DNA from: Bdellovibrionales bacterium RIFCSPHIGHO2_01_FULL_40_29
Lineage (GTDB): Bacteria > Bdellovibrionota > Bdellovibrionia > Bdellovibrionales > Bdellovibrionaceae
Direction: 5' to 3'
NCBI GenBank assembly: GCA_001771815.1
Contig: MEPU01000004.1
Coordinates: 1-64,000, forward strand
Length of the DNA: 64,000 nucleotides
The translations under genes and the position numbers were made by a program. Position 1 is the first letter of the stretch; every line of letters begins with the position of its first letter. Below the pieces are notes generated by a model. That model searched no databases and had not been told where the DNA came from. It saw only the letters and a list, made by a program, of their open reading frames with translations. Shown here piece after piece: positions 1 to 64,000 of the stretch.

Positions 1-12
1 GATTGGGGGCAT
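1..12 (-). CDS. Possible first codons of a leftward gene
   Basis: On the minus strand an ATG at 12-10 opens a frame (M-P-P-I) that runs off the left edge. An AAAAGGA stretch lies about 8 bases upstream, so this could be a translation start. The Pho box at 161-191 is oriented toward it, which would make the gene phosphate-regulated. Only four codons are visible, so the product cannot be named. Confidence 0.3.
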
Positions 13-160
13 TTGGGGTTCCTTTTGTTAAAACGTCTTGTAGTAAAAACATTCTAACAGATTCCCTGACTGCCCCTGTCATTGATGGAGAACCAAACAC
101 GTTACACAAACCGAGATTGAACCCTTGAAATGATATGAAATTTCGGCAGATTTCAAAGTT

Positions 161-191
161 TGATGACAGAATGATGACAGGTTGATGACAG
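161..191 (-). promoter_or_regulatory. Pho box, three direct repeats
   Basis: Three exact copies of TGATGACAG start at 161, 172 and 183, a strict 11-bp period. Read on the minus strand each is CTGTCATCA, and the unit CTGTCAT repeated every 11 bp is the classical PhoB binding site. The orientation points left, toward the frame that opens at 12. A further CTGTCAT in the opposite orientation occurs at 77-83. The rightward gene at 291 lies 100 bp away on the other side and may or may not be affected. Confidence 0.75.
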
Positions 192-290
192 ATTTTAAAT
201 CCAAAATCGGCCTATTTTCCCTCTGAAAATCCAATTTAGATAACCCTCACAGACTTCGATGATCAAGAGCCTCACCTACAGGAGGTTTTT

Positions 291-473
291 ATGTTAGGAG
301 TAGTCCAATTTATTAGAACCCTTATTTTTGTAGCCATTGCCCTTGGTACCGCTGGTACTTTGGTTGAAGCCACTGGCATCGTCGGGCGTGAGGCTGTCAA
401 AGCTCATCAACACGGTGGCATGAGCTTTAAGTGGCTCAACCAACAGCTTGTCGGAAATGACGGTCGCAAATGA
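291..473 (+). CDS. Small membrane protein, unknown
   Basis: A 60-residue protein with one hydrophobic segment (about residues 5-25) followed by a short polar tail rich in His, Gln and Lys. The start is supported by an almost perfect ribosome binding site (CAGGAGG) five bases before the ATG. I do not recognise the family. It stands alone, with a Pho box about 100 bp upstream in the opposite orientation, so phosphate control of this gene is possible but not indicated. The predicted location is the inner membrane with a short soluble tail. Confidence 0.6.
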   Translation: MLGVVQFIRTLIFVAIALGTAGTLVEATGIVGREAVKAHQHGGMSFKWLNQQLVGNDGRK

Positions 474-597
474 GTAAAGTCGATTTTGAAAAGCTCCGGT
501 ATAAAATGTAAACTATGTGTCAGGACGGATAGCTTCGATTTAGGTCAAGTGAAACGAGCCTTCTTGATCGTCAAGATGCAACAAAAGGATTGGATTA

Positions 598-1530
598 GTG
601 ACCGCTTTTGAAAGCTTTGTTAAACCGAGGATAATGAGAAAACTATTTGCGATGTCTATTTTAGGTCTTGGAATAAATGTCTTTGGTGCTTCCGTAGAAT
701 TTCCTCTTCGCTATGATGAAACCTTGGTTAACCAAGGTTTTGCTTCTCCTGTCATTTCGGTACAGATCAATGGCGACCAAGGAATCTTCTTGATCGATTC
801 CGGCGCCTCCATAACTGTAGTCTCACGTTGGTTCAGTGACAGAGCTAATATTCGGTTAGGCAAAATTGGATCCGTCGGCGGCTCTTCAGGTGGTAACGGT
901 ACTTCTGCTGCTGCTATCGTGAATATGTTCATAAAGAACTCCAAAGGTGCAAAAGAAATCTTTAAGAAAAAATCTGTAGTTATTGTCGATCTGCCAGATG
1001 TCTTTCAAAGAAATAGCATCGCAGGAATTATTTCTCCGCAGCAGCTTTTAAAGGATGGTCAGTTTGGCACTCTAAGTCTATCTGAAAGTCCTTTTTTTAG
1101 AATCAGTGGACAGCAACCTCGAAAAGAAGATCGATTTTTCCCCTTAAATACTATTTTCTCTGAAGGCCCAGGAGGACAGCAAAATGTACTTTTCACCTTG
1201 GACGCCATTGTAGATGAAGTGAAGACGTCCTTTATTGTAGATACAGGTGCTGATGGAGCAAGTATTGGAGCTGAAACAGAATCTGGCAAGAAACTGCTCG
1301 CCAAGTCCATACCAACAGATGAAAAAATTGGAGGCATCACTGGTAAGCCTGAAGTGATTCGCATAGTTCCTCAGGCGCAAGTAAAAATATTGGATCACGA
1401 TATAAAAATGAAAATTCGTCTTCAACCGATTTCGAAACAGATGTCAGCAGACGGAATGTTGGGCATGCAGTTTCTTAAAAATTGTTCTCTTATTATAAGC
1501 CTAAAAACGGGTTCGATTTCCTGTCCTTAA
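598..1530 (+). CDS. Secreted retropepsin-like aspartyl protease, two D[ST]G motifs
   Basis: A 310-residue protein with two aspartic-protease signatures: FLIDSGAS around residues 65-71 (Asp67) and FIVDTGAD around 212-219 (Asp215), each followed by the small and hydrophobic residues typical of the flap-bearing lobe. One chain with two such motifs resembles a pepsin-type bilobed enzyme more than a single-lobe retropepsin that must dimerise. The listed start is GTG with an AAAGGAT site; an internal ATG at 634 (MRKLFAMSILGLG) begins a clear signal peptide and may be the real start. It is probably exported to the periplasm or beyond. A hairpin terminator follows at 1562. Substrate unknown. Confidence 0.75.
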   Translation: MTAFESFVKPRIMRKLFAMSILGLGINVFGASVEFPLRYDETLVNQGFASPVISVQINGDQGIFLIDSGASITVVSRWFSDRANIRLGKIGSVGGSSGGNGTSAAAIVNMFIKNSKGAKEIFKKKSVVIVDLPDVFQRNSIAGIISPQQLLKDGQFGTLSLSESPFFRISGQQPRKEDRFFPLNTIFSEGPGGQQNVLFTLDAIVDEVKTSFIVDTGADGASIGAETESGKKLLAKSIPTDEKIGGITGKPEVIRIVPQAQVKILDHDIKMKIRLQPISKQMSADGMLGMQFLKNCSLIISLKTGSISCP

Positions 1531-1561
1531 CCCTTCTGAACTGACTGTTTTTAAATACTCA

Positions 1562-1590
1562 ACGCTCCAACCTTATGGGGCGTCTTTTTT
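1562..1590 (+). terminator. Rho-independent terminator
   Basis: ACGCTCC at 1562-1568 pairs with GGGGCGT at 1577-1583 (one G-T pair), with an 8-base loop and a run of six T at 1585-1590. It lies 32 bases after the protease stop codon. Confidence 0.75.
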
Positions 1591-2056
1591 GGTTCGGTAG
1601 CACTCGATAAAGAATTGCCTCTGTATTTTAATTTTTTTCAAGTTGCAGAAGAAAAAATGGTTCTAAAAGTCGTCCCGTTAAATCATGAAAATTTCAAAAA
1701 TAAATTTTCGGGGACGGATTTTTTCAATAATAATTTACTTTGCTACTTCGACAGAGCCTTTTATTCACAGCGCTTCAAAACCAAGTGTTATTAATAACGC
1801 AAGATTGAAGGTTTTAGTTTCAAAATTTGAAATTCCTAAAGCATTTAAACACTTACTGGCGGAAATTAGTTGGAGCACTATTCTGCACTCACAGTTTTTC
1901 GAAAAAATTCCGCTTCAGAAATTTGTATTGTTGATAGTTTTAAAATCATTTCAAGAGACGTTTTTATTCACATTTCTAAAGTTTTGGTTTCGCGCTCAAC
2001 TTGTTGAGCCTTACTGATTTTAAAGCTTCAAGATGTTTTGTCGTGCAGAACGCGTG
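1591..2056. other. Gene-free stretch
   Basis: AT-rich spacer between the terminator and the 3' end of the kinase gene. An open frame at 1685-2017 has no ribosome binding site and a composition that does not look like a protein. I see no repeats or RNA gene here. Confidence 0.5.
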
Positions 2057-3082
2057 CTATGTAATTTGGTAGTTTCGCTTCAAACTTTTTAGCATGCTGA
2101 CAACTCTAGGCATTAGAATCTTAGATAAGCGTGGATTGTTCGGTTGAGAATTGATCCAACCTAGCATTAACATACCTCGAGCTATCCGTAGATGGACCAA
2201 TACTTCATCATCATCATTATCCCAAGATTTTATTGATTTATAACCATTAAAAAATGCCGTCAGATAACGTTGCATATGCTGTTTACGCCGTTCACCTAAA
2301 GCACTCTGTAATGAAATTATTGGCATAACAAGATCATAGGCATGAAAACCAAATCCACAATCATCAAAGTCAATTGCGCTGAGTTCGCCATTTTTAAGTG
2401 ACAATATATTTCCAAAGTGTAAATCACCATGAATTAAGCCCAGTCTATTTGGAAATTTTTTCTGGAACTTGAGAAGCTTGGCTAATACAAACTGCCGACC
2501 TTGCGTGATGATTTTCTGCTGCCTTGTCGTAATTCCAGTAAGACTGTCAATCGAACCAAACTTTGGATTTGAGCCCACAAGACCTTCAGCATCCAAAGAA
2601 ATTCTATGTTTAATTTTTTTAGGCGATATATGAGTTTGTAAATTTGCTAATAGCTCACCAAGCTTAAACATTTTTTTCTCAGTCACGGATGTGTCGATAA
2701 AGTGTCCGTCGATCCATTCAAATAAGCAAACATGCCTAGAACCAACTTCTACAGTCACAGCAGTTTCAATAACACGATTATTTTTCGATACAACAGGCTT
2801 TGGTACATTGAAAAACTTTTTTTTTGAAAGAAACTGTAGCCATTCCAACTCCTCTTGTAGTGCTCCATTAGAGTCAAAATCGGATTGCCTGTGAATCCGT
2901 AACAAATACTTTTTGTTATTCGAAGATGTGACGCGATAAGTAGTATTATCCGTGTGGCCAATAAATTTAATTTCTACAGGGTGAATCGAATACAAATTCA
3001 TTGCCTCGACTGCAAGTTTTCGTATTTTCCGAGTCTGTGAAAGATAATTATTTTTCTCAAAAGGATTCAATGTGCCATTCAT
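2057..3082 (-). CDS. Aminoglycoside-phosphotransferase-family kinase (YihE/SrkA-like)
   Basis: A 341-residue protein with the APH/choline-kinase fold signatures: a Brenner-type loop HGDLHFGN at about 218-225 (catalytic Asp220, metal-binding Asn225) and the metal-binding IDFDD at about 237-241. The N-terminal lobe has GHTDNTTYRV (the nucleotide loop) and LLRIHR (probable ATP-binding Lys/Arg region). These enzymes phosphorylate small molecules or protein Ser/Thr in the cytoplasm; the whole-length layout resembles homoserine-kinase-II or SrkA-type members more than drug-resistance enzymes. The gene stands alone, convergent with nothing close, so the substrate is open. Confidence 0.8.
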   Translation of the reverse strand: MNGTLNPFEKNNYLSQTRKIRKLAVEAMNLYSIHPVEIKFIGHTDNTTYRVTSSNNKKYLLRIHRQSDFDSNGALQEELEWLQFLSKKKFFNVPKPVVSKNNRVIETAVTVEVGSRHVCLFEWIDGHFIDTSVTEKKMFKLGELLANLQTHISPKKIKHRISLDAEGLVGSNPKFGSIDSLTGITTRQQKIITQGRQFVLAKLLKFQKKFPNRLGLIHGDLHFGNILSLKNGELSAIDFDDCGFGFHAYDLVMPIISLQSALGERRKQHMQRYLTAFFNGYKSIKSWDNDDDEVLVHLRIARGMLMLGWINSQPNNPRLSKILMPRVVSMLKSLKRNYQIT

Positions 3083-3188
3083 TTAAATATAAATTTAGCA
3101 TGACTTTTTTGTTGATCGCAAAGCTTTTTCAGCCGGAGCTGTAAATTTGAATGAGCCTTTTATTCAGATTGAAATTTTAAAAATAAAG

Positions 3189-3224
3189 GATCAACAGAGC
3201 TTGCGAAGTCGAGCGCCGTTGATC
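3189..3224 (-). terminator. Probable terminator of the upstream membrane-protein gene
   Basis: GATCAAC at 3189-3195 pairs with GTTGATC at 3218-3224; an inner GCTTG/CGAGC pair extends the stem. On the minus strand it is followed by CTTTATTTTT. It sits just after the stop of the gene at 3238-3570. Confidence 0.6.
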
Positions 3225-3237
3225 TTTGTAGGAAGTG

Positions 3238-3570
3238 TTAGTCGATCGTCCAAACAAGAACTAACAACGGAATAGGCGCTAGCGCTAGTTGAATAGCAAG
3301 CACTCCAAACATCGTGCGAACTGGAACTTTATTAAGTGCGAGAATGATGATTGAGATACACGTAATCAAAGGCGCTAAGAATGGGAAGCCAAGGAATAGA
3401 TGTTGCCATGCCCAACGCCAAGGGCCGTGATTCATACCCTGGGAGTACCAGACTTCTTCAGAAGGCAAGTGGCCAGTGAACCTTGAAATAGCATAGAGGA
3501 TCAATGGCGCCACAAATAAAGCAAACCCTAGGACGAAATAAAATCTTGGCCTCATCCATATTGTTCTCAT
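3238..3570 (-). CDS. Small integral membrane protein, unknown
   Basis: A 110-residue protein with three hydrophobic segments at about residues 10-30, 55-78 and 86-107, separated by a Trp/Gly/His-rich loop (residues 35-56, with MNHGPWRWAW). The N-terminus is basic (MRTIWMRPR), which places it inside. No family is recognised. The start ATG at 3570 lacks a strong ribosome binding site; a second in-frame ATG lies five codons on. A hairpin terminator follows the gene. Confidence 0.6.
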   Translation of the reverse strand: MRTIWMRPRFYFVLGFALFVAPLILYAISRFTGHLPSEEVWYSQGMNHGPWRWAWQHLFLGFPFLAPLITCISIIILALNKVPVRTMFGVLAIQLALAPIPLLVLVWTID

Positions 3571-3623
3571 ATGCTAAGCGTAGCTCACTGAGCGGATTTG
3601 GTCACCAAACTAATGTATTACTT

Positions 3624-3743
3624 CTATTTTTTGGACTGAAATTTTCTGATTGCGAATACACCAGCCATAACAAAAATAACTAAAATTACCAATTGTATCC
3701 AATACTCAGAAGGATTTGAAAGATAGGCGGCGAGTAATTTCAT
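3624..3743 (-). CDS. Single-pass mini-protein (39 residues)
   Basis: An open frame from ATG at 3743 to TAG at 3624 encodes a 39-residue peptide with one clean transmembrane stretch (WIQLVILVIFVMAGVFAI) between a polar N-terminus and a basic tail ending KFQSKK. This charge layout is what a real single-pass peptide shows. The weak point is the lack of a recognisable ribosome binding site. It lies between a small membrane-protein gene and the accessory region. Confidence 0.4.
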   Translation of the reverse strand: MKLLAAYLSNPSEYWIQLVILVIFVMAGVFAIRKFQSKK

Positions 3744-4040
3744 AGAGCTATGGATAACAAATTTGTGTTCAATTTACCAGCTTTTATATCCGCTCTACAA
3801 AGTAATGAATCTGGGGTCCCGATTGGCCTGACACTTAAGAGCCTTTTGAAGCCGCAATAGATTTGATCTGACGGCGCATATACTGAACCCTGTTAAGAAA
3901 TACTAAAAGGCTCAGGCTTACTGGCTGAGGCCGTAGTTTCGCGCAGAAGGTTGGGCTCTAATCGACATATAGGCGTCGCATAGGATTCCTTTTTAGATCA
4001 GACCGTGACATTGCGGGATAATCTATTTAATTTTTAATGT
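3744..4040. other. Gene-free stretch, possibly decayed DNA
   Basis: No intact gene. The GC level is higher than in the AT-rich cassette further right. A GGCTCAG/CTGAGGCC inverted repeat lies around 3909-3932. The neighbouring IS3 remnant makes it plausible that this is also decayed mobile DNA, but I could not match it to a family. Confidence 0.35.
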
Positions 4041-4820
4041 ATGAAAACTTCGCTCACGATACCGTTACCGCCAGAATATACCTGGGAGCCAAACGTTCAA
4101 TCGAACGATGAAACATCCATTTTAATGGCTAAGGTCTGGCCGCGATTTTTGATAGAAAAGAGCGACATAGAAGAACCCCCGGAACCGACGAGCCTATCGG
4201 ACGAAGAACTTTCAAGGCGCTTTCTCATGTGGGGTATTCGAAGAAAATCTGATTCTAAACTCGTTTCTTTTGCTAGCGCCGTCCTCATTTCAGTAGATCC
4301 CCAAGCCTCTTCGTACTCGAATGACGGATGGAGATATGCTTTAAATGCTTATTATCGAGATGGACAGGCCAATTGCCTCTGCTTATTATCAGCAAATGTT
4401 AATCCAGAGTTTCGAAGTCTTAAATTTTCTTATGCCTTAATTCAGGCCGCCAAAGAAATTGCGACATCACTGAAACTAACTTGCGTTCTTGCACCTGTTA
4501 GACCCACTCAAAAATCTCAATTTCCGTCTATGCCAATTGCTGAGTATTTAGAAAAGAAATCAGTTAACGGAGAAATTTATGATCCATGGCTAAGAACCCA
4601 CGAAAAGTTAGGTGGAGAAATCTTAAATATTTGCTCTGAGTCTGTTTTAGTGAAAGCGAGTCTCAATAAATGGCAAGAGTGGTTAGGAGTAACTGTTCTA
4701 TCTTCATCCTTTGTACCTGAAATGGGATTAGTGCCCGTGTTGGTCGATCAAAAGAAAAATGTGGGCATCTATTCGGAACCCAATATTTGGGTTCGATATA
4801 AAATCGACTCTGAACAATAA
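4041..4820 (+). CDS. GNAT-like acetyltransferase family protein
   Basis: A 259-residue cytoplasmic protein without signal peptide. The central part (about residues 110-160) has the GNAT-like pattern of a beta strand, a basic loop (NPEFRSLKFSYALI, where the acyl-CoA pyrophosphate usually binds), a helix, and a strand ending VLAPVRPTQK. This arrangement is seen in long GNAT-fold proteins of unknown substrate. The gene stands alone and ends one base before the terminal repeat of an IS3 remnant, so the insertion sequence once landed right at its 3' end. The family call is by motif only. Confidence 0.5.
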   Translation: MKTSLTIPLPPEYTWEPNVQSNDETSILMAKVWPRFLIEKSDIEEPPEPTSLSDEELSRRFLMWGIRRKSDSKLVSFASAVLISVDPQASSYSNDGWRYALNAYYRDGQANCLCLLSANVNPEFRSLKFSYALIQAAKEIATSLKLTCVLAPVRPTQKSQFPSMPIAEYLEKKSVNGEIYDPWLRTHEKLGGEILNICSESVLVKASLNKWQEWLGVTVLSSSFVPEMGLVPVLVDQKKNVGIYSEPNIWVRYKIDSEQ

Positions 4821-4821
4821 C

Positions 4822-4834
4822 TGGAATGCGCCCC
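4822..4834. repeat. Probable terminal inverted repeat of an IS3-family element
   Basis: TGGAATGCGCCCC begins with TG as IS3-family ends do and lies six bases beyond the transposase stop codon (TGA at 4842-4840). The partner end is not visible, as the element is truncated. Confidence 0.5.
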
Positions 4835-4839
4835 GTTGA

Positions 4840-4995
4840 TCAGACATTGTAGCCCCAAAGGGTTTGAACAGGTCGGTCGGCGGGTTTAAGATTCAATACT
4901 TCTTTTTCGAACTCGGCCGGGGTTTTGTAACCTAGGCTCGAGTGAAGTCTTTTTGTGTTGTAAACGCTTTCAATAAAATTTGGCAAGTTATGGTT
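4840..4995 (-). pseudogene. C-terminal remnant of an IS3-family transposase (OrfB)
   Basis: The minus strand encodes 51 residues matching the end of the IS3-type DDE transposase: NFIESVYNTKRLHSSLGYKT, then PAEFE, and a tail ending TLWGYNV before TGA. The YN.KRLHS.LGY signature is diagnostic for the region after the catalytic Glu. Upstream the frame closes at a TAG (4998-4996), so the catalytic core is gone. It is a footprint of an old insertion and marks the left edge of an accessory region. Confidence 0.85.
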
Positions 4996-5026
4996 CTACG
5001 GTTCTATCTAACCATGGATATATTTC

Positions 5027-5054
5027 ATATGCGTACTCTGCAGAGTACGCATAT
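5027..5054. promoter_or_regulatory. Perfect 28-bp palindrome, candidate operator
   Basis: The half-site ATATGCGTACTCTG is followed directly by its exact reverse complement. It lies 75 bp upstream of the gene at 5129. With no loop and no T run it is a poor terminator and a good protein-binding site. The core GCGTACTCT also occurs in the tandem repeats of the toxin-antitoxin promoter at 8801-8824. Confidence 0.65.
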
Positions 5055-5128
5055 TGCTTATCATCATTGTGTTCATATACTTTTATGTATAAAAGAATTC
5101 TACAAAACAAAAAACGAAAGGAATTTCC

Positions 5129-5581
5129 ATGAGAAACATTCTTGCTCTTTGTCTAACAATTTTTAGTATAAACGCGAATGCAAAAATACATATGTTCTGG
5201 TGTAGTTTAACAAATGAAAATCCAAATAAACAAGTATACTTCGAAATTAATGATCTAGATGTTGACTCTGGTATAGGTATCTTAAAAATTTCAAAAAAGC
5301 CTATGGATACAGATTCTTGGAACGTTTTTGAAACAGCACAAGTTCGAGCTAAAATTCTTTGGACTGTAGCAAATCAAATGAGCGTAATATCTGGAATTGA
5401 AATCAACATGGGAAAAAAAGGAAACATCGCAGTTTCTGTCGTTCAAGACTTCGATCAGTATAACAATGCTGCTGGTGTTGTTAAAGCAGATTTATTTAGA
5501 TATCATCAATATAAATTATTCGACAATTGCACTTATTTTTTATCTACAGGACCAAAGCCAGCTTTGACTGGAAGTAATTAA
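5129..5581 (+). CDS. Secreted protein, unknown
   Basis: A 150-residue protein with a signal peptide (MRNILALCLTIFSINANA, cleavage after Ala18) and two cysteines, one near each end of the mature part, that could form a disulfide. An AAAGGAA site precedes the ATG. It is the first gene of an AT-rich, co-directional run with the TIGR02147 regulator that starts three bases after its stop codon. I do not recognise the family. A 28-bp palindrome upstream is the likely control site. Confidence 0.7.
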   Translation: MRNILALCLTIFSINANAKIHMFWCSLTNENPNKQVYFEINDLDVDSGIGILKISKKPMDTDSWNVFETAQVRAKILWTVANQMSVISGIEINMGKKGNIAVSVVQDFDQYNNAAGVVKADLFRYHQYKLFDNCTYFLSTGPKPALTGSN

Positions 5582-5584
5582 GAT

Positions 5585-6415
5585 ATGACATATAAATTTG
5601 AATTAGATTCTGTCGAACGGCTTGTAGCTGCAACAAATTACAGATGTTTTATCAAAACACTTATTGAGGAAAAATCAAAACAAAAACGTTTTGGATATGC
5701 AGATATAGCTAGAATCGGCGGATTTTCAGCGCGAAGCTTCCCTAGAGATGTTACAACAGGATCAAAAAGAATTTCACTACAATCATTACCAAAAATGATT
5801 CGTGGTTTAGGGTTAAAATCCGATTTGGCTGAATACTTCAGGATTTTAGTCGAAATAGAAGAACATAATTGTAGAAATAAAATATTAGATGAATCGAAAC
5901 TCATTCAAATAAAATCAAACTTAACGAAACGCATTTTACGAAAACGAAAGTATTATGTTGGTGATTCCGATAAAGCATTTACTATTTCCAGTATCCCTAT
6001 CGTCTATGCAGCACTTGGCTCATCTGAAACTGGCGCGAACATTAAAGAAATCTGTGGTAAAACCAGATTAGAGCAGGCTGATGTTGTTAACACTTTAGAT
6101 ATGATGGTTCAAAAAGGCTTAATTCAAAACAAAGGAAAATACTTTATAGCAATTGAAAATCATGCAAGCTTTGATGGACTAAAAAGTGAAATTTTTAAAA
6201 AACATTTTATTAAAACAGCACAAGACTCTATTACAATGGCTAATAAAAATTTAAGTTCATCAGAAAAATTATTTCTTTCGTCAGCATTTTCTGTTCGTGA
6301 AAAAGATTTAATTTCATTAAAAGAAGATTTAAGGTCATTGCTACTAAGATATATTGACACATCAGAAAACTGCAACGGAGATAGAGTTATCAACCTTGTC
6401 GCAAGTTTATTTTAA
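5585..6415 (+). CDS. TIGR02147 family protein, predicted regulator
   Basis: A 276-residue protein matching the TIGR02147/DUF4423 pattern: an N-terminal NYRCFIKTLIEEK helix, then FGYADIARIGGFSARSF (HTH-like), GSKRISLQSL, and GLKSDLAEYFRILVEIE, all in the order known for this family. A second winged-helix-like part follows around residues 135-185 (IVYAAL... DVVNTLDMMVQKGLIQ) and a C-terminal helical half to the end. The family is expanded in Bdellovibrio and Fibrobacter and is usually found next to secreted proteins; its exact function is not known. It is translated three bases after the secreted protein gene at 5129, so both probably form one unit. Confidence 0.85.
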   Translation: MTYKFELDSVERLVAATNYRCFIKTLIEEKSKQKRFGYADIARIGGFSARSFPRDVTTGSKRISLQSLPKMIRGLGLKSDLAEYFRILVEIEEHNCRNKILDESKLIQIKSNLTKRILRKRKYYVGDSDKAFTISSIPIVYAALGSSETGANIKEICGKTRLEQADVVNTLDMMVQKGLIQNKGKYFIAIENHASFDGLKSEIFKKHFIKTAQDSITMANKNLSSSEKLFLSSAFSVREKDLISLKEDLRSLLLRYIDTSENCNGDRVINLVASLF

Positions 6416-6426
6416 AAAGGAGTCTT

Positions 6427-6795
6427 ATGAAAGTATTATGTTTTTTATGTTTGTTTTTACCACCTATTCTAGTGTTATCTAGTACACAAAAAGATGAATT
6501 TCGTAATGTTGTCAGAAATAATTTAAAAGAATTTCGCACCTGCATACAAAACACAAAATCGGCGGAAAGTTATAAAGTAGTTATTGATTTTACTATAGAT
6601 GATAACGGAGCGGTTTTGTCAGCTAATATTGATCAAATAAAATCTAAAATAAATAATGAAGAATTGTATCAATGTATGATAGACAAATTGAAATCATGGA
6701 AATTTCCAAAAGCACCAAAGGGTAAAACAATTTCAGTTAAATACCCTTTTTATATTAATAATAACTTTAACCTTCGCTCTTCAATGGAGAATTAA
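6427..6795 (+). CDS. Secreted AgmX/PglI- or TonB-C-like domain protein
   Basis: A 122-residue protein with a signal peptide (about residues 1-19). The mature part follows the AgmX/PglI C-terminal pattern: an N-terminal helix ending in a Cys (FRTCIQ), a strand with IDFTIDDNGAVLSANI, a second Cys helix (LYQCMIDKLKSWKFP) and a closing ISVKYPFYI strand. The two Cys probably pair. This fold is related to TonB C-termini and is common in delta-type bacteria as a periplasmic interaction module. An AAAAAGGAG site precedes the start; the next gene begins on the base after its stop. Confidence 0.7.
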   Translation: MKVLCFLCLFLPPILVLSSTQKDEFRNVVRNNLKEFRTCIQNTKSAESYKVVIDFTIDDNGAVLSANIDQIKSKINNEELYQCMIDKLKSWKFPKAPKGKTISVKYPFYINNNFNLRSSMEN

Positions 6796-7176
6796 ATGAA
6801 AAGTATTATATTATTTATTACCTTACAAGTGTTGTCAGTTTCTTCTATTTGCGAAGCAAACTTACAAAATATTTGGCAATGCAATAGTGTGACAATAGAT
6901 AACGTAAGGAAGATTCAGGCTACTGTTAACTTAGGTTTAGAAGCTGAAATATTGATTTTGAGAGCAGATAATAATAAAGAAATAGAAAGAATTTCTTTGC
7001 CATTTGAATCTGAAAATTATTATGCAAAAGATGATGGTGACTGTGCTGACCAAAGTCATGGCGGCAGATCAACTATATTCTATTTCAATGGTGAGAATTC
7101 AAAGTACATAACTTTTTGGTGCGACGATGATGGTGGCGGCGGCAGAAATGAATATTTAATGGAGTGCAAGCAGTAG
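6796..7176 (+). CDS. Secreted protein, unknown, Gly/Asp-rich tail
   Basis: A 126-residue protein with a signal peptide of about 21 residues. The mature part has four cysteines and an Asp/Gly-rich part around residues 75-120 (DDGDCAD, CDDDGGGGR) that could bind a metal ion. Its ATG follows directly on the stop codon of the preceding gene, so it is translationally coupled. It shares a similar AT-rich composition with 5129-6795. No family recognised. Confidence 0.65.
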   Translation: MKSIILFITLQVLSVSSICEANLQNIWQCNSVTIDNVRKIQATVNLGLEAEILILRADNNKEIERISLPFESENYYAKDDGDCADQSHGGRSTIFYFNGENSKYITFWCDDDGGGGRNEYLMECKQ

Positions 7177-7250
7177 TTCTATTGAATTATTAGTAAAACC
7201 AGATGTTATAAAATAAGTTCTTGGTTAATATAAATTTCCTTCGACTATGA

Positions 7251-7832
7251 TTATCTTACTTCTAAAATTGTTTTAGTTTGGTCAACAGTCCAAACTTCAT
7301 CATTGGATTTTGCAGTTGCTTTAAATTCTGTTTGATTTGCATAATCAATAAATAATTCTAAACCTTTACATGTTTCAGCTTGATTAATATTCAGATCCGA
7401 CAACATTGTTGTATATGCGCCAATTTCAATATGATAAGAAACTTGACCAGAGTAAATAGTTGCTAGGCACGACTTCAAATCTTTACTTATTGAGAAACCT
7501 CTTTCAACAGTGATTTGATCAGTCGACTTCATTGAGTGATATAGCTCCATAGACTTTTTAATACTATCTATAGGTTTCCCATTTTTTGTTATAATTTTGT
7601 CACCAGACTTTAGCCCTTTACTGTTTGGATCTTTGATTTTTACTTGCTGAAATTCTTTTCCTTTCTGTTTTTGACCAAGTTCACCATCACATTTTATTTC
7701 CGAAATAGTGCCGTCAGCACTACGAACTGGGTTACATCGACTTTTTGTTAGCGTTTTTGAAAGATCCTGAGTTTCTTCAGAAAAAGATTGAACACTTAAA
7801 AGTAATGAAGTGAGTAAGATTAAATATTTCAT
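7251..7832 (-). CDS. Secreted PDZ-domain-like protein
   Basis: A 193-residue protein with a signal peptide (about residues 1-18). Residues 70-110 read as a PDZ-like ligand groove segment (SKGLKSGDKIITKNGKPIDS, then a helix and ITVERG), as in type II secretion protein C and HtrA-type PDZ modules. Four cysteines lie in the flanks (around 33, 49, 122 and 154). It runs convergent to the AT-rich cassette and has a similar low GC. The role is probably binding of another envelope protein; no catalytic residues are visible. Confidence 0.6.
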   Translation of the reverse strand: MKYLILLTSLLLSVQSFSEETQDLSKTLTKSRCNPVRSADGTISEIKCDGELGQKQKGKEFQQVKIKDPNSKGLKSGDKIITKNGKPIDSIKKSMELYHSMKSTDQITVERGFSISKDLKSCLATIYSGQVSYHIEIGAYTTMLSDLNINQAETCKGLELFIDYANQTEFKATAKSNDEVWTVDQTKTILEVR

Positions 7833-8158
7833 TTGTCCTCCTTGACTATTAAATTAAATAACAAAAGTTGTCTGTATTCAATAAAATGATAATATGTAAA
7901 AAATTCGAGACCTTAAGTGTCAATTAATTGAATCAATAGCGAGTAATATAAACCAAATATTTTGTGATTAAGTGAAGATAACAATCTATCCTTATCAGTT
8001 TATAAATGATTAAAATCCATTAATTTTACTTTTTGAAACAAAGTCTTCGGCTAAAACTTTTGTACAGAGATTAGAACTCTCAATTAATTCCTCAACAACA
8101 GATATGTTTTAAAAATTATTGTGTCTTGGGCCTAGTATTTTTGAAACTTTCCCGAATC
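7833..8158. other. AT-rich gene-free stretch
   Basis: About 326 bp of very AT-rich DNA holding the promoter side of the PDZ-like gene (leftward). A CAATTAATTG palindrome lies at 7920-7929. I see no open frame, hairpin or repeat worth naming. It separates the cassette from the toxin-antitoxin pair. Confidence 0.4.
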
Positions 8159-8530
8159 TTAATCTTCGTCATCAAAGGTAATCATGCTTTGGGTAGGATA
8201 TCGATCACTGTTTGATTGCTTATTGTGATCAATATCTATGAAGCTGATATCAAAATCATTATTCGGCCTTACACCAACTTTGTAAAAAACACGAAATTGT
8301 CCATCGCGAATTGGAAAGGATTTCTCTCCTACAGTGTCATTCGGTCCTGGATTTTGATACATCTGCTCAAGTGTATCTGCTAGACGATCAATTGCTTTTG
8401 CAAATCTATCAACTGCCTCAATGGCGCGATCATAGTCCTGTTCAATTTTCAAAATGGAATCATAAAGATGCTGTTCAATTCGTTCACGCGCTTCATTAAA
8501 AGGTGTTGAGTAGTGAAAATGTACAGCCAT
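8159..8530 (-). CDS. RelE/ParE-like toxin
   Basis: A 123-residue cytoplasmic protein. An N-terminal long helical hairpin (about residues 10-60, EARERIEQHLYDSILKIEQ onward) is followed by a beta-rich part with GEKSFPIRDGQFRVFYKV and a strand ISFIDIDHNKQS, the pattern of RelE/ParE-fold toxins whose central sheet carries Arg and aromatic residues. Its ATG overlaps the antitoxin stop codon by one base. By position and size it is the toxin of a type II pair; whether it acts on mRNA or gyrase cannot be read off. Confidence 0.65.
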   Translation of the reverse strand: MAVHFHYSTPFNEARERIEQHLYDSILKIEQDYDRAIEAVDRFAKAIDRLADTLEQMYQNPGPNDTVGEKSFPIRDGQFRVFYKVGVRPNNDFDISFIDIDHNKQSNSDRYPTQSMITFDDED

Positions 8531-8784
8531 TATTTTCGTTTAAACCGCTCGGTTCTATCCTCGCCGCGAACAAAGGCCTTGGTTTTGCCATCGATGATTT
8601 CACTCATACCAATCAATCGCCGCTGGAGAGATGCAATCTCATTTCTAAAATCATCATAGATTTGTTCCGACATAAGAATAAAGCTTTGTCCATCGCGGCG
8701 ATTAATTCTGACTGGCTCCGCGACAGCGGCATCCATATAATCCTTGAGTTCGGATCTAAATTTTTTAGCATTAGCGCTTAGCAT
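8530..8784 (-). CDS. Phd/YefM-like antitoxin
   Basis: An 84-residue protein starting MLSANAKKFRSELKDYMDAA, the Phd/YefM DNA-binding head, followed by EPVRINRRDGQSFILMSEQ and the helix EQIYDDFRNEIASLQRR. The C-terminus is charged, as expected for toxin binding. I chose the ATG at 8784 because it has a GGTGGAGG site six bases upstream; a longer frame to 8832 would run through the promoter repeats. It precedes and overlaps the toxin gene, and should bind the tandem repeats in its own promoter. Confidence 0.75.
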   Translation of the reverse strand: MLSANAKKFRSELKDYMDAAVAEPVRINRRDGQSFILMSEQIYDDFRNEIASLQRRLIGMSEIIDGKTKAFVRGEDRTERFKRK

Positions 8785-8800
8785 AGGAAGCCTCCACCTG

Positions 8801-8832
8801 TTAAGAGTACGCTTAACAGTACGCTTTGTCAA
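8801..8832 (-). promoter_or_regulatory. Toxin-antitoxin promoter with tandem operator
   Basis: On the minus strand TTGACA (8832-8827), 17 bp, TACTCT (8809-8804) form a good sigma-70 promoter. Two 12-bp direct repeats, TTAAGAGTACGC (8801-8812) and TTAACAGTACGC (8813-8824), fill the spacer and the -10, the expected place for antitoxin autorepression. Confidence 0.7.
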
Positions 8833-8967
8833 TATGCGAAAAAACAGCCTAGTTTCAGCATGTTATAATGACCGTTTCGCGCTATCGAGTTAACGGATTC
8901 AAAACTTAGCAACAGCACAGATCTTATCAGCATTTACTTGGACTAACTTTTCTGTGACACTCCAAAA

Positions 8968-9999
8968 ATGGAAATTATAAAACCAAAAGCACTAAAAAAA
9001 GGTTCAACTCTTGGAATCTTCACCCCCTCTTCGCCAGCATATAAATGGAATGAGGGACTTTTCGCTAACGGATTAGAAACACTTAAGCGACTTGGTTTTA
9101 ATATAAAACTTGGACAACTTACTGCCTCACGAGGTTTTGAGGGTTATCGCTCTGGTTCACCCAAAGAACGTGCAGAAGAGTTTATGGGGTTGATTGAAGA
9201 TCCTGAAGTCGATGGACTTATCTCTACAATAGGCGGAATGAATTCTTCAAGTACGATTCCTTATTTGAATTTTCAAAAAATTCGTCACGAACGAAAACTG
9301 ATCTGTGGATTTAGCGATGTCACCTCTCTTCACATGGCTATATTAAAATATTCGGGTCTTAAAACTATATATGGACCAAGCGTTATGTGTTGGTTTGGTG
9401 AATGGCCCAATGGAATTGCTGAAAGTTCAAATTGGTTTCTTGATGCCGTCGTCCACCATCAAAATGGAAAAAGAGCTGTATTAGCACCTGAAAAATGGAG
9501 TAATCATAAAAGACGATGGGACAACAGTGATTGGAAATCCTTACCCAGAGAGTGGCAAAAGAACGAAGGCTGGCGTGTATTAAGTGCTGGCGTTGCAAAA
9601 GCACCGATCCTAGCCTTGAATCTAAATACACTTATGAGTGCAGCGGGAACGTCTTATTGGCCTGACTTTGCTGGTAAAATTCTTCTCTTGGAGGACATGG
9701 AGGCGTTACTTAGTCGAACAGAACGCAGTTTACAACAACTCAATTTCATTGGCGTCTTTGATCAGATTGCAGGACTTATCATCGGCAAACCCGAGAGCTA
9801 CAATCAAGAGGCCGCACCATTCGACTACGATGATTTATTTCGCGAAATCATTGGTGTAAGATCCTACCCCATTATTTCTAATTTTGATTGCAGTCATTGC
9901 GTGCCAATGATCTCGATACCTCAGCTTTCACTAGTTGAACTCAATGCTAAAGATACTTTCAAAGTTTCATTGCAATTTTTGGAAGGTGGCATTGAATAA
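8968..9999 (+). CDS. S66 family serine peptidase (LD-carboxypeptidase / MccF type)
   Basis: A 343-residue cytoplasmic protein of normal S66 length. Motifs: the N-terminal GIFTPSSP strand-loop, the nucleophile motif GFSDVT with Ser116, GGMNSS before it, LLLEDME near the middle (candidate Glu) and the catalytic-His motif SHC at His310. Such enzymes remove the terminal D-Ala from peptidoglycan tetrapeptides during recycling (LdcA), or inactivate microcin-C-type peptide-nucleotides (MccF). No microcin gene is nearby, so either role is open. The start lacks a clear ribosome binding site. It is flanked by a toxin-antitoxin pair and a dead Fic gene. Confidence 0.85.
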   Translation: MEIIKPKALKKGSTLGIFTPSSPAYKWNEGLFANGLETLKRLGFNIKLGQLTASRGFEGYRSGSPKERAEEFMGLIEDPEVDGLISTIGGMNSSSTIPYLNFQKIRHERKLICGFSDVTSLHMAILKYSGLKTIYGPSVMCWFGEWPNGIAESSNWFLDAVVHHQNGKRAVLAPEKWSNHKRRWDNSDWKSLPREWQKNEGWRVLSAGVAKAPILALNLNTLMSAAGTSYWPDFAGKILLLEDMEALLSRTERSLQQLNFIGVFDQIAGLIIGKPESYNQEAAPFDYDDLFREIIGVRSYPIISNFDCSHCVPMISIPQLSLVELNAKDTFKVSLQFLEGGIE

Positions 10000-10038
10000 G
10001 GGTAGCTCTGTACCCTATTCGTCACTTCGATCGATTAA

Positions 10039-10381
10039 GTATTCAAATCACGCGATGAACAAGAAGTCGCAGGCTACGCAGAACTGATGAAGATGATCTT
10101 TGCTTCCTACAAAGAAATTCCGTTTACCGAAAATCATATTAAGCAACTCCATAGCGCACTCCTCAAATACAGCACCAAAGACGATCGCCACCGTGGAGAC
10201 TATAAAAAGTTCGCCAATAGCGTAGAGGCATTCGGGACAGACCGACCTCCATTGGCGAAGTCGTGGCCACCACTGGCGCTAACCGTATACTGTCAAGCTC
10301 CATTTCCGAAACTTGGTAAATGATGGCCTTCTTGAAAAAGAAGGCGTTGGGCGCAGCACAAGATACCAGATGCGATCCTAA
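10039..10381 (+). pseudogene. Decayed Fic-family gene
   Basis: Two ends of a Fic protein are joined without the middle. The first frame (from 10039) reads SRDEQEVAGYAELMK, EIPFTENHIKQLHSALLKYS, KDDRHRGDYKKFANSVEAF, the N-terminal part of the Fic fold. After a shift at about 10235 the next frame reads RDRPTSIGEVVATTGANR, and after a one-base loss TVKLHFRNLVNDGLLEKEGV and GRSTRYQ, the winged-helix tail of such proteins. The catalytic HPFxxGNGR core is deleted. It can no longer AMPylate anything. Confidence 0.85.
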
Positions 10382-10395
10382 CCTGGAATACACCT

Positions 10396-11265
10396 CTAAT
10401 CAGAACAGACTTCCTTTACCCAGGAAATAATTTTTCCTGATTTTTTTTTGGCTTCAAATCGGCTGCGCAACCACCAAACACAAACTTTGCGATCTCGGAT
10501 AGGAAGCGTGTACGGAATTTCGATCAGTCTTTGATCTGAAATGTATCGTTCAACTAAAAGTCTTGGGGCTACGCTCCATCCAAAGCCTTCGCAAACGGCA
10601 GAGCGTATGCCGATTAAATTGTCGATGGCCAGACCTGAATCAACGAGAGGATTCTCCAAATTTGGAAAGAAAATATCCTGATTCATCTCGTTGTGACGAA
10701 CAAATGGCCTTGTCAGAAGAAACTCAAACTCTTTTTCACTTTTAGTGCGAATATCTTTTTTCCACGATGGTGGCGCGATCAGGGTCCATTTCTCTTCAGC
10801 GACCTGTTTGTGCTCAATCTCTGGATTTTCCGGTGGGTGGCAAACAATTGCAAAATCAACACTTCCGTCAATCAGCGCTAGCTCAAATCCTTTGTTCGGA
10901 GTCGATACAGCTAGAGATGAATCATTGCCTAAAGTGGTTTTTAATTTCATCAAATGAGGCATGAGAACCTCTTCAGAAAACCACATTGTCGTTGCCAAGC
11001 GAAGACTGCTTTTAGCTAAAAGAATTTTTTTTTGACTTTGAATGCTGGTCTCCGTCCAAGCAACCAGATCTAATCCCTGGGATGTCACCTGCCAACGGTT
11101 ATTGACTTTTTGCAAAAATCCAAAGTGCGTTGAAATATATTGAACTCGACGTGCTAGCCCCGCAGGATCGCAACTCAAAAGAGTTGCTGCCTCTCGTAAA
11201 GTTTTCGAATCATGAAAAGCTTTTAAAATTAAACAATCGTCCGAAGAAACAGTGAATTTTTCCAT
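10396..11265 (-). CDS. LysR-type transcriptional regulator
   Basis: A 289-residue protein. The N-terminal HTH covers about residues 10-55 (LKAFHDSKTLREAATLLSCD, then PAGLARRVQYISTHFG), with fewer canonical residues than most LysR proteins. The effector domain (about 85-285) has the periplasmic-binding-protein-like fold: strands LRLATTMWF, DFAIVCHP, WTLIAPPSW, and the late GIRSAVCEGFGWSVAPRLLV hinge motif. It acts in the cytoplasm on a promoter not identified here; the divergent secreted protein gene at 11428 is the nearest candidate. Confidence 0.8.
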   Translation of the reverse strand: MEKFTVSSDDCLILKAFHDSKTLREAATLLSCDPAGLARRVQYISTHFGFLQKVNNRWQVTSQGLDLVAWTETSIQSQKKILLAKSSLRLATTMWFSEEVLMPHLMKLKTTLGNDSSLAVSTPNKGFELALIDGSVDFAIVCHPPENPEIEHKQVAEEKWTLIAPPSWKKDIRTKSEKEFEFLLTRPFVRHNEMNQDIFFPNLENPLVDSGLAIDNLIGIRSAVCEGFGWSVAPRLLVERYISDQRLIEIPYTLPIRDRKVCVWWLRSRFEAKKKSGKIISWVKEVCSD

Positions 11266-11427
11266 GTTGTGATTGTATATACTTCCCGTTGACTAATGTC
11301 CACAATAAATAGGGCTGGTGTTGTTTGTTGTCCATATCGAATTGTTTTATATCAACATCCAAAGCTATTCAGCGTGTGTTACGTTGGCGTGAAGTTTTCG
11401 ACAGTAACAATTTACAAAGGAATAAAA

Positions 11428-11748
11428 ATGAGTTCACGCCAATACATAATTGCCATTTTAATGTTAGCTTTTACTCTGGGCATGATGAACATAGCTTGGT
11501 CGGCACCTTCTTGTGGGGGACATCTTTGCACTCCCGAAGAATTGGATGGTTTCGAGTCATGGGATGACTTTAATGTCATGACTATCAACTGCAGCGAAGG
11601 CCCTAGATCTCTAACTATTATCGAAAAAAATGGATACTATACACTTATTTTCAAACCGCAATCATCAAGCAAGCACATCGCTGAAGTTAAATTAAAAGGT
11701 GATTCTTTACCTGATAGCGATTACCTGCACCGTTTAGTTTGCGAGTAA
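11428..11748 (+). CDS. Small secreted protein, unknown
   Basis: A 106-residue protein. I chose the ATG at 11428 because it has an AAAGG site seven bases upstream and starts a clean signal peptide (MSSRQYIIAILMLAF, cleavage near AWSA); the frame is open further left but without support. The mature part of about 80 residues has four cysteines (SCGGHLC, NCSE and one near the end), suggesting two disulfides. It is divergent from the LysR gene. No family recognised. Confidence 0.65.
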   Translation: MSSRQYIIAILMLAFTLGMMNIAWSAPSCGGHLCTPEELDGFESWDDFNVMTINCSEGPRSLTIIEKNGYYTLIFKPQSSSKHIAEVKLKGDSLPDSDYLHRLVCE

Positions 11749-11810
11749 GCTGACGGGAATGCCATCAGAAGATTAAACTTTGGCACATTTCTTCAATATC
11801 TCTTAAAAGC

Positions 11811-12623
11811 ATGAGAATGATTTCACCTGCAGCTAACAAACCAAGTTTGATTGGCCAACGCCTGTCCACATTTTTGACAGCTGTCTTACTTTTTTGTTTT
11901 TTAGCCCCATTCGCTCAGGCGGCTCCCAAGATTTCTGACAATTATGATGTCATACAAGGTGGTTTAACCAACATCAAAGATGGTGCTTTTGTAGAAGGAT
12001 CTTTAAAAATGGGCGGAATACAGCCTGACTATTTCATTGATTTAACCCAAGAGCCTTTAAAATCAGTCATGAAATCTGCAGAAAAAATCGGCCATTCAAA
12101 AAAATTATTTTGGGATAAGGTCGGGCTGATTGTTGAGTTGGTTCGATCCGATGTTTTTAAATATAATAACTATCATAATCCTTATTATCGCAGGCTCCTC
12201 AAAAAATATCGGGAAACCAACGCAGATATACCACTGCATGAGTATGGCGTTTGTGCCGCTGGAGTCTGCAGAGAGCATGCACTCGTTCTTCATTTTGCAT
12301 TAAAGGCTGCTGGAATTGAAAATCTTCATGGCTATGCAAGTATCTATCGTGCCAGTAAATGGCTTAATTTCGAAGTCTATGAAGATCATGCGTTTACCGT
12401 CGTTGAGCATAAAGGTACAAAGTGGGTTGTCGATGCGTACTACTGGGGCTTCAACGGTTTTCGCCTCATTGATCTCATGAGTCCTTATGGCATTACAGAG
12501 GCCACCCCGCATGCACCCATCGCCGATCCCGCACCGGGAACTCGCCGCATACTACAAATCAATAACTTTCCAATAATCTACAATCCAAAAAATATTTCGT
12601 CAAAATGCTCAGCGATATTTTGA
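11811..12623 (+). CDS. Secreted transglutaminase-like protein
   Basis: A 270-residue protein with an N-terminal signal segment (about residues 17-37, cleavage near AQA). A Cys-His-Asp triad of the transglutaminase/papain-like superfamily is visible: GVCREHALVL (Cys153), YEDHAFTVVE (His193) and WVVDAYYWG (Asp208), with normal spacing. Most bacterial members act as proteases or amidases rather than cross-linkers. It probably works in the periplasm or outside. The start is one of two close ATGs (11811 or 11817), neither with a strong ribosome binding site. Substrate unknown. Confidence 0.75.
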   Translation: MRMISPAANKPSLIGQRLSTFLTAVLLFCFLAPFAQAAPKISDNYDVIQGGLTNIKDGAFVEGSLKMGGIQPDYFIDLTQEPLKSVMKSAEKIGHSKKLFWDKVGLIVELVRSDVFKYNNYHNPYYRRLLKKYRETNADIPLHEYGVCAAGVCREHALVLHFALKAAGIENLHGYASIYRASKWLNFEVYEDHAFTVVEHKGTKWVVDAYYWGFNGFRLIDLMSPYGITEATPHAPIADPAPGTRRILQINNFPIIYNPKNISSKCSAIF

Positions 12624-12883
12624 ATAAAATATTATGCATTTGTCCGCTTCTACAAAACGATCGTCTTATTTCCAACATGTCTTGGCCGGCAACAATCACC
12701 ATTTCTTTCTCTCGAGAAACAATCACTGGTTAAAACTTCAATGCAATTGGCGAGCGAACCTTGACAATGACAATTGCGAGGAAATAAATCGCTGAAATGA
12801 CTTGGTGATTATACATCCCAACTAAGTTAAGTTTGACAGCGCAACTGATTAGGCTAAACATATTCAAAATAGATGGAGGAACT

Positions 12884-13282
12884 ATGACCAAACTTATTTT
12901 AGTAGCATTTGCTTTCGCGGGATCAACCGCTATCGCTAGCACGCCTGGGTACGATCTTAAAATAGAATTGTCTATGAATGGCAAGCGCATTTCATCTCCA
13001 CATGTGATTGCAAAAGCTGGAGAAACTGCAACTTTCACAGAAAAAACTAATACCGAAGAAAGGTTCATTGAAGTTATTGCCACCGAAGGTGAAATTCAGG
13101 GCAACAAAGGTATTATGATGAATTTCGTGGTCGGCATGATCGGCAAGGATGGTCAGCGCACTATCGTTTCTCAACCACAAATTCTTGCACGTGAAAATGA
13201 GAAGGCTGAAATTACTGTAGGCCAAGATAGTGATAAGGAAACATTGTCACTTTCTGTCGTAGCAACACGCAAAGTATTATAA
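12884..13282 (+). CDS. Secreted beta-rich protein, unknown
   Basis: A 132-residue protein. The ATG at 12884 follows a TGGAGGA site and opens a signal peptide (MTKLILVAFAFAGSTAIA). The rest looks like an all-beta domain of alternating strands without cysteines: YDLKIELSMNGKRI, HVIAKAGETATFTE, RFIEVIATEGE, IMMNFVVGMI, LSLSVVATRKVL. I do not recognise the family with certainty. The next gene follows after 19 bases on the same strand, so they are likely co-transcribed. Confidence 0.65.
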   Translation: MTKLILVAFAFAGSTAIASTPGYDLKIELSMNGKRISSPHVIAKAGETATFTEKTNTEERFIEVIATEGEIQGNKGIMMNFVVGMIGKDGQRTIVSQPQILARENEKAEITVGQDSDKETLSLSVVATRKVL

Positions 13283-13301
13283 ATTTATTATAGGAGACTT
13301 C

Positions 13302-13667
13302 ATGAAGGTTTTAATGCATTTTTTTGGCATAGTACTCGTGACATCATTTTTTTTTAACGGCTTAGCTATAGCACAATCTGATCTTCAGATTGTCGAAAAT
13401 AAAAAAGTTTGCATGGTAACTAATATGGTCTTCCCAAGAGATCAAATCCTGGTAAAGCACGAAGGCAAAACGTATTATGGGTGTTGCGAAAATTGCAAAA
13501 AAACTCTTTCCGAAGACGCCAATTCGCGAGTTGCTATTGATCCCATATCTAAAAAGACAATAGATAAGGCGACAGCAGTAATTGCAGCACGGGCTGATGG
13601 AAGCGTTATCTATTTTGAAAATCGAATAACTTTTGATAAGTATAAAAAGCTAGGACTTAATTTCTAA
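13302..13667 (+). CDS. Secreted TRASH/YHS-like metal-binding protein
   Basis: A 121-residue protein with a signal peptide (about residues 1-24). The mature part has the TRASH/YHS-type cysteine pattern VCMVTN (Cys37) then YYGCCENCKKTL (Cys61, 62, 65), a small treble-clef-like fold that binds metal ions, often copper or zinc. The C-terminal part (KATAVIAARADGSVIYFEN, then a Lys/Tyr helix) resembles extensions seen in related secreted sensors. A strong TAGGAGA site precedes the start. Together with the preceding gene it may handle metal in the periplasm; this is inference. Confidence 0.7.
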   Translation: MKVLMHFFGIVLVTSFFFNGLAIAQSDLQIVENKKVCMVTNMVFPRDQILVKHEGKTYYGCCENCKKTLSEDANSRVAIDPISKKTIDKATAVIAARADGSVIYFENRITFDKYKKLGLNF

Positions 13668-13676
13668 GTGTAGCAC

Positions 13677-13703
13677 TGATTGTTTCGATCGGGATAAAAT
13701 TCA
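13677..13703. repeat. 27-bp direct repeat, left copy
   Basis: Identical to 14452-14478; the core is TTTCGATCGGGATAAAATTC. It overlaps the mazF stop codon. In its right copy the same bases encode the last part of the serine protease (FIPIETI). The two copies bracket the mazEF pair. Confidence 0.9.
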
Positions 13704-14036
13704 AGTGATCAGCTTACTCAAACCCAAAACAATTTTATTCACCTCAGCAACATCTAACTGCCCCAAACATTTAGAAAGTCTTTGTGAATCTAAAATTCGA
13801 ATTTGGCTGATTTTTACCCAAGAGCGTTTAGGCAATTTTAAGGATTTTATTTCGTGAGTTAATGGGTACGACACTTTAGGCTCTTTGGATGTTAAAGCCA
13901 TTGCGATAACGGTCCCTGACGGAGTGTTATAAAACTCCTGGCTGATGATAAGGACTGGCCTAATACCCGCCTGCTCGCGGCCTTTCGTGGGCTCTAGATC
14001 ACAAAAATAAACTTGCCCTCTTAGTATTGCGGCCAT
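13701..14036 (-). CDS. MazF/PemK-like toxin endoribonuclease
   Basis: A 111-residue protein of typical MazF length. Family features: the start LRGQVYFCDLEPTKGREQAG, then IRPVLIISQ (the conserved RPxLIIS strand with the catalytic Arg), SGTVIAMALTSK, and SWVKISQIRILDSQRL (the second conserved block). Such toxins cut mRNA at short sequences and stop growth when free of antitoxin. Its first 16 bases overlap the antitoxin gene, so the pair is coupled. The stop codon lies inside the left copy of a 27-bp repeat. Confidence 0.9.
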   Translation of the reverse strand: MAAILRGQVYFCDLEPTKGREQAGIRPVLIISQEFYNTPSGTVIAMALTSKEPKVSYPLTHEIKSLKLPKRSWVKISQIRILDSQRLSKCLGQLDVAEVNKIVLGLSKLIT

Positions 14037-14260
14037 GAATCAGTACTTTCTGAAAATTCGTTAGCCATGGCGCGCTCTTCTTTTGGATTCAGTTTTAAAC
14101 ACTCGCGTTTAATAGCTTCGGTTTCTAGTTTTACGAGATACTCAGATAACGCTTCTTTTAAAGCGTTTGAGCGATTTTTTACGATCCCACTTTTTACAGC
14201 TTTATCTAATTTTTTTACAAGAATCTCGTCTATCGAAACTGCAAATTTCTTAGCGGCCAT
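14021..14260 (-). CDS. Ribbon-helix-helix antitoxin (MazE-like partner)
   Basis: A 79-residue protein. Residues 1-45 form a ribbon-helix-helix head (KKFAVSIDEILVKKLDKAV, then a helix NRSNALKEALSEYLVKL), which binds operator DNA as a dimer. The acidic C-terminus (EERAMANEFSESTDSW) should wrap the toxin. It overlaps mazF by 16 bases. Its start at 14260 has only a moderate GAGG site. Autoregulation through the palindrome near its promoter is likely. Confidence 0.8.
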   Translation of the reverse strand: MAAKKFAVSIDEILVKKLDKAVKSGIVKNRSNALKEALSEYLVKLETEAIKRECLKLNPKEERAMANEFSESTDSWPQY

Positions 14261-14273
14261 TTAACACCTCAGC

Positions 14274-14307
14274 CATAATTATGCCACCAAAAGTATGACT
14301 TTGTCAA
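14274..14307 (-). promoter_or_regulatory. mazEF promoter with palindromic -10
   Basis: On the minus strand TTGACA (14307-14302), 18 bp, CATAAT (14283-14278). The -10 is part of the 10-bp palindrome CATAATTATG (14274-14283), a natural site for a ribbon-helix-helix dimer. Confidence 0.6.
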
Positions 14308-14419
14308 CATACTATTAGTAACACAAAACAACGCCAAAGGCATTCAGCGCATCCATGGAAGCCTCAGAGCACAAGACCTTACTAGTTACCAAGTTTCTTA
14401 GTTTAAAAATTGAAACTTT

Positions 14420-15148
14420 TTATGATTTTGTTTTTACTGAAAGCGCCGCAATGATTGTTTCGATCGGGATAAAATTCAGTGAAGGGTTTTTATAACGGTA
14501 TCCTTCGCCTTTCCACGTTTTCAGTAGATGAATTATGCCGATGACTTTGTCCTCTTGAATTATAGGACCGCCTGAATTTCCACTTATAGAATCAATATCC
14601 CCTAAATATTCGTCACCCGACTTCCATACTTTTCCAGTGCTCACTTGTTGCTGGACTCGGCCCCACAATTCCCGCCACATCCACACCCAATTACTTGTTT
14701 GAGGCCAAATTCTTCTTTGGACGATTGGATACCCAATCAATGTTGCCGAACCTTCTGAAAAAGATCCTTGTTTTAAGCCCGTGCAAACGCATTTTTCCAA
14801 AAGTCCTTCAGGTATTTTTAAAACAGCAACATCAAGATCATTGTCTTGCCAAATAACTTGCGGAGTAAATTCGATTTGATAAGCACTTTCTTCCATTTTA
14901 TTTAGACGAAAAAATGGACCGACCTCGTGCCCCCATTGTAAATTTAAAGAATCAGGGCTAAGTTCTAAAACATGCTTTTGGGTTATTAATATTTTTCCAT
15001 GCACAGAATGGTCAAAAATAAAAGCAGTGCCACCACTTCTTGAAGCTTTAAGCATAACCACATTTCGATTAGAACTAGGCTGAAAGCCCTCGATGGCTTG
15101 AGCTAAATAGCTCGTAAAAAATAACACTGCAAAAAGTTTGAATTTCAT
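14420..15148 (-). CDS. Secreted trypsin-like (S1/S46-like) serine protease
   Basis: A 242-residue protein with signal peptide (about residues 1-18). The S1-fold triad is complete: His59 in LITQKHVLE, Asp106 in NDLDVAVLKIP and Ser192 in ISGNSGGPII. SGGTAFIFD near residue 40 is the usual strand before His. Two vicinal cysteines (CVC, 120-122) are unusual. Without PDZ domain it is a simple exported protease. Its last ten residues lie in and beyond the 27-bp repeat, so the present C-terminus may have been created by the mazEF insertion. Confidence 0.85.
   Translation of the reverse strand: MKFKLFAVLFFTSYLAQAIEGFQPSSNRNVVMLKASRSGGTAFIFDHSVHGKILITQKHVLELSPDSLNLQWGHEVGPFFRLNKMEESAYQIEFTPQVIWQDNDLDVAVLKIPEGLLEKCVCTGLKQGSFSEGSATLIGYPIVQRRIWPQTSNWVWMWRELWGRVQQQVSTGKVWKSGDEYLGDIDSISGNSGGPIIQEDKVIGIIHLLKTWKGEGYRYKNPSLNFIPIETIIAALSVKTKS
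14452..14478. repeat. 27-bp direct repeat, right copy
   Basis: Exact second copy of 13677-13703, located inside the 3' end of the serine protease gene. Flanks differ, except for AGTGA on the right side after a one-base offset. Confidence 0.9.
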
Positions 15149-15335
15149 ATCTGTTAGTTAAACGAATTTTTTTAATAAGTCGAGAAATTCATTCACCCCT
15201 AAAATTACCCATAAATAGTGTGGAACCCTTCAACCCCGACAACAAAAGCAAAGCGATAGACCTCCATACAAAAAAATAGTACCAAAATACTTTAAAAAAT
15301 CTTGCCTTGTTCTATTTAGTTCGTAAGCTATCAGA

Positions 15336-16022
15336 ATGACTTTTTGCCACAAAACTGCCTTACTTTTTATCGTCCTCAGCATCCCGCTTCAATCCCAATC
15401 CCTTGAGGTTTTGGGTGGCAAAGAAGTCAAACAGCAGACCGTCTCTCAAAGCGCACCTTCAACCTCTTCGTCTGGATATTCCGGAAAAAGGCATTCCTTT
15501 TTTGGCGGACTTAATGCGTACACAAGATCTATTAATAAAACAACCAGCTCTACCAGCGGTAAAAAAGATGTGATTGCTCCGCTGCAATTTCCAGTGATGA
15601 TTGGCTATTCTTATGCGCTCAATTCAGAGTCAAAAATATCGACTCAATTGGACTACACTCTTTTTCCAAAAAAAGGGGTTGATGGCGGAGTTTCAGAATC
15701 TCACATCATTTTTCGACTTCCTTACTCTAGAAAAATAGCGAAAACCAACTGGGACTGGCGGGCCGGGTTGGCCTTTCATCAAACACGTTTAGTTGGCGGC
15801 GGTGGTCCGATTATTTTAAACAATGGGACTGGCACAGCGCCATTCGGTACGGCTGACGGAACAGTACTATCAAATGTATTTGCTACGGAGCTTGGAATTA
15901 ACTATCGCTTCGACAAACGCATGTCGACCCAAGTCAGCTTTATCATTGAAGCTCCGCTTCAAACTCGACGACGCACAATCTCACTCTTATCCGGAGTGGT
16001 TTATGATTTTGGAGACAACTAA
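15336..16022 (+). CDS. Predicted outer-membrane beta-barrel protein
   Basis: A 228-residue protein with signal peptide (about residues 1-22). After a Ser/Thr-rich linker come alternating amphipathic strands (PVMIGYSYALN, KISTQLDYTLFP, SHIIFRLPYSRKI, WDWRAGLAFHQT, ELGINYRF, STQVSFIIEAPL), ending SLLSGVVYDF, an end-strand typical of small OMP barrels. Its stop codon overlaps the start of the metalloprotease gene by one base, so the two are translated together and perhaps act together at the surface. No clear ribosome binding site is seen. Confidence 0.65.
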   Translation: MTFCHKTALLFIVLSIPLQSQSLEVLGGKEVKQQTVSQSAPSTSSSGYSGKRHSFFGGLNAYTRSINKTTSSTSGKKDVIAPLQFPVMIGYSYALNSESKISTQLDYTLFPKKGVDGGVSESHIIFRLPYSRKIAKTNWDWRAGLAFHQTRLVGGGGPIILNNGTGTAPFGTADGTVLSNVFATELGINYRFDKRMSTQVSFIIEAPLQTRRRTISLLSGVVYDFGDN

Positions 16023-16777
16023 TGAAGTCTTTTCTGTTTTCAATCCTTGTTATCTTAAATACGAATGCTTTCGCATTTTCTTTGATCGAAGATTCCTGGC
16101 CGATGAAGGGCTGGGATACTGGAACACTGAAATTACATCTCAATCCAGCCAATTGCCGAGCTGATGTGGCTGAAATTATTCAATCCAGCATGGATCTTTG
16201 GAACTCTGTCTCTTCAAGCAAACTGTATCTTGAACAAGGTGCGCAAACCACATCCACAATTGCACAAGCAATAACGAGAAGTGCTCCAGAGCCGATCGTA
16301 ATCGCGTGCGACCCCGCATTTGGAACGACCTTCCCCAGCATGAGCCCGGACGACATTATTGGCGTTGGATATGCATTTTTAAATTCAGAATCACGAGTCG
16401 CCAAAGGCACGGTTGTCTTGAACGCTGAAAGTGGCAGTTTAGCCAACTTCAACACGATAGATATTTCCATCGCCAGAGTTGCGATGGCTCACGAGATTGG
16501 ACATGCTCTCGGATTTGGACATTCATCAGATTCTGCCGCATTGATGCATTATAGCTTTGGCTATAAAGAAGATTTTTCCCTTTCAGAAGATGATGTGAAT
16601 GGAATCAATTTTTTATATGCCCGCGATGAACTCGCCGGCGATGAATTTATGGGTGGCTGTGGTTTGATTAAAACAACAAAACCACCTCATCAAAATACCT
16701 TACTGGCTATAGCACTGATGGTTTTAATTGGATTGGCGCAGTGGTATTCTTTGCGCCATCGAAATTTTAAATTCTAA
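16022..16777 (+). CDS. Matrixin-type zinc metalloprotease with C-terminal anchor
   Basis: A 251-residue protein with signal peptide (about 1-19). The metzincin motif HEIGHALGFGH (His157, Glu158, His161, His167) and the Met-turn ALMHY (Met175) identify an M10-type matrixin. There is no visible propeptide Cys switch. The C-terminus (211-251) has GGCG, a short polar linker, a hydrophobic stretch TLLAIALMVLIGLAQW and a basic end SLRHRNFKF. This tripartite layout resembles the sorting tails (GlyGly-CTERM, MYXO-CTERM) that membrane proteases process. It starts inside the stop codon of the beta-barrel gene. Confidence 0.85.
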   Translation: MKSFLFSILVILNTNAFAFSLIEDSWPMKGWDTGTLKLHLNPANCRADVAEIIQSSMDLWNSVSSSKLYLEQGAQTTSTIAQAITRSAPEPIVIACDPAFGTTFPSMSPDDIIGVGYAFLNSESRVAKGTVVLNAESGSLANFNTIDISIARVAMAHEIGHALGFGHSSDSAALMHYSFGYKEDFSLSEDDVNGINFLYARDELAGDEFMGGCGLIKTTKPPHQNTLLAIALMVLIGLAQWYSLRHRNFKF

Positions 16778-17907
16778 TAAACTTTATCTGATTTCGGTTG
16801 AGCGGACTTCTCTCCCGAGCTGGCTCTGTTGAGCGGTTTAGGAACTAATTTTTTTGGTAATTCAATACGGAAGGCGCAACCGCGTCCTGGTAAATTATTA
16901 ATTGTGATTTCACCTTGCAGCAAAAGAACGGCGCGCTGAACGATGGTCAACCCAAGACCTAAACCTGATTGATCAAATCCACCCAAAGCAAATGGTTTAA
17001 AAAGATTTTTTAAAATTTCGGGTTGTATTCCACCGCATTCATCTTCTATTTCGATCATCACATTATCCCCAGAATATCCGGCTCGAATCGAAATGCGACC
17101 ACCTATTTTGGAGTACTTCAATGCATTTTGAATAAGGTTTGCCATTGTCGACAGAACCAACTGTCGGTCAGTATCTAATTCGATCAATGCTTTAATATCA
17201 TTACTAAGAATTTGATTCTTACTCTTGGCCTCGCTGTGCGCTGTCACAACAATTTGATCCACAAGCACATTCAGACTGAATCTTTCGATGTACACTTCGG
17301 GATCAGCTCTTAATCGGATTTCTGATAATGAACGATCGATGAGATCTCGCATCCTGAGCAGATTTTCGCCTAGCACCCCTGAGGTGCTGCCACTGGTTCC
17401 CACTAATCCCTGTTTCATCATATCGTGGGCGACCGTAGCGCTAGATAGCGCATTTCTTAATTCGTGGACTAAGAATCCTAAATGTTGCACTTCGCGCTCT
17501 TCGCTGGCTTGCACGCTATGAAATTGAAATTCAGATACCGCTGATGCAATAGCAATGTCGAGACACATATTCAGTTCATTGAATTCCTGAGTCGAAATAG
17601 CCTCTTGCCGCCTTTGCGCTAACTCTGTGACAGCCTGGCACATGGCACCGTAACCGTGCACAACATGAGATAACGTGTAATTTAACCTCAATAGTTCCTT
17701 ACCGTGTCCAGCTGCACCCCGTACAATTTTGGCCTCGTTGGCGCCGCCATGAGTGCTCTTAAGATAGATGATAAGATTTTCATAGAAAATAGGAAGTCCT
17801 TTTCGCAATTCTACGGATGATGGCAACGTTCCTGCTAGCTTTAACGTTTTATCTTCGGCCAATGCTAAAATTTCGACTCGGTTATTTTCAAGAAATTCAA
17901 ATAACAT
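16774..17907 (-). CDS. Histidine kinase with RsbRD-like N-terminal domain
   Basis: A 377-residue soluble kinase. Residues 1-130 form a helical domain of the RsbRD_N type (FLENNRVEILALAEDK, then HGKELLRLNYTLSHVVHGYG), known from stressosome-like and other stress sensors. HisKA: FLVHELRNALS with His148. HATPase: N box NLIQNALKYS, G1 DECGGIQ, F box LFKPFA and G2 GLGLGLTIV. No membrane segment, so it senses an internal signal. It is divergent from a lone receiver protein at 17973, the obvious phosphoryl partner. Confidence 0.85.
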   Translation of the reverse strand: MLFEFLENNRVEILALAEDKTLKLAGTLPSSVELRKGLPIFYENLIIYLKSTHGGANEAKIVRGAAGHGKELLRLNYTLSHVVHGYGAMCQAVTELAQRRQEAISTQEFNELNMCLDIAIASAVSEFQFHSVQASEEREVQHLGFLVHELRNALSSATVAHDMMKQGLVGTSGSTSGVLGENLLRMRDLIDRSLSEIRLRADPEVYIERFSLNVLVDQIVVTAHSEAKSKNQILSNDIKALIELDTDRQLVLSTMANLIQNALKYSKIGGRISIRAGYSGDNVMIEIEDECGGIQPEILKNLFKPFALGGFDQSGLGLGLTIVQRAVLLLQGEITINNLPGRGCAFRIELPKKLVPKPLNRASSGEKSAQPKSDKVY

Positions 17908-17972
17908 TTATTCTCCTCAATCTTTATACTCTTACTGCACTCAAAGAGCCAATGTGGTATGACTTCTAAATT

Positions 17973-18347
17973 GTGAAAAACAATTCAGACAAACTTATAT
18001 TAATTGTTGATGATTCTAAAGATAACCAAGAGCTTCTTAAAATAATTTTGCTTTCAAAGGGCTTCAAAGTGCACTGTGCATCAAACGGTCAAGAAGCGCT
18101 AGCATTGTTATTGGAATTATCGACTTTGCCTGATCTTATCCTTCTAGACGCTCAAATGCCCGTCATGAATGGCTATGAATTTCGAGTTCAGCAAAGTCAG
18201 CTCGAAAAAATCAAAGACATCCCAGTGCTTGTAATGACTGGCGATTCAGACAAGAGCATGAGTCATGATATGAATGCGCCGTGTGGTGTTTTGGTCAAAC
18301 CGCTTCGCGTGAACACAATCCTTGAAACTATTTCAATGTGTATTTAA
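17973..18347 (+). CDS. Single-domain response regulator
   Basis: A 124-residue receiver domain with no output part. The acidic pair is in LIVDDSKDN, the phosphorylation site is LLDAQMPVMNG (Asp59), the Thr in VMTGD and the Lys in LVKPL complete the active site. It starts with GTG at 17973 and has no obvious ribosome binding site. It is transcribed away from the RsbRD-type kinase and probably passes its signal by protein contact, as CheY- or Spo0F-like proteins do. Confidence 0.85.
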   Translation: MKNNSDKLILIVDDSKDNQELLKIILLSKGFKVHCASNGQEALALLLELSTLPDLILLDAQMPVMNGYEFRVQQSQLEKIKDIPVLVMTGDSDKSMSHDMNAPCGVLVKPLRVNTILETISMCI

Positions 18348-18362
18348 AGCCATGAGTCTTTC

Positions 18363-19490
18363 TTACTTTTGATACTCTTTCATGATCTGGACAAATCGTT
18401 CATTTAAAGTTTTTTGAAGCACTAAAAACTGCGGATCTGTTGATAAAAACTGAATGGAATTCAAAATTTCAGTTTTCTTAATGGACAAATAGTGAAGCAG
18501 ATCTTCACGTTCAGATGAATTTAATCGATGAAATAATTTGATTTCAATCGGAAAACTGGTGTCTGACTTTCCATACATGGCCAGCGAACTGAAATTAAAA
18601 TCTTGAATCATCGGAAGCCATTCTCCGCTTAATGTTTGAAATATTCTTGCATTCCAGAGTTCTGCTTTGTTGTCGCTGTTTTCAAAACGATAATCATCCG
18701 GATGGGCTTTTAAAAACCAATCCATGTTTCCAATTAAATTTTGAACAAACTCAATTTTAGCCAATTCAATAGAGTTTAAAATATTCTTATGAGCTTCAGC
18801 ATTTTCATAGATATATTGATCACGCGTTGTCTTCCCCGCCTGGATATCAATTTCCTTGAGAGCATCATTCGTAGCCATGATATCAGTTACATTTTTTCTT
18901 TTTTTGAATTCGGATTTATCTTCAAGAAAAAAGGCTTGATACTTCTTATGTGGCGCAAGCTCTGGATTTTGAAGAGATGTTGAATCTAAATATTCCACAG
19001 CAATAGGTAACGCCTGAAATGACTGCATTTCTAAAATTTGAAGAATCCGATAGGCACTGACTTCGCGGTGGGCAAAATACATAGATTTGACCAAATTATT
19101 ATTGGGAAGATCTTTGATTTCGCCACAATGAGTGTGCAAATCGACTTTTTTCATTCCTTGAAAAATAGTACCGTCTATCTTTTTAAATTTAAATTCTAGT
19201 TTAGGTAACGGACAGGAAAGACTTGAAAACCCTTTAAAGGAAATTGTGGCAGGGATTTGAACTAAAGTCCCTTCATTGGTTTTGTATTGTATGGCCCCTT
19301 CGAATTTTTGTTTTTTAAGGTCCAAGAATAAGTACTTGGATTTAGCCTCTTTTATTTGTGAAAAGGGGGCTATTATTTGAAAATCAGTAATTTGATTTTG
19401 ATCAAAAACAGTTGCTAAAGCTGTAGACTGACAGACGACTGTCAAAAAAATGAACACCAAAGCTCTGGTATACTTGAATAGGATGATCAT
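18363..19490 (-). CDS. Secreted protein, conserved unknown family
   Basis: A 375-residue protein with signal peptide (about 1-26). Features: a beta-rich start with IPATISFKGFSSLSCPLPKL, then FQGMKKVDLHTHCGE (Cys pair), a helix with HREVSAYRILQILE, AFFLEDKSEF, and VQNLIGNMDWFLKAH, then EWLPMIQDFNFSSLAMYG. This order (C..PKL..F, kldLhthC, R.lq, fF.Ed, qf.ign.Dw, pipyDFd) is that of a widespread family of unknown secreted proteins with a distant likeness to the CotH kinase fold (the DF motif could bind metal). Function not known. Confidence 0.65.
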   Translation of the reverse strand: MIILFKYTRALVFIFLTVVCQSTALATVFDQNQITDFQIIAPFSQIKEAKSKYLFLDLKKQKFEGAIQYKTNEGTLVQIPATISFKGFSSLSCPLPKLEFKFKKIDGTIFQGMKKVDLHTHCGEIKDLPNNNLVKSMYFAHREVSAYRILQILEMQSFQALPIAVEYLDSTSLQNPELAPHKKYQAFFLEDKSEFKKRKNVTDIMATNDALKEIDIQAGKTTRDQYIYENAEAHKNILNSIELAKIEFVQNLIGNMDWFLKAHPDDYRFENSDNKAELWNARIFQTLSGEWLPMIQDFNFSSLAMYGKSDTSFPIEIKLFHRLNSSEREDLLHYLSIKKTEILNSIQFLSTDPQFLVLQKTLNERFVQIMKEYQK

Positions 19491-19547
19491 AGCATCTCCT
19501 CATAATTAAGAGAATCAAGATCAGAGCCAAGGTGTTTATTTGTTATC

Positions 19548-19790
19548 TTAGTAATTACAAAACAACTCTTGAGCATTCTCATCATACTGGAGATTCGAGT
19601 TATACATATCGACCAATCGAGACACTTCCGAAGTGTAGCAATCGTTATCTCCCCGACACTCTCGAGAAGCCATGCTGCGATACTCTTTACAAAGCAATGG
19701 ATTTGAATCGTAAAAATCTTCTGACTGATACGCTTGTGACGCGGATCCAGCAGCTAAAACAAATACTAACGAAATAAGTGCTTTTTTCAT
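19548..19790 (-). CDS. Small secreted cysteine-containing protein
   Basis: An 80-residue protein with a signal peptide (MKKALISLVFVLAAGSASQA) and a 60-residue mature part with four cysteines (CKEY, REC, NDC and FC near the end), enough for two disulfides. The AAAGGGAGA site before the ATG supports the start. The composition is acidic. It stands between the CotH-like and pirin genes, reading the same way, with gaps that suggest separate transcription. No family recognised. Confidence 0.65.
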   Translation of the reverse strand: MKKALISLVFVLAAGSASQAYQSEDFYDSNPLLCKEYRSMASRECRGDNDCYTSEVSRLVDMYNSNLQYDENAQELFCNY

Positions 19791-19883
19791 AAATCTCCCT
19801 TTGGTTTATAAGAAAAGCACACTATCACAAAATATCTCTGATTCCGATACTCTCTTTTTTAACAGGTATAATTTATAGTGCTT

Positions 19884-20891
19884 TTATTTTTTAACGATTC
19901 GGGTCTCGATCTTTCCATCTGGGTACTGCGCAAATCTTCTTATTTCTGAACCATGGACCATATCATCTCGGTCCCAGTTCCAACCCCCAAATTGAGTTTT
20001 TTGATAATCCTGGAAAGTTCTAAAAATTTCTTCTTTCGTGTTCATCACAAATGGACCGTGCTGGACGACAGGCTCACCAATAGGGCGTGATTCCAGCACC
20101 AAGACTTCGACATCATCGTGACGTGCTTGAATCACTGTTTCTGTACTGGAATCAATGACAAATCCTGTTTTAGAAAGGACCTCTTCAGAATTAACCAAAA
20201 TACTTTTTCCCATAAAAAAATAACAGACCCTGACCGATTGAAATAAACTTGGCGGTATCTTCATCTGAGAATTTTTCTTTATTTTAATAAGAAAAACATG
20301 AGTCCCAGATTCTTTTTCTGACGCCCAACTTTCAGGAGGAGGGTTTAAACTTTGAACTCCGGCGTACTGACCAGCAATAACAGTCACTTCAAACCCTTGA
20401 TCTGGTGAAATATATTTGGGAATGTCCTCATTCCAGAACATGGTAAAATGTGGTTTTGCCATTTTTGATTTCTTGGGTAAATTCAGCCATATCTGAAATA
20501 ATTCGACGGGATTGGATTTATCCGTATTCAACAGGGGAAACATTTCTGAATGCTGCACGCCTTGCCCGGCGGTCATCCATTGGACATCCCCAAATCCATA
20601 GCGACCCGCAGCCCCCATAGAATCAGCATGATCCACAAGCCCATTCCTAACAATTGTAATTGTCTCGAATCCACGATGGGGGTGCACGGGAAAACCAGGA
20701 ACAGTGTCTCCGTGATACATTCTGAAACCCTCTTTCTCGACGAAATCTTCGCCGAGATTTCGCCCCGCAAGAAGTTTTTCATCTGGGGCAAACTGACCAT
20801 TCCCCCTTGGAAACTGATCATTGTGATGAACACAAAATAAAAATGGCTCAAAAGTTGGCCATTGAAAATCTAGTTTAAATTTTTTAAGCAT
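19884..20891 (-). CDS. Pirin family protein
   Basis: A 335-residue cytoplasmic bicupin. Conserved blocks: VPGFPVHPHRGFETITIV (metal-binding His pair), VQWMTAGQGVQHSEMFP (third His and Glu) and ELFQIWLNLPKKSKM, all in the N-terminal cupin (about residues 60-165). The C-terminal cupin (from about 180) ends with EPVVQHGPFVMNT. Some pirins oxidise quercetin, others regulate metabolism; the sequence does not decide. The length is slightly above the usual 230-300 because of an N-terminal extension. A small secreted protein gene is divergent. Confidence 0.9.
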   Translation of the reverse strand: MLKKFKLDFQWPTFEPFLFCVHHNDQFPRGNGQFAPDEKLLAGRNLGEDFVEKEGFRMYHGDTVPGFPVHPHRGFETITIVRNGLVDHADSMGAAGRYGFGDVQWMTAGQGVQHSEMFPLLNTDKSNPVELFQIWLNLPKKSKMAKPHFTMFWNEDIPKYISPDQGFEVTVIAGQYAGVQSLNPPPESWASEKESGTHVFLIKIKKNSQMKIPPSLFQSVRVCYFFMGKSILVNSEEVLSKTGFVIDSSTETVIQARHDDVEVLVLESRPIGEPVVQHGPFVMNTKEEIFRTFQDYQKTQFGGWNWDRDDMVHGSEIRRFAQYPDGKIETRIVKK

Positions 20892-20950
20892 TTGTTTTTA
20901 CCTCGAATTTCAATTATCTTACCTGCAATAATAACTTGAAAGGATTTTTT

Positions 20951-21412
20951 ATGAAATTCAAATTACTTTTTATTTTTGCTTTGTTGAATGCTCATTTTTG
21001 TTTAGCTGAGCCTCTTAAAGCCGTACAATTGCCTGATCAATTTGATACATTGACATCCATCGATGCATCGACAAAATGGATTGTCTATAGTCGTGATAAA
21101 GACTTGTCGAACCACATTAACAAAGCCCTAGAAGAATTAAAAATAACAGATATTAAAGCACTTCAGGGTGCATACGTTGCGGATATTTCAGAAATGCCCG
21201 GGATGATTACCACGTTATTTGCACTTCCTAAAATGAAGAAATATCCGTTCAAAGTTATTTTGGATAAAAAAGGTGACATCACCGCAAGCTGGCCTCAGAA
21301 AAAAGGCCACGTCAGCTTGATAGAGCTGGATCAACTTGAAGTAATGAAAGCTGAACAAACAGCTTCCTTTGATGAAATCAAAAAATTTCTAGAATCTAAA
21401 AATAAACAGTAA
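20951..21412 (+). CDS. Secreted protein, thioredoxin-like fold possible, unknown
   Basis: A 153-residue protein. The ATG at 20951 has an AAAGGA site and starts a signal peptide (MKFKLLFIFALLNAHFCLA). The mature part alternates strands and helices (KWIVYSRDKDL, AYVADISEMPGM, PFKVILDKKG, SLIELDQLEV) in an order that resembles redox-inactive thioredoxin-like domains; there is no CxxC. It is divergent from the pirin gene with about 60 bp between. Its stop codon lies inside a perfect inverted repeat shared with the convergent gene. Confidence 0.6.
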   Translation: MKFKLLFIFALLNAHFCLAEPLKAVQLPDQFDTLTSIDASTKWIVYSRDKDLSNHINKALEELKITDIKALQGAYVADISEMPGMITTLFALPKMKKYPFKVILDKKGDITASWPQKKGHVSLIELDQLEVMKAEQTASFDEIKKFLESKNKQ

Positions 21413-21431
21413 TCAATTTTGATTACTGTTT
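21404..21431. terminator. Bidirectional terminator between convergent genes
   Basis: AAACAGTAATCAA (21404-21416) pairs perfectly with TTGATTACTGTTT (21419-21431), a 13-bp stem with a 2-base gap. Both stop codons, 21410-21412 (+) and 21425-21423 (-), lie inside the arms. Confidence 0.7.
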
Positions 21432-21725
21432 ACAGTCTTCAGAAGCGTCGCCAAAACTGCCCTCTACGATCAGCCCTGTTGACTCTTCATAAGACAAATT
21501 CACATATTGCATCCAATCACCGCACATTGGAAATGTCATACTCATATTACCGTCATAATCGCTTTTGATATGATAGGATTCACAGTTAAAATCTTCTGGA
21601 AGATATTGGGTGTATTCTGTAAGAACCTTCTGGCAGATTTTACTTCTGACTTCGCGTTCAAATTCGCCGGCGAAAGAAAGACTTGAAACCAGCAATACTA
21701 AATTTATCACGAGAGCTATTTTCAT
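21423..21725 (-). CDS. Small secreted protein, unknown
   Basis: A 100-residue protein with a signal peptide (MKIALVINLVLLVSSLSFAG) and four cysteines in the mature part (SKICQ, NCES, MCGD, DCKQ). A moderate AGGAG site precedes the start. The mature part has the look of a small disulfide-bonded domain (YHIKSDYDGNMSMTFPMCGD). It is convergent with the gene at 20951 and shares its terminator. No family recognised. Confidence 0.65.
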   Translation of the reverse strand: MKIALVINLVLLVSSLSFAGEFEREVRSKICQKVLTEYTQYLPEDFNCESYHIKSDYDGNMSMTFPMCGDWMQYVNLSYEESTGLIVEGSFGDASEDCKQ

Positions 21726-21895
21726 ATAAAAACTCCTTTGTTAGAATGATTATCTTTGTACAAGAGGCATCATCAACGATACAAACAGGCATTGCAATTG
21801 TAAGGAAAATGACAGGTAAAATCTATCCGATGAACTTTTTGACACACTCGTGAAAAATATTCTACTCTTAAACCTTTTTCCTATATACTGCATGA

Positions 21896-23089
21896 ATGGC
21901 CCATGTCTTGTTTTTTCTAATTGTATCATTCAGCTACACCGCGTCCGCACAAGTTTTAATTCCGATCGCTTATTGGGGCCCCCATGTTTGGATTGATCCC
22001 AACGATCCCATTATTTCATCCAAATGCCCCTCAACCCCAGCAGGAACTCTGAGTTTAGTTTTAAATTTCAAATCTAATTTTCAACCCTTAGTTTGTAACG
22101 TCACAGCTCAAGACAGCAACTTAACTGGAGTTCCACTTTGCCTCTGCTCAGGAGGCGCTTGCCAAGTCACTGGACTTAAAGTCGTCAATAGCTTTTGGAC
22201 ATCGGATACTGCCGGAACTGATACAACTCTGAGTGGAGCCATTACATTTAATGTGGGAATAACACAAAGTATGAGCGCCACAGTGGCTGTCCCTATTCGA
22301 TTTTTAACGGGGACTTGGTCTCCGAGTTGCCTGGGCACCTCTATTTCAGCATGGTATGACGCTTCGGTTGGTGCCTCGGTCAGAACAGGAGCTGGCGGAG
22401 CAGCACAAGCATCCAACAACAGTCCGGTCTCTGTCTGGCAAGATCAATCTGGAAACGGACGAAATGCCACCCAAACCACTGGTGCGGATCAAGCTCTTTT
22501 CAGAAGTAATGCCAATGCTAGCGGATATCCGGGAATCCAGTTTGTTTCAAATGATTTTTTTAATTTACCCAGCACCACTTTAACCGGAGCCTCTTCGAAT
22601 TACACTTTTATCGTCTCGCAGAACAATTCCTCCGGCAATTGGGCTCGTTATTTTGATTTCGGAAGCAGCACAACGTCCAACTATTTTAGTACACCGACAA
22701 ATGGAACAAATAGTCGATCACGAATCACAATTTCTGGAGGCGGTGGCGAGCAAGGTGTGAGCAACGGCACCTCCATTAATAACACACGAACTTTACTGAT
22801 GTTTGAACACACTGGATCTGCCATATCCATTTATAGAGATTCGACCACAACAGGCACCGCCAATGTCGCTACAACGATTTTACCTTCGGCGATTGGAAAC
22901 ACTTCAAATTATCTTGCAAAATCGCATTACGCCGATCCGTATTTTTTAGGTTGGTTCCAAGAAGTTTTAATTGTGAATAGTACCATCACTGCCGGAGAGC
23001 GAATTGTGTTAGAAGGATATCAAGCCGCTAAATGGGGATTACAAGGAGTTCTGCCAGGAGCGCATAAATACAAAGCCTCTGCACCTTAG
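21896..23089 (+). CDS. Secreted LamG-like (concanavalin-fold) protein
   Basis: A 397-residue protein with signal peptide (about 1-19). Residues 20-150 form a Thr/Ser-rich beta domain with six cysteines. From about residue 160 a LamG/ConA-like module follows: ISAWYDASVGASV, SVWQDQSGNGRNATQ, GYPGIQFVSNDFF, TFIVSQNNSS, FLGWFQEVLIVNS and ITAGERIVLEGYQAAKWGL. This is the pattern of modules in large bacterial surface proteins and phage-tail-like proteins that bind carbohydrate. Here it is a free secreted protein, perhaps a lectin or adhesin. Confidence 0.65.
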   Translation: MAHVLFFLIVSFSYTASAQVLIPIAYWGPHVWIDPNDPIISSKCPSTPAGTLSLVLNFKSNFQPLVCNVTAQDSNLTGVPLCLCSGGACQVTGLKVVNSFWTSDTAGTDTTLSGAITFNVGITQSMSATVAVPIRFLTGTWSPSCLGTSISAWYDASVGASVRTGAGGAAQASNNSPVSVWQDQSGNGRNATQTTGADQALFRSNANASGYPGIQFVSNDFFNLPSTTLTGASSNYTFIVSQNNSSGNWARYFDFGSSTTSNYFSTPTNGTNSRSRITISGGGGEQGVSNGTSINNTRTLLMFEHTGSAISIYRDSTTTGTANVATTILPSAIGNTSNYLAKSHYADPYFLGWFQEVLIVNSTITAGERIVLEGYQAAKWGLQGVLPGAHKYKASAP

Positions 23090-23098
23090 TTCAAAATT

Positions 23099-23731
23099 TT
23101 AATTCTCAGCCACCAAGTCCAAACTAAAATCATACAACTGGCTTACAGGGGTAATAATGGGCTCATTTGGATTTAATTCTTTTCCAAGATCGGTTAACCG
23201 ACGCTTAATAAGCTCTTTAACATACGGGCCATCCAAACGAAGTTCTTTCATTTTATTGACAGTACCGATCTCCTTACCTGTGACTGTTTTCATCACTTTG
23301 TAAGTCAGTTCACTGCAATAGATTTTAGAATTGTTGAATTCAAAATAGATATCATACTTTTTACCGCGGTATGTTCTAAGAGTATTGTGCAATCGCGTTC
23401 GCATTGTTGAATCTTTGTAATCTGGTGATCGCAAAATTTTAAATTCTTTATTTTTTCCACGATTAATAAAGGTCTGCAGACCTGTGGTCTCAATTCCATT
23501 TCGCGCTTCAACGACATACCATGTGTTTTTATTCTTCACCAAAATACCCACATGAGACCATTCCGAACCGGTGGCTTCAAAAATGGCTTTAGACTGAGGA
23601 GATTGACTTTTATGAAAAATCAAATCCCCGTCTTGCAGCACCGAGTTGATCTCGCCATATCCGTAAAAATCTTTTGAAAATCCCACTGAAGCCACTGCTG
23701 AAATGATAAAAATTAAGAGTCTGTTTTTCAT
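23099..23731 (-). CDS. YiiX/YebB-like permuted papain hydrolase
   Basis: A 210-residue protein with signal peptide (about 1-19). The permuted NlpC/P60 order is visible: GDLIFHKSQSPQSKAI, then SEWSHVGILVK with His60, a strand WYVVEAR, a helix, and KIYCSELTYKV with Cys139. Family members of the C92 type cleave amide or ester bonds in the envelope, e.g. peptidoglycan peptides or lipids. It is convergent with the LamG-like gene (10 bases apart). Confidence 0.8.
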   Translation of the reverse strand: MKNRLLIFIISAVASVGFSKDFYGYGEINSVLQDGDLIFHKSQSPQSKAIFEATGSEWSHVGILVKNKNTWYVVEARNGIETTGLQTFINRGKNKEFKILRSPDYKDSTMRTRLHNTLRTYRGKKYDIYFEFNNSKIYCSELTYKVMKTVTGKEIGTVNKMKELRLDGPYVKELIKRRLTDLGKELNPNEPIITPVSQLYDFSLDLVAEN

Positions 23732-23768
23732 ACATTTAGTTTCGGAATAAAGCGGATTTAAATGAACC

Positions 23769-23972
23769 TTAGCATCTTGATTCTAGATTTACGTCCGGAG
23801 GAAAATCTCCTTCTTTTTCACCGGCGTCGAATTCACGACCCGGATCTACATCGGGATATGTCACAGGTGGAGGCTCGGAATTTTTTAAAGTTTCCTTGTT
23901 TTGATCATTGGGTTGCTTTTTTATTTTTTTATTTTCTTTTTGTTTTTTATCAACTGAATATTTTTTCTTCAT
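23769..23972 (-). CDS. Small hydrophilic protein, unknown
   Basis: A 67-residue, very polar protein: a Lys-rich first half (KKKYSVDKKQKENKKIKKQ) and a Pro/Asp/Glu-rich second half (EPPPVTYPDVDPGREFD). It has no hydrophobic core and is probably disordered. The ATG pair at 23975/23972 follows a GAGGAGATC site; spacing favours 23972. Such proteins are frequent in this group of bacteria without assigned role. It sits between the C92-type hydrolase gene and the next rightward small gene. Confidence 0.5.
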   Translation of the reverse strand: MKKKYSVDKKQKENKKIKKQPNDQNKETLKNSEPPPVTYPDVDPGREFDAGEKEGDFPPDVNLESRC

Positions 23973-24090
23973 CATGATCTCCTCTGTTTCAGATTTATTG
24001 AAACAGCAAAATGATGTCCAATTTTTTAGCTCGCTGATTCAGGGACCTTTTTTTGCAAACCCTGGCTATATTCAATAGCGGAGGAGCTTT

Positions 24091-24318
24091 ATGGATTTAA
24101 TAGAGAAACTAGAACTTATGCCACATACCTCAGAGTCACTTTTGCCCCATGTTTCGCCGATGACTTCTCAAGTCAGAAATGATCATTCTGATAAATCCAT
24201 GGATTCGTATCAGTTTGTAAATAAAATTTCTTTTGAAAAAAGTTTAGCACGACTTAGACGAAACTACTGTCCACAATTAAATCCAAACTCACCTGATGTT
24301 CATTTCCGTCATCGTTAA
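24091..24318 (+). CDS. Small protein overlapping the 3' end of the glucan synthase gene
   Basis: A 75-residue protein with a very strong GGAGGAG ribosome binding site six bases before the ATG. The sequence is polar with several His and Ser (SESLLPHVSP, SYQFVNKISFEKSLARLRR). The last 65 bp overlap, tail to tail, the end of the giant glucan synthase gene on the other strand. No family recognised. The support is the ribosome binding site; composition alone is not decisive. Confidence 0.45.
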   Translation: MDLIEKLELMPHTSESLLPHVSPMTSQVRNDHSDKSMDSYQFVNKISFEKSLARLRRNYCPQLNPNSPDVHFRHR

Positions 24319-27300
24319 GTTGTATTTCATTTCCTAACTGCATGACTCCATCAACTGACACTTGCAATTTTGCTGTGTCAGTTGAGTTTTTTGCTTTATT
24401 CTTAAAAATTATTTTATAGATACTCTTTTTGTACTGATAACGAATTTCAAACTCAGCCAGCAAATCTGAACGACAGGGTGTAAACAAAATCGAACTTCCG
24501 CGCAGCTGAAAACCTAAAATAGATTCAATGAAAGCGCGGTAATACCAACCCGAGGACCCCGTATACCAAGACCACCCCCCGCGCCCCATATACGGAGCCA
24601 CAGCATAAACATCGGCAGCAATCACATAAGGTTCCGTTTTATACTTTTGAACAGCGTCGAAATCTTTGGTGTGATTGATGGGGTTGAGCATATTCAACAG
24701 TGTGATGGCCTTATCCCCCTGACCAATTGAGGCGTGCGCAATGGCCACCCAAATAGCTGCGTGCGTGTATTGTCCACCGTTTTCCCGCACTCCTGGAAGA
24801 TAGCCTTTAATGTATCCTGGGTCTTGGGGAGTTTTATCAAATGCAGGAGCAAATAAGCGAATCAATTTTTCTTTTTGATTTACCAAGTACTCATCAACAG
24901 CAGACATGGCCATATGGGCCCGATCCCGTCGCCCCAATTTTGTAATGGCCGCCCACGATTGGACTAAAGAATCAATTTTACACTCTGAATTTTGCTGAGA
25001 TCCAAGCGGTGTGCCATCATCATAAAAAGCGCGTTTATACCACTGACCATCCCACCCTTGATCTTCAATTGAATTCTGTAAATCCAGAAGATGCTTTTTG
25101 TATTTTTGAATTCGCACCTGATCGCCATCAGCCTCACAATGCGGTAAAATTTTTTCAATCACTGAACCTAGAAACCAAGCCATCCAGACACTTTCGCCTT
25201 TTCCCGCATGACCAACACGGTTCATCCCATCATTCCAATCACCTGACCCCATCAAAGGTAAACCGTGCTGTCCATTTTGCAGACTGCGATCAACTGCGCG
25301 AATGCAATGCTCAAACAGTTTTGCGGTATCAGAACTAATCTGAGGCTCGATATAAATGTCTTCTTTACCTGGAGGTATTGAGTCGGCTTGTAAGAAGGGA
25401 ATAACTTCGTCTAAAACAGATTTATCACCTGTTGCTTGAATATAAAAGCATGTCACATACGGAAGCCATAGCAAATCATCTGAAAAATGAGTTCGAACTC
25501 CCTTGCTTTTCGGAGGATGCCACCAATGCAACACATCCCCTTCAATAAATTGATGAGCTGCTGCTCGACATATTTGCTCGCGAGCCAATTTAGGATCGAT
25601 ATAAACCAAGGCCATCGCATCTTGCAACTGATCCCGAAAACCAATGGCACCGCCTGATTGATAAAACGCAGAGCGCGCCCAAACGCGGCACGCTAGAGTC
25701 TGATACAATAGCCAGTGGTTAGCCAGCATATCCATCTCGGGAAATGGAGTTTTAACTGTCAACTGAGATAGACTTTGATGCCAAAAATCTTCAACTTTTT
25801 GTAATTCAAGCGCAACAACGGCTGGCTTTAAGTAACGATCCACCACGGCATCCACAGAACTCTCACCAACAACCTGTCCCAATAAAAAAATAATTTCTTT
25901 TGTTTCACCAGGCGCCAACGTCACACTTAGTTTCATTGCCACACAGGGATCCCACCCCGCCCCAATCTCGCCACCTAGTGATTCAGATCTTAACCCCGCG
26001 GGATCTCGATAATGTCCATGTCGACCCAAAAAACTTTTTCGATCACACGTAAATGAAGTGATCGTTTCAGAAGATGCGACAAAAGCCACTCGATCCGAAA
26101 ATTCAATACTGAATGGATTCAAGGCTAGAAAAAGATTGGAACGATGCGATTTTTTCGTTATCACCATAGGACTTGTTTTAGAGCGATGCAGTCCTAAAAC
26201 CCATTCTGTATAACTGGTGATATCCAACGATCGTGTGAAAATACTTCTATTTTTAAGGATGATTTTTGTGATCTTAACTTCATCCTCACGAGGTACAAAA
26301 AAAGTCACCAGGGATTCAATTTCATGGCTGATGTGTTCAAAAGATGAATAACCTTGCCCATGTCGTACCAGATACTCACCCGTCTCTGCTCGGAGTGCCG
26401 GAGTTGGCGACCACATCTGGCCTGTTTTACTATCCTGAATATAAATGACTTCACCAGGCGAATCACAAATCGGATCATTGTTCCAAGGAGTCAGCCTGTT
26501 CTCGCGGCTATTTGCGGACCAAGTGTACGGACTTCCCAGTTCTGATATTAAAAAACCAAATTCTTTTTCATTGGCAATCACATTGATCCACGGTAGCGGT
26601 GTTTGTGATTTTTGAGTGAGGTGGATCACGTACTGCTTGCCGTCCGTCGAAAACCCTCCGACCCCGTTGAAGAACTTCATCTCAGGAATTTCCAAAGAAT
26701 GCGGTGTCCATTTTCGAAGCTCCACCATGCGATTTTTCACAAGAGGTTCGGCTCGTTGATTGGACTTTAATCGCTGCGACTCTTCTTTCAATGAACGCTG
26801 ACTGGATTCAAAATAAACACGAGCTGCACTTTGAAGTAAAATCCAATCTGGTTCTGGAATCAGATCTTTCCGCAGTAAAAAGACACCACCATTCTTATTC
26901 AACCAACCGCTTTCTCCGGAGGCACGAATCTGGTGTGCTATTTCTTCGTACAAATCCAATCGATAACTTTCACTTTCCTCGCTGATCAAGACCAAATCAA
27001 TCACAAACCCTTTCATTCGCATTCGCGACTGAAAGCGCAAAAGTTGCTTAATCAATACCATATCACGAGCTCGACTGATTCCAACCATCATGATCGGGTT
27101 ATCGCCACTAATTCCGTAAGACCACAAACTAGATTGAGATTGTCGATTACTTTGAAGCACATCACTTGAAGCCCGAGCCAACTTATGAGAATAAATCAAA
27201 GCCCCGCAAATGATTTGAAATATTTCAGACTCAGAAGGTTCAATATTTAAATGTCGTAAGTCCATTTGTTCACGAGTCCATGCCATTTCCTCTTCCCGAA

Positions 27301-30300
27301 TAAAAGCATGAGGATTATGATACTTATCCAATAAGATAAGAGTTTCTTCTCGTGAATCCGCCACTCCTGTTGCAAAACTGATTTTAACAGAAGAGTTTGG
27401 AGGGATACTTATTCTTTTTCGAAGGGATAAACAGGGATCCAAAACAAAACCACTGGAATTCGATAATTTCTGTTTTTTCAGGATCACTTCAGGATATGTG
27501 ATGTCTCGTCCGCGACCAATAAACTGAGAACGACTGGTTTCGTACTGGATATTTCCAGCAGGTTCTTCAACTGATAAATCTGTTGTCACCAAATGAAAGC
27601 CCCACTTATCCGAATCGGTGGCAGATCTTTTTCGACGGTGCGCCAGAAGCGCTTCTTTTGAAGGAATAAATTCAGTTTCAATAAAAAGATTACTAAAAGT
27701 TGTATGAGCAATATCCGCTTCCGGAGAGTTAAGTACAGGTTCAAGATAACTGGTGACATCAATCACGCGCAACTGATCTGTAAAATTTGAAATCGTCAAT
27801 CGACGAACTTCAACTTGATCCTCGCTTGAGACAACAACTTCGACAAGTGTGCCACAGTGATCATTCTGACAACGAAATTCAGCCTTATGCTCAGAAAACA
27901 TCGCGGAATGATTACGAGCATCACCCTGAAAAGGTTGTTTTGTTGCCGACCATGTAGAACCACTTTCCAGATCATGAATAATAAAAAATGTTCCAAAACA
28001 ATCCCTTGTGGCATCTTCGTTCCAGCGCGATACAGCCATTCCTCTATGACGTGAATATCCGGCTCCTGCTGCTGTCAACATCACAGCATATTTTCCATTA
28101 GAAAGCAGTTGAGTTACCGGCACATAGGTTTGGACCTGCGAAATAACTCGAAGAGCGGTTTTCGTTTTATTCAAGAAAAATTGATCTGAATGAAGTTCTT
28201 CTGCTCGCAACTGTGACATCGCGACTTTCCGCGGAACACGCTCTTGCAACAATAAATCAGATCCTCGTATCAGTTCATCCGAATGAAACCGAGCCGGCAT
28301 CAGATTATCATGAAGAAAATTACTTAATGCCACAAAGATCATCCCCTGATGATGAGCCATAAAACTTTTTATCACCGAGTGATTTTGATTGGGTGGTCGT
28401 CGATTTTCCGTGTAATCAATCGCCTCATAAAAACCCAAATCCGTCAGCAAATGACTTTTGATCAGTTCTTGAATATTCTTGACGGCATCTTTGGCAGACA
28501 CCTGCAGAGCTAGAAATGTTGAATACGGTGAAATCACCAAATCATCACGCAATCCCCTCTTAAGTCCCAACCCTGGAATACCAAAGGGTCCATACTGATA
28601 ATTCATTTGAAGATCACGGGCATTATAACCGGATTCTGAAATTCCCCACGGAATCCCAAATTTACGACCATACACTTGCTGTTGATGAATAACGGATAAG
28701 TGTGTTTCATGCAGAAGTGACTCTGTATAATTTCGCATCACCAGCAATGGCATCAAATACTCAAACATGGATGCCGACCAGGACACAAGTGTCCGCTTCT
28801 GAAAAAGCATCGTCATCTGTCTCCCCAGATGAAACCAATGATTCTGTGGGACATTCCCCTTGCTGATCGCGATAAAACTGGCCAATCGAGACTCTGATGC
28901 CAAAAGATCATAAAAAGCATTATCCAATCGCCCATCTGTCACATTGTAGCCAATAGTAAAAACTTTTCTTTGTTGATCATAAAGAAAAGAAAAATCCATG
29001 CGTGTAAAAATATCGTCAACTGTTTTTGCGATATTTTTAAATCGATTGCGCAAGGCATTCATTTGAAAATCAGAACTCATTTCTTTTTGAAATCGGACCA
29101 TGTCTTCGGACATTTCATTAAATTTTTGGGTCCATGCCGTCAGCTGATTCACTTCAAAATCAGTAATAAACTCAAATTGAGGAACAAGATGACATACAAT
29201 CTGAAACTCTTTATGAATATGTTCCACATCAGCTTTCGCATCGATCAATAAAAAAATAGTTTTTATTTTTTGTTGGATGTCATTGTATTGATTTTTAGTC
29301 AGCATTTTTTCAGTTGCCAAAAGTTTTTCTTTAACAACCAGTAGGGTGTCGTATAGACCTTGCGTCCACTGTGACGAAAAACTATTATGTTCAGCCAAAT
29401 CCATGCACATCTGCTTCACTGCCAAAAGATGCCCCGCCAGATTCCCGCTGTCCACTGTTGAAATATACTTTGGATTCAATGGTTCTAATGTTTTAGTATC
29501 ATACCAATTATAAAAATGACCATTGAACTGCTCTAACTTTTTCATCGAATCCAGAGCCCGTTCTAATCGTTCAGCAAGTCTTCCTCCTGTCAAGTATCCA
29601 AAGTCATGGGCCGAGCACGTTGCTAATAAAAGCAACCCCATATTTGTCGGTGATGTTCGATGCGCCACAATAGGCTTAGGTTCTTCTTGATAGTTATCAG
29701 GAATCAACCAGTTATCCAATTCACTCACAAAGGATTCATAAAAATTCCACGTTTTCCGTGCAATTTTCCTTAAGGTTTCAGATTCAGCATGATCTGGTCT
29801 ATATTTTTCCTCGGTGCGTGATTGACTGACTCTTTCTGCGATCCAAGGAAATGCAAGCCAAGAGATCAAGAACAACATCGAAGACCAGGGCGCTTGAAAA
29901 CTGGCGATTGCAATAATAACAAAAATCACTCCGCAAATACTCCAAACAGGAATCAGAATGCTTTTTGAAAAGTGCTTTCGACCTGAAATCTTGGCTTCGA
30001 CCTCAGCAGCAGACACCCATTGTAGCAAATTTTTCTTTGAAATAACTAAACGATACAGTGTTCGAATGATCGCATCCATTTGAATGTAGGCTTGATGAAC
30101 GAGACAAATCAAAAGGAAAAAAATCTGCAAAGTATTTGTTTTTATGTCTCCGAGTATATTCCAAAAATGGCTAGTCCAAGGAATATCCCCCGGATGAAAC
30201 AGCAATGTATTAGTCGCATGAGCATATGGCGGTAATGCCATAAAAATAAATACTGAAATTGTCCAAACTGCCGGAGAACCTGGCAGCACTGTCCAACCCA

Positions 30301-32689
30301 AAACCAACCACATCAATGTCAGTGGCGCCATTAAACTCCGGCGAAGATTATCAATCATTTTCCAATGAGATATCATCAGAAGTTGTTTCTGCAGAATCCA
30401 TGGAAGCAGCTGCCAATCACCTCGTGTCCACCGATGTTGACGCTTTGAAAAAGCCTCATAATGTGTTGGATAATCATCTAAAAATTCAATATCAGTCACC
30501 AAGGCTGTTCGACAAAAAAGGCCTTCCAATAAGTCATGACTCAATAATGTATTTTCTGGAACACGATTGGCCATTGCAGACTCAAAAGCATCCACCACAT
30601 ACAGACCTTTTCCCGTGAAACTTCCTTCAGCGAATAAATCTTGGTAGACATCGGAAACAGCCTTCGTGTACGGGTCGATCCCCGTGTTGCCAGAGAATAT
30701 TCTGGAAAAAAATGACCGTCCCGAACTTTCAGGAGTGATGCTAATTCGGGGCTGTAGAATACCATAACCCCGAACCACCTGATTTTTTTCAAAATTCAGT
30801 TGCGGCTGATTTAATGGGTGAAGAATAGTTCCAATCAACTTCTTTGCTGATCCTCGAGGCAAATGAGTGTCTGAATCCAAAGTGATGACATAGTGAATCT
30901 TCGAGAACAAACTTGTATAAACCGGAGCTACAATAAAACTGGTATCCTGATCACCTCTTAGAAATCGATTGAATTCTTGCAATTTTCCACGCTTGCGCTC
31001 CCAGCCAATCCATTTTTTTTCGGAATCGTTCCAACGGCGCTCACGGTGAAACAAGTAAAACTTTTTTTCTTGAGGATCTGTACCTGGATACCGTTCGTTC
31101 AGTTCATCTATTTTTTCCTGTGCAAAATCCAACAATTCTTGATCATTTTCTTTTTTCGGACTGTCCGAATCACAAAAATCACTGAGAATGGCAAAGTACA
31201 GATTGTCTTCCGTATTAGACAAATAGCGTGTTTCCAAAAAATCAACCATTTTGGCAACACTTGTTGTCGATGGAAAAAGCGTTGGAATCACAACAAATGT
31301 TTTGGCATCATCAGGAATTCCACGAGTCAAATCAATCTTAGAAAGAATTCGTGGTGGTATGAACCGTGTGACCGCCAAATTTAAAAGTGCCAAACAACTG
31401 TCCATGATAGGAATCACAGATGACGCCCAAACCAGTAACCACTGCCCCACAGTGCACTGCAAGTAGTTCAAATAAATAACCAGTGGAGCATAAGCTGCTG
31501 TCATCAGCATAGCCAAAGCTGTAAAATAACAGCCTGTTGCATGTTCCATAATGAAACGTAGTAAAAATTCATGGAGTCGCTGCTGATACTGAAATTGTTT
31601 TTCTAATTCCTTAACACCCTTATCGATAAGAAAATACCCCACATGGGATTTGGCTGAATCAAAAGACTCTGCAATCACTGATTCTTCAGCCAACTTCACA
31701 CAAGCCGATGCGACCTCTTGCTCTGGAGTTTCGGTATGTTTTGCAATTCGCTCGATGACATGCCGGTAACGATCTCTACTTGCAAAATCCATTTTGGAAT
31801 AGGCTTTGGCTGGATCCAGAGCCAGTATAGGATCAATCAAATTCACGCTTTCGAAAAACTCGTCCCAGTCAATATTAGAAATCAGACGCATGCTGGTGAT
31901 TATATTTCCAACTGTCACCTGTGCTGACGCTTGAAATTGATGCTCTGAATGCAAGACTTGTTCGAGTGTTTTCTGTTTTCCACTTAAATAATTGTCTAAA
32001 TTCTCACAAATGGGATAAACGCTGATGTGTTGATCCCGCAAGCGGCGTAAAAGATGAACCACCAAGGTTGTATCTGCAACTTCAGATCGCCCCAAGTAAT
32101 GATTCACCTGTTGACCGTCTTGTTCAATAAGATTCTCGTCACTTTTTCCAACACGAGCCAAAATGCGATCCGCTATTTCATTCGAACATTCTGATATCTC
32201 ATGAGTAAAAAGTACCTGAGAAATTACACGTCGCAAATTTTCAACAAGTGCGATTCGAAGCACTATTGTGATAGCCCAGATTTCACCGATGGTCAGAGGA
32301 GCAACTTTTTGAAATTCAGAAACAAATTTTTTCAGAACATCACAATCAATACGACTGTCTGTGTGAGACACGACACTCAAAGCCATCGCGTATATTCGGG
32401 GATAGTAAGCCAATTCCCCAATGCTCATCTTTGGCAATTCTAAGTAAAATTTCTCCGGCAAATCTTCTTGAATTTCTCGAATCTGATCTTCGATAATATG
32501 AAAATTATCAATCAGCCATTCCGCCGCTGGCGGCAATGTGTGACCATCGCGAATAGATGCTGAAAATATTTTATAGGCGCGGATCAGTTCATTGGCATTC
32601 TCGACGACTCGTGGAAGCAAGGATTTTCCTTGAGTTTTTTTTTCGATCACCGGAATCTGTTGCGCCAAGTATCTTGCAAATTGCTGCAA
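24254..32689 (-). CDS. ndvB: Cyclic beta-1,2-glucan synthase (GT84-GH94)
   Basis: About 2,811 residues, the usual size of NdvB/ChvB. Order: helical N-terminal part; membrane segments around 390-460; GT84 domain (about 470-800) with VITLDSDTHLPRGSAKKLIG, FAEGSFTGKG, LSHDLLEGLF and QHRWTRGDWQL; more membrane segments (about 800-970); the glucoamylase-like module with PFGIPGLGLKRGLRDD and MAHHQGMIFVAL; and a C-terminal GH94 phosphorylase part with GFRDQLQDAMALV, LHWWHPP and GSGDWNDGMNRVG (catalytic Asp). The enzyme makes cyclic periplasmic glucans from UDP-glucose. The TTG at 32689 is not the natural start: the frame stays open to 32776 and includes the conserved EAPIRDEIFSADRL, but holds no ATG or GTG there. 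Confidence 0.95.
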   Translation of the reverse strand: MQQFARYLAQQIPVIEKKTQGKSLLPRVVENANELIRAYKIFSASIRDGHTLPPAAEWLIDNFHIIEDQIREIQEDLPEKFYLELPKMSIGELAYYPRIYAMALSVVSHTDSRIDCDVLKKFVSEFQKVAPLTIGEIWAITIVLRIALVENLRRVISQVLFTHEISECSNEIADRILARVGKSDENLIEQDGQQVNHYLGRSEVADTTLVVHLLRRLRDQHISVYPICENLDNYLSGKQKTLEQVLHSEHQFQASAQVTVGNIITSMRLISNIDWDEFFESVNLIDPILALDPAKAYSKMDFASRDRYRHVIERIAKHTETPEQEVASACVKLAEESVIAESFDSAKSHVGYFLIDKGVKELEKQFQYQQRLHEFLLRFIMEHATGCYFTALAMLMTAAYAPLVIYLNYLQCTVGQWLLVWASSVIPIMDSCLALLNLAVTRFIPPRILSKIDLTRGIPDDAKTFVVIPTLFPSTTSVAKMVDFLETRYLSNTEDNLYFAILSDFCDSDSPKKENDQELLDFAQEKIDELNERYPGTDPQEKKFYLFHRERRWNDSEKKWIGWERKRGKLQEFNRFLRGDQDTSFIVAPVYTSLFSKIHYVITLDSDTHLPRGSAKKLIGTILHPLNQPQLNFEKNQVVRGYGILQPRISITPESSGRSFFSRIFSGNTGIDPYTKAVSDVYQDLFAEGSFTGKGLYVVDAFESAMANRVPENTLLSHDLLEGLFCRTALVTDIEFLDDYPTHYEAFSKRQHRWTRGDWQLLPWILQKQLLMISHWKMIDNLRRSLMAPLTLMWLVLGWTVLPGSPAVWTISVFIFMALPPYAHATNTLLFHPGDIPWTSHFWNILGDIKTNTLQIFFLLICLVHQAYIQMDAIIRTLYRLVISKKNLLQWVSAAEVEAKISGRKHFSKSILIPVWSICGVIFVIIAIASFQAPWSSMLFLISWLAFPWIAERVSQSRTEEKYRPDHAESETLRKIARKTWNFYESFVSELDNWLIPDNYQEEPKPIVAHRTSPTNMGLLLLATCSAHDFGYLTGGRLAERLERALDSMKKLEQFNGHFYNWYDTKTLEPLNPKYISTVDSGNLAGHLLAVKQMCMDLAEHNSFSSQWTQGLYDTLLVVKEKLLATEKMLTKNQYNDIQQKIKTIFLLIDAKADVEHIHKEFQIVCHLVPQFEFITDFEVNQLTAWTQKFNEMSEDMVRFQKEMSSDFQMNALRNRFKNIAKTVDDIFTRMDFSFLYDQQRKVFTIGYNVTDGRLDNAFYDLLASESRLASFIAISKGNVPQNHWFHLGRQMTMLFQKRTLVSWSASMFEYLMPLLVMRNYTESLLHETHLSVIHQQQVYGRKFGIPWGISESGYNARDLQMNYQYGPFGIPGLGLKRGLRDDLVISPYSTFLALQVSAKDAVKNIQELIKSHLLTDLGFYEAIDYTENRRPPNQNHSVIKSFMAHHQGMIFVALSNFLHDNLMPARFHSDELIRGSDLLLQERVPRKVAMSQLRAEELHSDQFFLNKTKTALRVISQVQTYVPVTQLLSNGKYAVMLTAAGAGYSRHRGMAVSRWNEDATRDCFGTFFIIHDLESGSTWSATKQPFQGDARNHSAMFSEHKAEFRCQNDHCGTLVEVVVSSEDQVEVRRLTISNFTDQLRVIDVTSYLEPVLNSPEADIAHTTFSNLFIETEFIPSKEALLAHRRKRSATDSDKWGFHLVTTDLSVEEPAGNIQYETSRSQFIGRGRDITYPEVILKKQKLSNSSGFVLDPCLSLRKRISIPPNSSVKISFATGVADSREETLILLDKYHNPHAFIREEEMAWTREQMDLRHLNIEPSESEIFQIICGALIYSHKLARASSDVLQSNRQSQSSLWSYGISGDNPIMMVGISRARDMVLIKQLLRFQSRMRMKGFVIDLVLISEESESYRLDLYEEIAHQIRASGESGWLNKNGGVFLLRKDLIPEPDWILLQSAARVYFESSQRSLKEESQRLKSNQRAEPLVKNRMVELRKWTPHSLEIPEMKFFNGVGGFSTDGKQYVIHLTQKSQTPLPWINVIANEKEFGFLISELGSPYTWSANSRENRLTPWNNDPICDSPGEVIYIQDSKTGQMWSPTPALRAETGEYLVRHGQGYSSFEHISHEIESLVTFFVPREDEVKITKIILKNRSIFTRSLDITSYTEWVLGLHRSKTSPMVITKKSHRSNLFLALNPFSIEFSDRVAFVASSETITSFTCDRKSFLGRHGHYRDPAGLRSESLGGEIGAGWDPCVAMKLSVTLAPGETKEIIFLLGQVVGESSVDAVVDRYLKPAVVALELQKVEDFWHQSLSQLTVKTPFPEMDMLANHWLLYQTLACRVWARSAFYQSGGAIGFRDQLQDAMALVYIDPKLAREQICRAAAHQFIEGDVLHWWHPPKSKGVRTHFSDDLLWLPYVTCFYIQATGDKSVLDEVIPFLQADSIPPGKEDIYIEPQISSDTAKLFEHCIRAVDRSLQNGQHGLPLMGSGDWNDGMNRVGHAGKGESVWMAWFLGSVIEKILPHCEADGDQVRIQKYKKHLLDLQNSIEDQGWDGQWYKRAFYDDGTPLGSQQNSECKIDSLVQSWAAITKLGRRDRAHMAMSAVDEYLVNQKEKLIRLFAPAFDKTPQDPGYIKGYLPGVRENGGQYTHAAIWVAIAHASIGQGDKAITLLNMLNPINHTKDFDAVQKYKTEPYVIAADVYAVAPYMGRGGWSWYTGSSGWYYRAFIESILGFQLRGSSILFTPCRSDLLAEFEIRYQYKKSIYKIIFKNKAKNSTDTAKLQVSVDGVMQLGNEIQLNDDGNEHQVSLDLIVDSSFV

Positions 32690-32864
32690 GCGATCAGCAC
32701 TAAAAATTTCATCGCGAATCGGAGCCTCAAAGGGTTGAGTCCGAATGCGCTCGTCGAGTCTGTCGATAGTTCCCCCTTATGACTTGTGACATTGGATTTA
32801 CCATTGCCAAGGGGTTGAGTCAGATTCAGAACTCAGAGTTGATGAAAATTAACTCTTGCTAAAG

Positions 32865-33752
32865 TTATAAAACTTTAACAAGTGACATCGTTAAGTGATC
32901 AATCGTGACTTTGAGCCGCATTGATGATGCTGAACTTAGTGGTGAAACAATCGATACCGGAAGAACAGGTCCATTCCAATCAGGTAAAACACGAATAAGC
33001 TTTCCGGAGTTAAACTCATGCTGACAAATGAAGTCAGGCACCAAGGCTATACCTGCACCAGCGACTGCCATTTTTAATAAACTGGTCATCTGATTGCTAG
33101 AAATTTGAGTTTTAATAGGAATCGTCACAGCTCCTTTTGCAGATCGCAAAATCCAACGATGCATCACAGATTGGGTATTCAGCGATAAACACGAGTGGGC
33201 TTGAATATCCTTTGGATGCTTAATGGCATCCAAATTCTTCAAATACTTTGGAGACGCAACAGGGACTAAAGTAATTTCTCCGACCCGTTTCACCTTGAAA
33301 CTACTTTCATTCACTTTTCCAACTCGAACAGCTAAATCAAATCCGTCCTTCACTAAATCAATCACGTCATCTGTAAAATCTAGCTCAAAAGAAATATCGG
33401 GATACTGAGTCGACAAGGCTGCAATCGCTGGAGATATAATCAGTGAGCCTAAATCTTCTGCAGCTGTAATCCGAACACTTCCAGTAAGAATACTGTCTTT
33501 TCCCTGCAATAATTTTAGAGCTTCCTCAATGGCCGTGATAGGCCCCAAACACGCTTCATAGAATACACGACCCGCTGCCGTTAATGTCAGGCTGCGCGTA
33601 GTTCGCATAAGTAATTTTGTGCCGGACACTTTCTCTAATCGTGAAATGGCTTTACTAACCGTTGATTTTGGCACCTTGATCAAATCTGCAGCTTTTGAAA
33701 AACTGCCATGTTGAACAACCTTAACAAAAATTCGCGTGTGATCCAAAGTCAT
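32865..33752 (-). CDS. LysR-type transcriptional regulator
   Basis: A 295-residue canonical LysR protein: HTH at about residues 5-60 (FVKVVQHGSFSKAADLIKVP, SKAISRLEK, GTKLLMRTTRSLTLTAAG), then an effector domain with GSVRITAAEDLGSLI, FDLAVRVGKV and a late MAVAGAGIALVPDF. The HTH and the RTTRSLTLTAAG linker match the subgroup that often controls divergent efflux or oxidoreductase genes. It is divergent from the YceI-family gene, and a TGTTTC-GAAACA palindrome lies seven bases before its start. Confidence 0.9.
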   Translation of the reverse strand: MTLDHTRIFVKVVQHGSFSKAADLIKVPKSTVSKAISRLEKVSGTKLLMRTTRSLTLTAAGRVFYEACLGPITAIEEALKLLQGKDSILTGSVRITAAEDLGSLIISPAIAALSTQYPDISFELDFTDDVIDLVKDGFDLAVRVGKVNESSFKVKRVGEITLVPVASPKYLKNLDAIKHPKDIQAHSCLSLNTQSVMHRWILRSAKGAVTIPIKTQISSNQMTSLLKMAVAGAGIALVPDFICQHEFNSGKLIRVLPDWNGPVLPVSIVSPLSSASSMRLKVTIDHLTMSLVKVL

Positions 33753-33758
33753 TCTTAT

Positions 33759-33776
33759 TGTTTCCTTAAAGAAACA
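33759..33776. promoter_or_regulatory. LysR operator candidate
   Basis: TGTTTCCTTAAAGAAACA, palindromic at 16 of 18 positions, in the divergent lysR-yceI promoter region just before the lysR start codon. The place and symmetry fit autoregulation and control of the divergent gene. Confidence 0.6.
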
Positions 33777-33877
33777 TTATAATTCTATTAAACCACCTAA
33801 TCAACAATGAAAGAATAGGCGATACTTGATGCTCTAAGCAATAAGCTTAAAATAAACCCCTATGAAGGAGACTCTCT

Positions 33878-34495
33878 ATGACACCACTCAAAACTATTTT
33901 AACAACCGCTCTCTTGGCCAGCAACCTCACAGCTTTTGCTGCTCCGACAACGTATCAACCTGGAAACTACTCTATTGATCCCGCACACTCTAAAGTGGGT
34001 TTTGAAGTCCCGCATTTAGTGATTTCAACAGTCGAAGGTCGCTTTGGAAAAATCGATGGAAAAATCACACTGGCAAGTGATTTTGAAAAATCAAAAGTGA
34101 CAGCCTCTGCTGAGACCGCTTCCGTTGATACTGGTGTCAAAGACCGTGATGACCACCTTCGCAGCCCTGAATTCTTTGATGCTAAAAAGTTCCCACAGTT
34201 AAAACTTGTCAGCAACAGCATTAAAGGCAAGCCTGAATCATTTCAAATGATCGCGGACCTCACCATCAAAGGCATCACTCAGAAAGTCACATTTGATGGC
34301 AAATACTTAGGAACAGCTAAAGACGCCTACGGAAATGAAAAGGCCGCCTTTACTGCAACAGCAAAAATCAATCGCAAAGATTTTGGACTGACTTGGAGTA
34401 AAGTTGTTGAGGTTGGTCCAGTTGTTGGTGACGAAATCTTGATCGAGCTCAAGATTCAAAGCGCCAAAGTTCAAGAAACTCAGAAAAAAAACTAA
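33878..34495 (+). CDS. YceI family periplasmic lipid-binding protein
   Basis: A 205-residue protein with signal peptide (MTPLKTILTTALLASNLTAFA). YceI lipocalin-like features: YSIDPAHSKVGFEVPHLVIS at the start of the mature part, VEGRFGKIDGKITL, SVDTGVKDRDDHLRSPEFFD, FPQLKLVSNSI, ADLTIKGITQKVTFD, and INRKDFGLTW near the end. Family members bind polyisoprenoids or amphipathic molecules in the periplasm and respond to stress or high pH. The AAGGAG site supports the start. Control by the divergent LysR protein is likely. Confidence 0.9.
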   Translation: MTPLKTILTTALLASNLTAFAAPTTYQPGNYSIDPAHSKVGFEVPHLVISTVEGRFGKIDGKITLASDFEKSKVTASAETASVDTGVKDRDDHLRSPEFFDAKKFPQLKLVSNSIKGKPESFQMIADLTIKGITQKVTFDGKYLGTAKDAYGNEKAAFTATAKINRKDFGLTWSKVVEVGPVVGDEILIELKIQSAKVQETQKKN

Positions 34496-34603
34496 TCTCT
34501 TTTCTATTCATTCCTACCCAGAAGTTTCGGTGCAATGCAACAATAAGGGCTTTGCACTGACTGGCCAAACAGTTCTAAACTAAAGCTCCAAAGGAGCTTT
34601 AGG

Positions 34604-35566
34604 ATGACTGATAAGAAACTTTCAAAAGATTCACACCAACATCATGCCCATTCACATGGACATAAACATTCCCACAGTCATAGCCATTCACATGGTCACC
34701 AGCGCACTCAACAAAATTTAATGCTCGCCTTTTTATTGAATCTGGCCTTTGCACTGATTGAACTGATTGGTGGATTACTCACTGGCAGTGTTGCCATTTT
34801 AGCAGATGCCGTTCATGATTTTGGAGACAGCTTAACTCTGGGAATATCTTTGATTCTCGAGAAAATGTCACAACAAAAACGAACAGCTAACTACACCTTT
34901 GGATTTCGTAGACTCTCTTTACTGGCCTCTTTGATCGCAGGAATAATTATTTGTATTGGTTCGGGAATTGTTCTTTATGAGGCCATTCCGCAATTTTGGA
35001 ATCGCGAAACAATTCCAAATGGTCCATGGATGATGGCCTTAGCAGCTTTGGGTGTCATCATCAATGGTGTTGCGGCTTTCCGAATGTGGGGTGGAACGTC
35101 CCGAAATGAATCCATGATCTCGTGGCATTTGGTTGAGGATGTTTTAGGATGGGTTGCAGTTTTTATTGGGGCATTGGTGATCACGTTGACATCATGGACC
35201 TGGGTTGATCCTCTGCTTGCGTGCGGCGTGGCTCTGTTTGTATTGTACAATGTTTCCAAAAATTTATGGGAAACGATTCAGATTTTTTTACAACGAAAAC
35301 CCGAAGAGTTCAGCGAGTCCGATTTTACCAATGAGGTTCTTAAATTCAATGGAGTTGTCAAAGTTCATGAACTGCATGTTTGGTCGCTTGATGGTGAAAC
35401 AAATATTTTGTCCTTGCATGTTGTTGTTGAACCACATTTTGAGTTTGGCACAAATTTTACTGAGCTCAAGTCTAAGGTCCGCGCCCTGGCGTCCAGCCTA
35501 GGCAACTATCACACCACAATTGAAATTGAAAAAACCACTGAACAACAACAACCTTGCAACCTCTAA
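34604..35566 (+). CDS. Cation diffusion facilitator (CzcD/ZitB-type)
   Basis: A 320-residue inner-membrane exporter. A His-rich N-terminus (residues 12-34, repeated HSHSHGH) captures metal. Six membrane segments follow; the transport site residues are in ILADAVHDFGDS (HxxxD in segment 2) and in SMISWHLVEDVLG (segment 5, HxxxD). The C-terminal cytoplasmic domain has VHELHVWSLDGE and SLHVVV, typical of Zn/Cd/Co exporters. An AAAGGAGC site precedes the start. The PLP enzyme gene begins 18 bases after its stop, so they are probably co-transcribed. Confidence 0.92.
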   Translation: MTDKKLSKDSHQHHAHSHGHKHSHSHSHSHGHQRTQQNLMLAFLLNLAFALIELIGGLLTGSVAILADAVHDFGDSLTLGISLILEKMSQQKRTANYTFGFRRLSLLASLIAGIIICIGSGIVLYEAIPQFWNRETIPNGPWMMALAALGVIINGVAAFRMWGGTSRNESMISWHLVEDVLGWVAVFIGALVITLTSWTWVDPLLACGVALFVLYNVSKNLWETIQIFLQRKPEEFSESDFTNEVLKFNGVVKVHELHVWSLDGETNILSLHVVVEPHFEFGTNFTELKSKVRALASSLGNYHTTIEIEKTTEQQQPCNL

Positions 35567-35584
35567 ACCCAAAGGATGCTTCAC

Positions 35585-36871
35585 ATGAAAAAAAAATCAA
35601 AACACGTTAAAAAAGTTCGAGATTACAAAGACCCCCTCCGTGAATACCACCCAGCAACAGCTGTGATTTTGGCCGGCTATCGCTCGGGACTTTCAGAAAA
35701 TTCAGTGAAACCACCTCTTTTTCGTACATCGACATTTGAATTTTCAACGGCCAAAGATGGAGAGAAATTTTTTCAACGCGCCTATCATCTGCCAGGTGAT
35801 GATAAAAAAGAACCTGGATTAATCTATTCGAGATTGAATAATCCCAATATTGAAATCGCTGAAGACAAACTGATTGCCGCAGAAGTGGGTGCTAAACACG
35901 CGTTGCTTTTTCCATCTGGAATGTCCGCAATCAGCTTAACTATTTTGAGTTTGTTACCTGCTAATGCAAAAATACTTTATACGGATCCTGTTTATGGCGG
36001 CACTTACATGTACTTTAAAGAATTCTGTCCCAACCGCTTTGGAATAAAAACATTTCCTGTCGATACCAGTGATCTGGCGCAAACAAAAAAATGTCTTCAA
36101 AAAGAAGGCCCTTTTGACATGATTTATTTAGAAACTCCAGCAAACCCAACAATGCGTCTGACTGACATTTCTGCTATTAAAGATCTGGCAAAAAAGTACA
36201 GTCCAAAAGCTTTGATCGCAGTTGATAATACTTTTATGGGCCCCGTATTCCAATCACCGCTGGTACTGGGCGCTGATATTGTGATTTATTCAGCGACAAA
36301 ATTTTTAGGAGGGCACAGCGATATTTTAGCAGGTGTGACTTTAACTAAAGATCAAACCCTGATTCATAAAATTCGCGACTATCGAACGATTCTGGGAGCC
36401 ACTGCTGCGCCGGACACAGCTTGGTTATTGACTCGTTCTATTGAAACACTTTGGGTACGAATGCAACGCCAAGCTGAAAAAGCCGCAAAAGTTGCTGCAC
36501 AAATCAGTCAGCATCCAAAAATTTCAGATATCTTTTATCCTGGATTGCTCACACCCAAAGATGCCAACCAGTACGAGATCTTTAAAAAACAATGTCACGG
36601 CGCTGGCTCGATGATCACATTCAATCTGAAAAAAAATACGCGCGGGGCCGCTTTTCGTTTTTTGGATTCACTGCAAATTTGTCATTTAGCGGTTTCCTTA
36701 GGAGGGACAGAAACGCTGATTGAACATCCGCGCAGCATGACTCACTCGGATATGACTCTCGCGGATTTAGATCGTGCAGGTATTGGAGAAGGTATGATCC
36801 GGCTATCTGTTGGTTTAGAAAGCTCCGAAGACTTGGTCAAAGATATTTTCCAAGGCCTCAAGGCTGTTTGA
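35585..36871 (+). CDS. Cys/Met-metabolism PLP-dependent enzyme
   Basis: A 428-residue fold-type I enzyme of the cystathionine gamma-synthase / methionine gamma-lyase family. Motifs: FRTSTFEF, YSRLNNPN (Tyr-x-Arg for PLP phosphate), FPSGMSAISL (GM phosphate loop), LETPANPT, AVDNTF and the Schiff-base lysine in YSATKFLGGHSD. A 20-30 residue insertion around QRAYHLPGDDKKEPGLI separates it from the standard enzyme. The ATG at 35585 has AAAGGA nine bases upstream; the ATG at 35576 overlaps that site and was rejected. It lies right after a metal exporter gene. The exact reaction is open. Confidence 0.88.
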   Translation: MKKKSKHVKKVRDYKDPLREYHPATAVILAGYRSGLSENSVKPPLFRTSTFEFSTAKDGEKFFQRAYHLPGDDKKEPGLIYSRLNNPNIEIAEDKLIAAEVGAKHALLFPSGMSAISLTILSLLPANAKILYTDPVYGGTYMYFKEFCPNRFGIKTFPVDTSDLAQTKKCLQKEGPFDMIYLETPANPTMRLTDISAIKDLAKKYSPKALIAVDNTFMGPVFQSPLVLGADIVIYSATKFLGGHSDILAGVTLTKDQTLIHKIRDYRTILGATAAPDTAWLLTRSIETLWVRMQRQAEKAAKVAAQISQHPKISDIFYPGLLTPKDANQYEIFKKQCHGAGSMITFNLKKNTRGAAFRFLDSLQICHLAVSLGGTETLIEHPRSMTHSDMTLADLDRAGIGEGMIRLSVGLESSEDLVKDIFQGLKAV

Positions 36872-36885
36872 TAAGCTGTATTATC

Positions 36886-37836
36886 CTAAAGCAACTCAGC
36901 GCATGCTGCTACTGGATTCTGCTCGATCAGCAACTGGGCTTCTGTTAATAGATTTGCGCAAGCCGATTCAACTTCTGCAGTTTTTCGATTCAATGGACCA
37001 AAATGAGCGCGTAAAATTCGAATAAGCGTCATGGTGTATTCCGCAGCGAATGCGGGGCAACTTTTTGCAAACACCTGATACTCTGCCCCGGCACCTGATC
37101 CTAAAATGGGAGTCGATTTACAGGTCACCCCTTCTTTAAAAACAGTTAAATGGCAGCGACTGGGTTGAGCACGGTACTCATCATAAAGTAATTTTAATTC
37201 TGGCGATGCGGATACTGAATTGTAGCTGGCTTGAAAGAGTCCAGCTTCAGCCTCGGCGGATGTGCGATTTGTTCCTGCCGCCACATCATAACCTTCACAG
37301 TATCTCCCAGAACTTTCTCTCATCCCTAATCCCATACCGATGGTGTACGTGGCATGCAAAGGCTCGCTTCCACGATCACCAATTCGAAATCCTAAAGCCA
37401 GCAATGTATCTTGATAATGAGCCAAAACATCTTTGGCCGCATTACCCGAATTGGCTGCAGCTAAAATTCTGGCTGCAGCCCACGACTTTTCAGATTTAAT
37501 ACGACAAAGACTTCGACCATAACTAAGCACCATACCTTTAATATAACCGGCCGGAGCACGTCCTCGATCTGTCCAGATATTTTTAAGACACGCCGATTGA
37601 CCAGCCATTTCCACCAACACTTTTGAATATACAGGCACTACTGGATTCGAAGGCTCTGTCCCTATTGGTGGCGCCACAGGTGGCACATCAGCCGGAGGTG
37701 TTTCTAATGATCCTGAATCTTTGGTGCTGGGCAATGTTTCAACAAGGGAAATTTTTGGAGAACAAGCACTCAGTAAAAAAAAGGCCATGACGATAAGAGC
37801 TAATGAATTTCGAGAAATGGTTTCAACAGAGATCAT
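36886..37836 (-). CDS. Lipoprotein with lysozyme-like motif
   Basis: A 316-residue predicted lipoprotein: hydrophobic start, lipobox LLSAC (Cys25), then a Pro-rich linker (PPADVPPVAPP, about 47-68). The folded part (from about 75) has GMGLGMRESSGRYCEGYD (Glu174 in an E-S-S-G-R-Y setting) followed by EAGLFQASYNS, which is the layout of goose-type and SLT lysozyme active sites (E-S-G ... G-L-x-Q). Several cysteines could form disulfides. It probably acts on peptidoglycan from the membrane. The family is not one I can name. Confidence 0.6.
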   Translation of the reverse strand: MISVETISRNSLALIVMAFFLLSACSPKISLVETLPSTKDSGSLETPPADVPPVAPPIGTEPSNPVVPVYSKVLVEMAGQSACLKNIWTDRGRAPAGYIKGMVLSYGRSLCRIKSEKSWAAARILAAANSGNAAKDVLAHYQDTLLALGFRIGDRGSEPLHATYTIGMGLGMRESSGRYCEGYDVAAGTNRTSAEAEAGLFQASYNSVSASPELKLLYDEYRAQPSRCHLTVFKEGVTCKSTPILGSGAGAEYQVFAKSCPAFAAEYTMTLIRILRAHFGPLNRKTAEVESACANLLTEAQLLIEQNPVAACAELL

Positions 37837-37949
37837 AGAGTCCTTTCGGAAATTATTTAAATTGAATTAAATAATACCGATAGTGCTGAAGTTATCGACA
37901 TTTTCATGTTGATAACTAGACCATTCTCTAGGGGATTTCTGAATTTAAC

Positions 37950-39527
37950 TTAGTTCATGGATTTTAAGATCTGGTGAATATGGTATTTCACATGAGAATC
38001 AGATTCTTTCTCTAACGCGCGTTGAAGCAACTCATGCACTAAAGGTGCGGTTGGTTTTAACTGACGCAAAACCATCGCGGCCGATTGTCGTACAAAAACT
38101 TCAGAGTCATTCATCACTCTTCTGGCTATCGCCGTCAGAATCGTTAAGTCCTCCGTTTTTTGATTGTAGAAATACCAAAGTGCCGTGGCTCTGGTTTTTG
38201 CATCAGCTGATGTCTCGATCACTTCTATCATGCGATGATGAATAAAAGCATCTTGTGGCCGCAAGCAAATCAAAGCATTAATAAACTCCAATTCATTCCA
38301 ACGCTCCTTGGGAATGGCCGAAAATGGAATATTCACCACCATCTGCGAGGAGCACAATAAATTTTTACGAGCTTCCGTCATTGGAGTTCGCAGATCCACC
38401 AATTTATTAAATGCCTCTCCCACAAAATCACTTGTCACCAACTCAAGATCCTTTAGAGTGTTCAACACATTGGCCTTCAGCGGTAAATAAATTTCTCCTT
38501 GCAACTGAAGCAATGCCAACAATTCTGATTTTAACTTCTCGTCGGTGGCGAATTCCTGCAGAATCGTTTGTTCTTCGACGGTAACAGGAACCTCTGCTGA
38601 TTTCAGCTCGTGAATAAAATCATAAATGTGACCCAGCATTTGAATGGCACGTTGTGATTTAAAAAGATTTTGGATGTATTTTAGTTTCTCAGTGCGAGCA
38701 ACAGATGCGCTGCGGATATAACAGTACGGTTTTTCTTCAGGTTTTTTGATGTCCAGAATAAATCCCGCTGCTTGACTGATACTGGTGCTTTTTAACGAAG
38801 ACATCAGTTTTTCATTTCGAGTAGTTCCTGTTTTTTTAATATACCAATCGAATTGATCATAATTGGACCGACTCGCTTGCAGATAATTTTTAAGTAATGG
38901 AGCCACCTTTTTTCCGCTGGGTCCCACCGAGGTGAAACCATAAATTCGCGGAGTCGCCGCAAAAATTTGAGTCATACTTTGCTTGAACGAATCCCCAAAG
39001 CCACTGTAGCGAAAGGAAACTATTTGACTGGCCTGTGCTGCAGAGAATCCATCATTAAGCAGAACTTGCATGTACTCTTCAGGCGAGCGGTGATCTTTTT
39101 TTTTAGTGGCCAAGGTGTTGCACCCAAATAAAAAAACTTCACGCGGCTGCTTTAGAATTCCATCACATTTTTTATCACATGAATTTCGCTCTAAGTCCTC
39201 CATGGATAGCGTTAGCTTAGAGCTTCCAAAAAAAGTTCCACCAAAGTGGCCAGAAATCACTAAAACATCACACCGCACGTCATCTCGGCATGACTTACTG
39301 AACCAGTCCTGCTGAGATGCTTCATGTCCTTGTGGTGCCAATTCAATAAAGTTCCAAAGTTTCGAGGACAGCTGAGATTTAAAGAGTTCGGCCTCATCAT
39401 TGGAATTGATGGTGATTGTACAAAGATTTTTCTTCGTTATTTTTTCGGTAGTTGTTGCGGCAAAACCGAAACTCGAAAAGCTCAGAATCAGAATGATGTT
39501 TAAACAAGAAAATAACCAACGCTCCAT
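37950..39527 (-). CDS. Secreted clan-CD-peptidase-like protein with HEAT repeats
   Basis: A 525-residue protein with signal peptide (MERWLFSCLNIILILSF, cleavage near GFA). The N-terminal domain has a caspase/CHAT-like dyad: a strand ending LVISGHFGGTFFG (His94) and a second strand ending VFLFGCNTLA (Cys136), followed by RYSGFGDSF and IYGFTSVGPSGKK. From about residue 300 to the end helices repeat with VRQSAAMVLRQL, TRATALWYFYN and HVKYHIHQIL, as in HEAT repeats. I chose ATG 39527 because the longer frame starts with TTG. A secreted peptidase on a helical scaffold is unusual. Substrate unknown. Confidence 0.65.
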   Translation of the reverse strand: MERWLFSCLNIILILSFSSFGFAATTTEKITKKNLCTITINSNDEAELFKSQLSSKLWNFIELAPQGHEASQQDWFSKSCRDDVRCDVLVISGHFGGTFFGSSKLTLSMEDLERNSCDKKCDGILKQPREVFLFGCNTLATKKKDHRSPEEYMQVLLNDGFSAAQASQIVSFRYSGFGDSFKQSMTQIFAATPRIYGFTSVGPSGKKVAPLLKNYLQASRSNYDQFDWYIKKTGTTRNEKLMSSLKSTSISQAAGFILDIKKPEEKPYCYIRSASVARTEKLKYIQNLFKSQRAIQMLGHIYDFIHELKSAEVPVTVEEQTILQEFATDEKLKSELLALLQLQGEIYLPLKANVLNTLKDLELVTSDFVGEAFNKLVDLRTPMTEARKNLLCSSQMVVNIPFSAIPKERWNELEFINALICLRPQDAFIHHRMIEVIETSADAKTRATALWYFYNQKTEDLTILTAIARRVMNDSEVFVRQSAAMVLRQLKPTAPLVHELLQRALEKESDSHVKYHIHQILKSMN

Positions 39528-39768
39528 ATCTATTGGCGCTGCAAAATTCAATGACCATTCATTGCCTGTATAGCGAATTTAGGCGTCTAGAAACTAGACA
39601 CTTACAAATATTGTTTGGCAGTTCGCTAAGAATTCTTCAGATACCTCAACAACCACACAACTCCTACAGATCGGCGCAAACGACACAGCGTTGTATAGCA
39701 AGCACAGATTCTCATTATCCCCTTGCGGATCGAACAGCCATCATGAATGATATTTTTCAGGAGGTTTC

Positions 39769-40161
39769 ATGAAATTATTTGGTCTCATACTGACACTTAT
39801 AACAACAGCTTCAGTTGTCCATGCTCGCCCAGCGGGTTTGGAAATATCATCGACAAAGCCGCAAATCGAACAAAGAATCAACCACTCTTTTGGTCGAATA
39901 TTTGTGAATACAACTGCCTATGTGCGATACGATATTACAAATACTGGTGATGTGCTGATTCCATTTGAAGGGGCTTATGTGTATGGAGCCAATTTCACAG
40001 CTCGTCATAATTGCGGTGATGGTATCGCAGCAAAAGCACGCTGCCATGTTGATATTCGCTATTGGCCAATGACCGAGGGTCATCACACAGGTGAGGTGGA
40101 TATGCTCTTTGGTGAAAATAATGATATTCAATTTTTTCTTTGGGGCGAAGCGACTCGCTAG
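39769..40161 (+). CDS. Secreted Ig-like (choice-of-anchor type) domain protein
   Basis: A 130-residue protein with signal peptide (MKLFGLILTLITTASVVHA) and a single beta-sandwich: YVRYDITNTGDVLIPFEGAY, FTARHNCGDGIAAKARCHV and the closing IQFFLWGEATR. The NTG..I....V.G..F....NC...I.....C.V.I.Y.P pattern is that of Ig-like ASH/choice-of-anchor repeats, usually found in tandem in big surface proteins; here it is alone. The ribosome binding site is CAGGAGG. Its end overlaps the next gene (convergent) by four bases. Confidence 0.7.
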   Translation: MKLFGLILTLITTASVVHARPAGLEISSTKPQIEQRINHSFGRIFVNTTAYVRYDITNTGDVLIPFEGAYVYGANFTARHNCGDGIAAKARCHVDIRYWPMTEGHHTGEVDMLFGENNDIQFFLWGEATR

Positions 40162-40646
40162 TTCTGAGAAGTTCCGGGGATTGGCATTTTAATTTTTGCC
40201 AGCTCCGGATAACATTTCACCAGCAGGGAACGCGTCTGAATCAATGAAAAAATGGATTTTCTCATCAGCGCATCTACATTATTAGGAACTGGTTTTGAAT
40301 AGTAGTTTTGACAGTTTCTAATAATGTCCGCTTGAAGAGATAGTACAGTTGTTATTGGTGCGCAATATTTTTGGTTGATCTTTTGTTTGATCAACTCCTT
40401 ATTCAAAACCTCGATACCTTTATACAAACTCTGCGTGGTTTCACAAGCCAGATCCCATTGATCCTGGATATTGAATTGCGCTTGTTGAATCTGACGGATT
40501 TTTTCAAGATTATCGGCCACACCTTGAATTGTACTAAAAGACCCTTGCACTATTTTCGAAAAATCAAAAAAATTAATCACATCATAAATGTCAGCCTGAA
40601 CTGACATAGACGTTACCATAAAAATACTGACTAAAAACTTTTTCAC
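40158..40646 (-). CDS. Secreted helical protein, unknown
   Basis: A 162-residue protein with signal peptide (about 1-18). The mature part is helical with a Gln/Ile-rich segment (DNLEKIRQIQQAQFN) and four cysteines (LACET, KYCAP, NCQN, KCYPE). No family recognised. The start is preceded by a moderate GAAAGG site. It lies between the Ig-like gene (convergent, four-base overlap) and the transglycosylase gene upstream, reading the same way, with about 90 bp between. Confidence 0.6.
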   Translation of the reverse strand: MKKFLVSIFMVTSMSVQADIYDVINFFDFSKIVQGSFSTIQGVADNLEKIRQIQQAQFNIQDQWDLACETTQSLYKGIEVLNKELIKQKINQKYCAPITTVLSLQADIIRNCQNYYSKPVPNNVDALMRKSIFSLIQTRSLLVKCYPELAKIKMPIPGTSQN

Positions 40647-40737
40647 AAAGAGGGCCTTTCGTTAGAACCGCAAGCCTGGTGCTACCGTGTGGATCCCTGA
40701 GATGCTAGTTTTTTTTGAAAATTGAAATATTTTCCCT

Positions 40738-41874
40738 CTAAAATTCAAGCTCGGTAGCCTGCGCCAAACGTGGAGAGTGCTCCTTAGGCAGATTGACGAT
40801 GACCTCGGCTGGCAGTGATCGGCCAGGTTTTAAATTTCTGCTTTTTAAATGAGGATTATACAATTTTAATTTCTTAGTATCCTGATCAAAGGCTGCCAGC
40901 AAGGTCTCGTAAGGTAGTTTTTTCTTCAACTGAAAATATCGAATCTGAATCTCGTCATCTTTATAAATGGGCTCTGGAAAATAGAGATTCGCATTGCGCT
41001 CGACATGCAATGCCGCCAAGTATGTGGCATAAAAATTCCGCGAGGCAAATCCAAAACTTCGTTTTGAATTCACATTATCGATCAAATAGGCAATATCGTT
41101 GGATTTGTATTTTTTAACAATTTTTCCCAAGCTTCCGACACCATGATTATAAGCCGTAACGGCCAGAGGCCATGACTTTAAAATCTGATGATTTTCTTTA
41201 AAAATCTGAGCGGCCACCAAAGTGGCATACACTGGATGATTCCGCAAATCTTGATCTTTAGAAATGTACTTAAACTTATTTGCAACCCGAGGCATAATTT
41301 GCCACAGTCCACTGGCTCCAACGCGCGAACCCGCTAAAACATTGAACGAACTCTCAACAAAAACCACCCGAGTCAACTCCAATGGCAATCGGTTCTCCTG
41401 AAAAATTTTTTCCATCATCGGCAAGTAACGACCCGACAATTTAATGGCCTCTTGCATGCGATCTTTCAATCCCATCTGCAATCGAATTTTTTTAATATCT
41501 TTGATCTTATGACGTGCCGCCAGAATTCTTTTTTGCCGTCGGACAAGAATTTCTGATTCTTTTTCTTTTCGAATCAAGGACCACTTGGGATTGGCATAAA
41601 CTTGCGAAAGATCAATCTCACCCAATATCACCTCAGTATCACCAGACAGATGAAAAACACCCTGTTGCGTGGAATATTGGGTGTAGATTTTAATCCAAAA
41701 ATCAACTTCTGTTTTAATCCCGCTTGGTACTGAAAAAGTTTTTTCGTCATACCCCCTTGTATTTGTCTGAATCCACTGTGGCGGAGACCAAGACTGAGGA
41801 GTTCGAATTAACTGAGTACGAGCATTGATAACGACAGCCAGAACGACGACTAGAATGACAATGATAAATCGCAT
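40738..41874 (-). CDS. Lytic transglycosylase, MltD-like (SLT/GH23)
   Basis: A 378-residue protein with an N-terminal membrane or signal segment (MRFIIVILVVVLAVV). The GH23 domain (about 150-290) has LPLELTRVVFVESSFN with the catalytic Glu174, GASGLWQIMP (the GLWQ substrate motif), AVTAYNHGVG and the later NFYATYLAAL. The C-terminal 80 residues (IQIRYFQLKKKLPYETLLAA, LYNPHLKSRNLKPG) read like a LysM-type wall-binding module. It cleaves the glycan strand with anhydro-end formation. The frame is also open from an ATG at 41901; the chosen start gives the cleaner signal sequence. Confidence 0.88.
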   Translation of the reverse strand: MRFIIVILVVVLAVVINARTQLIRTPQSWSPPQWIQTNTRGYDEKTFSVPSGIKTEVDFWIKIYTQYSTQQGVFHLSGDTEVILGEIDLSQVYANPKWSLIRKEKESEILVRRQKRILAARHKIKDIKKIRLQMGLKDRMQEAIKLSGRYLPMMEKIFQENRLPLELTRVVFVESSFNVLAGSRVGASGLWQIMPRVANKFKYISKDQDLRNHPVYATLVAAQIFKENHQILKSWPLAVTAYNHGVGSLGKIVKKYKSNDIAYLIDNVNSKRSFGFASRNFYATYLAALHVERNANLYFPEPIYKDDEIQIRYFQLKKKLPYETLLAAFDQDTKKLKLYNPHLKSRNLKPGRSLPAEVIVNLPKEHSPRLAQATELEF

Positions 41875-42007
41875 AGATCCATTTCGGCCTATTCTGTGCA
41901 TTTAATAAGATGAAATGTGAAAAAATCGTCGACAAAGGTCTTGTCTCATTTCGAATTGTATTTAATAACACCTCGGGTTACGTAGTAAAATAAGAAACGG
42001 AGGATTA

Positions 42008-42598
42008 ATGTCTTTTTTTAAAACACTTTCAATTCTGAGCTTGACGATTTGCGCTCCATTCCTAGTGCAAGCTTCTGTATTTATTGAACCCTCTATTGGT
42101 TATCGTTCACATCATTTAAAAACCACAGCCCTTGATAACTCCACTGTCGATTATAAAATGACAACACCCACCTATGGTTTGAAATTGGGATATCGAAGTC
42201 TGATCGGTATTGATATCAATTTGGCTTATGATTATGCCAGCGGTAAAGCCACTGTTTCACCGCTAGAAGAAAAAAATAGCTTCACCCACAGTACGGCATC
42301 TGTCCAATTGGGAGTGAATGCGTTGGGTGCTATGAAAATTTATTTGGGCATGGGATTTTCCAATGATCTAAAAATTCAAGAAGGTATTTTAAATTCTGAT
42401 ATTCAACTTAAAGGACAAGCTTATCAGGCTGGATTGCAGTTTAAAGTTTTTCCAATGGTCATGTTGGGAATGCAATACAATCTCAACCAATTCAAATCAG
42501 TCCAAGGACGCAACTTTACCAGTGGTGAAGAGATTGATCGTTACTTTTCTAAAATAGATTCCCAAGATTACACATTCAGCATATCCACATCATTCTAA
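42008..42598 (+). CDS. Outer-membrane beta-barrel protein
   Basis: A 196-residue protein with signal peptide (about 1-22). Alternating strands with aromatic girdles: VFIEPSIGYRSH, PTYGLKLGYRS, DINLAYDYAS, ASVQLGVNALG, KIYLGMGFS, YQAGLQFKV, VMLGMQYNL, ending DYTFSISTSF with the terminal Phe of an OMP. Eight strands fit a small OmpX/OmpW-like barrel. A CGGAGGA site precedes the start. The RDD gene follows after 21 bases. Confidence 0.75.
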   Translation: MSFFKTLSILSLTICAPFLVQASVFIEPSIGYRSHHLKTTALDNSTVDYKMTTPTYGLKLGYRSLIGIDINLAYDYASGKATVSPLEEKNSFTHSTASVQLGVNALGAMKIYLGMGFSNDLKIQEGILNSDIQLKGQAYQAGLQFKVFPMVMLGMQYNLNQFKSVQGRNFTSGEEIDRYFSKIDSQDYTFSISTSF

Positions 42599-42619
42599 TT
42601 ATTAAAAGGAGCCACCACC

Positions 42620-43063
42620 ATGGTTTATGCCAGTTTCTTCAGACGTCTTGCCGCAAGTTGTGTTGACGGCCTTATTCTCTTTGTTCCCAGTATTCTTGTT
42701 GGTCAGGTTTTACCTGGCAGCGGAACTGGTTTCGGATTGGGGATTATTGTCGGAGTCCTATACAAACCAGTATTTGAAAGTTCTGTGATGGCTGCAACTC
42801 CTGGAAAAGCACTCTTAGGAATCGCCGTCCAAGGTGAAGATGGTCAAAATCCTACTTTCAAAAAAGCCTTGATTCGTTTTTTTTCTTCTTACATCTCGAT
42901 GATGATCATGGGTATTGGTTACTTGATGCAGCCCTTTACTACAAAACGACAAACACTGCATGATATGCTCAGCGAATGTGTTGTGATCCGAAAAGAAACT
43001 CCTGATTTTAATTATTTCATCGTTTGGCGAGATCAGTTGAAATCTATTTTTGCAGCTCTGTAA
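42620..43063 (+). CDS. RDD family inner-membrane protein
   Basis: A 147-residue protein with the RDD features: an N-terminal segment ASFFRRLAASCVDGLI (Arg and Asp of the family name) and ATPGKALLGIAVQ after the second membrane segment, then a third and a fourth segment and LMQPFTTKRQTLHDMLS near the end. Members transport ions or small molecules, e.g. Na+/H+ exchange, but most are unassigned. An AAAAGGAG site precedes it, and it is probably co-transcribed with the OMP gene. Confidence 0.85.
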   Translation: MVYASFFRRLAASCVDGLILFVPSILVGQVLPGSGTGFGLGIIVGVLYKPVFESSVMAATPGKALLGIAVQGEDGQNPTFKKALIRFFSSYISMMIMGIGYLMQPFTTKRQTLHDMLSECVVIRKETPDFNYFIVWRDQLKSIFAAL

Positions 43064-43090
43064 TTTCAAAAAAATCATGCACCAAATATA

Positions 43091-43120
43091 AAAAAAGAGG
43101 GTCTTTCGACTCTCTTTTTT
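43091..43120. terminator. Bidirectional terminator
   Basis: AAAAAAGAGGGTC (43091-43103) pairs with GACTCTCTTTTTT (43108-43120), one G-T pair, loop TTTC. T runs on both strands allow it to end both the RDD gene and the convergent subtilisin gene. Confidence 0.85.
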
Positions 43121-43149
43121 TTAATTCTTCATTTAAATAAAATCAGAAA

Positions 43150-44793
43150 CTACAAAGCTAAAGCAGCAGCTACAGCTTTGTCGGCTTGGATATTTCCAGC
43201 ACCATATTCATTTGCTGTGTTTGGCCCCAAAGGTAATGCTGTCGATGATAAAATCTGACGAACTTGCGCTGGAGTTAATTTCTTATTCGCTGATTTAACT
43301 AATGCCACAACGCCTGCCACATGTGGTGTCGCCATTGAAGTACCATCAAACATAGCGTAATCTGACTTTGAAATCACAATCTCAGCAGCAGCCTGACCGC
43401 CTTTAGAAAGACCTTCTACTAAGGCTTGACCTTCAGTTTGCTCGATCATTACAACTGGAAAATCAATTTCTGTTCCGTCTTCAGACAACGCACCTTGCAT
43501 TAAGCCTGGAGCATTATTGAAGATCACAGCGCCCACAGCACCCTTTGCCATTGCATTGGCAACTTTTTCAGTAAAACGAATTTCTCCACGGCTGATCAGT
43601 GCAAATTTACCTGCAACATCAACAGTCGCAAAGTCTTCTGGCTTACCCAATCCAGCATAAACCAATGTATTCATAACAGGTTGTGATACTAATTTAGTTC
43701 CAGAAAATGCAGCACTTTTTACATCACGCTGAACACCCGCCACTGAAATTTTAACATTTGAATCACGACCAGCACCACGAGGAACTGTTGATACAACAGC
43801 CGCACCCGGAGCAACGATATCCAATTCAGGACCCCATTGAGAAAAGCTTGTCTTCGTCAATGTGATGTCAATTGCACCAACGGCATAAACTGTTGAAAAT
43901 GCTGCTGGGTAACTGACGTTTGCAGTTCCACCGTTACCAGAGGCCGCAACCACAACCACTCCAGCTGCTTCTGCTTTGTTAACTGCTGATTGATGAGATT
44001 GTGATGGAAATGCTCCACCCAATGACATACTGATAACATCTACTTTTTGCTGAACGCCCCAGTTGATACCTTCATAAATAGCAATGTTGCTGCAACCTTC
44101 TGAACCACAAACACGACCCATCAAGATTTTTGCTCGTGGAGCAACACCTGTGAAGCCTGTTTTTTCATTGAATGATGCTGCAATTGTTCCAGACACGTGA
44201 GTTCCATGACCTTCACGATCTAGAAAATCAGAAGCATCCACCTGGCCATTGCTGCTTTCGAAAAAATTACGGCCTTGTTCAAAATTAGCTTTTAAATCTT
44301 GGTGTTCTGGATCAATTCCAGTATCTAAAACAAGAACTCGAGCATTGGCACCAGCACTTGAATCAGCCCATGCAGCTCCTGCATTCACAGCCATGATTCC
44401 CCATGGAGTTTTAGGTCCATCAAAAAATACAGGTAATGGTTCTGCTTGGGTTGTCATCTCAATCATCGCCGCCTGTGGACGAGCTTGAATCATGATGTTT
44501 GGTTTAAATCCGTTTACAGGCTTTGGAGAAGGTATGAAAAATTCTGCTTCAACAGCCGCTACTTCAGGATGATTTTTTAAAGATGCAATCGCAGATGCCT
44601 GCGTTGTTTTCAAAACAACAGCATTCAAACTTGATAATGACTTTTGCAAATTCAAAGAACTTTCTGCAGTCGCCAAATGATGAGCCATTGCTGCAAAGCC
44701 TTGCTGACTTTTAAATGTCACAATGTAGCGATCTTTTGCGTTCGCGAATCCTGCGAATACCATCACTGCTGCTAATATCCATGCTGTCTTCAT
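43150..44793 (-). CDS. Subtilisin-like serine protease with PA insert
   Basis: A 547-residue secreted S8 protease: signal peptide (MKTAWILAAVMVFAGFANA), an I9-type propeptide (RYIVTFKSQQ to EVAAVEAEFF, 21-87), then the catalytic domain with Asp157 in VLVLDTGID, His197 in GHGTHVSGT and Ser486 in DGTSMATPHVAG. A PA-like domain (about 340-465, with VGAVIFNNAPG) interrupts it, as in lactocepin- and KP43-like enzymes. I chose ATG 44793 (AGAGGG site) over the longer frame. A bidirectional terminator follows. It likely digests external or prey proteins. Confidence 0.93.
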   Translation of the reverse strand: MKTAWILAAVMVFAGFANAKDRYIVTFKSQQGFAAMAHHLATAESSLNLQKSLSSLNAVVLKTTQASAIASLKNHPEVAAVEAEFFIPSPKPVNGFKPNIMIQARPQAAMIEMTTQAEPLPVFFDGPKTPWGIMAVNAGAAWADSSAGANARVLVLDTGIDPEHQDLKANFEQGRNFFESSNGQVDASDFLDREGHGTHVSGTIAASFNEKTGFTGVAPRAKILMGRVCGSEGCSNIAIYEGINWGVQQKVDVISMSLGGAFPSQSHQSAVNKAEAAGVVVVAASGNGGTANVSYPAAFSTVYAVGAIDITLTKTSFSQWGPELDIVAPGAAVVSTVPRGAGRDSNVKISVAGVQRDVKSAAFSGTKLVSQPVMNTLVYAGLGKPEDFATVDVAGKFALISRGEIRFTEKVANAMAKGAVGAVIFNNAPGLMQGALSEDGTEIDFPVVMIEQTEGQALVEGLSKGGQAAAEIVISKSDYAMFDGTSMATPHVAGVVALVKSANKKLTPAQVRQILSSTALPLGPNTANEYGAGNIQADKAVAAALAL

Positions 44794-45113
44794 AATCCCT
44801 CTTTCCTTAGGTTTATATAAATACAATTACTGTGTTCGGCAAAATTCAAACCCACTTTGGCACTTGATGCAAAAGTATTTTTCAAAAGACTTTTCATGTA
44901 GTTAGATGATTTATAAAAAGTGAAATATTCTGTCATGGCAGGTGGGTGCCATTTTGGAACCCAAATGAAAAATAAGACAAAATGGAGTTAAAGAATAATT
45001 AAGATTTCTTTAATACATTAGATTTACTTATGCTTAAACTTAATTATTAGGCAAATAATTATGAGCGACGCGTTAAGAAACTCGCTACAAACCAAACACC
45101 TCATCAACAAAAG
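44794..45113. other. Gene-free stretch, promoter region of the subtilisin gene
   Basis: About 320 bp of AT-rich DNA between the subtilisin start and the end of dinB. A short inverted repeat (GGGTGCC...GGAACCC) lies around 44947-44963. A TGGCAC next to TGCAA at 44859 resembles a sigma-54 site, but the spacing is wrong. No open frame or RNA gene seen. Confidence 0.4.
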
Positions 45114-46184
45114 TTAAATCGCAAACTGCAACTGTTGCTTCGATGGCTTAACTCGACGAATGATACTTTCTTTCAGATGCGCTCCCAAGCCAACCAATCG
45201 AACTGGTTCACGGCGACGAAGCCACGCTTTTTCAAGCAGTCGTTTAAAATCGTCTTCTTGCGGAAAGCCAGCTATGGCCTCTTCATGAGTTGTGCCCTTG
45301 AAGTCATAGAATTTTAACTTCACCACAATATTTTTAATTCGATCCTGATAGGCGCCTTTTTCAACTCGTCGCAACCAATCCAAATAGATCTCAGGAACTT
45401 GCTGAAGACACTCATCCAATGTTTTCAGATCACGATCAAAAGTTTGCTCGACCGTCAGGGACTTTCGCTCCCAGTGTGTTTGAACGTCTCGCTCATCGAT
45501 TCCTCGCGCAAACTGAAACAATTCCTCGGCCCGAGATCCAAACCACAGACGCAGTTGCGATAGGGATTGCTTTTGAATATCTGCACACGTCTTTAATCCC
45601 AACTGATGCATTTTTTTAGCCGTCACTTGACCCACTCCAAAAATTTTATCAACAGGAAGTTTTTCAACAAAATCCGCAATCTGATCCGGCGGAATCACAA
45701 ACTGTCCATTTGGCTTTTTCCAATCACTGGCTATCTTAGCCAAAAACTTATTCGGAGCAATGCCTGCCGATGCCGTCAGATTTAATTCCATCTGTATTAA
45801 TCGCCGAATTTCCTGAGCCATCAGCGTGGCACTTCCACCAAATTGCTTGCACTCCGTGACATCTAAATAGGCCTCATCCAAAGAAAGAGGCTCAATTTTC
45901 AAAGTAAATCTTTCGAGGATTTCGCGAACTTTTCGACTCTCGGCTTTATAGGCCTCGAAGTTAGGAGGGATTAAAATCAAATGGGGGCAAAGTCGAACGG
46001 CCATGGCTGATGAGATAGCGGCCTTAACACCAAACTTTCGAGCCTCGTAGTTGGCCGTGCAAAGCACACTACGAGACTCCGGAGAACCACCAATCCCCAA
46101 GGGTTTCCCCGCAAGACTTGGATTTCTTTTTATTTCTACGGCTGCATAAAAACAGTCCATATCGATGTGAATAATCTTCTTCAT
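45114..46184 (-). CDS. dinB: DNA polymerase IV (Y family)
   Basis: A 356-residue translesion polymerase of usual length. Catalytic motifs: IHIDMDCFYAAVE (Asp8, Asp10-Met) and LSLDEAYLD (Asp103, Glu104); the helix-hairpin-helix DKIFGVGQVTAKKM (about 180-195) and the little finger domain to about 340. The C-terminus lacks a clear clamp-binding QL[SF]PLF motif; QLQFAI at the very end may serve. Translation starts without a visible ribosome binding site, right at a tandem 11-bp repeat. The enzyme bypasses DNA lesions and is error prone. Confidence 0.95.
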   Translation of the reverse strand: MKKIIHIDMDCFYAAVEIKRNPSLAGKPLGIGGSPESRSVLCTANYEARKFGVKAAISSAMAVRLCPHLILIPPNFEAYKAESRKVREILERFTLKIEPLSLDEAYLDVTECKQFGGSATLMAQEIRRLIQMELNLTASAGIAPNKFLAKIASDWKKPNGQFVIPPDQIADFVEKLPVDKIFGVGQVTAKKMHQLGLKTCADIQKQSLSQLRLWFGSRAEELFQFARGIDERDVQTHWERKSLTVEQTFDRDLKTLDECLQQVPEIYLDWLRRVEKGAYQDRIKNIVVKLKFYDFKGTTHEEAIAGFPQEDDFKRLLEKAWLRRREPVRLVGLGAHLKESIIRRVKPSKQQLQFAI

Positions 46185-46205
46185 TTACATATATTTTACA
46201 TATAT
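46184..46205. repeat. Tandem 11-bp repeat at the dinB start
   Basis: TTTACATATAT twice in a row; the first T of copy one belongs to the dinB start codon (as CAT on the plus strand). It occupies the place where a ribosome binding site is expected. Confidence 0.85.
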
Positions 46206-46237
46206 TCCAAAAAAATACAATGACCTTTTTCTATACT

Positions 46238-46963
46238 CTACTGGATCAATGTCGATTGAACCTCTTGCGCCCGGCTCAAATGATTTTGCACATGACTTCG
46301 TGTGGTTTTCAAAAAATCTCGCAACTCCGGCTTCTGTGCCGCTGGGATCAGTTTTTGATCCAAGTCGGTCAGCATATTTCGGTGCCTTTCGATCTGCATA
46401 TCCATATACGCTCGATCAAATTCTGCACCCTTAGATTTTCTCAGTTCACTGATTTTTTCCCGAGCATCTTTTTTCATGGTTTTTGAAACTTCGCTTTTGT
46501 CCGAATTGATATTTGCACTCCTCAACACCCGACGGCGATCCTTATTGCTGGCTTGATGATCTTCAATCATCATTCGAGCATATTCCTTGACGTGCTCGTT
46601 ATCAGCGCGGCGCTTAGCCAGCTGGGCCGCATTAATTTCAGCGTCATTGGAGGTTTTTAAAATCAGAGCAATTTGATCATCATTCACCGATGCAGCCATG
46701 CCCTCAGTCGTAACACCCATCGCCGCAGCCGTATTTCGATCACTATAACTATTCCCTTCTGGCATAACCGCAGCGGCACGATCTCGCTCCATACTGGAAT
46801 CTGGACTCATCGCCGGCCGATTAAGAAGAATATCCTGAGCAGTATTATATGTCGGAGCATACTTACTGGTCTCTACATGACCAGGTGTATGACTTGCAAA
46901 AGAAACCGTCGCCCCCAAAGTCGTTAAAATAAAAAGCCATTTTGCTCGCATTTGATTTCGCAT
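46238..46963 (-). CDS. DUF4142 (ferritin-like) secreted protein
   Basis: A 241-residue protein with signal peptide (MRNQMRAKWLFILTTLGATVSFA). The C-terminal 150 residues follow the DUF4142 pattern of a ferritin-like helical bundle: IALILKTSNDAEINAAQLAK, VKEYARMMIEDHQASNKDRR, GAEFDRAYMDMQIERHRNMLTDL and a last helix with FLKTTRSHVQNHL. Metal-binding His/Glu of DHQ and ERHR are present. Members occur in stress and envelope contexts, function unassigned. An AAAGGAG site supports the start. Confidence 0.85.
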   Translation of the reverse strand: MRNQMRAKWLFILTTLGATVSFASHTPGHVETSKYAPTYNTAQDILLNRPAMSPDSSMERDRAAAVMPEGNSYSDRNTAAAMGVTTEGMAASVNDDQIALILKTSNDAEINAAQLAKRRADNEHVKEYARMMIEDHQASNKDRRRVLRSANINSDKSEVSKTMKKDAREKISELRKSKGAEFDRAYMDMQIERHRNMLTDLDQKLIPAAQKPELRDFLKTTRSHVQNHLSRAQEVQSTLIQ

Positions 46964-47116
46964 TTTTTTCTCCTTTTAATTATTGAGTCATTTAGCCCCA
47001 AAAAAACTGTATTTCCGCCATCAACACTCAAAAAAGCAAGAGACAGGCCATTTCTTGCTTGCCGAGATCCTGTGAGTTAAGCGAAACTCAGTGGTTTAAA
47101 TCATGAGGTTCTTTCT

Positions 47117-48808
47117 ATGAAAAAAGCATCAACACCAAATTCAAAACCCACTCAAGATAGCGCCAATTTTTTAAAGCAAATCATCGAAAAAGATCTCGAA
47201 ACAAAAAAAGTGACAGGTCCGATTGTGACTCGCTTTCCGCCAGAGCCCAATGGATACCTGCATCTGGGACATGCCAAATCAATCTGTCTTAATTTTGGCT
47301 TGGCAGCCGATTTCAATGGCCGATGTCACTTGCGATTTGATGATACCAATCCTGAAACAGAAGATGTTGAGTACGTTGAATCCATCAAAGACGACGTCCG
47401 CTGGCTGGGAGCCGACTGGAAAGATCATCTTTATTTTGCCTCAGATTATTTTCAGCAGCTCTATGACTGGGCCGAATATCTGATTCAGGAAAACAAAGCG
47501 TACGTTTGTAGTCTTAAAGAAGAGCAACTCCGAGAGTATCGTGGCGATTTCATGAAACCGGGACAAGACAGTCCTTTTCGCACCCGCTCCGTCGAGGAAA
47601 ATTTAGATCTTTTTCGCCGCATGAAAGCTGGCGAGTTTGCCGAAGGTGAACACGTTCTTCGGGCTAAAATTGATATGAAATCTCCGAACATGAATATGCG
47701 AGATCCCCTACTTTACCGGATACGCAAAGTTCGTCATCACCGCACTGGTGATGCATGGTGTATCTATCCGATGTATGATTATGCTCATCCACTCTCTGAT
47801 GCCATCGAACACGTGACTCATTCGATCTGCACTTTGGAATTCCAGGATCATCGGCCATTTTATGATTGGTGTATTGAAAATTTACCTGTGCCTGCAAAAC
47901 CAAAACAATATGAATTTGCTCGTATGAATATGACTTACCTTGTGATGAGTAAGAGAAAACTTTTGCAATTGGTTAAAGAAGGTCTTGTGATGGGCTGGGA
48001 TGATCCCCGTATGCCGACTATTTCAGGCATGCGACGTCGAGGCTACACACCAGAGTGTCTACAGCTTTTTGCAAAACGTATTGGCGTGGCCAAAGCCGAA
48101 AGCCTCATTGATTTTGAAATTCTTGAAGGTTGTGTTCGCGACACTCTGGATGAAGTGTCTCATCGCGCGATGGCTGTTCTTAATCCAATTAAAGTGGTCA
48201 TTGATAACTTACCTGAAAATCACCGCGAAGAAATCCAAACAGCTCGTCATCCTAAAAAACCAGAACTCGAGAAACGCATTTTGCCATTTACCAAAGAAGT
48301 CTACATTGATGCCGCTGATTTTATGGAAAATCCACCATCTGATTTTTTCCGTTTGGCTCCTGGCAAAGAAGTCCGACTTCGAAATGCTTACGTGATCAAA
48401 TGTAAAGAAGTTGTTAAAGATGCCGCTGGAAATATTGAAAAATTGATTTGCGATTATGATGTTGCGACTTTGGGCGGGAAACCTACTCAGGATGGACGCA
48501 AAGTAAAAGGTATTGTACACTGGGTATCAGCAACAGAATGCATTGAAGCCGAGGTCCGACTATTTGACCGGCTCTTTTCAGTCGCTGATCCAGATATTGT
48601 TTCCGAGGGTAAGGATTTTAAATCCAATCTTAATCCCAACTCACTGAAGGTCATCACAAAGGCGAAGCTTGAATTGGGACTACGAGATGCTTCACAAAAT
48701 ATTCGGTATCAATTTGAGCGAGTTGGATATTTCGCTCTGGACAGCGTGGATTCCAAGCCTAACAATATTATTTTCAACCAGGTGGTAGAACTTGCGACAG
48801 GACACTAA
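47117..48808 (+). CDS. glnS: Glutaminyl-tRNA synthetase
   Basis: A 563-residue class I synthetase. The HIGH motif reads PNGYLHLGHAKS (around residue 43), the KMSKS-equivalent is MSKRKLLQLV (around 277), and LEFQDHRPFYDW and WDDPRMPTISGMRRRGYTPE are typical of GlnRS. The C-terminal beta-barrels bind the anticodon. It charges tRNA-Gln directly. The ribosome binding site is GAGG, eight bases away. The histidine kinase gene begins six bases after the stop, so they share a transcript. Confidence 0.97.
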   Translation: MKKASTPNSKPTQDSANFLKQIIEKDLETKKVTGPIVTRFPPEPNGYLHLGHAKSICLNFGLAADFNGRCHLRFDDTNPETEDVEYVESIKDDVRWLGADWKDHLYFASDYFQQLYDWAEYLIQENKAYVCSLKEEQLREYRGDFMKPGQDSPFRTRSVEENLDLFRRMKAGEFAEGEHVLRAKIDMKSPNMNMRDPLLYRIRKVRHHRTGDAWCIYPMYDYAHPLSDAIEHVTHSICTLEFQDHRPFYDWCIENLPVPAKPKQYEFARMNMTYLVMSKRKLLQLVKEGLVMGWDDPRMPTISGMRRRGYTPECLQLFAKRIGVAKAESLIDFEILEGCVRDTLDEVSHRAMAVLNPIKVVIDNLPENHREEIQTARHPKKPELEKRILPFTKEVYIDAADFMENPPSDFFRLAPGKEVRLRNAYVIKCKEVVKDAAGNIEKLICDYDVATLGGKPTQDGRKVKGIVHWVSATECIEAEVRLFDRLFSVADPDIVSEGKDFKSNLNPNSLKVITKAKLELGLRDASQNIRYQFERVGYFALDSVDSKPNNIIFNQVVELATGH

Positions 48809-48813
48809 CTAAA

Positions 48814-50046
48814 ATGTCAGATTTTTTTCAAGACTTAAACGATAAGGAAGACCTGATAAAGATGCGCGTGCTTTTTGTTGGCGCCATTGTTTGCAGCTTT
48901 GTTTTCTATTATTTCCTGGTTCGCCTCAGCGAAGGAAGAGATTTTTTTCCTGGTCGTATTGGCACCGCCGTTGTTGCAACTCTGGCTTTTGTGCTTTCCT
49001 ATGTCGCCCCCAGAATAACACTCTCACATCTTTTTAAGTATGTGATGCTTTCGTATGTGTTTTTATATATTTACTTGCTGCATATCAATGACTGGTCTGT
49101 CTTTCACCGCTGGTCTTATTTTGTCGTTGGTGCCCTTTTTTGCACTTCCGTTCCCAACTGGCGAGATTTTCCATTTACAGCAACAGTCACCATGGTTACC
49201 CCAATTATCGCTGGCTTTTACAGCCCACTTACAGTCTTAGAGCTTGTCCATTTTCATACGGCGAATTTAACAGTATTTTTTATCATTGGAGTTTCAATTA
49301 AATCTGTCTTCCATTACCGACAAGAAGTGATGAAGTTAACCAAAACTCTTGTCCAATCATCAAAAATGGCTGCACTCGGAGAAATGGCCGGCGGAATTGC
49401 CCATGAAATCAATACCCCACTAAGTATTATTATTGGCTATGTGGATTTGGTAAAAAACCAACTGTCTGATGGAAACAAGTTTGATGAAAAGAAAACCCAT
49501 GAGCTTTTAGACAAGATTGAAATGACATCATTTAGAATCTCACAAATTATTCAAGGATTGCGCCACTTTTCACGTGAAGGTTCTGAAGATCGATATGAGA
49601 TTACTGATCTTCGAGATGTTGTTTCAGAATCACTTCATTTGTGCACCGAAAAATTTAAGATCAATAAGATCAATTTAATCACAACTATTTCTCCGACTCC
49701 GGTCATGTGCAATTGCCAGCGGATTCAAATCATACAAATATTAATCAATCTATTGAATAATGCCTATGACGCCTGCAACACTCTGCCCAATCCCAAGATT
49801 CGAATCACATTGGAAGCCAAAGATATTTATGCCCTCATCACGGTCACTGATAGCGGCCCCGGAGTCCCCTCAAATTTGGATTCAAAAATCATGCAGCCTT
49901 TTTTCACCACAAAAGAAGTGGGCAGCGGCACAGGACTTGGACTGAGTGTCTCTTTAGGAATTGCAAACGCACACAAAGGATTTCTGTACCTAGATCGCTC
50001 GATCTCTCCGTCAACTTTTGTTCTTAAGCTACCCTTAGCTGTGTGA
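48814..50046 (+). CDS. Membrane-bound sensor histidine kinase
   Basis: A 410-residue kinase with an N-terminal block of about six membrane segments (residues 20-165) lacking a large external domain, a short coiled linker, HisKA with GIAHEINTPLSIIIGYVDLV (His197), and HATPase_c with N box INLLNNAYDAC, G1 DSGPGVP, F box PFFTTKE and G2 GTGLGLSV. The kinase core is of the NtrB/ZraS-like type often paired with NtrC-type regulators. It follows glnS in the same transcript, with no receiver next to it; the NtrC protein at 55405 is the nearest possible partner. Confidence 0.9.
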   Translation: MSDFFQDLNDKEDLIKMRVLFVGAIVCSFVFYYFLVRLSEGRDFFPGRIGTAVVATLAFVLSYVAPRITLSHLFKYVMLSYVFLYIYLLHINDWSVFHRWSYFVVGALFCTSVPNWRDFPFTATVTMVTPIIAGFYSPLTVLELVHFHTANLTVFFIIGVSIKSVFHYRQEVMKLTKTLVQSSKMAALGEMAGGIAHEINTPLSIIIGYVDLVKNQLSDGNKFDEKKTHELLDKIEMTSFRISQIIQGLRHFSREGSEDRYEITDLRDVVSESLHLCTEKFKINKINLITTISPTPVMCNCQRIQIIQILINLLNNAYDACNTLPNPKIRITLEAKDIYALITVTDSGPGVPSNLDSKIMQPFFTTKEVGSGTGLGLSVSLGIANAHKGFLYLDRSISPSTFVLKLPLAV

Positions 50047-50790
50047 TGAAACTGTGCGCTTCTGATAAACCTGATAGTAAAACATCAATCCAAAAAGTAT
50101 CCCTGAAGTGACTGCAGGAACTAAAAAACCCAAGTATTCAACTTTTGTGAATAAATACCCACCCAACATGGATCCCAAAATAAAAAATACTATGATTCCT
50201 GTCCGCATGAGGTTAGCCTGCACCTCGGCCATTGTATCGATCTTGAGCTTAGACCGATTAAAGTAACGAACAAGGCCCAAACCCAAATCCGTTGTGATTC
50301 CTGTCAAGTGTGTGGTTCGAATAACTGATTTGGAAACCGTGGTGATCGTTCCATTCTGAATTCCACAAGTCAGACAAAGTAAAATCAATAAGGTGTAATT
50401 TCGCGAAAGCTCGAGATCTTGGCCAAATTCTCCAAACCTTCCCAACTGACCAAAAATAAAAACTAAACATAAAAGAAAAAAGATCAATCCAAACGTCAGA
50501 TAATACTTTGGCTTTTTATGCAGCTTCAGACGAATATCCACAAGTTGGCCGCTGATCATACATCCGAATAAAAAGAAAAGAGGAACCGCCAGCATTCCCA
50601 ATGCGTGACTATTGTCAGGTTGACTTAATTCGCGACCAAAAAAGGCCGCAAATCCTGTGATATGGGAAACAAAGCGATGACACGCCATGAATCCTCCGAT
50701 ATTGAGCATTCCGGCTTGAAATGCCATCAACATCCAAATTGTTATGTTCGTCCGCGTGTACTGAGATATGGATTCGTTACCGTATAGCAT
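50035..50790 (-). CDS. DUF1275 (YoaK-type) membrane protein
   Basis: A 251-residue integral membrane protein with about six membrane segments. The DUF1275 signatures are MLNIGGFMACHRFVSHITGFAAFFG near the start, GIQNGTITTVSKSVIRTTHLTG in the middle (NG....s...vrTtHltG) and the late VTSGILFGLMF. Function of the family is not known; a transport role is assumed. Its start overlaps the ATPase gene by 14 bases, making it the last gene of the 55252-50035 operon. Its end overlaps the end of the kinase gene on the other strand. Confidence 0.9.
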   Translation of the reverse strand: MLYGNESISQYTRTNITIWMLMAFQAGMLNIGGFMACHRFVSHITGFAAFFGRELSQPDNSHALGMLAVPLFFLFGCMISGQLVDIRLKLHKKPKYYLTFGLIFFLLCLVFIFGQLGRFGEFGQDLELSRNYTLLILLCLTCGIQNGTITTVSKSVIRTTHLTGITTDLGLGLVRYFNRSKLKIDTMAEVQANLMRTGIIVFFILGSMLGGYLFTKVEYLGFLVPAVTSGILFGLMFYYQVYQKRTVSSHS

Positions 50791-51436
50791 GTTGAAGTAG
50801 CCCCTTACGACAACATTCTGGCAAAAATGAGTGAATCAGTAAAGTTGCTTTGTGAACTTTCTCAATAAAATTGCTGGTGCTGTCGATTCGCGTGTAATGG
50901 GGGTGATTTTTCCAAACATTGTGAATCTTCTGATCAATTCGCATGGCCTCTTCGGCAGTCTCAATTCGAATTGGATTTTGAAAATTATAACCATTCAATA
51001 AGTCGGGAGTCGTCAAATGTATAACAGCACTGTATTTACTGAATTCAGCCTCAACTGATGTGGAAAGCTCCTGGCAATACCCAACTGATCCATCTTCAGG
51101 CCAATACGCCATCCCATCCAATGTCCCGCGATCACATAAGCCCAAAGCCCATCGCTTCTCATTACGTACAATATTCTGCATTTCATTCTGAATATGATAG
51201 ATGGCTTTTTGAGCCGAACGCTTAGCCGTAACAGAATCCAACCGCCAGAACCCACCCCCAAACAAAATGGACGCAGCCTCAGGAAGGATCGCAATATGCT
51301 CGCAAAGATCTTTTCTTAATACTTCCAACAAAGCTGTTTTACCCGCCCCTGGACCGCCAGTAATGACAATCATTCCTGTTGGCAGCGGAAAATCTTTACA
51401 GAGACAAGTTCTTTCGCATGAATAATGCTGTGGCAT
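50777..51436 (-). CDS. P-loop ATPase (AAA_28-like)
   Basis: A 219-residue cytoplasmic protein with Walker A GGPGAGKTALL (27-37), a helix LPEAASILFGGGF, LGLCDRGTLDGMAYWP (the DRG region typical of nucleoside-kinase-like AAA_28 proteins) and a C-terminal helical lid. These proteins are thought to act as small-molecule kinases or NTPases. Two Cys pairs (CERTCLCK at the start, CC near the end) stand out. It starts three bases after the RNase stop codon and overlaps the DUF1275 gene by 14 bases, so translation is coupled on both sides. Confidence 0.8.
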   Translation of the reverse strand: MPQHYSCERTCLCKDFPLPTGMIVITGGPGAGKTALLEVLRKDLCEHIAILPEAASILFGGGFWRLDSVTAKRSAQKAIYHIQNEMQNIVRNEKRWALGLCDRGTLDGMAYWPEDGSVGYCQELSTSVEAEFSKYSAVIHLTTPDLLNGYNFQNPIRIETAEEAMRIDQKIHNVWKNHPHYTRIDSTSNFIEKVHKATLLIHSFLPECCRKGLLQHAIR

Positions 51437-51439
51437 TTC

Positions 51440-52804
51440 TTACTCCAGTTTAAAAATTTCGTCCTGTTCAGGCACAGAACAATCCCAGCCAAACTTTTCA
51501 GCCAAACGACGACGAAACTCATCTGCAGCAGAGGCCTCGCCGTGAGTTATAAAAACTTTTTTTGGTTTTACTTTTGAGTGCTGAAACCATTGAATCAATT
51601 CGCCATAGTCCGCGTGAGCCGAGATATTATCCAAGTTTCGCACCTGCGCCCGCACGGGGATGTACTCACCATGAATTTTAACTTCCCTGGCTCCGTTTTG
51701 CAGGGATTCCCCACGGGTTCCAGCCGATTGATAACCACTGAGCAAAATGGTGTTCTCGGGATGCGGAGCAAACGCTTTAAGATGATGAAGCACCCGACCA
51801 CCAGTTAACATCCCACTGGCAGAAATGATGATCATGGGGCCAGTTCGTTCATTCAGGGCCCGAGACTCATCCGCAGATCTCACATAGCGAAAATGACTGT
51901 CAATTTCCGCGCAGTCTTTTAGTGTTAACTTATGAAGCTTGGTATGCTTTTTAAAAATAGAACTAAAATCAGTCGCCATAGGACTATTTAAAAACATCGG
52001 CATTGACGGAATGCGATTCTGACGCCGCAGCTGAGTCAAATAATACATAATAGATTGGGCACGACCCACAGCAAAAGCGGGAATGACCAGCACACCACCG
52101 CGCCCATACGTTTCATTCACAACATGGCTGAGTTCCGTAGCCACATCCTCTGATGAATGCAATCGATTTCCATACGTCGATTCTGTCACGAGATAATCCA
52201 TGTTGGGAATCACATCAGGTGGATGAAAAATTTCATCGTTTATCCGCCCCACATCACCCGTAAAGAAGATTTTTTTATGATCCACGGTAAGCACCACGGA
52301 AGAGGCCCCCAAAATATGTCCTGCATAGCGAAATTCAAAACTTATTTGCGACGAAATAGCATGCGTTTTATGAAACGGAACGTTTACAAAACTCTCGAGC
52401 GCTTCTTCAGCATCTTCTGAAGTGAATAGTGGTAACGCCGGTTTATGCTTGGTGCGCTGAACCCGGTTCAAATAAACCGCTTCTTCTTCTAACAAGTAAC
52501 CACAATCCGGAAGCAAAATTTTACAAACGTCGCGCGTGGCCTCGGTCGAGTAAACTTTACCGCGAAATCCACTTTTGATCAGTCGCGGAATATAACCCGA
52601 ATGATCAATGTGAGCATGGGTTAAAATAATACAATCAATCGTCTCCGGATTGATTGCGAACTCGTCCCAATTTTTAAGACGCAATTTTTTTAATCCCTGA
52701 AACAAACCACAATCAATAAGAATTTTTTTTCCATGAGCCTCGACAAGATATTTTGATCCCGTCACTGTACCTGCTCCGCCTAGAAATCGAATTTGAGCTG
52801 ACAC
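51440..52804 (-). CDS. Beta-CASP metallo-beta-lactamase-fold RNase
   Basis: A 454-residue enzyme of the CPSF73/YSH1-like family. Zinc motif LTHAHIDHSGYIP (His63, His65, Asp67, His68), then AGHILGASSV, FTGDVGR, ESTYGNR, the beta-CASP insert with VIPAFAVGRAQSIMYYL and PMFLNSPMA, SASGMLTGGRVLHHL, the exoribonuclease-type NISAHADYGEL and the last His in ITHGEASAADEFRR. Such proteins cut or trim RNA. In many proteobacteria they sit with universal stress proteins. Here they follow USP and cytochrome genes (13 bases gap) and precede the ATPase. Confidence 0.92.
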   Translation of the reverse strand: MSAQIRFLGGAGTVTGSKYLVEAHGKKILIDCGLFQGLKKLRLKNWDEFAINPETIDCIILTHAHIDHSGYIPRLIKSGFRGKVYSTEATRDVCKILLPDCGYLLEEEAVYLNRVQRTKHKPALPLFTSEDAEEALESFVNVPFHKTHAISSQISFEFRYAGHILGASSVVLTVDHKKIFFTGDVGRINDEIFHPPDVIPNMDYLVTESTYGNRLHSSEDVATELSHVVNETYGRGGVLVIPAFAVGRAQSIMYYLTQLRRQNRIPSMPMFLNSPMATDFSSIFKKHTKLHKLTLKDCAEIDSHFRYVRSADESRALNERTGPMIIISASGMLTGGRVLHHLKAFAPHPENTILLSGYQSAGTRGESLQNGAREVKIHGEYIPVRAQVRNLDNISAHADYGELIQWFQHSKVKPKKVFITHGEASAADEFRRRLAEKFGWDCSVPEQDEIFKLE

Positions 52805-52817
52805 ACAACCTCCATTT

Positions 52818-53987
52818 TTATTTTTTGGACTTGAACTTTTGTGAGGTTACTAACTTTTCAAGTTGTTTCAAATCATCAGCGACTTCTTGAGGCATATCCA
52901 CCCCGCGCGATCCTGTGTAGCCAAGAATGACCTGCGTCTCGTACTCCTGAAAGCATTTCAGAGCTATGGGATCAGTGGGATACTTGGTGATGCATTCACG
53001 TAAATACAAATCTGCCAAAGAGTAAAAAAATGTATTGTGCATCGCTCGGTCACAAATAGAAAGCCAGTATAAAATTTCTGGAACGACCTTTGACTCTGGA
53101 CGATATTGCAAGAACTCATACAATAAACCCGACACCTGCAAATAAGTGACAAAATCTATATCCTGAGATTTTCTTTTCACATCAATCTTCGATTTCACAA
53201 AATCTAAAATTTGTTGATCCGTTGCTGTCGTCAAAGATGGCAATGGCTGCTTCGTCCACTTCTGAAATTGCTGAACCCAACTTGCAATATCTGCCCGGGT
53301 TACGGCTGGCAAATTTTTCAGTTGGCGGTATTTTTCAAAAACGACAAGTGCCGCCGCTGGATCTTTTTTAATCCGACTGAAATACATCAGTTGGCGTCCA
53401 AGAGCCATTTCAATCTGACTGCTATCAAATGAACCCTTTGGAAATGACAGGATGGCCTGATCATAAATTTTATAAGCACTTTCAAAATCCCGTATTGCAA
53501 ACAAAAACTCAGCCTGCTCGAAATCAGAGGTTAAAGGCTTTAAACGCCGAATCTCTTCGAAGACCTTACTTGTCCCAGGCATCTGAGTATGACAACTCAT
53601 ACAGACTGACAAAGTGGATGACAGCTTCCAACGGGCAAAACTTTTATTTCCCAATCTAAAAAGGCGCTCTGTATCAATGATATGTTCCTCGAGCACCTCG
53701 CGCGAAAACTTGAAATTTGTTTTTTGCAAATTTACATCTTCATGAGCTTTTTTTGCCAACTTCGAAAACTCTTTCAGATGCATTGAAATTTCGTAATTGT
53801 TCTTGGGGTCAGTAAAAATCTCTTGCGATCCCATATACTTTCGCAGTCCGGTTAAATGAGTTAAAAACTGACTCATAATACTTTTTGTAGATGAGAGCTC
53901 TTCCTGAGGTACGACTGTTGCCAATGTTCCAATTGCGGTTAAAAAAACAAGTCCATAAACGAATTTTATTATTTTTTTCACGAGCAT
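52818..53987 (-). CDS. Monoheme c-type cytochrome with helical repeat region
   Basis: A 389-residue exported protein (signal or anchor segment 8-25). Residues 30-135 look like a helical bundle ending in a heme motif LSVCMSCHTQMPG (Cys129, Cys132, His133), the place it has in cytochrome c'-like bundles. Residues 150-365 are TPR-like helical pairs (FAIRDFESAYKIYDQAIL, YSLADLYLRECITKYP) and the end reads GYTGSRGVDMPQEVADDLKQ. It is homologous along its length to the lipoprotein at 61868-63007. In this operon it is the only redox protein, suggesting a periplasmic sensor or electron carrier. Confidence 0.8.
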   Translation of the reverse strand: MLVKKIIKFVYGLVFLTAIGTLATVVPQEELSSTKSIMSQFLTHLTGLRKYMGSQEIFTDPKNNYEISMHLKEFSKLAKKAHEDVNLQKTNFKFSREVLEEHIIDTERLFRLGNKSFARWKLSSTLSVCMSCHTQMPGTSKVFEEIRRLKPLTSDFEQAEFLFAIRDFESAYKIYDQAILSFPKGSFDSSQIEMALGRQLMYFSRIKKDPAAALVVFEKYRQLKNLPAVTRADIASWVQQFQKWTKQPLPSLTTATDQQILDFVKSKIDVKRKSQDIDFVTYLQVSGLLYEFLQYRPESKVVPEILYWLSICDRAMHNTFFYSLADLYLRECITKYPTDPIALKCFQEYETQVILGYTGSRGVDMPQEVADDLKQLEKLVTSQKFKSKK

Positions 53988-54007
53988 TCCGCCTTGTTAG
54001 AAATTTT

Positions 54008-54835
54008 CTATGGTGCAATCAGAATGGGTTTATCTCCTGATCGCAATAACTTTGAAGTCACGCTTCCAAAAAAAGGCTTTGCCTTTAAACTTGTTTTTGG
54101 TGAAATCGCCAGAAGATCAAAATTTTCAAGACGTTTTTGGATTTGCTCCACAACGCCACCTTCCGAATCGACAATTTTCAACTGCGGATGTTTCTTTTTA
54201 AAGGCCTTCCGTTTTTGAGCTTCTGATCGTTTGATTTTTTCAGAGAATTGAACATAGGATTGAAAATCTAATATCGGAAGCGGTTGCGGCACCACATGAT
54301 ACAACTCGGACTTGGCTTTAAATGCGCGCAAGAAAGGCTGCACCTGATGAACAGCATGGTGAGATCGTTCACTCAAATCACAGGGAATCAAAATTTTCTC
54401 AGGCACAATTAAAGATTCCCCTCGATGGATCCAAACTGGATACGGCGACTCAAGACCCAACTGCTCCGCAGCACTTCCCATAAAAAATTGAGTCCAAGTG
54501 CTTTGCCCACGATGACCAGCAACAATCAAAGGAAACTTCAGATTCTTTGCTGCTGCAATGATCTGCTTATAGGGTTTTCCAAATTTAACAACAACAGGAA
54601 TGGATTCATCCAAAGCATATTTCTGACGAATCAACTGATCATAATACTTAATAACCTCTGCTTTACGAACTCCGAAAGGACTTTCAAACATTTCAGTATC
54701 TTTGAAAGCATAGACAAATGTCAGTGGCGCATTTATTTTTTTTGCCAGCACGCGAGCTTGCTGAACCACTGTCTGTGAATATTTTGATAAATCCACAGCA
54801 ACTAAAATATTTTTAATTGTTCTGCCTAAAGCCAC
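54008..54835 (-). CDS. Tandem universal stress protein (UspA)
   Basis: A 275-residue protein of two Usp domains. Domain 1 (about 5-140): NILVAVDLSKYSQTVVQQAR, then VAGHRGQSTWTQFFMGSAAE, the G-2x-G-9x-G-S ATP-binding loop, intact. Domain 2 (about 150-275): KILIPCDLSERSHHAVHQV, with AISPKTSLKAKPFFGSVTS in place of the loop, so ATP binding there is doubtful. Usp proteins support survival under starvation and low oxygen. Position: second gene of the operon, 9 bases after the CBS gene and 20 before the cytochrome gene. Confidence 0.9.
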   Translation of the reverse strand: MALGRTIKNILVAVDLSKYSQTVVQQARVLAKKINAPLTFVYAFKDTEMFESPFGVRKAEVIKYYDQLIRQKYALDESIPVVVKFGKPYKQIIAAAKNLKFPLIVAGHRGQSTWTQFFMGSAAEQLGLESPYPVWIHRGESLIVPEKILIPCDLSERSHHAVHQVQPFLRAFKAKSELYHVVPQPLPILDFQSYVQFSEKIKRSEAQKRKAFKKKHPQLKIVDSEGGVVEQIQKRLENFDLLAISPKTSLKAKPFFGSVTSKLLRSGDKPILIAP

Positions 54836-54844
54836 CTATTCCTC

Positions 54845-55252
54845 CTAAGTTTTAAGCCGAGTTTCCAAAAGTTCCGACAAGGCCTTGTAAGCATCAATTT
54901 CGGTAAATATCCCCACTAGTTTGCCATTATCTACGATCAAGGCGCATCCATATTTTTTCTCGGCCATATGAGCCACGACTTCATTTAATGGAGTGTCAGG
55001 ACTTGTAAAGTAAGGTTCTGCTGTGTAGCACTCTTCAACCGTCATGGTCGAGGCATCCACATCTTTAAAACTCATCACTAAATTAATATCTCGATCTGTT
55101 AAAATTCCAACTAAATGGCCACCCTTAAGGACAGGTAAATGACGAAGATGCAATTTACGCATAAACTCGCTCGCTTGAGCAACGGTTTGATCTGAGCCAA
55201 TTGATTTTGGCACGTAGGTCATATATTTTTGAACTGTCGGAATCGCTTTCAT
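54845..55252 (-). CDS. CBS-domain-pair protein
   Basis: A 135-residue protein consisting only of two CBS domains (MTYVPKSIGSDQTVAQASEF, LRHLPVLKGGHLVGILTDRD, then CYTAEPYFTSPDTPLNEV, YGCALIVDNGKLVGIFTEID). Free CBS pairs bind adenine nucleotides or NADH and signal the energy state to partners. It is the first gene of the leftward operon. The divergent NtrC-type gene lies 152 bp away, with a palindrome between, so the operon is probably under its control or a shared one. Confidence 0.92.
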   Translation of the reverse strand: MKAIPTVQKYMTYVPKSIGSDQTVAQASEFMRKLHLRHLPVLKGGHLVGILTDRDINLVMSFKDVDASTMTVEECYTAEPYFTSPDTPLNEVVAHMAEKKYGCALIVDNGKLVGIFTEIDAYKALSELLETRLKT

Positions 55253-55348
55253 GAATGCTCCTTAAAAATGTAGTTAACTTCAAATTCCTATTTACAATAA
55301 GTCGGCCTACACGACCTCGAATCTAATTGACAATGAGCCCAATTTTGA

Positions 55349-55361
55349 TGACATATTGTCA
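55349..55361. promoter_or_regulatory. Palindrome in the divergent stress/signalling promoter
   Basis: TGACA-TAT-TGTCA, perfect inverted repeat, framed by GCCC (left, 55337) and GGGC (right). It lies between the CBS and NtrC genes and could be the upstream activating site of the NtrC-type regulator. I found no clear sigma-54 promoter (GG-N10-GC) beside it. Confidence 0.5.
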
Positions 55362-55404
55362 CGGGCTGAAATTAGCCTAAGACATCTTGTCAAATGGGGA
55401 AAAT

Positions 55405-56808
55405 ATGCGCGCAAAACACAAAGTTGCAGTGATAGATGACGATCTTGAAATGGGCCGCGTGGTTAAAGATTTACTCACCGAAGAAGGCTATGAAGTTTGG
55501 CAATTTTCATCCGCTGCCGAAGCCTTAGTTCGATTCAAAAAAGAAACTCCCCATCTTTTAATCACCGACAATAAAATGAAAGATATTGATGGCTTGATGT
55601 TTTTAAAGAAAGTGCAATCCGATTATCCTGAAATAGTCAGCATCATGATGACAGCCTTTGGATCCATTGAAACAGCTATTGAAGCCATGAAGTCTGGTGC
55701 CTACCATTACATCGTGAAACCTTTTAAGAATGATGAATTGGTTTTACTTGTTAAACGAGGCATTGAGAACGTTAAACTCAAACAAGAGAACAAAGTTCTC
55801 AAGCGCGAACTGAATAAAAGTTTTAATTTAGAATCCATTGTCGGAAAAAGCGCGGTCATGTCCACAGTTTTTGAATTGATAAAGCTTGTCGCCAACTCCA
55901 ATGCGAATGTTTTAGTGACCGGCGAAAGCGGATCTGGAAAAGAACTCGTTGCGCGTGCCCTTCATAATTCAGGAGCCCGCAAAGCCAAACCTTTCGTTCC
56001 CCTGAATTGCACGGCGATCCCCGAAAATTTACTTGAAAGCGAGCTATTCGGCCATGTGAAAGGCTCTTTCACCGGCGCCAGCGTCGATAAAAAAGGTCTT
56101 TTCGAAGAGGCCGATAAAGGCACTTTATTCTTAGATGAGATTGGGGATCTGAGCCTAGCACTTCAAGCGAAACTTTTGCGCGTTCTTCAAGATAAACAAA
56201 TCCGACCAGTTGGCGGCAGTCAACTGAAGCAAATTGATGTTCGCATCGTTGCCGCCACTCACCGTGATCTCAAGATTATGGTGAAAGATGGAAAATTTCG
56301 AGAAGATTTATTCTATCGCTTAAATGTTGTTCCTATTCGCATTCCGCCTTTACGCGAGCGCATTGAAGATCTGCCCCTTTTAGTGGAAAGTTTTATCTCT
56401 AAGTTTGCTGCGCAAAATGGAACTGATCTCAAAGAAATTTCTTCAGAAGCCATTGCCATATTGATGGCCCACCCATGGCCTGGAAATGTTCGCGAACTTG
56501 AAAATGTCATCGAACGCGCCATGGTGCTCACACCCGGAAATCGCATTGAAAAAACCGCTATTTTAGATAGCGCTCTGGAAGAAGCTAAAAATAATGTGGA
56601 ACAGTTGCATGCCGATCGCCCGACTCTCGAAAAGCTGGAAGAACGCTATATCAAAATGATTCTCAGTGAAGTCAACAACAGCAAAGAGGAGGCATCTAAA
56701 GTTTTAGGAGTCAGCCGCCGCACTCTTTACCGCAAAGAGCGCGTGTACGGAATGGTTTCAGATGACACTCCCGAACCCGCAGAGGATCGCAATGAAACAG
56801 TCGGCTGA
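55405..56808 (+). CDS. NtrC-family sigma-54 response regulator
   Basis: A 467-residue activator: receiver domain with AVIDDDLEM and phospho-acceptor LLITDNKMKD (Asp55), AAA+ domain with Walker A GESGSGKE (173-180), the sigma-54 contact loop GSFTGA (220-225, usual form GAFTGA), Walker B LFLDEIGDL, and a Fis-type HTH at the end (EEASKVLGVSRRTLYRKERV). It opens sigma-54 promoters after phosphorylation. ATG 55405 has a GGGGA site; the longer frame starts with TTG. It leads a four-gene signalling operon. Confidence 0.95.
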   Translation: MRAKHKVAVIDDDLEMGRVVKDLLTEEGYEVWQFSSAAEALVRFKKETPHLLITDNKMKDIDGLMFLKKVQSDYPEIVSIMMTAFGSIETAIEAMKSGAYHYIVKPFKNDELVLLVKRGIENVKLKQENKVLKRELNKSFNLESIVGKSAVMSTVFELIKLVANSNANVLVTGESGSGKELVARALHNSGARKAKPFVPLNCTAIPENLLESELFGHVKGSFTGASVDKKGLFEEADKGTLFLDEIGDLSLALQAKLLRVLQDKQIRPVGGSQLKQIDVRIVAATHRDLKIMVKDGKFREDLFYRLNVVPIRIPPLRERIEDLPLLVESFISKFAAQNGTDLKEISSEAIAILMAHPWPGNVRELENVIERAMVLTPGNRIEKTAILDSALEEAKNNVEQLHADRPTLEKLEERYIKMILSEVNNSKEEASKVLGVSRRTLYRKERVYGMVSDDTPEPAEDRNETVG

Positions 56809-57940
56809 GGGTCTTTCGAGTGTTGATTTCGGTCACCTCAAGTCAGCTATTGACGAGGCTGCTATTGTGGCCATTACGGACAGACATGGAGTCATTACTT
56901 ATGTGAATCGAAAATTCTGCGCGATCTCGAAATACTCTCCGCAAGAATTAATCGGGAACACTCATCGTATTATTAATTCAAAGTTTCACAGTGACGCATT
57001 CTTTGATGAAATGTGGCAAACCATTGTCTCTGGAAAAACATGGGAAGGCGAAGTCCGAAATCGAGCCAAAGATGGAACTTACTACTGGGTGAACACCACC
57101 ATTGTCCCATTTATGGATGAGCATGGCCAACCCATTCAATATGTTTCAGTACGCTATGAGATCACTGAGCGCAAATTAGCTGAAGAGCAATTAAATATTT
57201 ACGCCAAGAAGTTAGAAATCAGCAATCAGGAACTTCAAGATTTTGCTTCTGTTGCAGCTCATGATCTTCAAGAGCCTCTACGGAAAATTCAATCTTTTTC
57301 AGATCGCCTTAAATTGAAGGCCAAATCAGAACTTAAACCCGAATCTTATGATTATGTAGAGCGGATTCAAAGCTCAGCCCAGCGAATGCAAGTTCTAATC
57401 AATGATTTACTGACCTATTCCCGCGTCACAACGAAGGCTCAGCCTTTCCTAACTCTGGATCTGAATGAAATTGTAGGTCAAGTGACTTCTGATCTTGTTA
57501 TCCTTCTTGAGCAAAGTCAGGGAACTGTCAGCTTCAAAGGCTTGCCATTGGTCGAAGCGGATCGAACACAAATGCATCAGCTTTTCCAAAATTTAATCAG
57601 CAATGCTTTGAAATTTTCAAAACCCAATACGCCACCCGTTGTCACAATCGAATCTAAAATTTTAGATCACTCTCCGCTGCCCCATAAGGGTCCCGCTTGC
57701 CAAATTACAATTCGCGACAACGGCATTGGTTTTGATGAAAAGTATTTAGATCGTATCTTTACAATATTTCAACGGCTGCATGGTCGCCATGAATACGAAG
57801 GCACTGGAATTGGCCTGGCGGTGTGTCGAAAAATTGTGGACCGCCATGGTGGAATATTGACTGCCAAATCTTCTGTCGGCGAAGGCGCTACATTTATTGT
57901 CACTTTACCTTTAAAACAAAACACTGGAGATTTAAAATGA
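56792..57940 (+). CDS. PAS-domain histidine kinase
   Basis: A 382-residue soluble kinase: a PAS domain (about 15-130, VAITDRHGVITYVNRKFCAI, GNTHRIINSKFHSDAFFDEM, GTYYWVNTTIVPFMDEHGQP), a coiled linker, HisKA of the phytochrome type (VAAHDLQEPLRKIQSFSDRL, His157) and HATPase_c (FQNLISNALKFSKP, RDNGIGFDEKY, GTGIGLAVCRKIV). ATG 56792 (GAGGA site) lies inside the regulator's 3' end, overlapping by 17 bases. Its PAS shape (HRIINSKFH) is like Aer/DOS-type sensors of redox or oxygen, but no heme ligand can be assigned. Confidence 0.92.
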   Translation: MKQSAEGLSSVDFGHLKSAIDEAAIVAITDRHGVITYVNRKFCAISKYSPQELIGNTHRIINSKFHSDAFFDEMWQTIVSGKTWEGEVRNRAKDGTYYWVNTTIVPFMDEHGQPIQYVSVRYEITERKLAEEQLNIYAKKLEISNQELQDFASVAAHDLQEPLRKIQSFSDRLKLKAKSELKPESYDYVERIQSSAQRMQVLINDLLTYSRVTTKAQPFLTLDLNEIVGQVTSDLVILLEQSQGTVSFKGLPLVEADRTQMHQLFQNLISNALKFSKPNTPPVVTIESKILDHSPLPHKGPACQITIRDNGIGFDEKYLDRIFTIFQRLHGRHEYEGTGIGLAVCRKIVDRHGGILTAKSSVGEGATFIVTLPLKQNTGDLK

Positions 57941-58389
57941 AAATTACAAAAAATCCTGTTCCCATTCTGGTTGCTGATGATGATTTAGACGATTGCCAAA
58001 TGATCAAAGAGGCTCTGCAAGAAAGTCGACTTTTGAATGAAATTCACTTTGTCCATGATGGCGAACAACTGTTAAAGTATTTGCAATTTGAAAATCTTAA
58101 AGAGTTCCCGATTCCAGGTCTGATTTTACTCGATTTGAATATGCCAAAAAAAGACGGCCGAGAAGCTTTGAAAGAAATCAAAAGCAATCCGAAGCTACGA
58201 CAAATTCCAGTGGTTGTTTTAACAACTTCAAAAGCCGAAGAAGATATTCTAAGAACTTATAATCTGGGTGTGAACTCATTTATTACCAAACCCATTGCGT
58301 TCAAAGATCTGGTTCAAACGATGACAGATTTGGGTCGCTACTGGTTTGAAATTGTTGAATTACCCGACCGTTCTGAAGGTCGCGAATGA
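57937..58389 (+). CDS. Rcp1-like response regulator
   Basis: A 150-residue single receiver domain of the Rcp1 group: PILVADDDLDDCQMIKEAL, a longer loop EFPIPGLILLDLNMPKKDGR (Asp66) and VVLTTSKAEEDILRTY then FITKPI. Rcp1-type receivers pair with phytochrome-type kinases, matching the kinase gene with which it overlaps by four bases (ATGA). It has no output domain; it likely carries phosphate on or dampens the relay. The next gene also overlaps by four bases. Confidence 0.92.
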   Translation: MKITKNPVPILVADDDLDDCQMIKEALQESRLLNEIHFVHDGEQLLKYLQFENLKEFPIPGLILLDLNMPKKDGREALKEIKSNPKLRQIPVVVLTTSKAEEDILRTYNLGVNSFITKPIAFKDLVQTMTDLGRYWFEIVELPDRSEGRE

Positions 58390-59510
58390 CTTTAAACTCG
58401 TTCAAAATATTGCTGATTGATGATGATGAAGATGATTACATTAACCTGCGGGATTTGGTTCAAGAGATTCGCAGAAGTCAGTATCATATCACATGGAAAT
58501 CAACTTATAGCGAAGGACTTGCCGCACTTCGTGAGCATAAATTTGACGTGTGCCTTTTAGACTATCGTTTGGGAACTCATACGGGCCTGGAGCTTCTGCA
58601 AGAGGCCCATAATCTGGGTCTTCGATTTCCTACAATTCTACTAACCGGACAAAGTGATTTTGATCTGGATTTGCAAGCCATGCAAATTGGAGCCTCGGAC
58701 TACCTTGTCAAAGGAGAACTGACATCACCTCTTTTAGAACGCTCTATTCGCTATTCGATCAAACATGAAATGGATATGGAAGAATTGCGAGAAAGCAAAG
58801 CTCAAATATTACAGCAGGATCGTCTGGCCTCATTGGGGCTATTGGCTTCCAGCCTGGCCCATGAAATTGGAACTCCCTTGGGCATTATCCGCAGTCGCGC
58901 GGAATTAGCAGAACGCAAGGCTAAAACCTTACCCGCCGTTCAAGAGGACATGCAAACCGTTATCATTCAAATTGATCGCATCACGAAGCTGGTTAATTCC
59001 CTGCTTCATCTTGCTCGTGGCCAAAAATCAGAATTGGCATCTGCAGTAAATCTGAATGATATCATCCAAGATATGAAAAATCTTTTAAGTCACGAATTGG
59101 AACTTAAGAATATTTCTTTCAAAGCTGATCTCTCAGCACAGTATATTGTTAAAGCTGAAGCCGGCCCATTGAGTCAGGTGCTGTTGAATCTTTTAGTGAA
59201 TTCAGTCCATGCTATCGATGAAGCCTGTCTTGCTGGCCGCAAAGAAAATCATTCAATTCAACTGTCTGTGCGCGAATTTTCTGAACGCGTCACTGTCGCG
59301 CTTCAAGACACAGGCTGCGGAATTCAATCTGATCATTTAAAGCAAATATTTAAACCCTTCTTCACCACCAAGGAAATTGGCCAAGGAAGTGGTTTAGGAT
59401 TAGCCACTTCTTATAAAATTGTTCAATCTTGGGGTGGCACGATCACTGTAAAAAGCGTCGTGAATGAAGGATCAACTTTCGAAATCAGTTTACCAAAATT
59501 TATGGCTTAG
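58386..59510 (+). CDS. Receiver-histidine kinase hybrid
   Basis: A 374-residue protein with an N-terminal receiver (LLIDDDEDDYINL, phospho-acceptor VCLLDYRLG Asp59, LLTGQ, YLVKGE) and a kinase core: LLASSLAHEIGTPLGIIRSR (His159), LLNLLVNSVHAID, LQDTGCGIQ, PFFTTKEIGQGSGLGLATS. The receiver at the front means its kinase activity is set by another kinase, probably the PAS kinase or through the Rcp1-like protein. The core resembles NtrB-type kinases, the natural donors to NtrC. It ends the operon and overlaps the convergent gene by 11 bases. Confidence 0.93.
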   Translation: MTLNSFKILLIDDDEDDYINLRDLVQEIRRSQYHITWKSTYSEGLAALREHKFDVCLLDYRLGTHTGLELLQEAHNLGLRFPTILLTGQSDFDLDLQAMQIGASDYLVKGELTSPLLERSIRYSIKHEMDMEELRESKAQILQQDRLASLGLLASSLAHEIGTPLGIIRSRAELAERKAKTLPAVQEDMQTVIIQIDRITKLVNSLLHLARGQKSELASAVNLNDIIQDMKNLLSHELELKNISFKADLSAQYIVKAEAGPLSQVLLNLLVNSVHAIDEACLAGRKENHSIQLSVREFSERVTVALQDTGCGIQSDHLKQIFKPFFTTKEIGQGSGLGLATSYKIVQSWGGTITVKSVVNEGSTFEISLPKFMA

Positions 59511-59922
59511 GTTTTCGAAGAATATAGATCAACTCCTCGTCTCCAACTAGCAGATGCAACCAAAGTTCATCTTGAACCAACTCGGCAGGTGTGCTGGCCA
59601 CACCATTAGGTTGCATGTCTGGATCTTGGCTGCAGCTCATACCGTTTCTTGGATTCAGTGCAAATACCTTTTCTTGAAGCATTCCTTTTTCAAAAACAAA
59701 AGTGGCAAATCGTTCACAAAAATCTGCAGTGCCCCGATCCCAATACAAGCGTTCTGTTCCATTTTCAAAAAATATCCACCGCAGATTTAACGCCGGGTCT
59801 GCGCGAGGAATACGCTCATTGCGATAAATCATTTCTTCAAACTTCCATTCGCCGTAAATAGATTCAGCAAATACTGATTGATATGAAAAAATAACTAATA
59901 AAATAATTATCACTATTTTCAT
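59500..59922 (-). CDS. Secreted protein, unknown (lipocalin-like features)
   Basis: A 140-residue protein. Start at ATG 59922, which overlaps the stop of the metalloprotease gene as TGATG, with a signal peptide (MKIVIIILLVIFSYQSVFA). The mature part begins SIYGEWKFEEMIY and continues with alternating strands (LRWIFFENGTERLYWDRG, ELWLHLLVGDEELIYIL), the layout of small lipocalin-like barrels. Two cysteines (DFCER, MSCSQ) may pair. Translational coupling to the protease suggests a joint role, e.g. inhibitor or chaperone; this is inference. Confidence 0.65.
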   Translation of the reverse strand: MKIVIIILLVIFSYQSVFAESIYGEWKFEEMIYRNERIPRADPALNLRWIFFENGTERLYWDRGTADFCERFATFVFEKGMLQEKVFALNPRNGMSCSQDPDMQPNGVASTPAELVQDELWLHLLVGDEELIYILRKPKP

Positions 59923-61268
59923 CAAAGCCATCCTCGCGCGCGCAACACGCTCATAATTTTTTCTTGATCCGTCATTTCTAATTTTGCTAAACACGACAAT
60001 AATTCTGTTTGAAAGGATTCAAATGTTGATAATGGATCCAGTCGAACTAAAATATCCCATGCCAATTTCTGTGACTTGTCGGCACCAATCGATTTAGATA
60101 TAGACCATAATAACCCAGAAACAATTCCCGAATCGTGATACAAACCGCCTTGAGCATCTGACATTCGAAGAGTGTTATTGATAGTCCGTTTAAAGTTGGC
60201 TTTTTTGTATGAGACTTCCCCTAAATTTGGATTATTCAAAATTGTTGCTGTAAAAAAATCAGCAAAGGCCTCATTCAAAGATCCCCCCTGCCCCGTATAC
60301 GGCAATGCCGAAACAGCTTCAATCACAGCATGCAATGATTCATGAATGATAATAGATGGGTCTAAGCTCATATCAGAAAAAATAATTCCATCACCCTCAC
60401 CAAGACGAATTTTATGTTGATAATAAAATGCGGTGTTGGTCTTTTCGGGATAGCCCACATTCATTTCTGCCGCCAGTGTAAATGGCAACTTAAATTGAAA
60501 ATTTTCAATAAACCAATCGCGAACTTGATTCAGATAAAAATAAACCTGCACTTGACCAAATCGCAAGTCATTCGTCGGATACAGAAACTGATTATTCTCG
60601 GCTTTCGCCAGTAGCGCTGCCTGAGTTGTGATAAATATAAAATCTGATCGCAAGACACCGTCATCTGAAAGTTTTTGCAGCATGACTTCGGAAATTTTAC
60701 TTTTGAGTGGGCCATCAGGAAACAAAAAAGCAGTGGCATCAAACTGAGATCCCAATCGAGATTTTTCAATGATTTGAAACTTGCGATCCAAGTAGACCGC
60801 AGTGAGTTCGCTATTTTTCTCTTGATAAATAATTTTCCAGTTGAGTACTGGTTTTTTGATATCCCGAATAACAAGATGCGGTTTTTCATAAACAGTCAGT
60901 ACTTTAAATTTTGGATTTAACTGATGAAATCGCGGCAAAATCAATGCGTGCTCAGCTTTCATCAAAGTTATTTCAGCACGAAGGGAAAGTGGTATTCTGC
61001 TAAGCCAGGTATAAGAAATAAACTCATCTTGATCAGCTTGGAAGATTTTTTTGTAGGTTGCTCCTTCGACCTCGACATCATCAATTTTTTGCATTTGAAA
61101 TTGCAACTGTCGTGAACCAATATCTAAAACCTTGTTCTGAGGATCAAGGTGGGCTGGAGTTTCAGGTTTTGCTCCCTGGCCACTCCAGCGCACTGTGGAC
61201 ACTTCTGTTGGCGAACAAGAGACGAAAAACCATGACATGCACAACATCATCCCAAATTGTTTTTTCAT
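59922..61268 (-). CDS. M4-like (gluzincin) metalloprotease lipoprotein
   Basis: A 448-residue predicted lipoprotein (lipobox FVSC, Cys18). A long N-terminal part (25-240) may be the propeptide (PepSY/FTP-like, with LVIRDIKKPVLNWKIIYQE). The catalytic block has HESLH (His309, Glu310, His313) and, 20 residues on, GSLNEAFADFF (Glu333 as third ligand), then HDSGIVSGLLWSI, the arrangement of thermolysin-like M4 enzymes; HEAVH/HELTH are the usual forms. Retention in the membrane is unusual for M4. It is coupled to the small gene at 59500. Confidence 0.78.
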   Translation of the reverse strand: MKKQFGMMLCMSWFFVSCSPTEVSTVRWSGQGAKPETPAHLDPQNKVLDIGSRQLQFQMQKIDDVEVEGATYKKIFQADQDEFISYTWLSRIPLSLRAEITLMKAEHALILPRFHQLNPKFKVLTVYEKPHLVIRDIKKPVLNWKIIYQEKNSELTAVYLDRKFQIIEKSRLGSQFDATAFLFPDGPLKSKISEVMLQKLSDDGVLRSDFIFITTQAALLAKAENNQFLYPTNDLRFGQVQVYFYLNQVRDWFIENFQFKLPFTLAAEMNVGYPEKTNTAFYYQHKIRLGEGDGIIFSDMSLDPSIIIHESLHAVIEAVSALPYTGQGGSLNEAFADFFTATILNNPNLGEVSYKKANFKRTINNTLRMSDAQGGLYHDSGIVSGLLWSISKSIGADKSQKLAWDILVRLDPLSTFESFQTELLSCLAKLEMTDQEKIMSVLRARGWL

Positions 61269-61302
61269 CTCATCCCCCGCAAAAAAAATTTAATCTTACC
61301 GA

Positions 61303-61704
61303 TTACTCAACATTTAAAGTTTTTTGCAAATAAGTGCCATCACCATTTACAAATTTAAGTGTATGTGTTCCAGTCGCCAATTTTCCAAGGCGAACTTCTT
61401 TAGTGAATGGCACCAACACCATGATACACATTCCCTGACTGACTGAAGCGACAGAGCGAATATTGTGGTTGAATGCATCATCATTTGAAATTTCAGCTGT
61501 TTTCCAACGGTAGCAACCATTTGGATAAAGACCATTCACAATAACGTAAGCATCGGCTTCAGAATCAAATCCCCCTGGAACAAAAGCATCGCTAACAGAA
61601 ATAACAACATCTCTGACCGCAGGTGTTTCTGCTAATACAGTTGATCCTGATACTAAGATTGAGATGACAGCTAATTGTAAAATATTTTTAAAAATCGTTT
61701 TCAT
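61303..61704 (-). CDS. Secreted protein, unknown
   Basis: A 133-residue protein. ATG 61704 follows GGGGGAACC and opens a signal peptide (MKTIFKNILQLAVISILVSG, cleavage near VLAE). The mature part is beta-rich (DVVISVSDAFVPGGFD, ADAYVIVNGLYPNGCYRW, MCIMVLVPFTKEVRLGKL, THTLKFVNGDG) and has two cysteines. It resembles small Ig-like secreted proteins with a conserved NGLYPNGCY turn. No known family. It is 34 bases upstream of the metalloprotease gene on the same strand and may be its co-operonic partner. Confidence 0.65.
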   Translation of the reverse strand: MKTIFKNILQLAVISILVSGSTVLAETPAVRDVVISVSDAFVPGGFDSEADAYVIVNGLYPNGCYRWKTAEISNDDAFNHNIRSVASVSQGMCIMVLVPFTKEVRLGKLATGTHTLKFVNGDGTYLQKTLNVE

Positions 61705-61867
61705 AAATGGTTCCCCCGTGATGGTTTTAGTGTTAACAGCTCCATGCTGTTGAAACACACTATTGCAACGGAAGAACCAACCTGATTGTGCCTTAGATTC
61801 TATCTGGCATTTTTTCTCTGCCAATGTGTCTTAAAATGATTCAGTACTAAAGTCATATTGTCATAAG

Positions 61868-63007
61868 TTACTGAATCAGTGCTTTTAATGTTTGCAGCTT
61901 CTGCTTCACATCATTTGGAAGACGCGTGCCGCCAGAACCCGTATAACTAGCCGTTACTGAATCCTGATAATTTTTAAAACAAGTCTTCGCCCATTTTGAC
62001 TGCGGCACTCGACGGATACAAGATTCATAGTAATTCTCATGAAGCGAGATCATTGAAACTCGATTCAATGATTCATAGCTTTCGCCCGTTAAAAGAAGCG
62101 CTTCACCCAACTCATCTGGAGTTAAATCATCCGTCAGCAAGCGCAGTAAGGCCGGAATGGCACGCATGTCTTCGATATCGCTTTTTTTATTCTTGAGCAT
62201 TAAACGAATCGATGACAGCTTTGTTAATGTTTCATTTGAATCCCATTGCTGAATTGAGTTTCTCCATGACGTGTTTTTCACCTTTAAAAAACCAGGAATC
62301 GATTTATTCTGACTAAGCGCTTCCGTCAGAATTTCTGCTTTTGCCTTATCCTGCATATATTGAACGGCGACCATAAATCCCAATCGCGACACGGTCTCAA
62401 TATCACTGTGTAAATCTTGATGAGAATAAACTTTTCGCATTTCTTGCTGAGCCAATTTATAGGCTGAATCAAATTGACGAAAAGCCACCATAAATTCAAT
62501 CTGATCTTTAATCGGAAGTGTATTCACATACGGCTCAACAGAGTCTTGAAGTCGCACCTCAACACCATCTTTGACTCGCGTATGACATTCAAGGCAATAG
62601 CTCGTCACTTTTACCAATTGAGATCGTGAATACTCATGCCACCCATTGTTAAAATTTTCATCCGCTTGCTTGATCTCGTTTGCAAACTCTGCAGCTACAA
62701 ATCGCGCTGTTGGATCTTTGGCCAAGATAATGGGGTCGTGTTTCACATTCTGAGAATCGACGGCCAGCTCATGAATAGATTTACTGAGAAATTTTTTATT
62801 TACAGGATCATTAAATTTTTTCTTATCAAAAATATAAGGCTGCAGCATCACCAAATCTCGTTTGAGATTCTGCATCGAATCGTTCCAAACTGGTGGTGGT
62901 AAAAACCCTTGCTGTGATCCACCAGCTTCATAGTCAGTTCGAGTGGGTTTTCCTTGGCATGACAAAAGAGTTGAAATGATCACAATAATGGCGACAAAGA
63001 TTTTCAT
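61868..63007 (-). CDS. Monoheme cytochrome lipoprotein, paralogue of 52818-53987
   Basis: A 379-residue lipoprotein (MKIFVAIIVIISTLLSCQG, Cys17). As in its paralogue, a helical bundle (about 40-145) ends with one heme site, VTSYCLECHTRVKDG (Cys138, Cys141, His142). The helical second half runs from FMVAFRQFDSAYKLA to the end motif YTGSGGTRLPNDVKQKL, matching YTGSRGVDMPQEVADDL of the other protein. ATG 63007 has a GGAGA site; the longer frame would overlap ccoG. It lies 16 bases after ccoG, so it is tied to the cbb3 oxidase branch. Confidence 0.82.
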   Translation of the reverse strand: MKIFVAIIVIISTLLSCQGKPTRTDYEAGGSQQGFLPPPVWNDSMQNLKRDLVMLQPYIFDKKKFNDPVNKKFLSKSIHELAVDSQNVKHDPIILAKDPTARFVAAEFANEIKQADENFNNGWHEYSRSQLVKVTSYCLECHTRVKDGVEVRLQDSVEPYVNTLPIKDQIEFMVAFRQFDSAYKLAQQEMRKVYSHQDLHSDIETVSRLGFMVAVQYMQDKAKAEILTEALSQNKSIPGFLKVKNTSWRNSIQQWDSNETLTKLSSIRLMLKNKKSDIEDMRAIPALLRLLTDDLTPDELGEALLLTGESYESLNRVSMISLHENYYESCIRRVPQSKWAKTCFKNYQDSVTASYTGSGGTRLPNDVKQKLQTLKALIQ

Positions 63008-63023
63008 ACAAGTTCTCCACGTG

Positions 63024-64000
63024 TTATGGCTGTGACTTGGTCGGACCGACTGCCGAAACATCGACAACACGGCTCTCTTGACTGTTCACTTCCTGAACTT
63101 TAAATCGTAGCGGAGTACTTTTGGATTGGTCAAATGCTGCTTGGGGTAGACTGATAAAAAGATGAACTTCTTTGGACATACCGGCTCCCAATTGGTGAAC
63201 TGGCATCGCTTGTGTTAACTTAATCGGTACATTCAAAATTGATTCTACAGTGATTTCAAAAATCTGAGGCTTATGACTTTGATTGTGCAAATTCACTTTA
63301 AAATGATTGATCACCGAGTTGTCCGAGCCCATCTGATAGGGAGCACCCGAAGCTCGCAACACTGCCGAGTTAAAGGACATATGATTGATCAGGTTATAAC
63401 TAAGACCTGATAGTGCTACAAGAAATAGAGTTGAATACGCCACGATTCGTGGTCGGAAATATGACGCTTTCGTGCGAGGCTCAACAGATCCATACGAAAT
63501 TAAACCTGTTGGCTTATTCACCTTGGTCATGATCTCATCACATGCATCAATGCATGCCGTGCAAGCGATACACTCCAGTTGACTGCCGTGACGGATATCA
63601 ATTCCAGTTGGACAAACTTGAACACAACGATTACACGAAACGCAATCGCCTTGTTTTTCTTTGGGAACTTCTATTGATTTTCGAGGCTCCCCACGGACAG
63701 CATTGTACATCACCGTGATCGAATGCGTGTCCATCAAGACACTTTGAAATCGACCATAGGGACATGCGATAATACAAAACTGCTCTCGAAACCAACCAAA
63801 ATTAAACAGCAATAATGCTGTCCCCCCAGTGACCAGTATAAAATAAGTCCAATTCTCCTGAGGTGAACCTGACATCATCTGAAGAAGACGCTCACTTCCA
63901 CTGAAGTAAGCAATAAAACTGTGAGCAAAAATAGAACTCACGACAAAAAATAAAAACCACTTGATAGACATCTTTGTGATTTTTTCTGCAGTTATAGGCC
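63024..64000 (-). CDS. ccoG: cbb3 oxidase assembly protein CcoG (RdxA/FixG), 5' end outside window
   Basis: The frame is open through the right edge (codons for P-I-T-A-E-K precede the first internal ATG at 63971), so the N-terminal part is missing. Visible: membrane segments, REQFCIIACPYGRFQS, two 4Fe-4S clusters (CVSCNRCVQVCPTGIDI and CIACTACIDACD), a further membrane segment (about 185-205 of the visible part) and the C-terminal Ig-like domain. CcoG reduces copper during assembly of cytochrome cbb3 oxidase. The cytochrome lipoprotein gene follows directly. Confidence 0.95.
   Translation of the reverse strand, partial: PITAEKITKMSIKWFLFFVVSSIFAHSFIAYFSGSERLLQMMSGSPQENWTYFILVTGGTALLLFNFGWFREQFCIIACPYGRFQSVLMDTHSITVMYNAVRGEPRKSIEVPKEKQGDCVSCNRCVQVCPTGIDIRHGSQLECIACTACIDACDEIMTKVNKPTGLISYGSVEPRTKASYFRPRIVAYSTLFLVALSGLSYNLINHMSFNSAVLRASGAPYQMGSDNSVINHFKVNLHNQSHKPQIFEITVESILNVPIKLTQAMPVHQLGAGMSKEVHLFISLPQAAFDQSKSTPLRFKVQEVNSQESRVVDVSAVGPTKSQP

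Follow-up and report, generated by a model that had tools for sequence, protein, structure and literature searches.

What does a caspase-type protein do once it has left the cytoplasm? The question is raised by a minus-strand open reading frame in the window analysed here, a stretch of 64,000 nucleotides (positions 1 to 64,000 of contig MEPU01000004.1) from a member of the Bdellovibrionales. The gene occupies positions 37950-39527, with its ATG at 39527 and its stop codon ending at 37950, and encodes 525 amino acids. From N- to C-terminus the protein consists of a signal peptide, a compact alpha/beta domain (residues 30-258) and an all-helical solenoid of the HEAT/ARM type (residues 278-525). 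The reading frame is not a product of chance, given that its five closest relatives are 60-73% identical over the catalytic domain and 33-48% over the scaffold, and that one histidine and one cysteine are invariant in 77 sequences. Scans for promoters, terminators and repeats gave no signal above chance. The protein is probably a Sec-exported, disulfide-stapled endopeptidase of clan CD, the substrates of which would be picked by the C-terminal arm.

Export signal

Residues 1-24 (MERWLFSCLNIILILSFSSFGFAA; 39456-39527, minus strand) read as a typical Sec signal peptide, with a charged start, a hydrophobic run and the ending GFA/A. Of the 77 relatives, 75 have a hydrophobic stretch at the N-terminus, ahead of the domain. 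A lipobox is not apparent in the sequence after the hydrophobic run, the lipobox scan itself being ambiguous. The signal peptide, the hydrophobic N-termini of the relatives and the disulfides predicted below suggest that the caspase-fold protein is exported from the cytoplasm via Sec, in line with the signal peptide proposed in the sequence-only reading. Most of the bacterial caspase homologues that have been studied are tied to death or defence programmes, and an intracellular protease of that kind would use the N-terminal helix as a membrane anchor. We consider such a role highly improbable for the present protein: the signal peptide looks cleavable, the domain follows the helix, disulfides are predicted, PADLOC gave no match and no defence-type genes flank the loci of the family.

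Fold of the catalytic domain

A full-length AlphaFold2 model was built on the alignment of 77 sequences (pLDDT 91.8, pTM 0.86). Since the HEAT arm dominates full-length Foldseek searches, which are therefore uninformative on the enzyme, the domain of residues 30-258 (38754-39440, minus strand) was also modelled alone (pLDDT 94.1). All 50 PDB matches listed by Foldseek for the isolated domain belong to clan CD. The best among those listed is TPR-CHAT of Craspase (7y84/8d9f, E-values 7e-5 to 1e-4), and caspases follow from an E-value of 2e-4, with a TM-score of about 0.45 that marks a moderate match. The predicted strands (residues 33-39, 58-62, 88-92, 130-134, 194-198 and 250-253) show the core order beta1-alpha1-beta2-alpha2-beta3-alpha3-beta4.

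His94 (codon 39246-39248, minus strand; motif VISGHFGGT), the predicted catalytic histidine, lies directly after strand beta-3, and Cys136 (39120-39122, minus strand; motif FLFGCNTL), the predicted nucleophile, directly after beta-4. This is the position by which clan CD is defined, with the catalytic His ending beta-3 and the Cys ending beta-4 (PMC4357240). The dyad had been assigned from the motifs SGHFGG and FGCNT, with the His before the Cys as in clan CD, and the model places both residues accordingly. They are 42 residues apart (42-47 across the family), which equals the distance between His144 and Cys186 in caspase-7 (PMC4357240) and between H585 and C627 in TPR-CHAT (PMC9729208). The His-Gly/Ala-Cys signature of clan CD is absent: the family has SGH-(F/Y/H), with the glycine in front of the histidine, and GCNT has Gly-Cys rather than Ala-Cys. 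That signature is common in the clan and does not define it, clans being set by fold and dyad order; membership of clan CD rests on structure and function and not on sequence (PMC12445089). As modelled, the family falls within the structural definition of clan CD and lacks the signature.

Conservation of the dyad

The sequence-only reading hinged on homologues keeping the histidine and the cysteine, and every one of the 77 aligned sequences has His94 and Cys136. Because that set was collected via these very motifs, unbiased support comes from the hits of the profile search. The weaker hits group by motif (SGHH/QGCRT, SGHF/ACNN and SGHD/WGCRT), and almost all of them keep both residues. The dyad is retained even in three very remote members (L135, L136 and L138) that lack any structural cysteines in the aligned stretch.

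These patterns bear on whether the domain cuts at all. An exported but catalytically dead adaptor would bind peptides through the caspase fold, with the HEAT arm serving as a scaffold, much as in Raptor, which has an inactive caspase-like domain followed by HEAT repeats and WD40 (PMC6325617) and which is found among the full-length fold matches. Two remote members (L132 and L134) have indeed lost both catalytic residues together, and in a third (L130) a serine replaces the cysteine of the dyad. The invariance of the dyad in close relatives, its retention in remote ones that keep little else, and the prediction that Cys136 is the only unpaired cysteine make a dead adaptor unlikely and favour an active endopeptidase.

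Cysteine pairs and predicted disulfides

Of the nine cysteines in the mature protein, eight fall into pairs that tend to be lost together. In the group that bears WD40, Cys36 (39420-39422, minus strand) has given way to L and Cys86 (39270-39272) to P. Cys80 (39288-39290) and Cys121 (39165-39167) are jointly lost in one Betaproteobacterial copy (L097) and in most of the cousins with the SGHH motif, three of which break the pattern by losing only one of the two. Cys117 (39177-39179) and Cys269 (38721-38723) are jointly lost in one clade of five sequences. In the scaffold, Cys392 (38352-38354) and Cys421 (38265-38267) are both present in 68 of the 77 sequences and both absent from nine, a few of which are truncated or frameshifted; neither occurs singly. 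Since the co-loss in one clade counts as one event, which is all that the pair Cys117-Cys269 rests on, this pair and Cys80-Cys121 are the weaker ones.

The co-losses point to four disulfides, C36-C86, C80-C121, C117-C269 and C392-C421. Once these have formed, Cys136 would be the only free thiol. A set of predicted disulfides that leaves precisely the putative nucleophile free lends independent support both to export and to the role assigned to Cys136.

The C-terminal module

The region encoded by 37953-38696 (minus strand; residues 278-525) is helical from residue 278 to 524 in the AlphaFold2 model. Pfam HEAT_2 matches residues 434-517 with an E-value of 2.9e-4, which is under the curated cut-off, and HEAT models match several relatives above the cut-off (E-values of 2e-54 for L036 and 3e-28 for L055). 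Foldseek with the full-length model mainly retrieves HEAT/ARM proteins, and some caspases besides. The tandem antiparallel helix pairs of a HEAT solenoid are thus seen in the helices of the model, in the fold matches and in the Pfam hits of the relatives, so that the helical HEAT scaffold of the sequence-only reading holds, the protein's own Pfam match being weak.

The scaffold changes faster than the enzyme: the nearest relative is 48% identical over the scaffold versus 73% over the domain. The C-terminal module is moreover interchangeable, and may be HEAT, WD40 or another module. In the remote cousins L124 and L126 the exported caspase-fold domain is joined to a WD40 propeller, and some cousins of this kind are clustered as several copies on a single contig.

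Relationship to known families

The catalytic domain is recognised by no model in Pfam, NCBIfam or PADLOC, and searches of PDB sequences with the protein and with its profile returned nothing on the first 260 residues. Peptidase_C14 matches neither the 525-residue protein nor its relatives, the CHAT profile (PF12770) has no match in any of 60 genomes, carriers of the exported family included, and the Pfam-A scans gave no C25 match and no C13 match was seen. The C11 profile skips the loci of the family, and hhalign against C11 gave a probability of 0.6%. At the level of sequence profiles, no kinship to C14, CHAT or C11 is visible. The label 'CHAT-like' is apt for the fold, TPR-CHAT being the best PDB match, and not for the sequence, as the Pfam models for CHAT and Peptidase_C14 miss the family. 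Genes of the C11 type do occur in 30 of 60 relatives, as separate genes, and are absent from the source genome; in one genome (G043, contig C13, about 9.0-12.3 kb, locus L017) a clostripain-type gene adjoins, and is divergent from, a family cousin with the SGHH motif.

Several known systems resemble the protein in part. TPR-CHAT (Csx29, of the type III-E CRISPR system Craspase) shares the spacing of the dyad and the combination of a caspase fold with helical repeats, but it is cytoplasmic, RNA-activated and bound to the CRISPR complex, has its repeats N-terminal of the protease, and lacks a signal peptide and disulfides. The caspases (C14A) agree with the model in the order of the six strands and in having the dyad after strands 3 and 4 at equal spacing. 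The family differs from them in lacking a Pfam C14 match and evidence for Asp specificity, in having SGH-F instead of H-G, in its predicted export and in carrying a C-terminal HEAT arm. The resemblance to Raptor is architectural, and extends to the WD40 borne by the family's cousins, whereas Raptor itself is an inactive and far larger protein of the eukaryotic cytoplasm. Clostripain (C11) and the gingipains (C25) are exported bacterial clan CD peptidases, as the present family is predicted to be; the former has the motifs NHGSGW and SDACLM and no HEAT arm, and the gingipains, which are secreted, lack such an arm as well. The view that the known bacterial proteins act mostly inside the cell overlooked these two groups. 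A bacterial caspase-like domain is also found together with HEAT_PBS repeats in a Trichodesmium metacaspase of the order NACHT-HEAT-metacaspase (PMC3501461), which is however an NTPase-type intracellular protein of the C14 family.

The open-access literature yielded no description of the family or of an exported, dyad-bearing combination of caspase and HEAT, and the literature on caspase-like proteins in Bdellovibrio held nothing on an exported caspase-HEAT family. The claim that no such layout has been described thus stands for the combination, and fails for caspase-like domains with HEAT repeats as such, which exist in Raptor (PMC6325617) and in the Trichodesmium metacaspase (PMC3501461). 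As far as found, the family and the combination are undescribed; clan CD peptidases that are exported, and proteins that pair a caspase-like domain with HEAT repeats, were each known on their own.

The structural relationship also allows for an exported transpeptidase or ligase, which would join or anchor envelope proteins rather than only cut them. Legumain, itself of clan CD, has ligase besides protease activity (PMC9604545), and the compartment would fit. As the family is associated neither with a substrate that resembles one with a sorting signal nor with a partner gene, and no match to Pfam C13 was seen, we regard this as very unlikely, and an endopeptidase is preferred.

Distribution and the proposed link to predation

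A profile search identified the family in 101 of 369 genomes of the Bdellovibrionota, including 17 of the 24 genomes of the genus Bdellovibrio and 8 of the 14 genomes of the genus of the source organism; a complete genome of the latter genus lacks it. The named relatives stem from the Bdellovibrionota, from the Betaproteobacteria (mainly Burkholderiales, such as Ramlibacter, Rubrivivax and Aquabacterium) and from one metagenome-assembled genome of the Myxococcota, and the family is also carried by bacteria of soil and water that are not known as predators. No relatives were found in the virus and plasmid collections. The Betaproteobacterial copies form one clade, within which one type of copy makes up a supported subclade of its own. 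Two or three adjacent copies are common in this group (L069, L073, L092, L093, L097, L100, L102 and others).

The sequence-only reading had proposed a weapon, and a secreted protein acting on prey proteins would suit some of these data. The family is present in predators, with two copies (L030 and L074) in Ca. Bdellovibrio qaytius, an epibiotic predator (PMC11656739), and the fast-changing, interchangeable C-terminal modules and the patchy distribution resemble those of effectors. Yet 7 of the 24 Bdellovibrio genomes and 6 of the 14 genomes of the source genus lack the family, and there is no secretion marker beyond Sec. Furthermore, tandem pairs are found in Burkholderiales, and the Burkholderiales that carry the family are not known as predators. 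The patchy presence in the Bdellovibrionota and the Betaproteobacterial carriers indicate that the family is accessory and not tied to predation. The proposal is hence unsupported as far as predation is concerned, and we hold a role as a predation weapon to be doubtful, although the exported endopeptidase that we favour could itself have such a role.

Gene context

The family has no conserved neighbour. The genes on either side vary from locus to locus, and the neighbours seen in the window lie elsewhere in those relatives that have both, so that no partner can be read from the context, and a conserved operon or partner gene was rejected. Maturation of the envelope, the other role that had been suggested, is possible, with no fixed partner gene in its support.

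Three other genes in this part of the window were noted. The gene at 36886-37836 (minus strand) has no Pfam match and encodes a predicted lipoprotein (LLSACS), part of which (GLGMRESSGRYCEG...AEAGLFQASYNS) looks lysozyme-like; it was found in 4 of the 36 genomes searched, its own included, and in no genome but its own does it adjoin the caspase-like gene. An exported lytic transglycosylase (SLT, E-value 7.6e-19) is encoded at 40738-41901 (minus strand), and each of the 36 genomes searched has a match to it. The product of 43150-44826 (minus strand) appears by eye to be a subtilisin-like protease that is exported, seems to have a propeptide and carries an insertion within its catalytic domain.

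Proposed mechanism and implications

Taken as an exported endopeptidase, the protein would lose its signal peptide and then fold in the oxidising periplasm or outside the cell, where four disulfides would hold it together. His94 would activate Cys136, the sole free thiol, for a specific protein cut. The HEAT solenoid may capture or position the substrate or a partner, by analogy with the helical repeats of TPR-CHAT and Raptor. The enzyme would act as a stand-alone accessory and not as a member of an operon, and it probably acts on a protein of the envelope or outside the cell, which may belong to its own cell or to another bacterium.

More tentatively, and with rather less assurance than for the enzyme itself, we suggest that the Bdellovibrionota and Betaproteobacteria share a new superfamily of exported clan CD peptidases, in which one disulfide-stapled enzyme of the caspase fold would be paired with recognition modules that can be exchanged (HEAT, WD40 or other). 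It might represent an extracytoplasmic and active counterpart of the Raptor/separase layout, which diversifies like a set of effectors.

The clan CD peptidases thereby gain an unnamed and widespread family, the catalytic domain of which lacks a Pfam-A or NCBIfam model, and with it a caspase-type enzyme whose predicted place of action is an oxidising compartment. The easy assumption of a general predation tool is corrected, as some predators lack the family and Betaproteobacteria keep tandem pairs of it. Since a common catalytic domain occurs with swapped HEAT or WD40 modules, scaffold-directed choice of substrates becomes directly testable.
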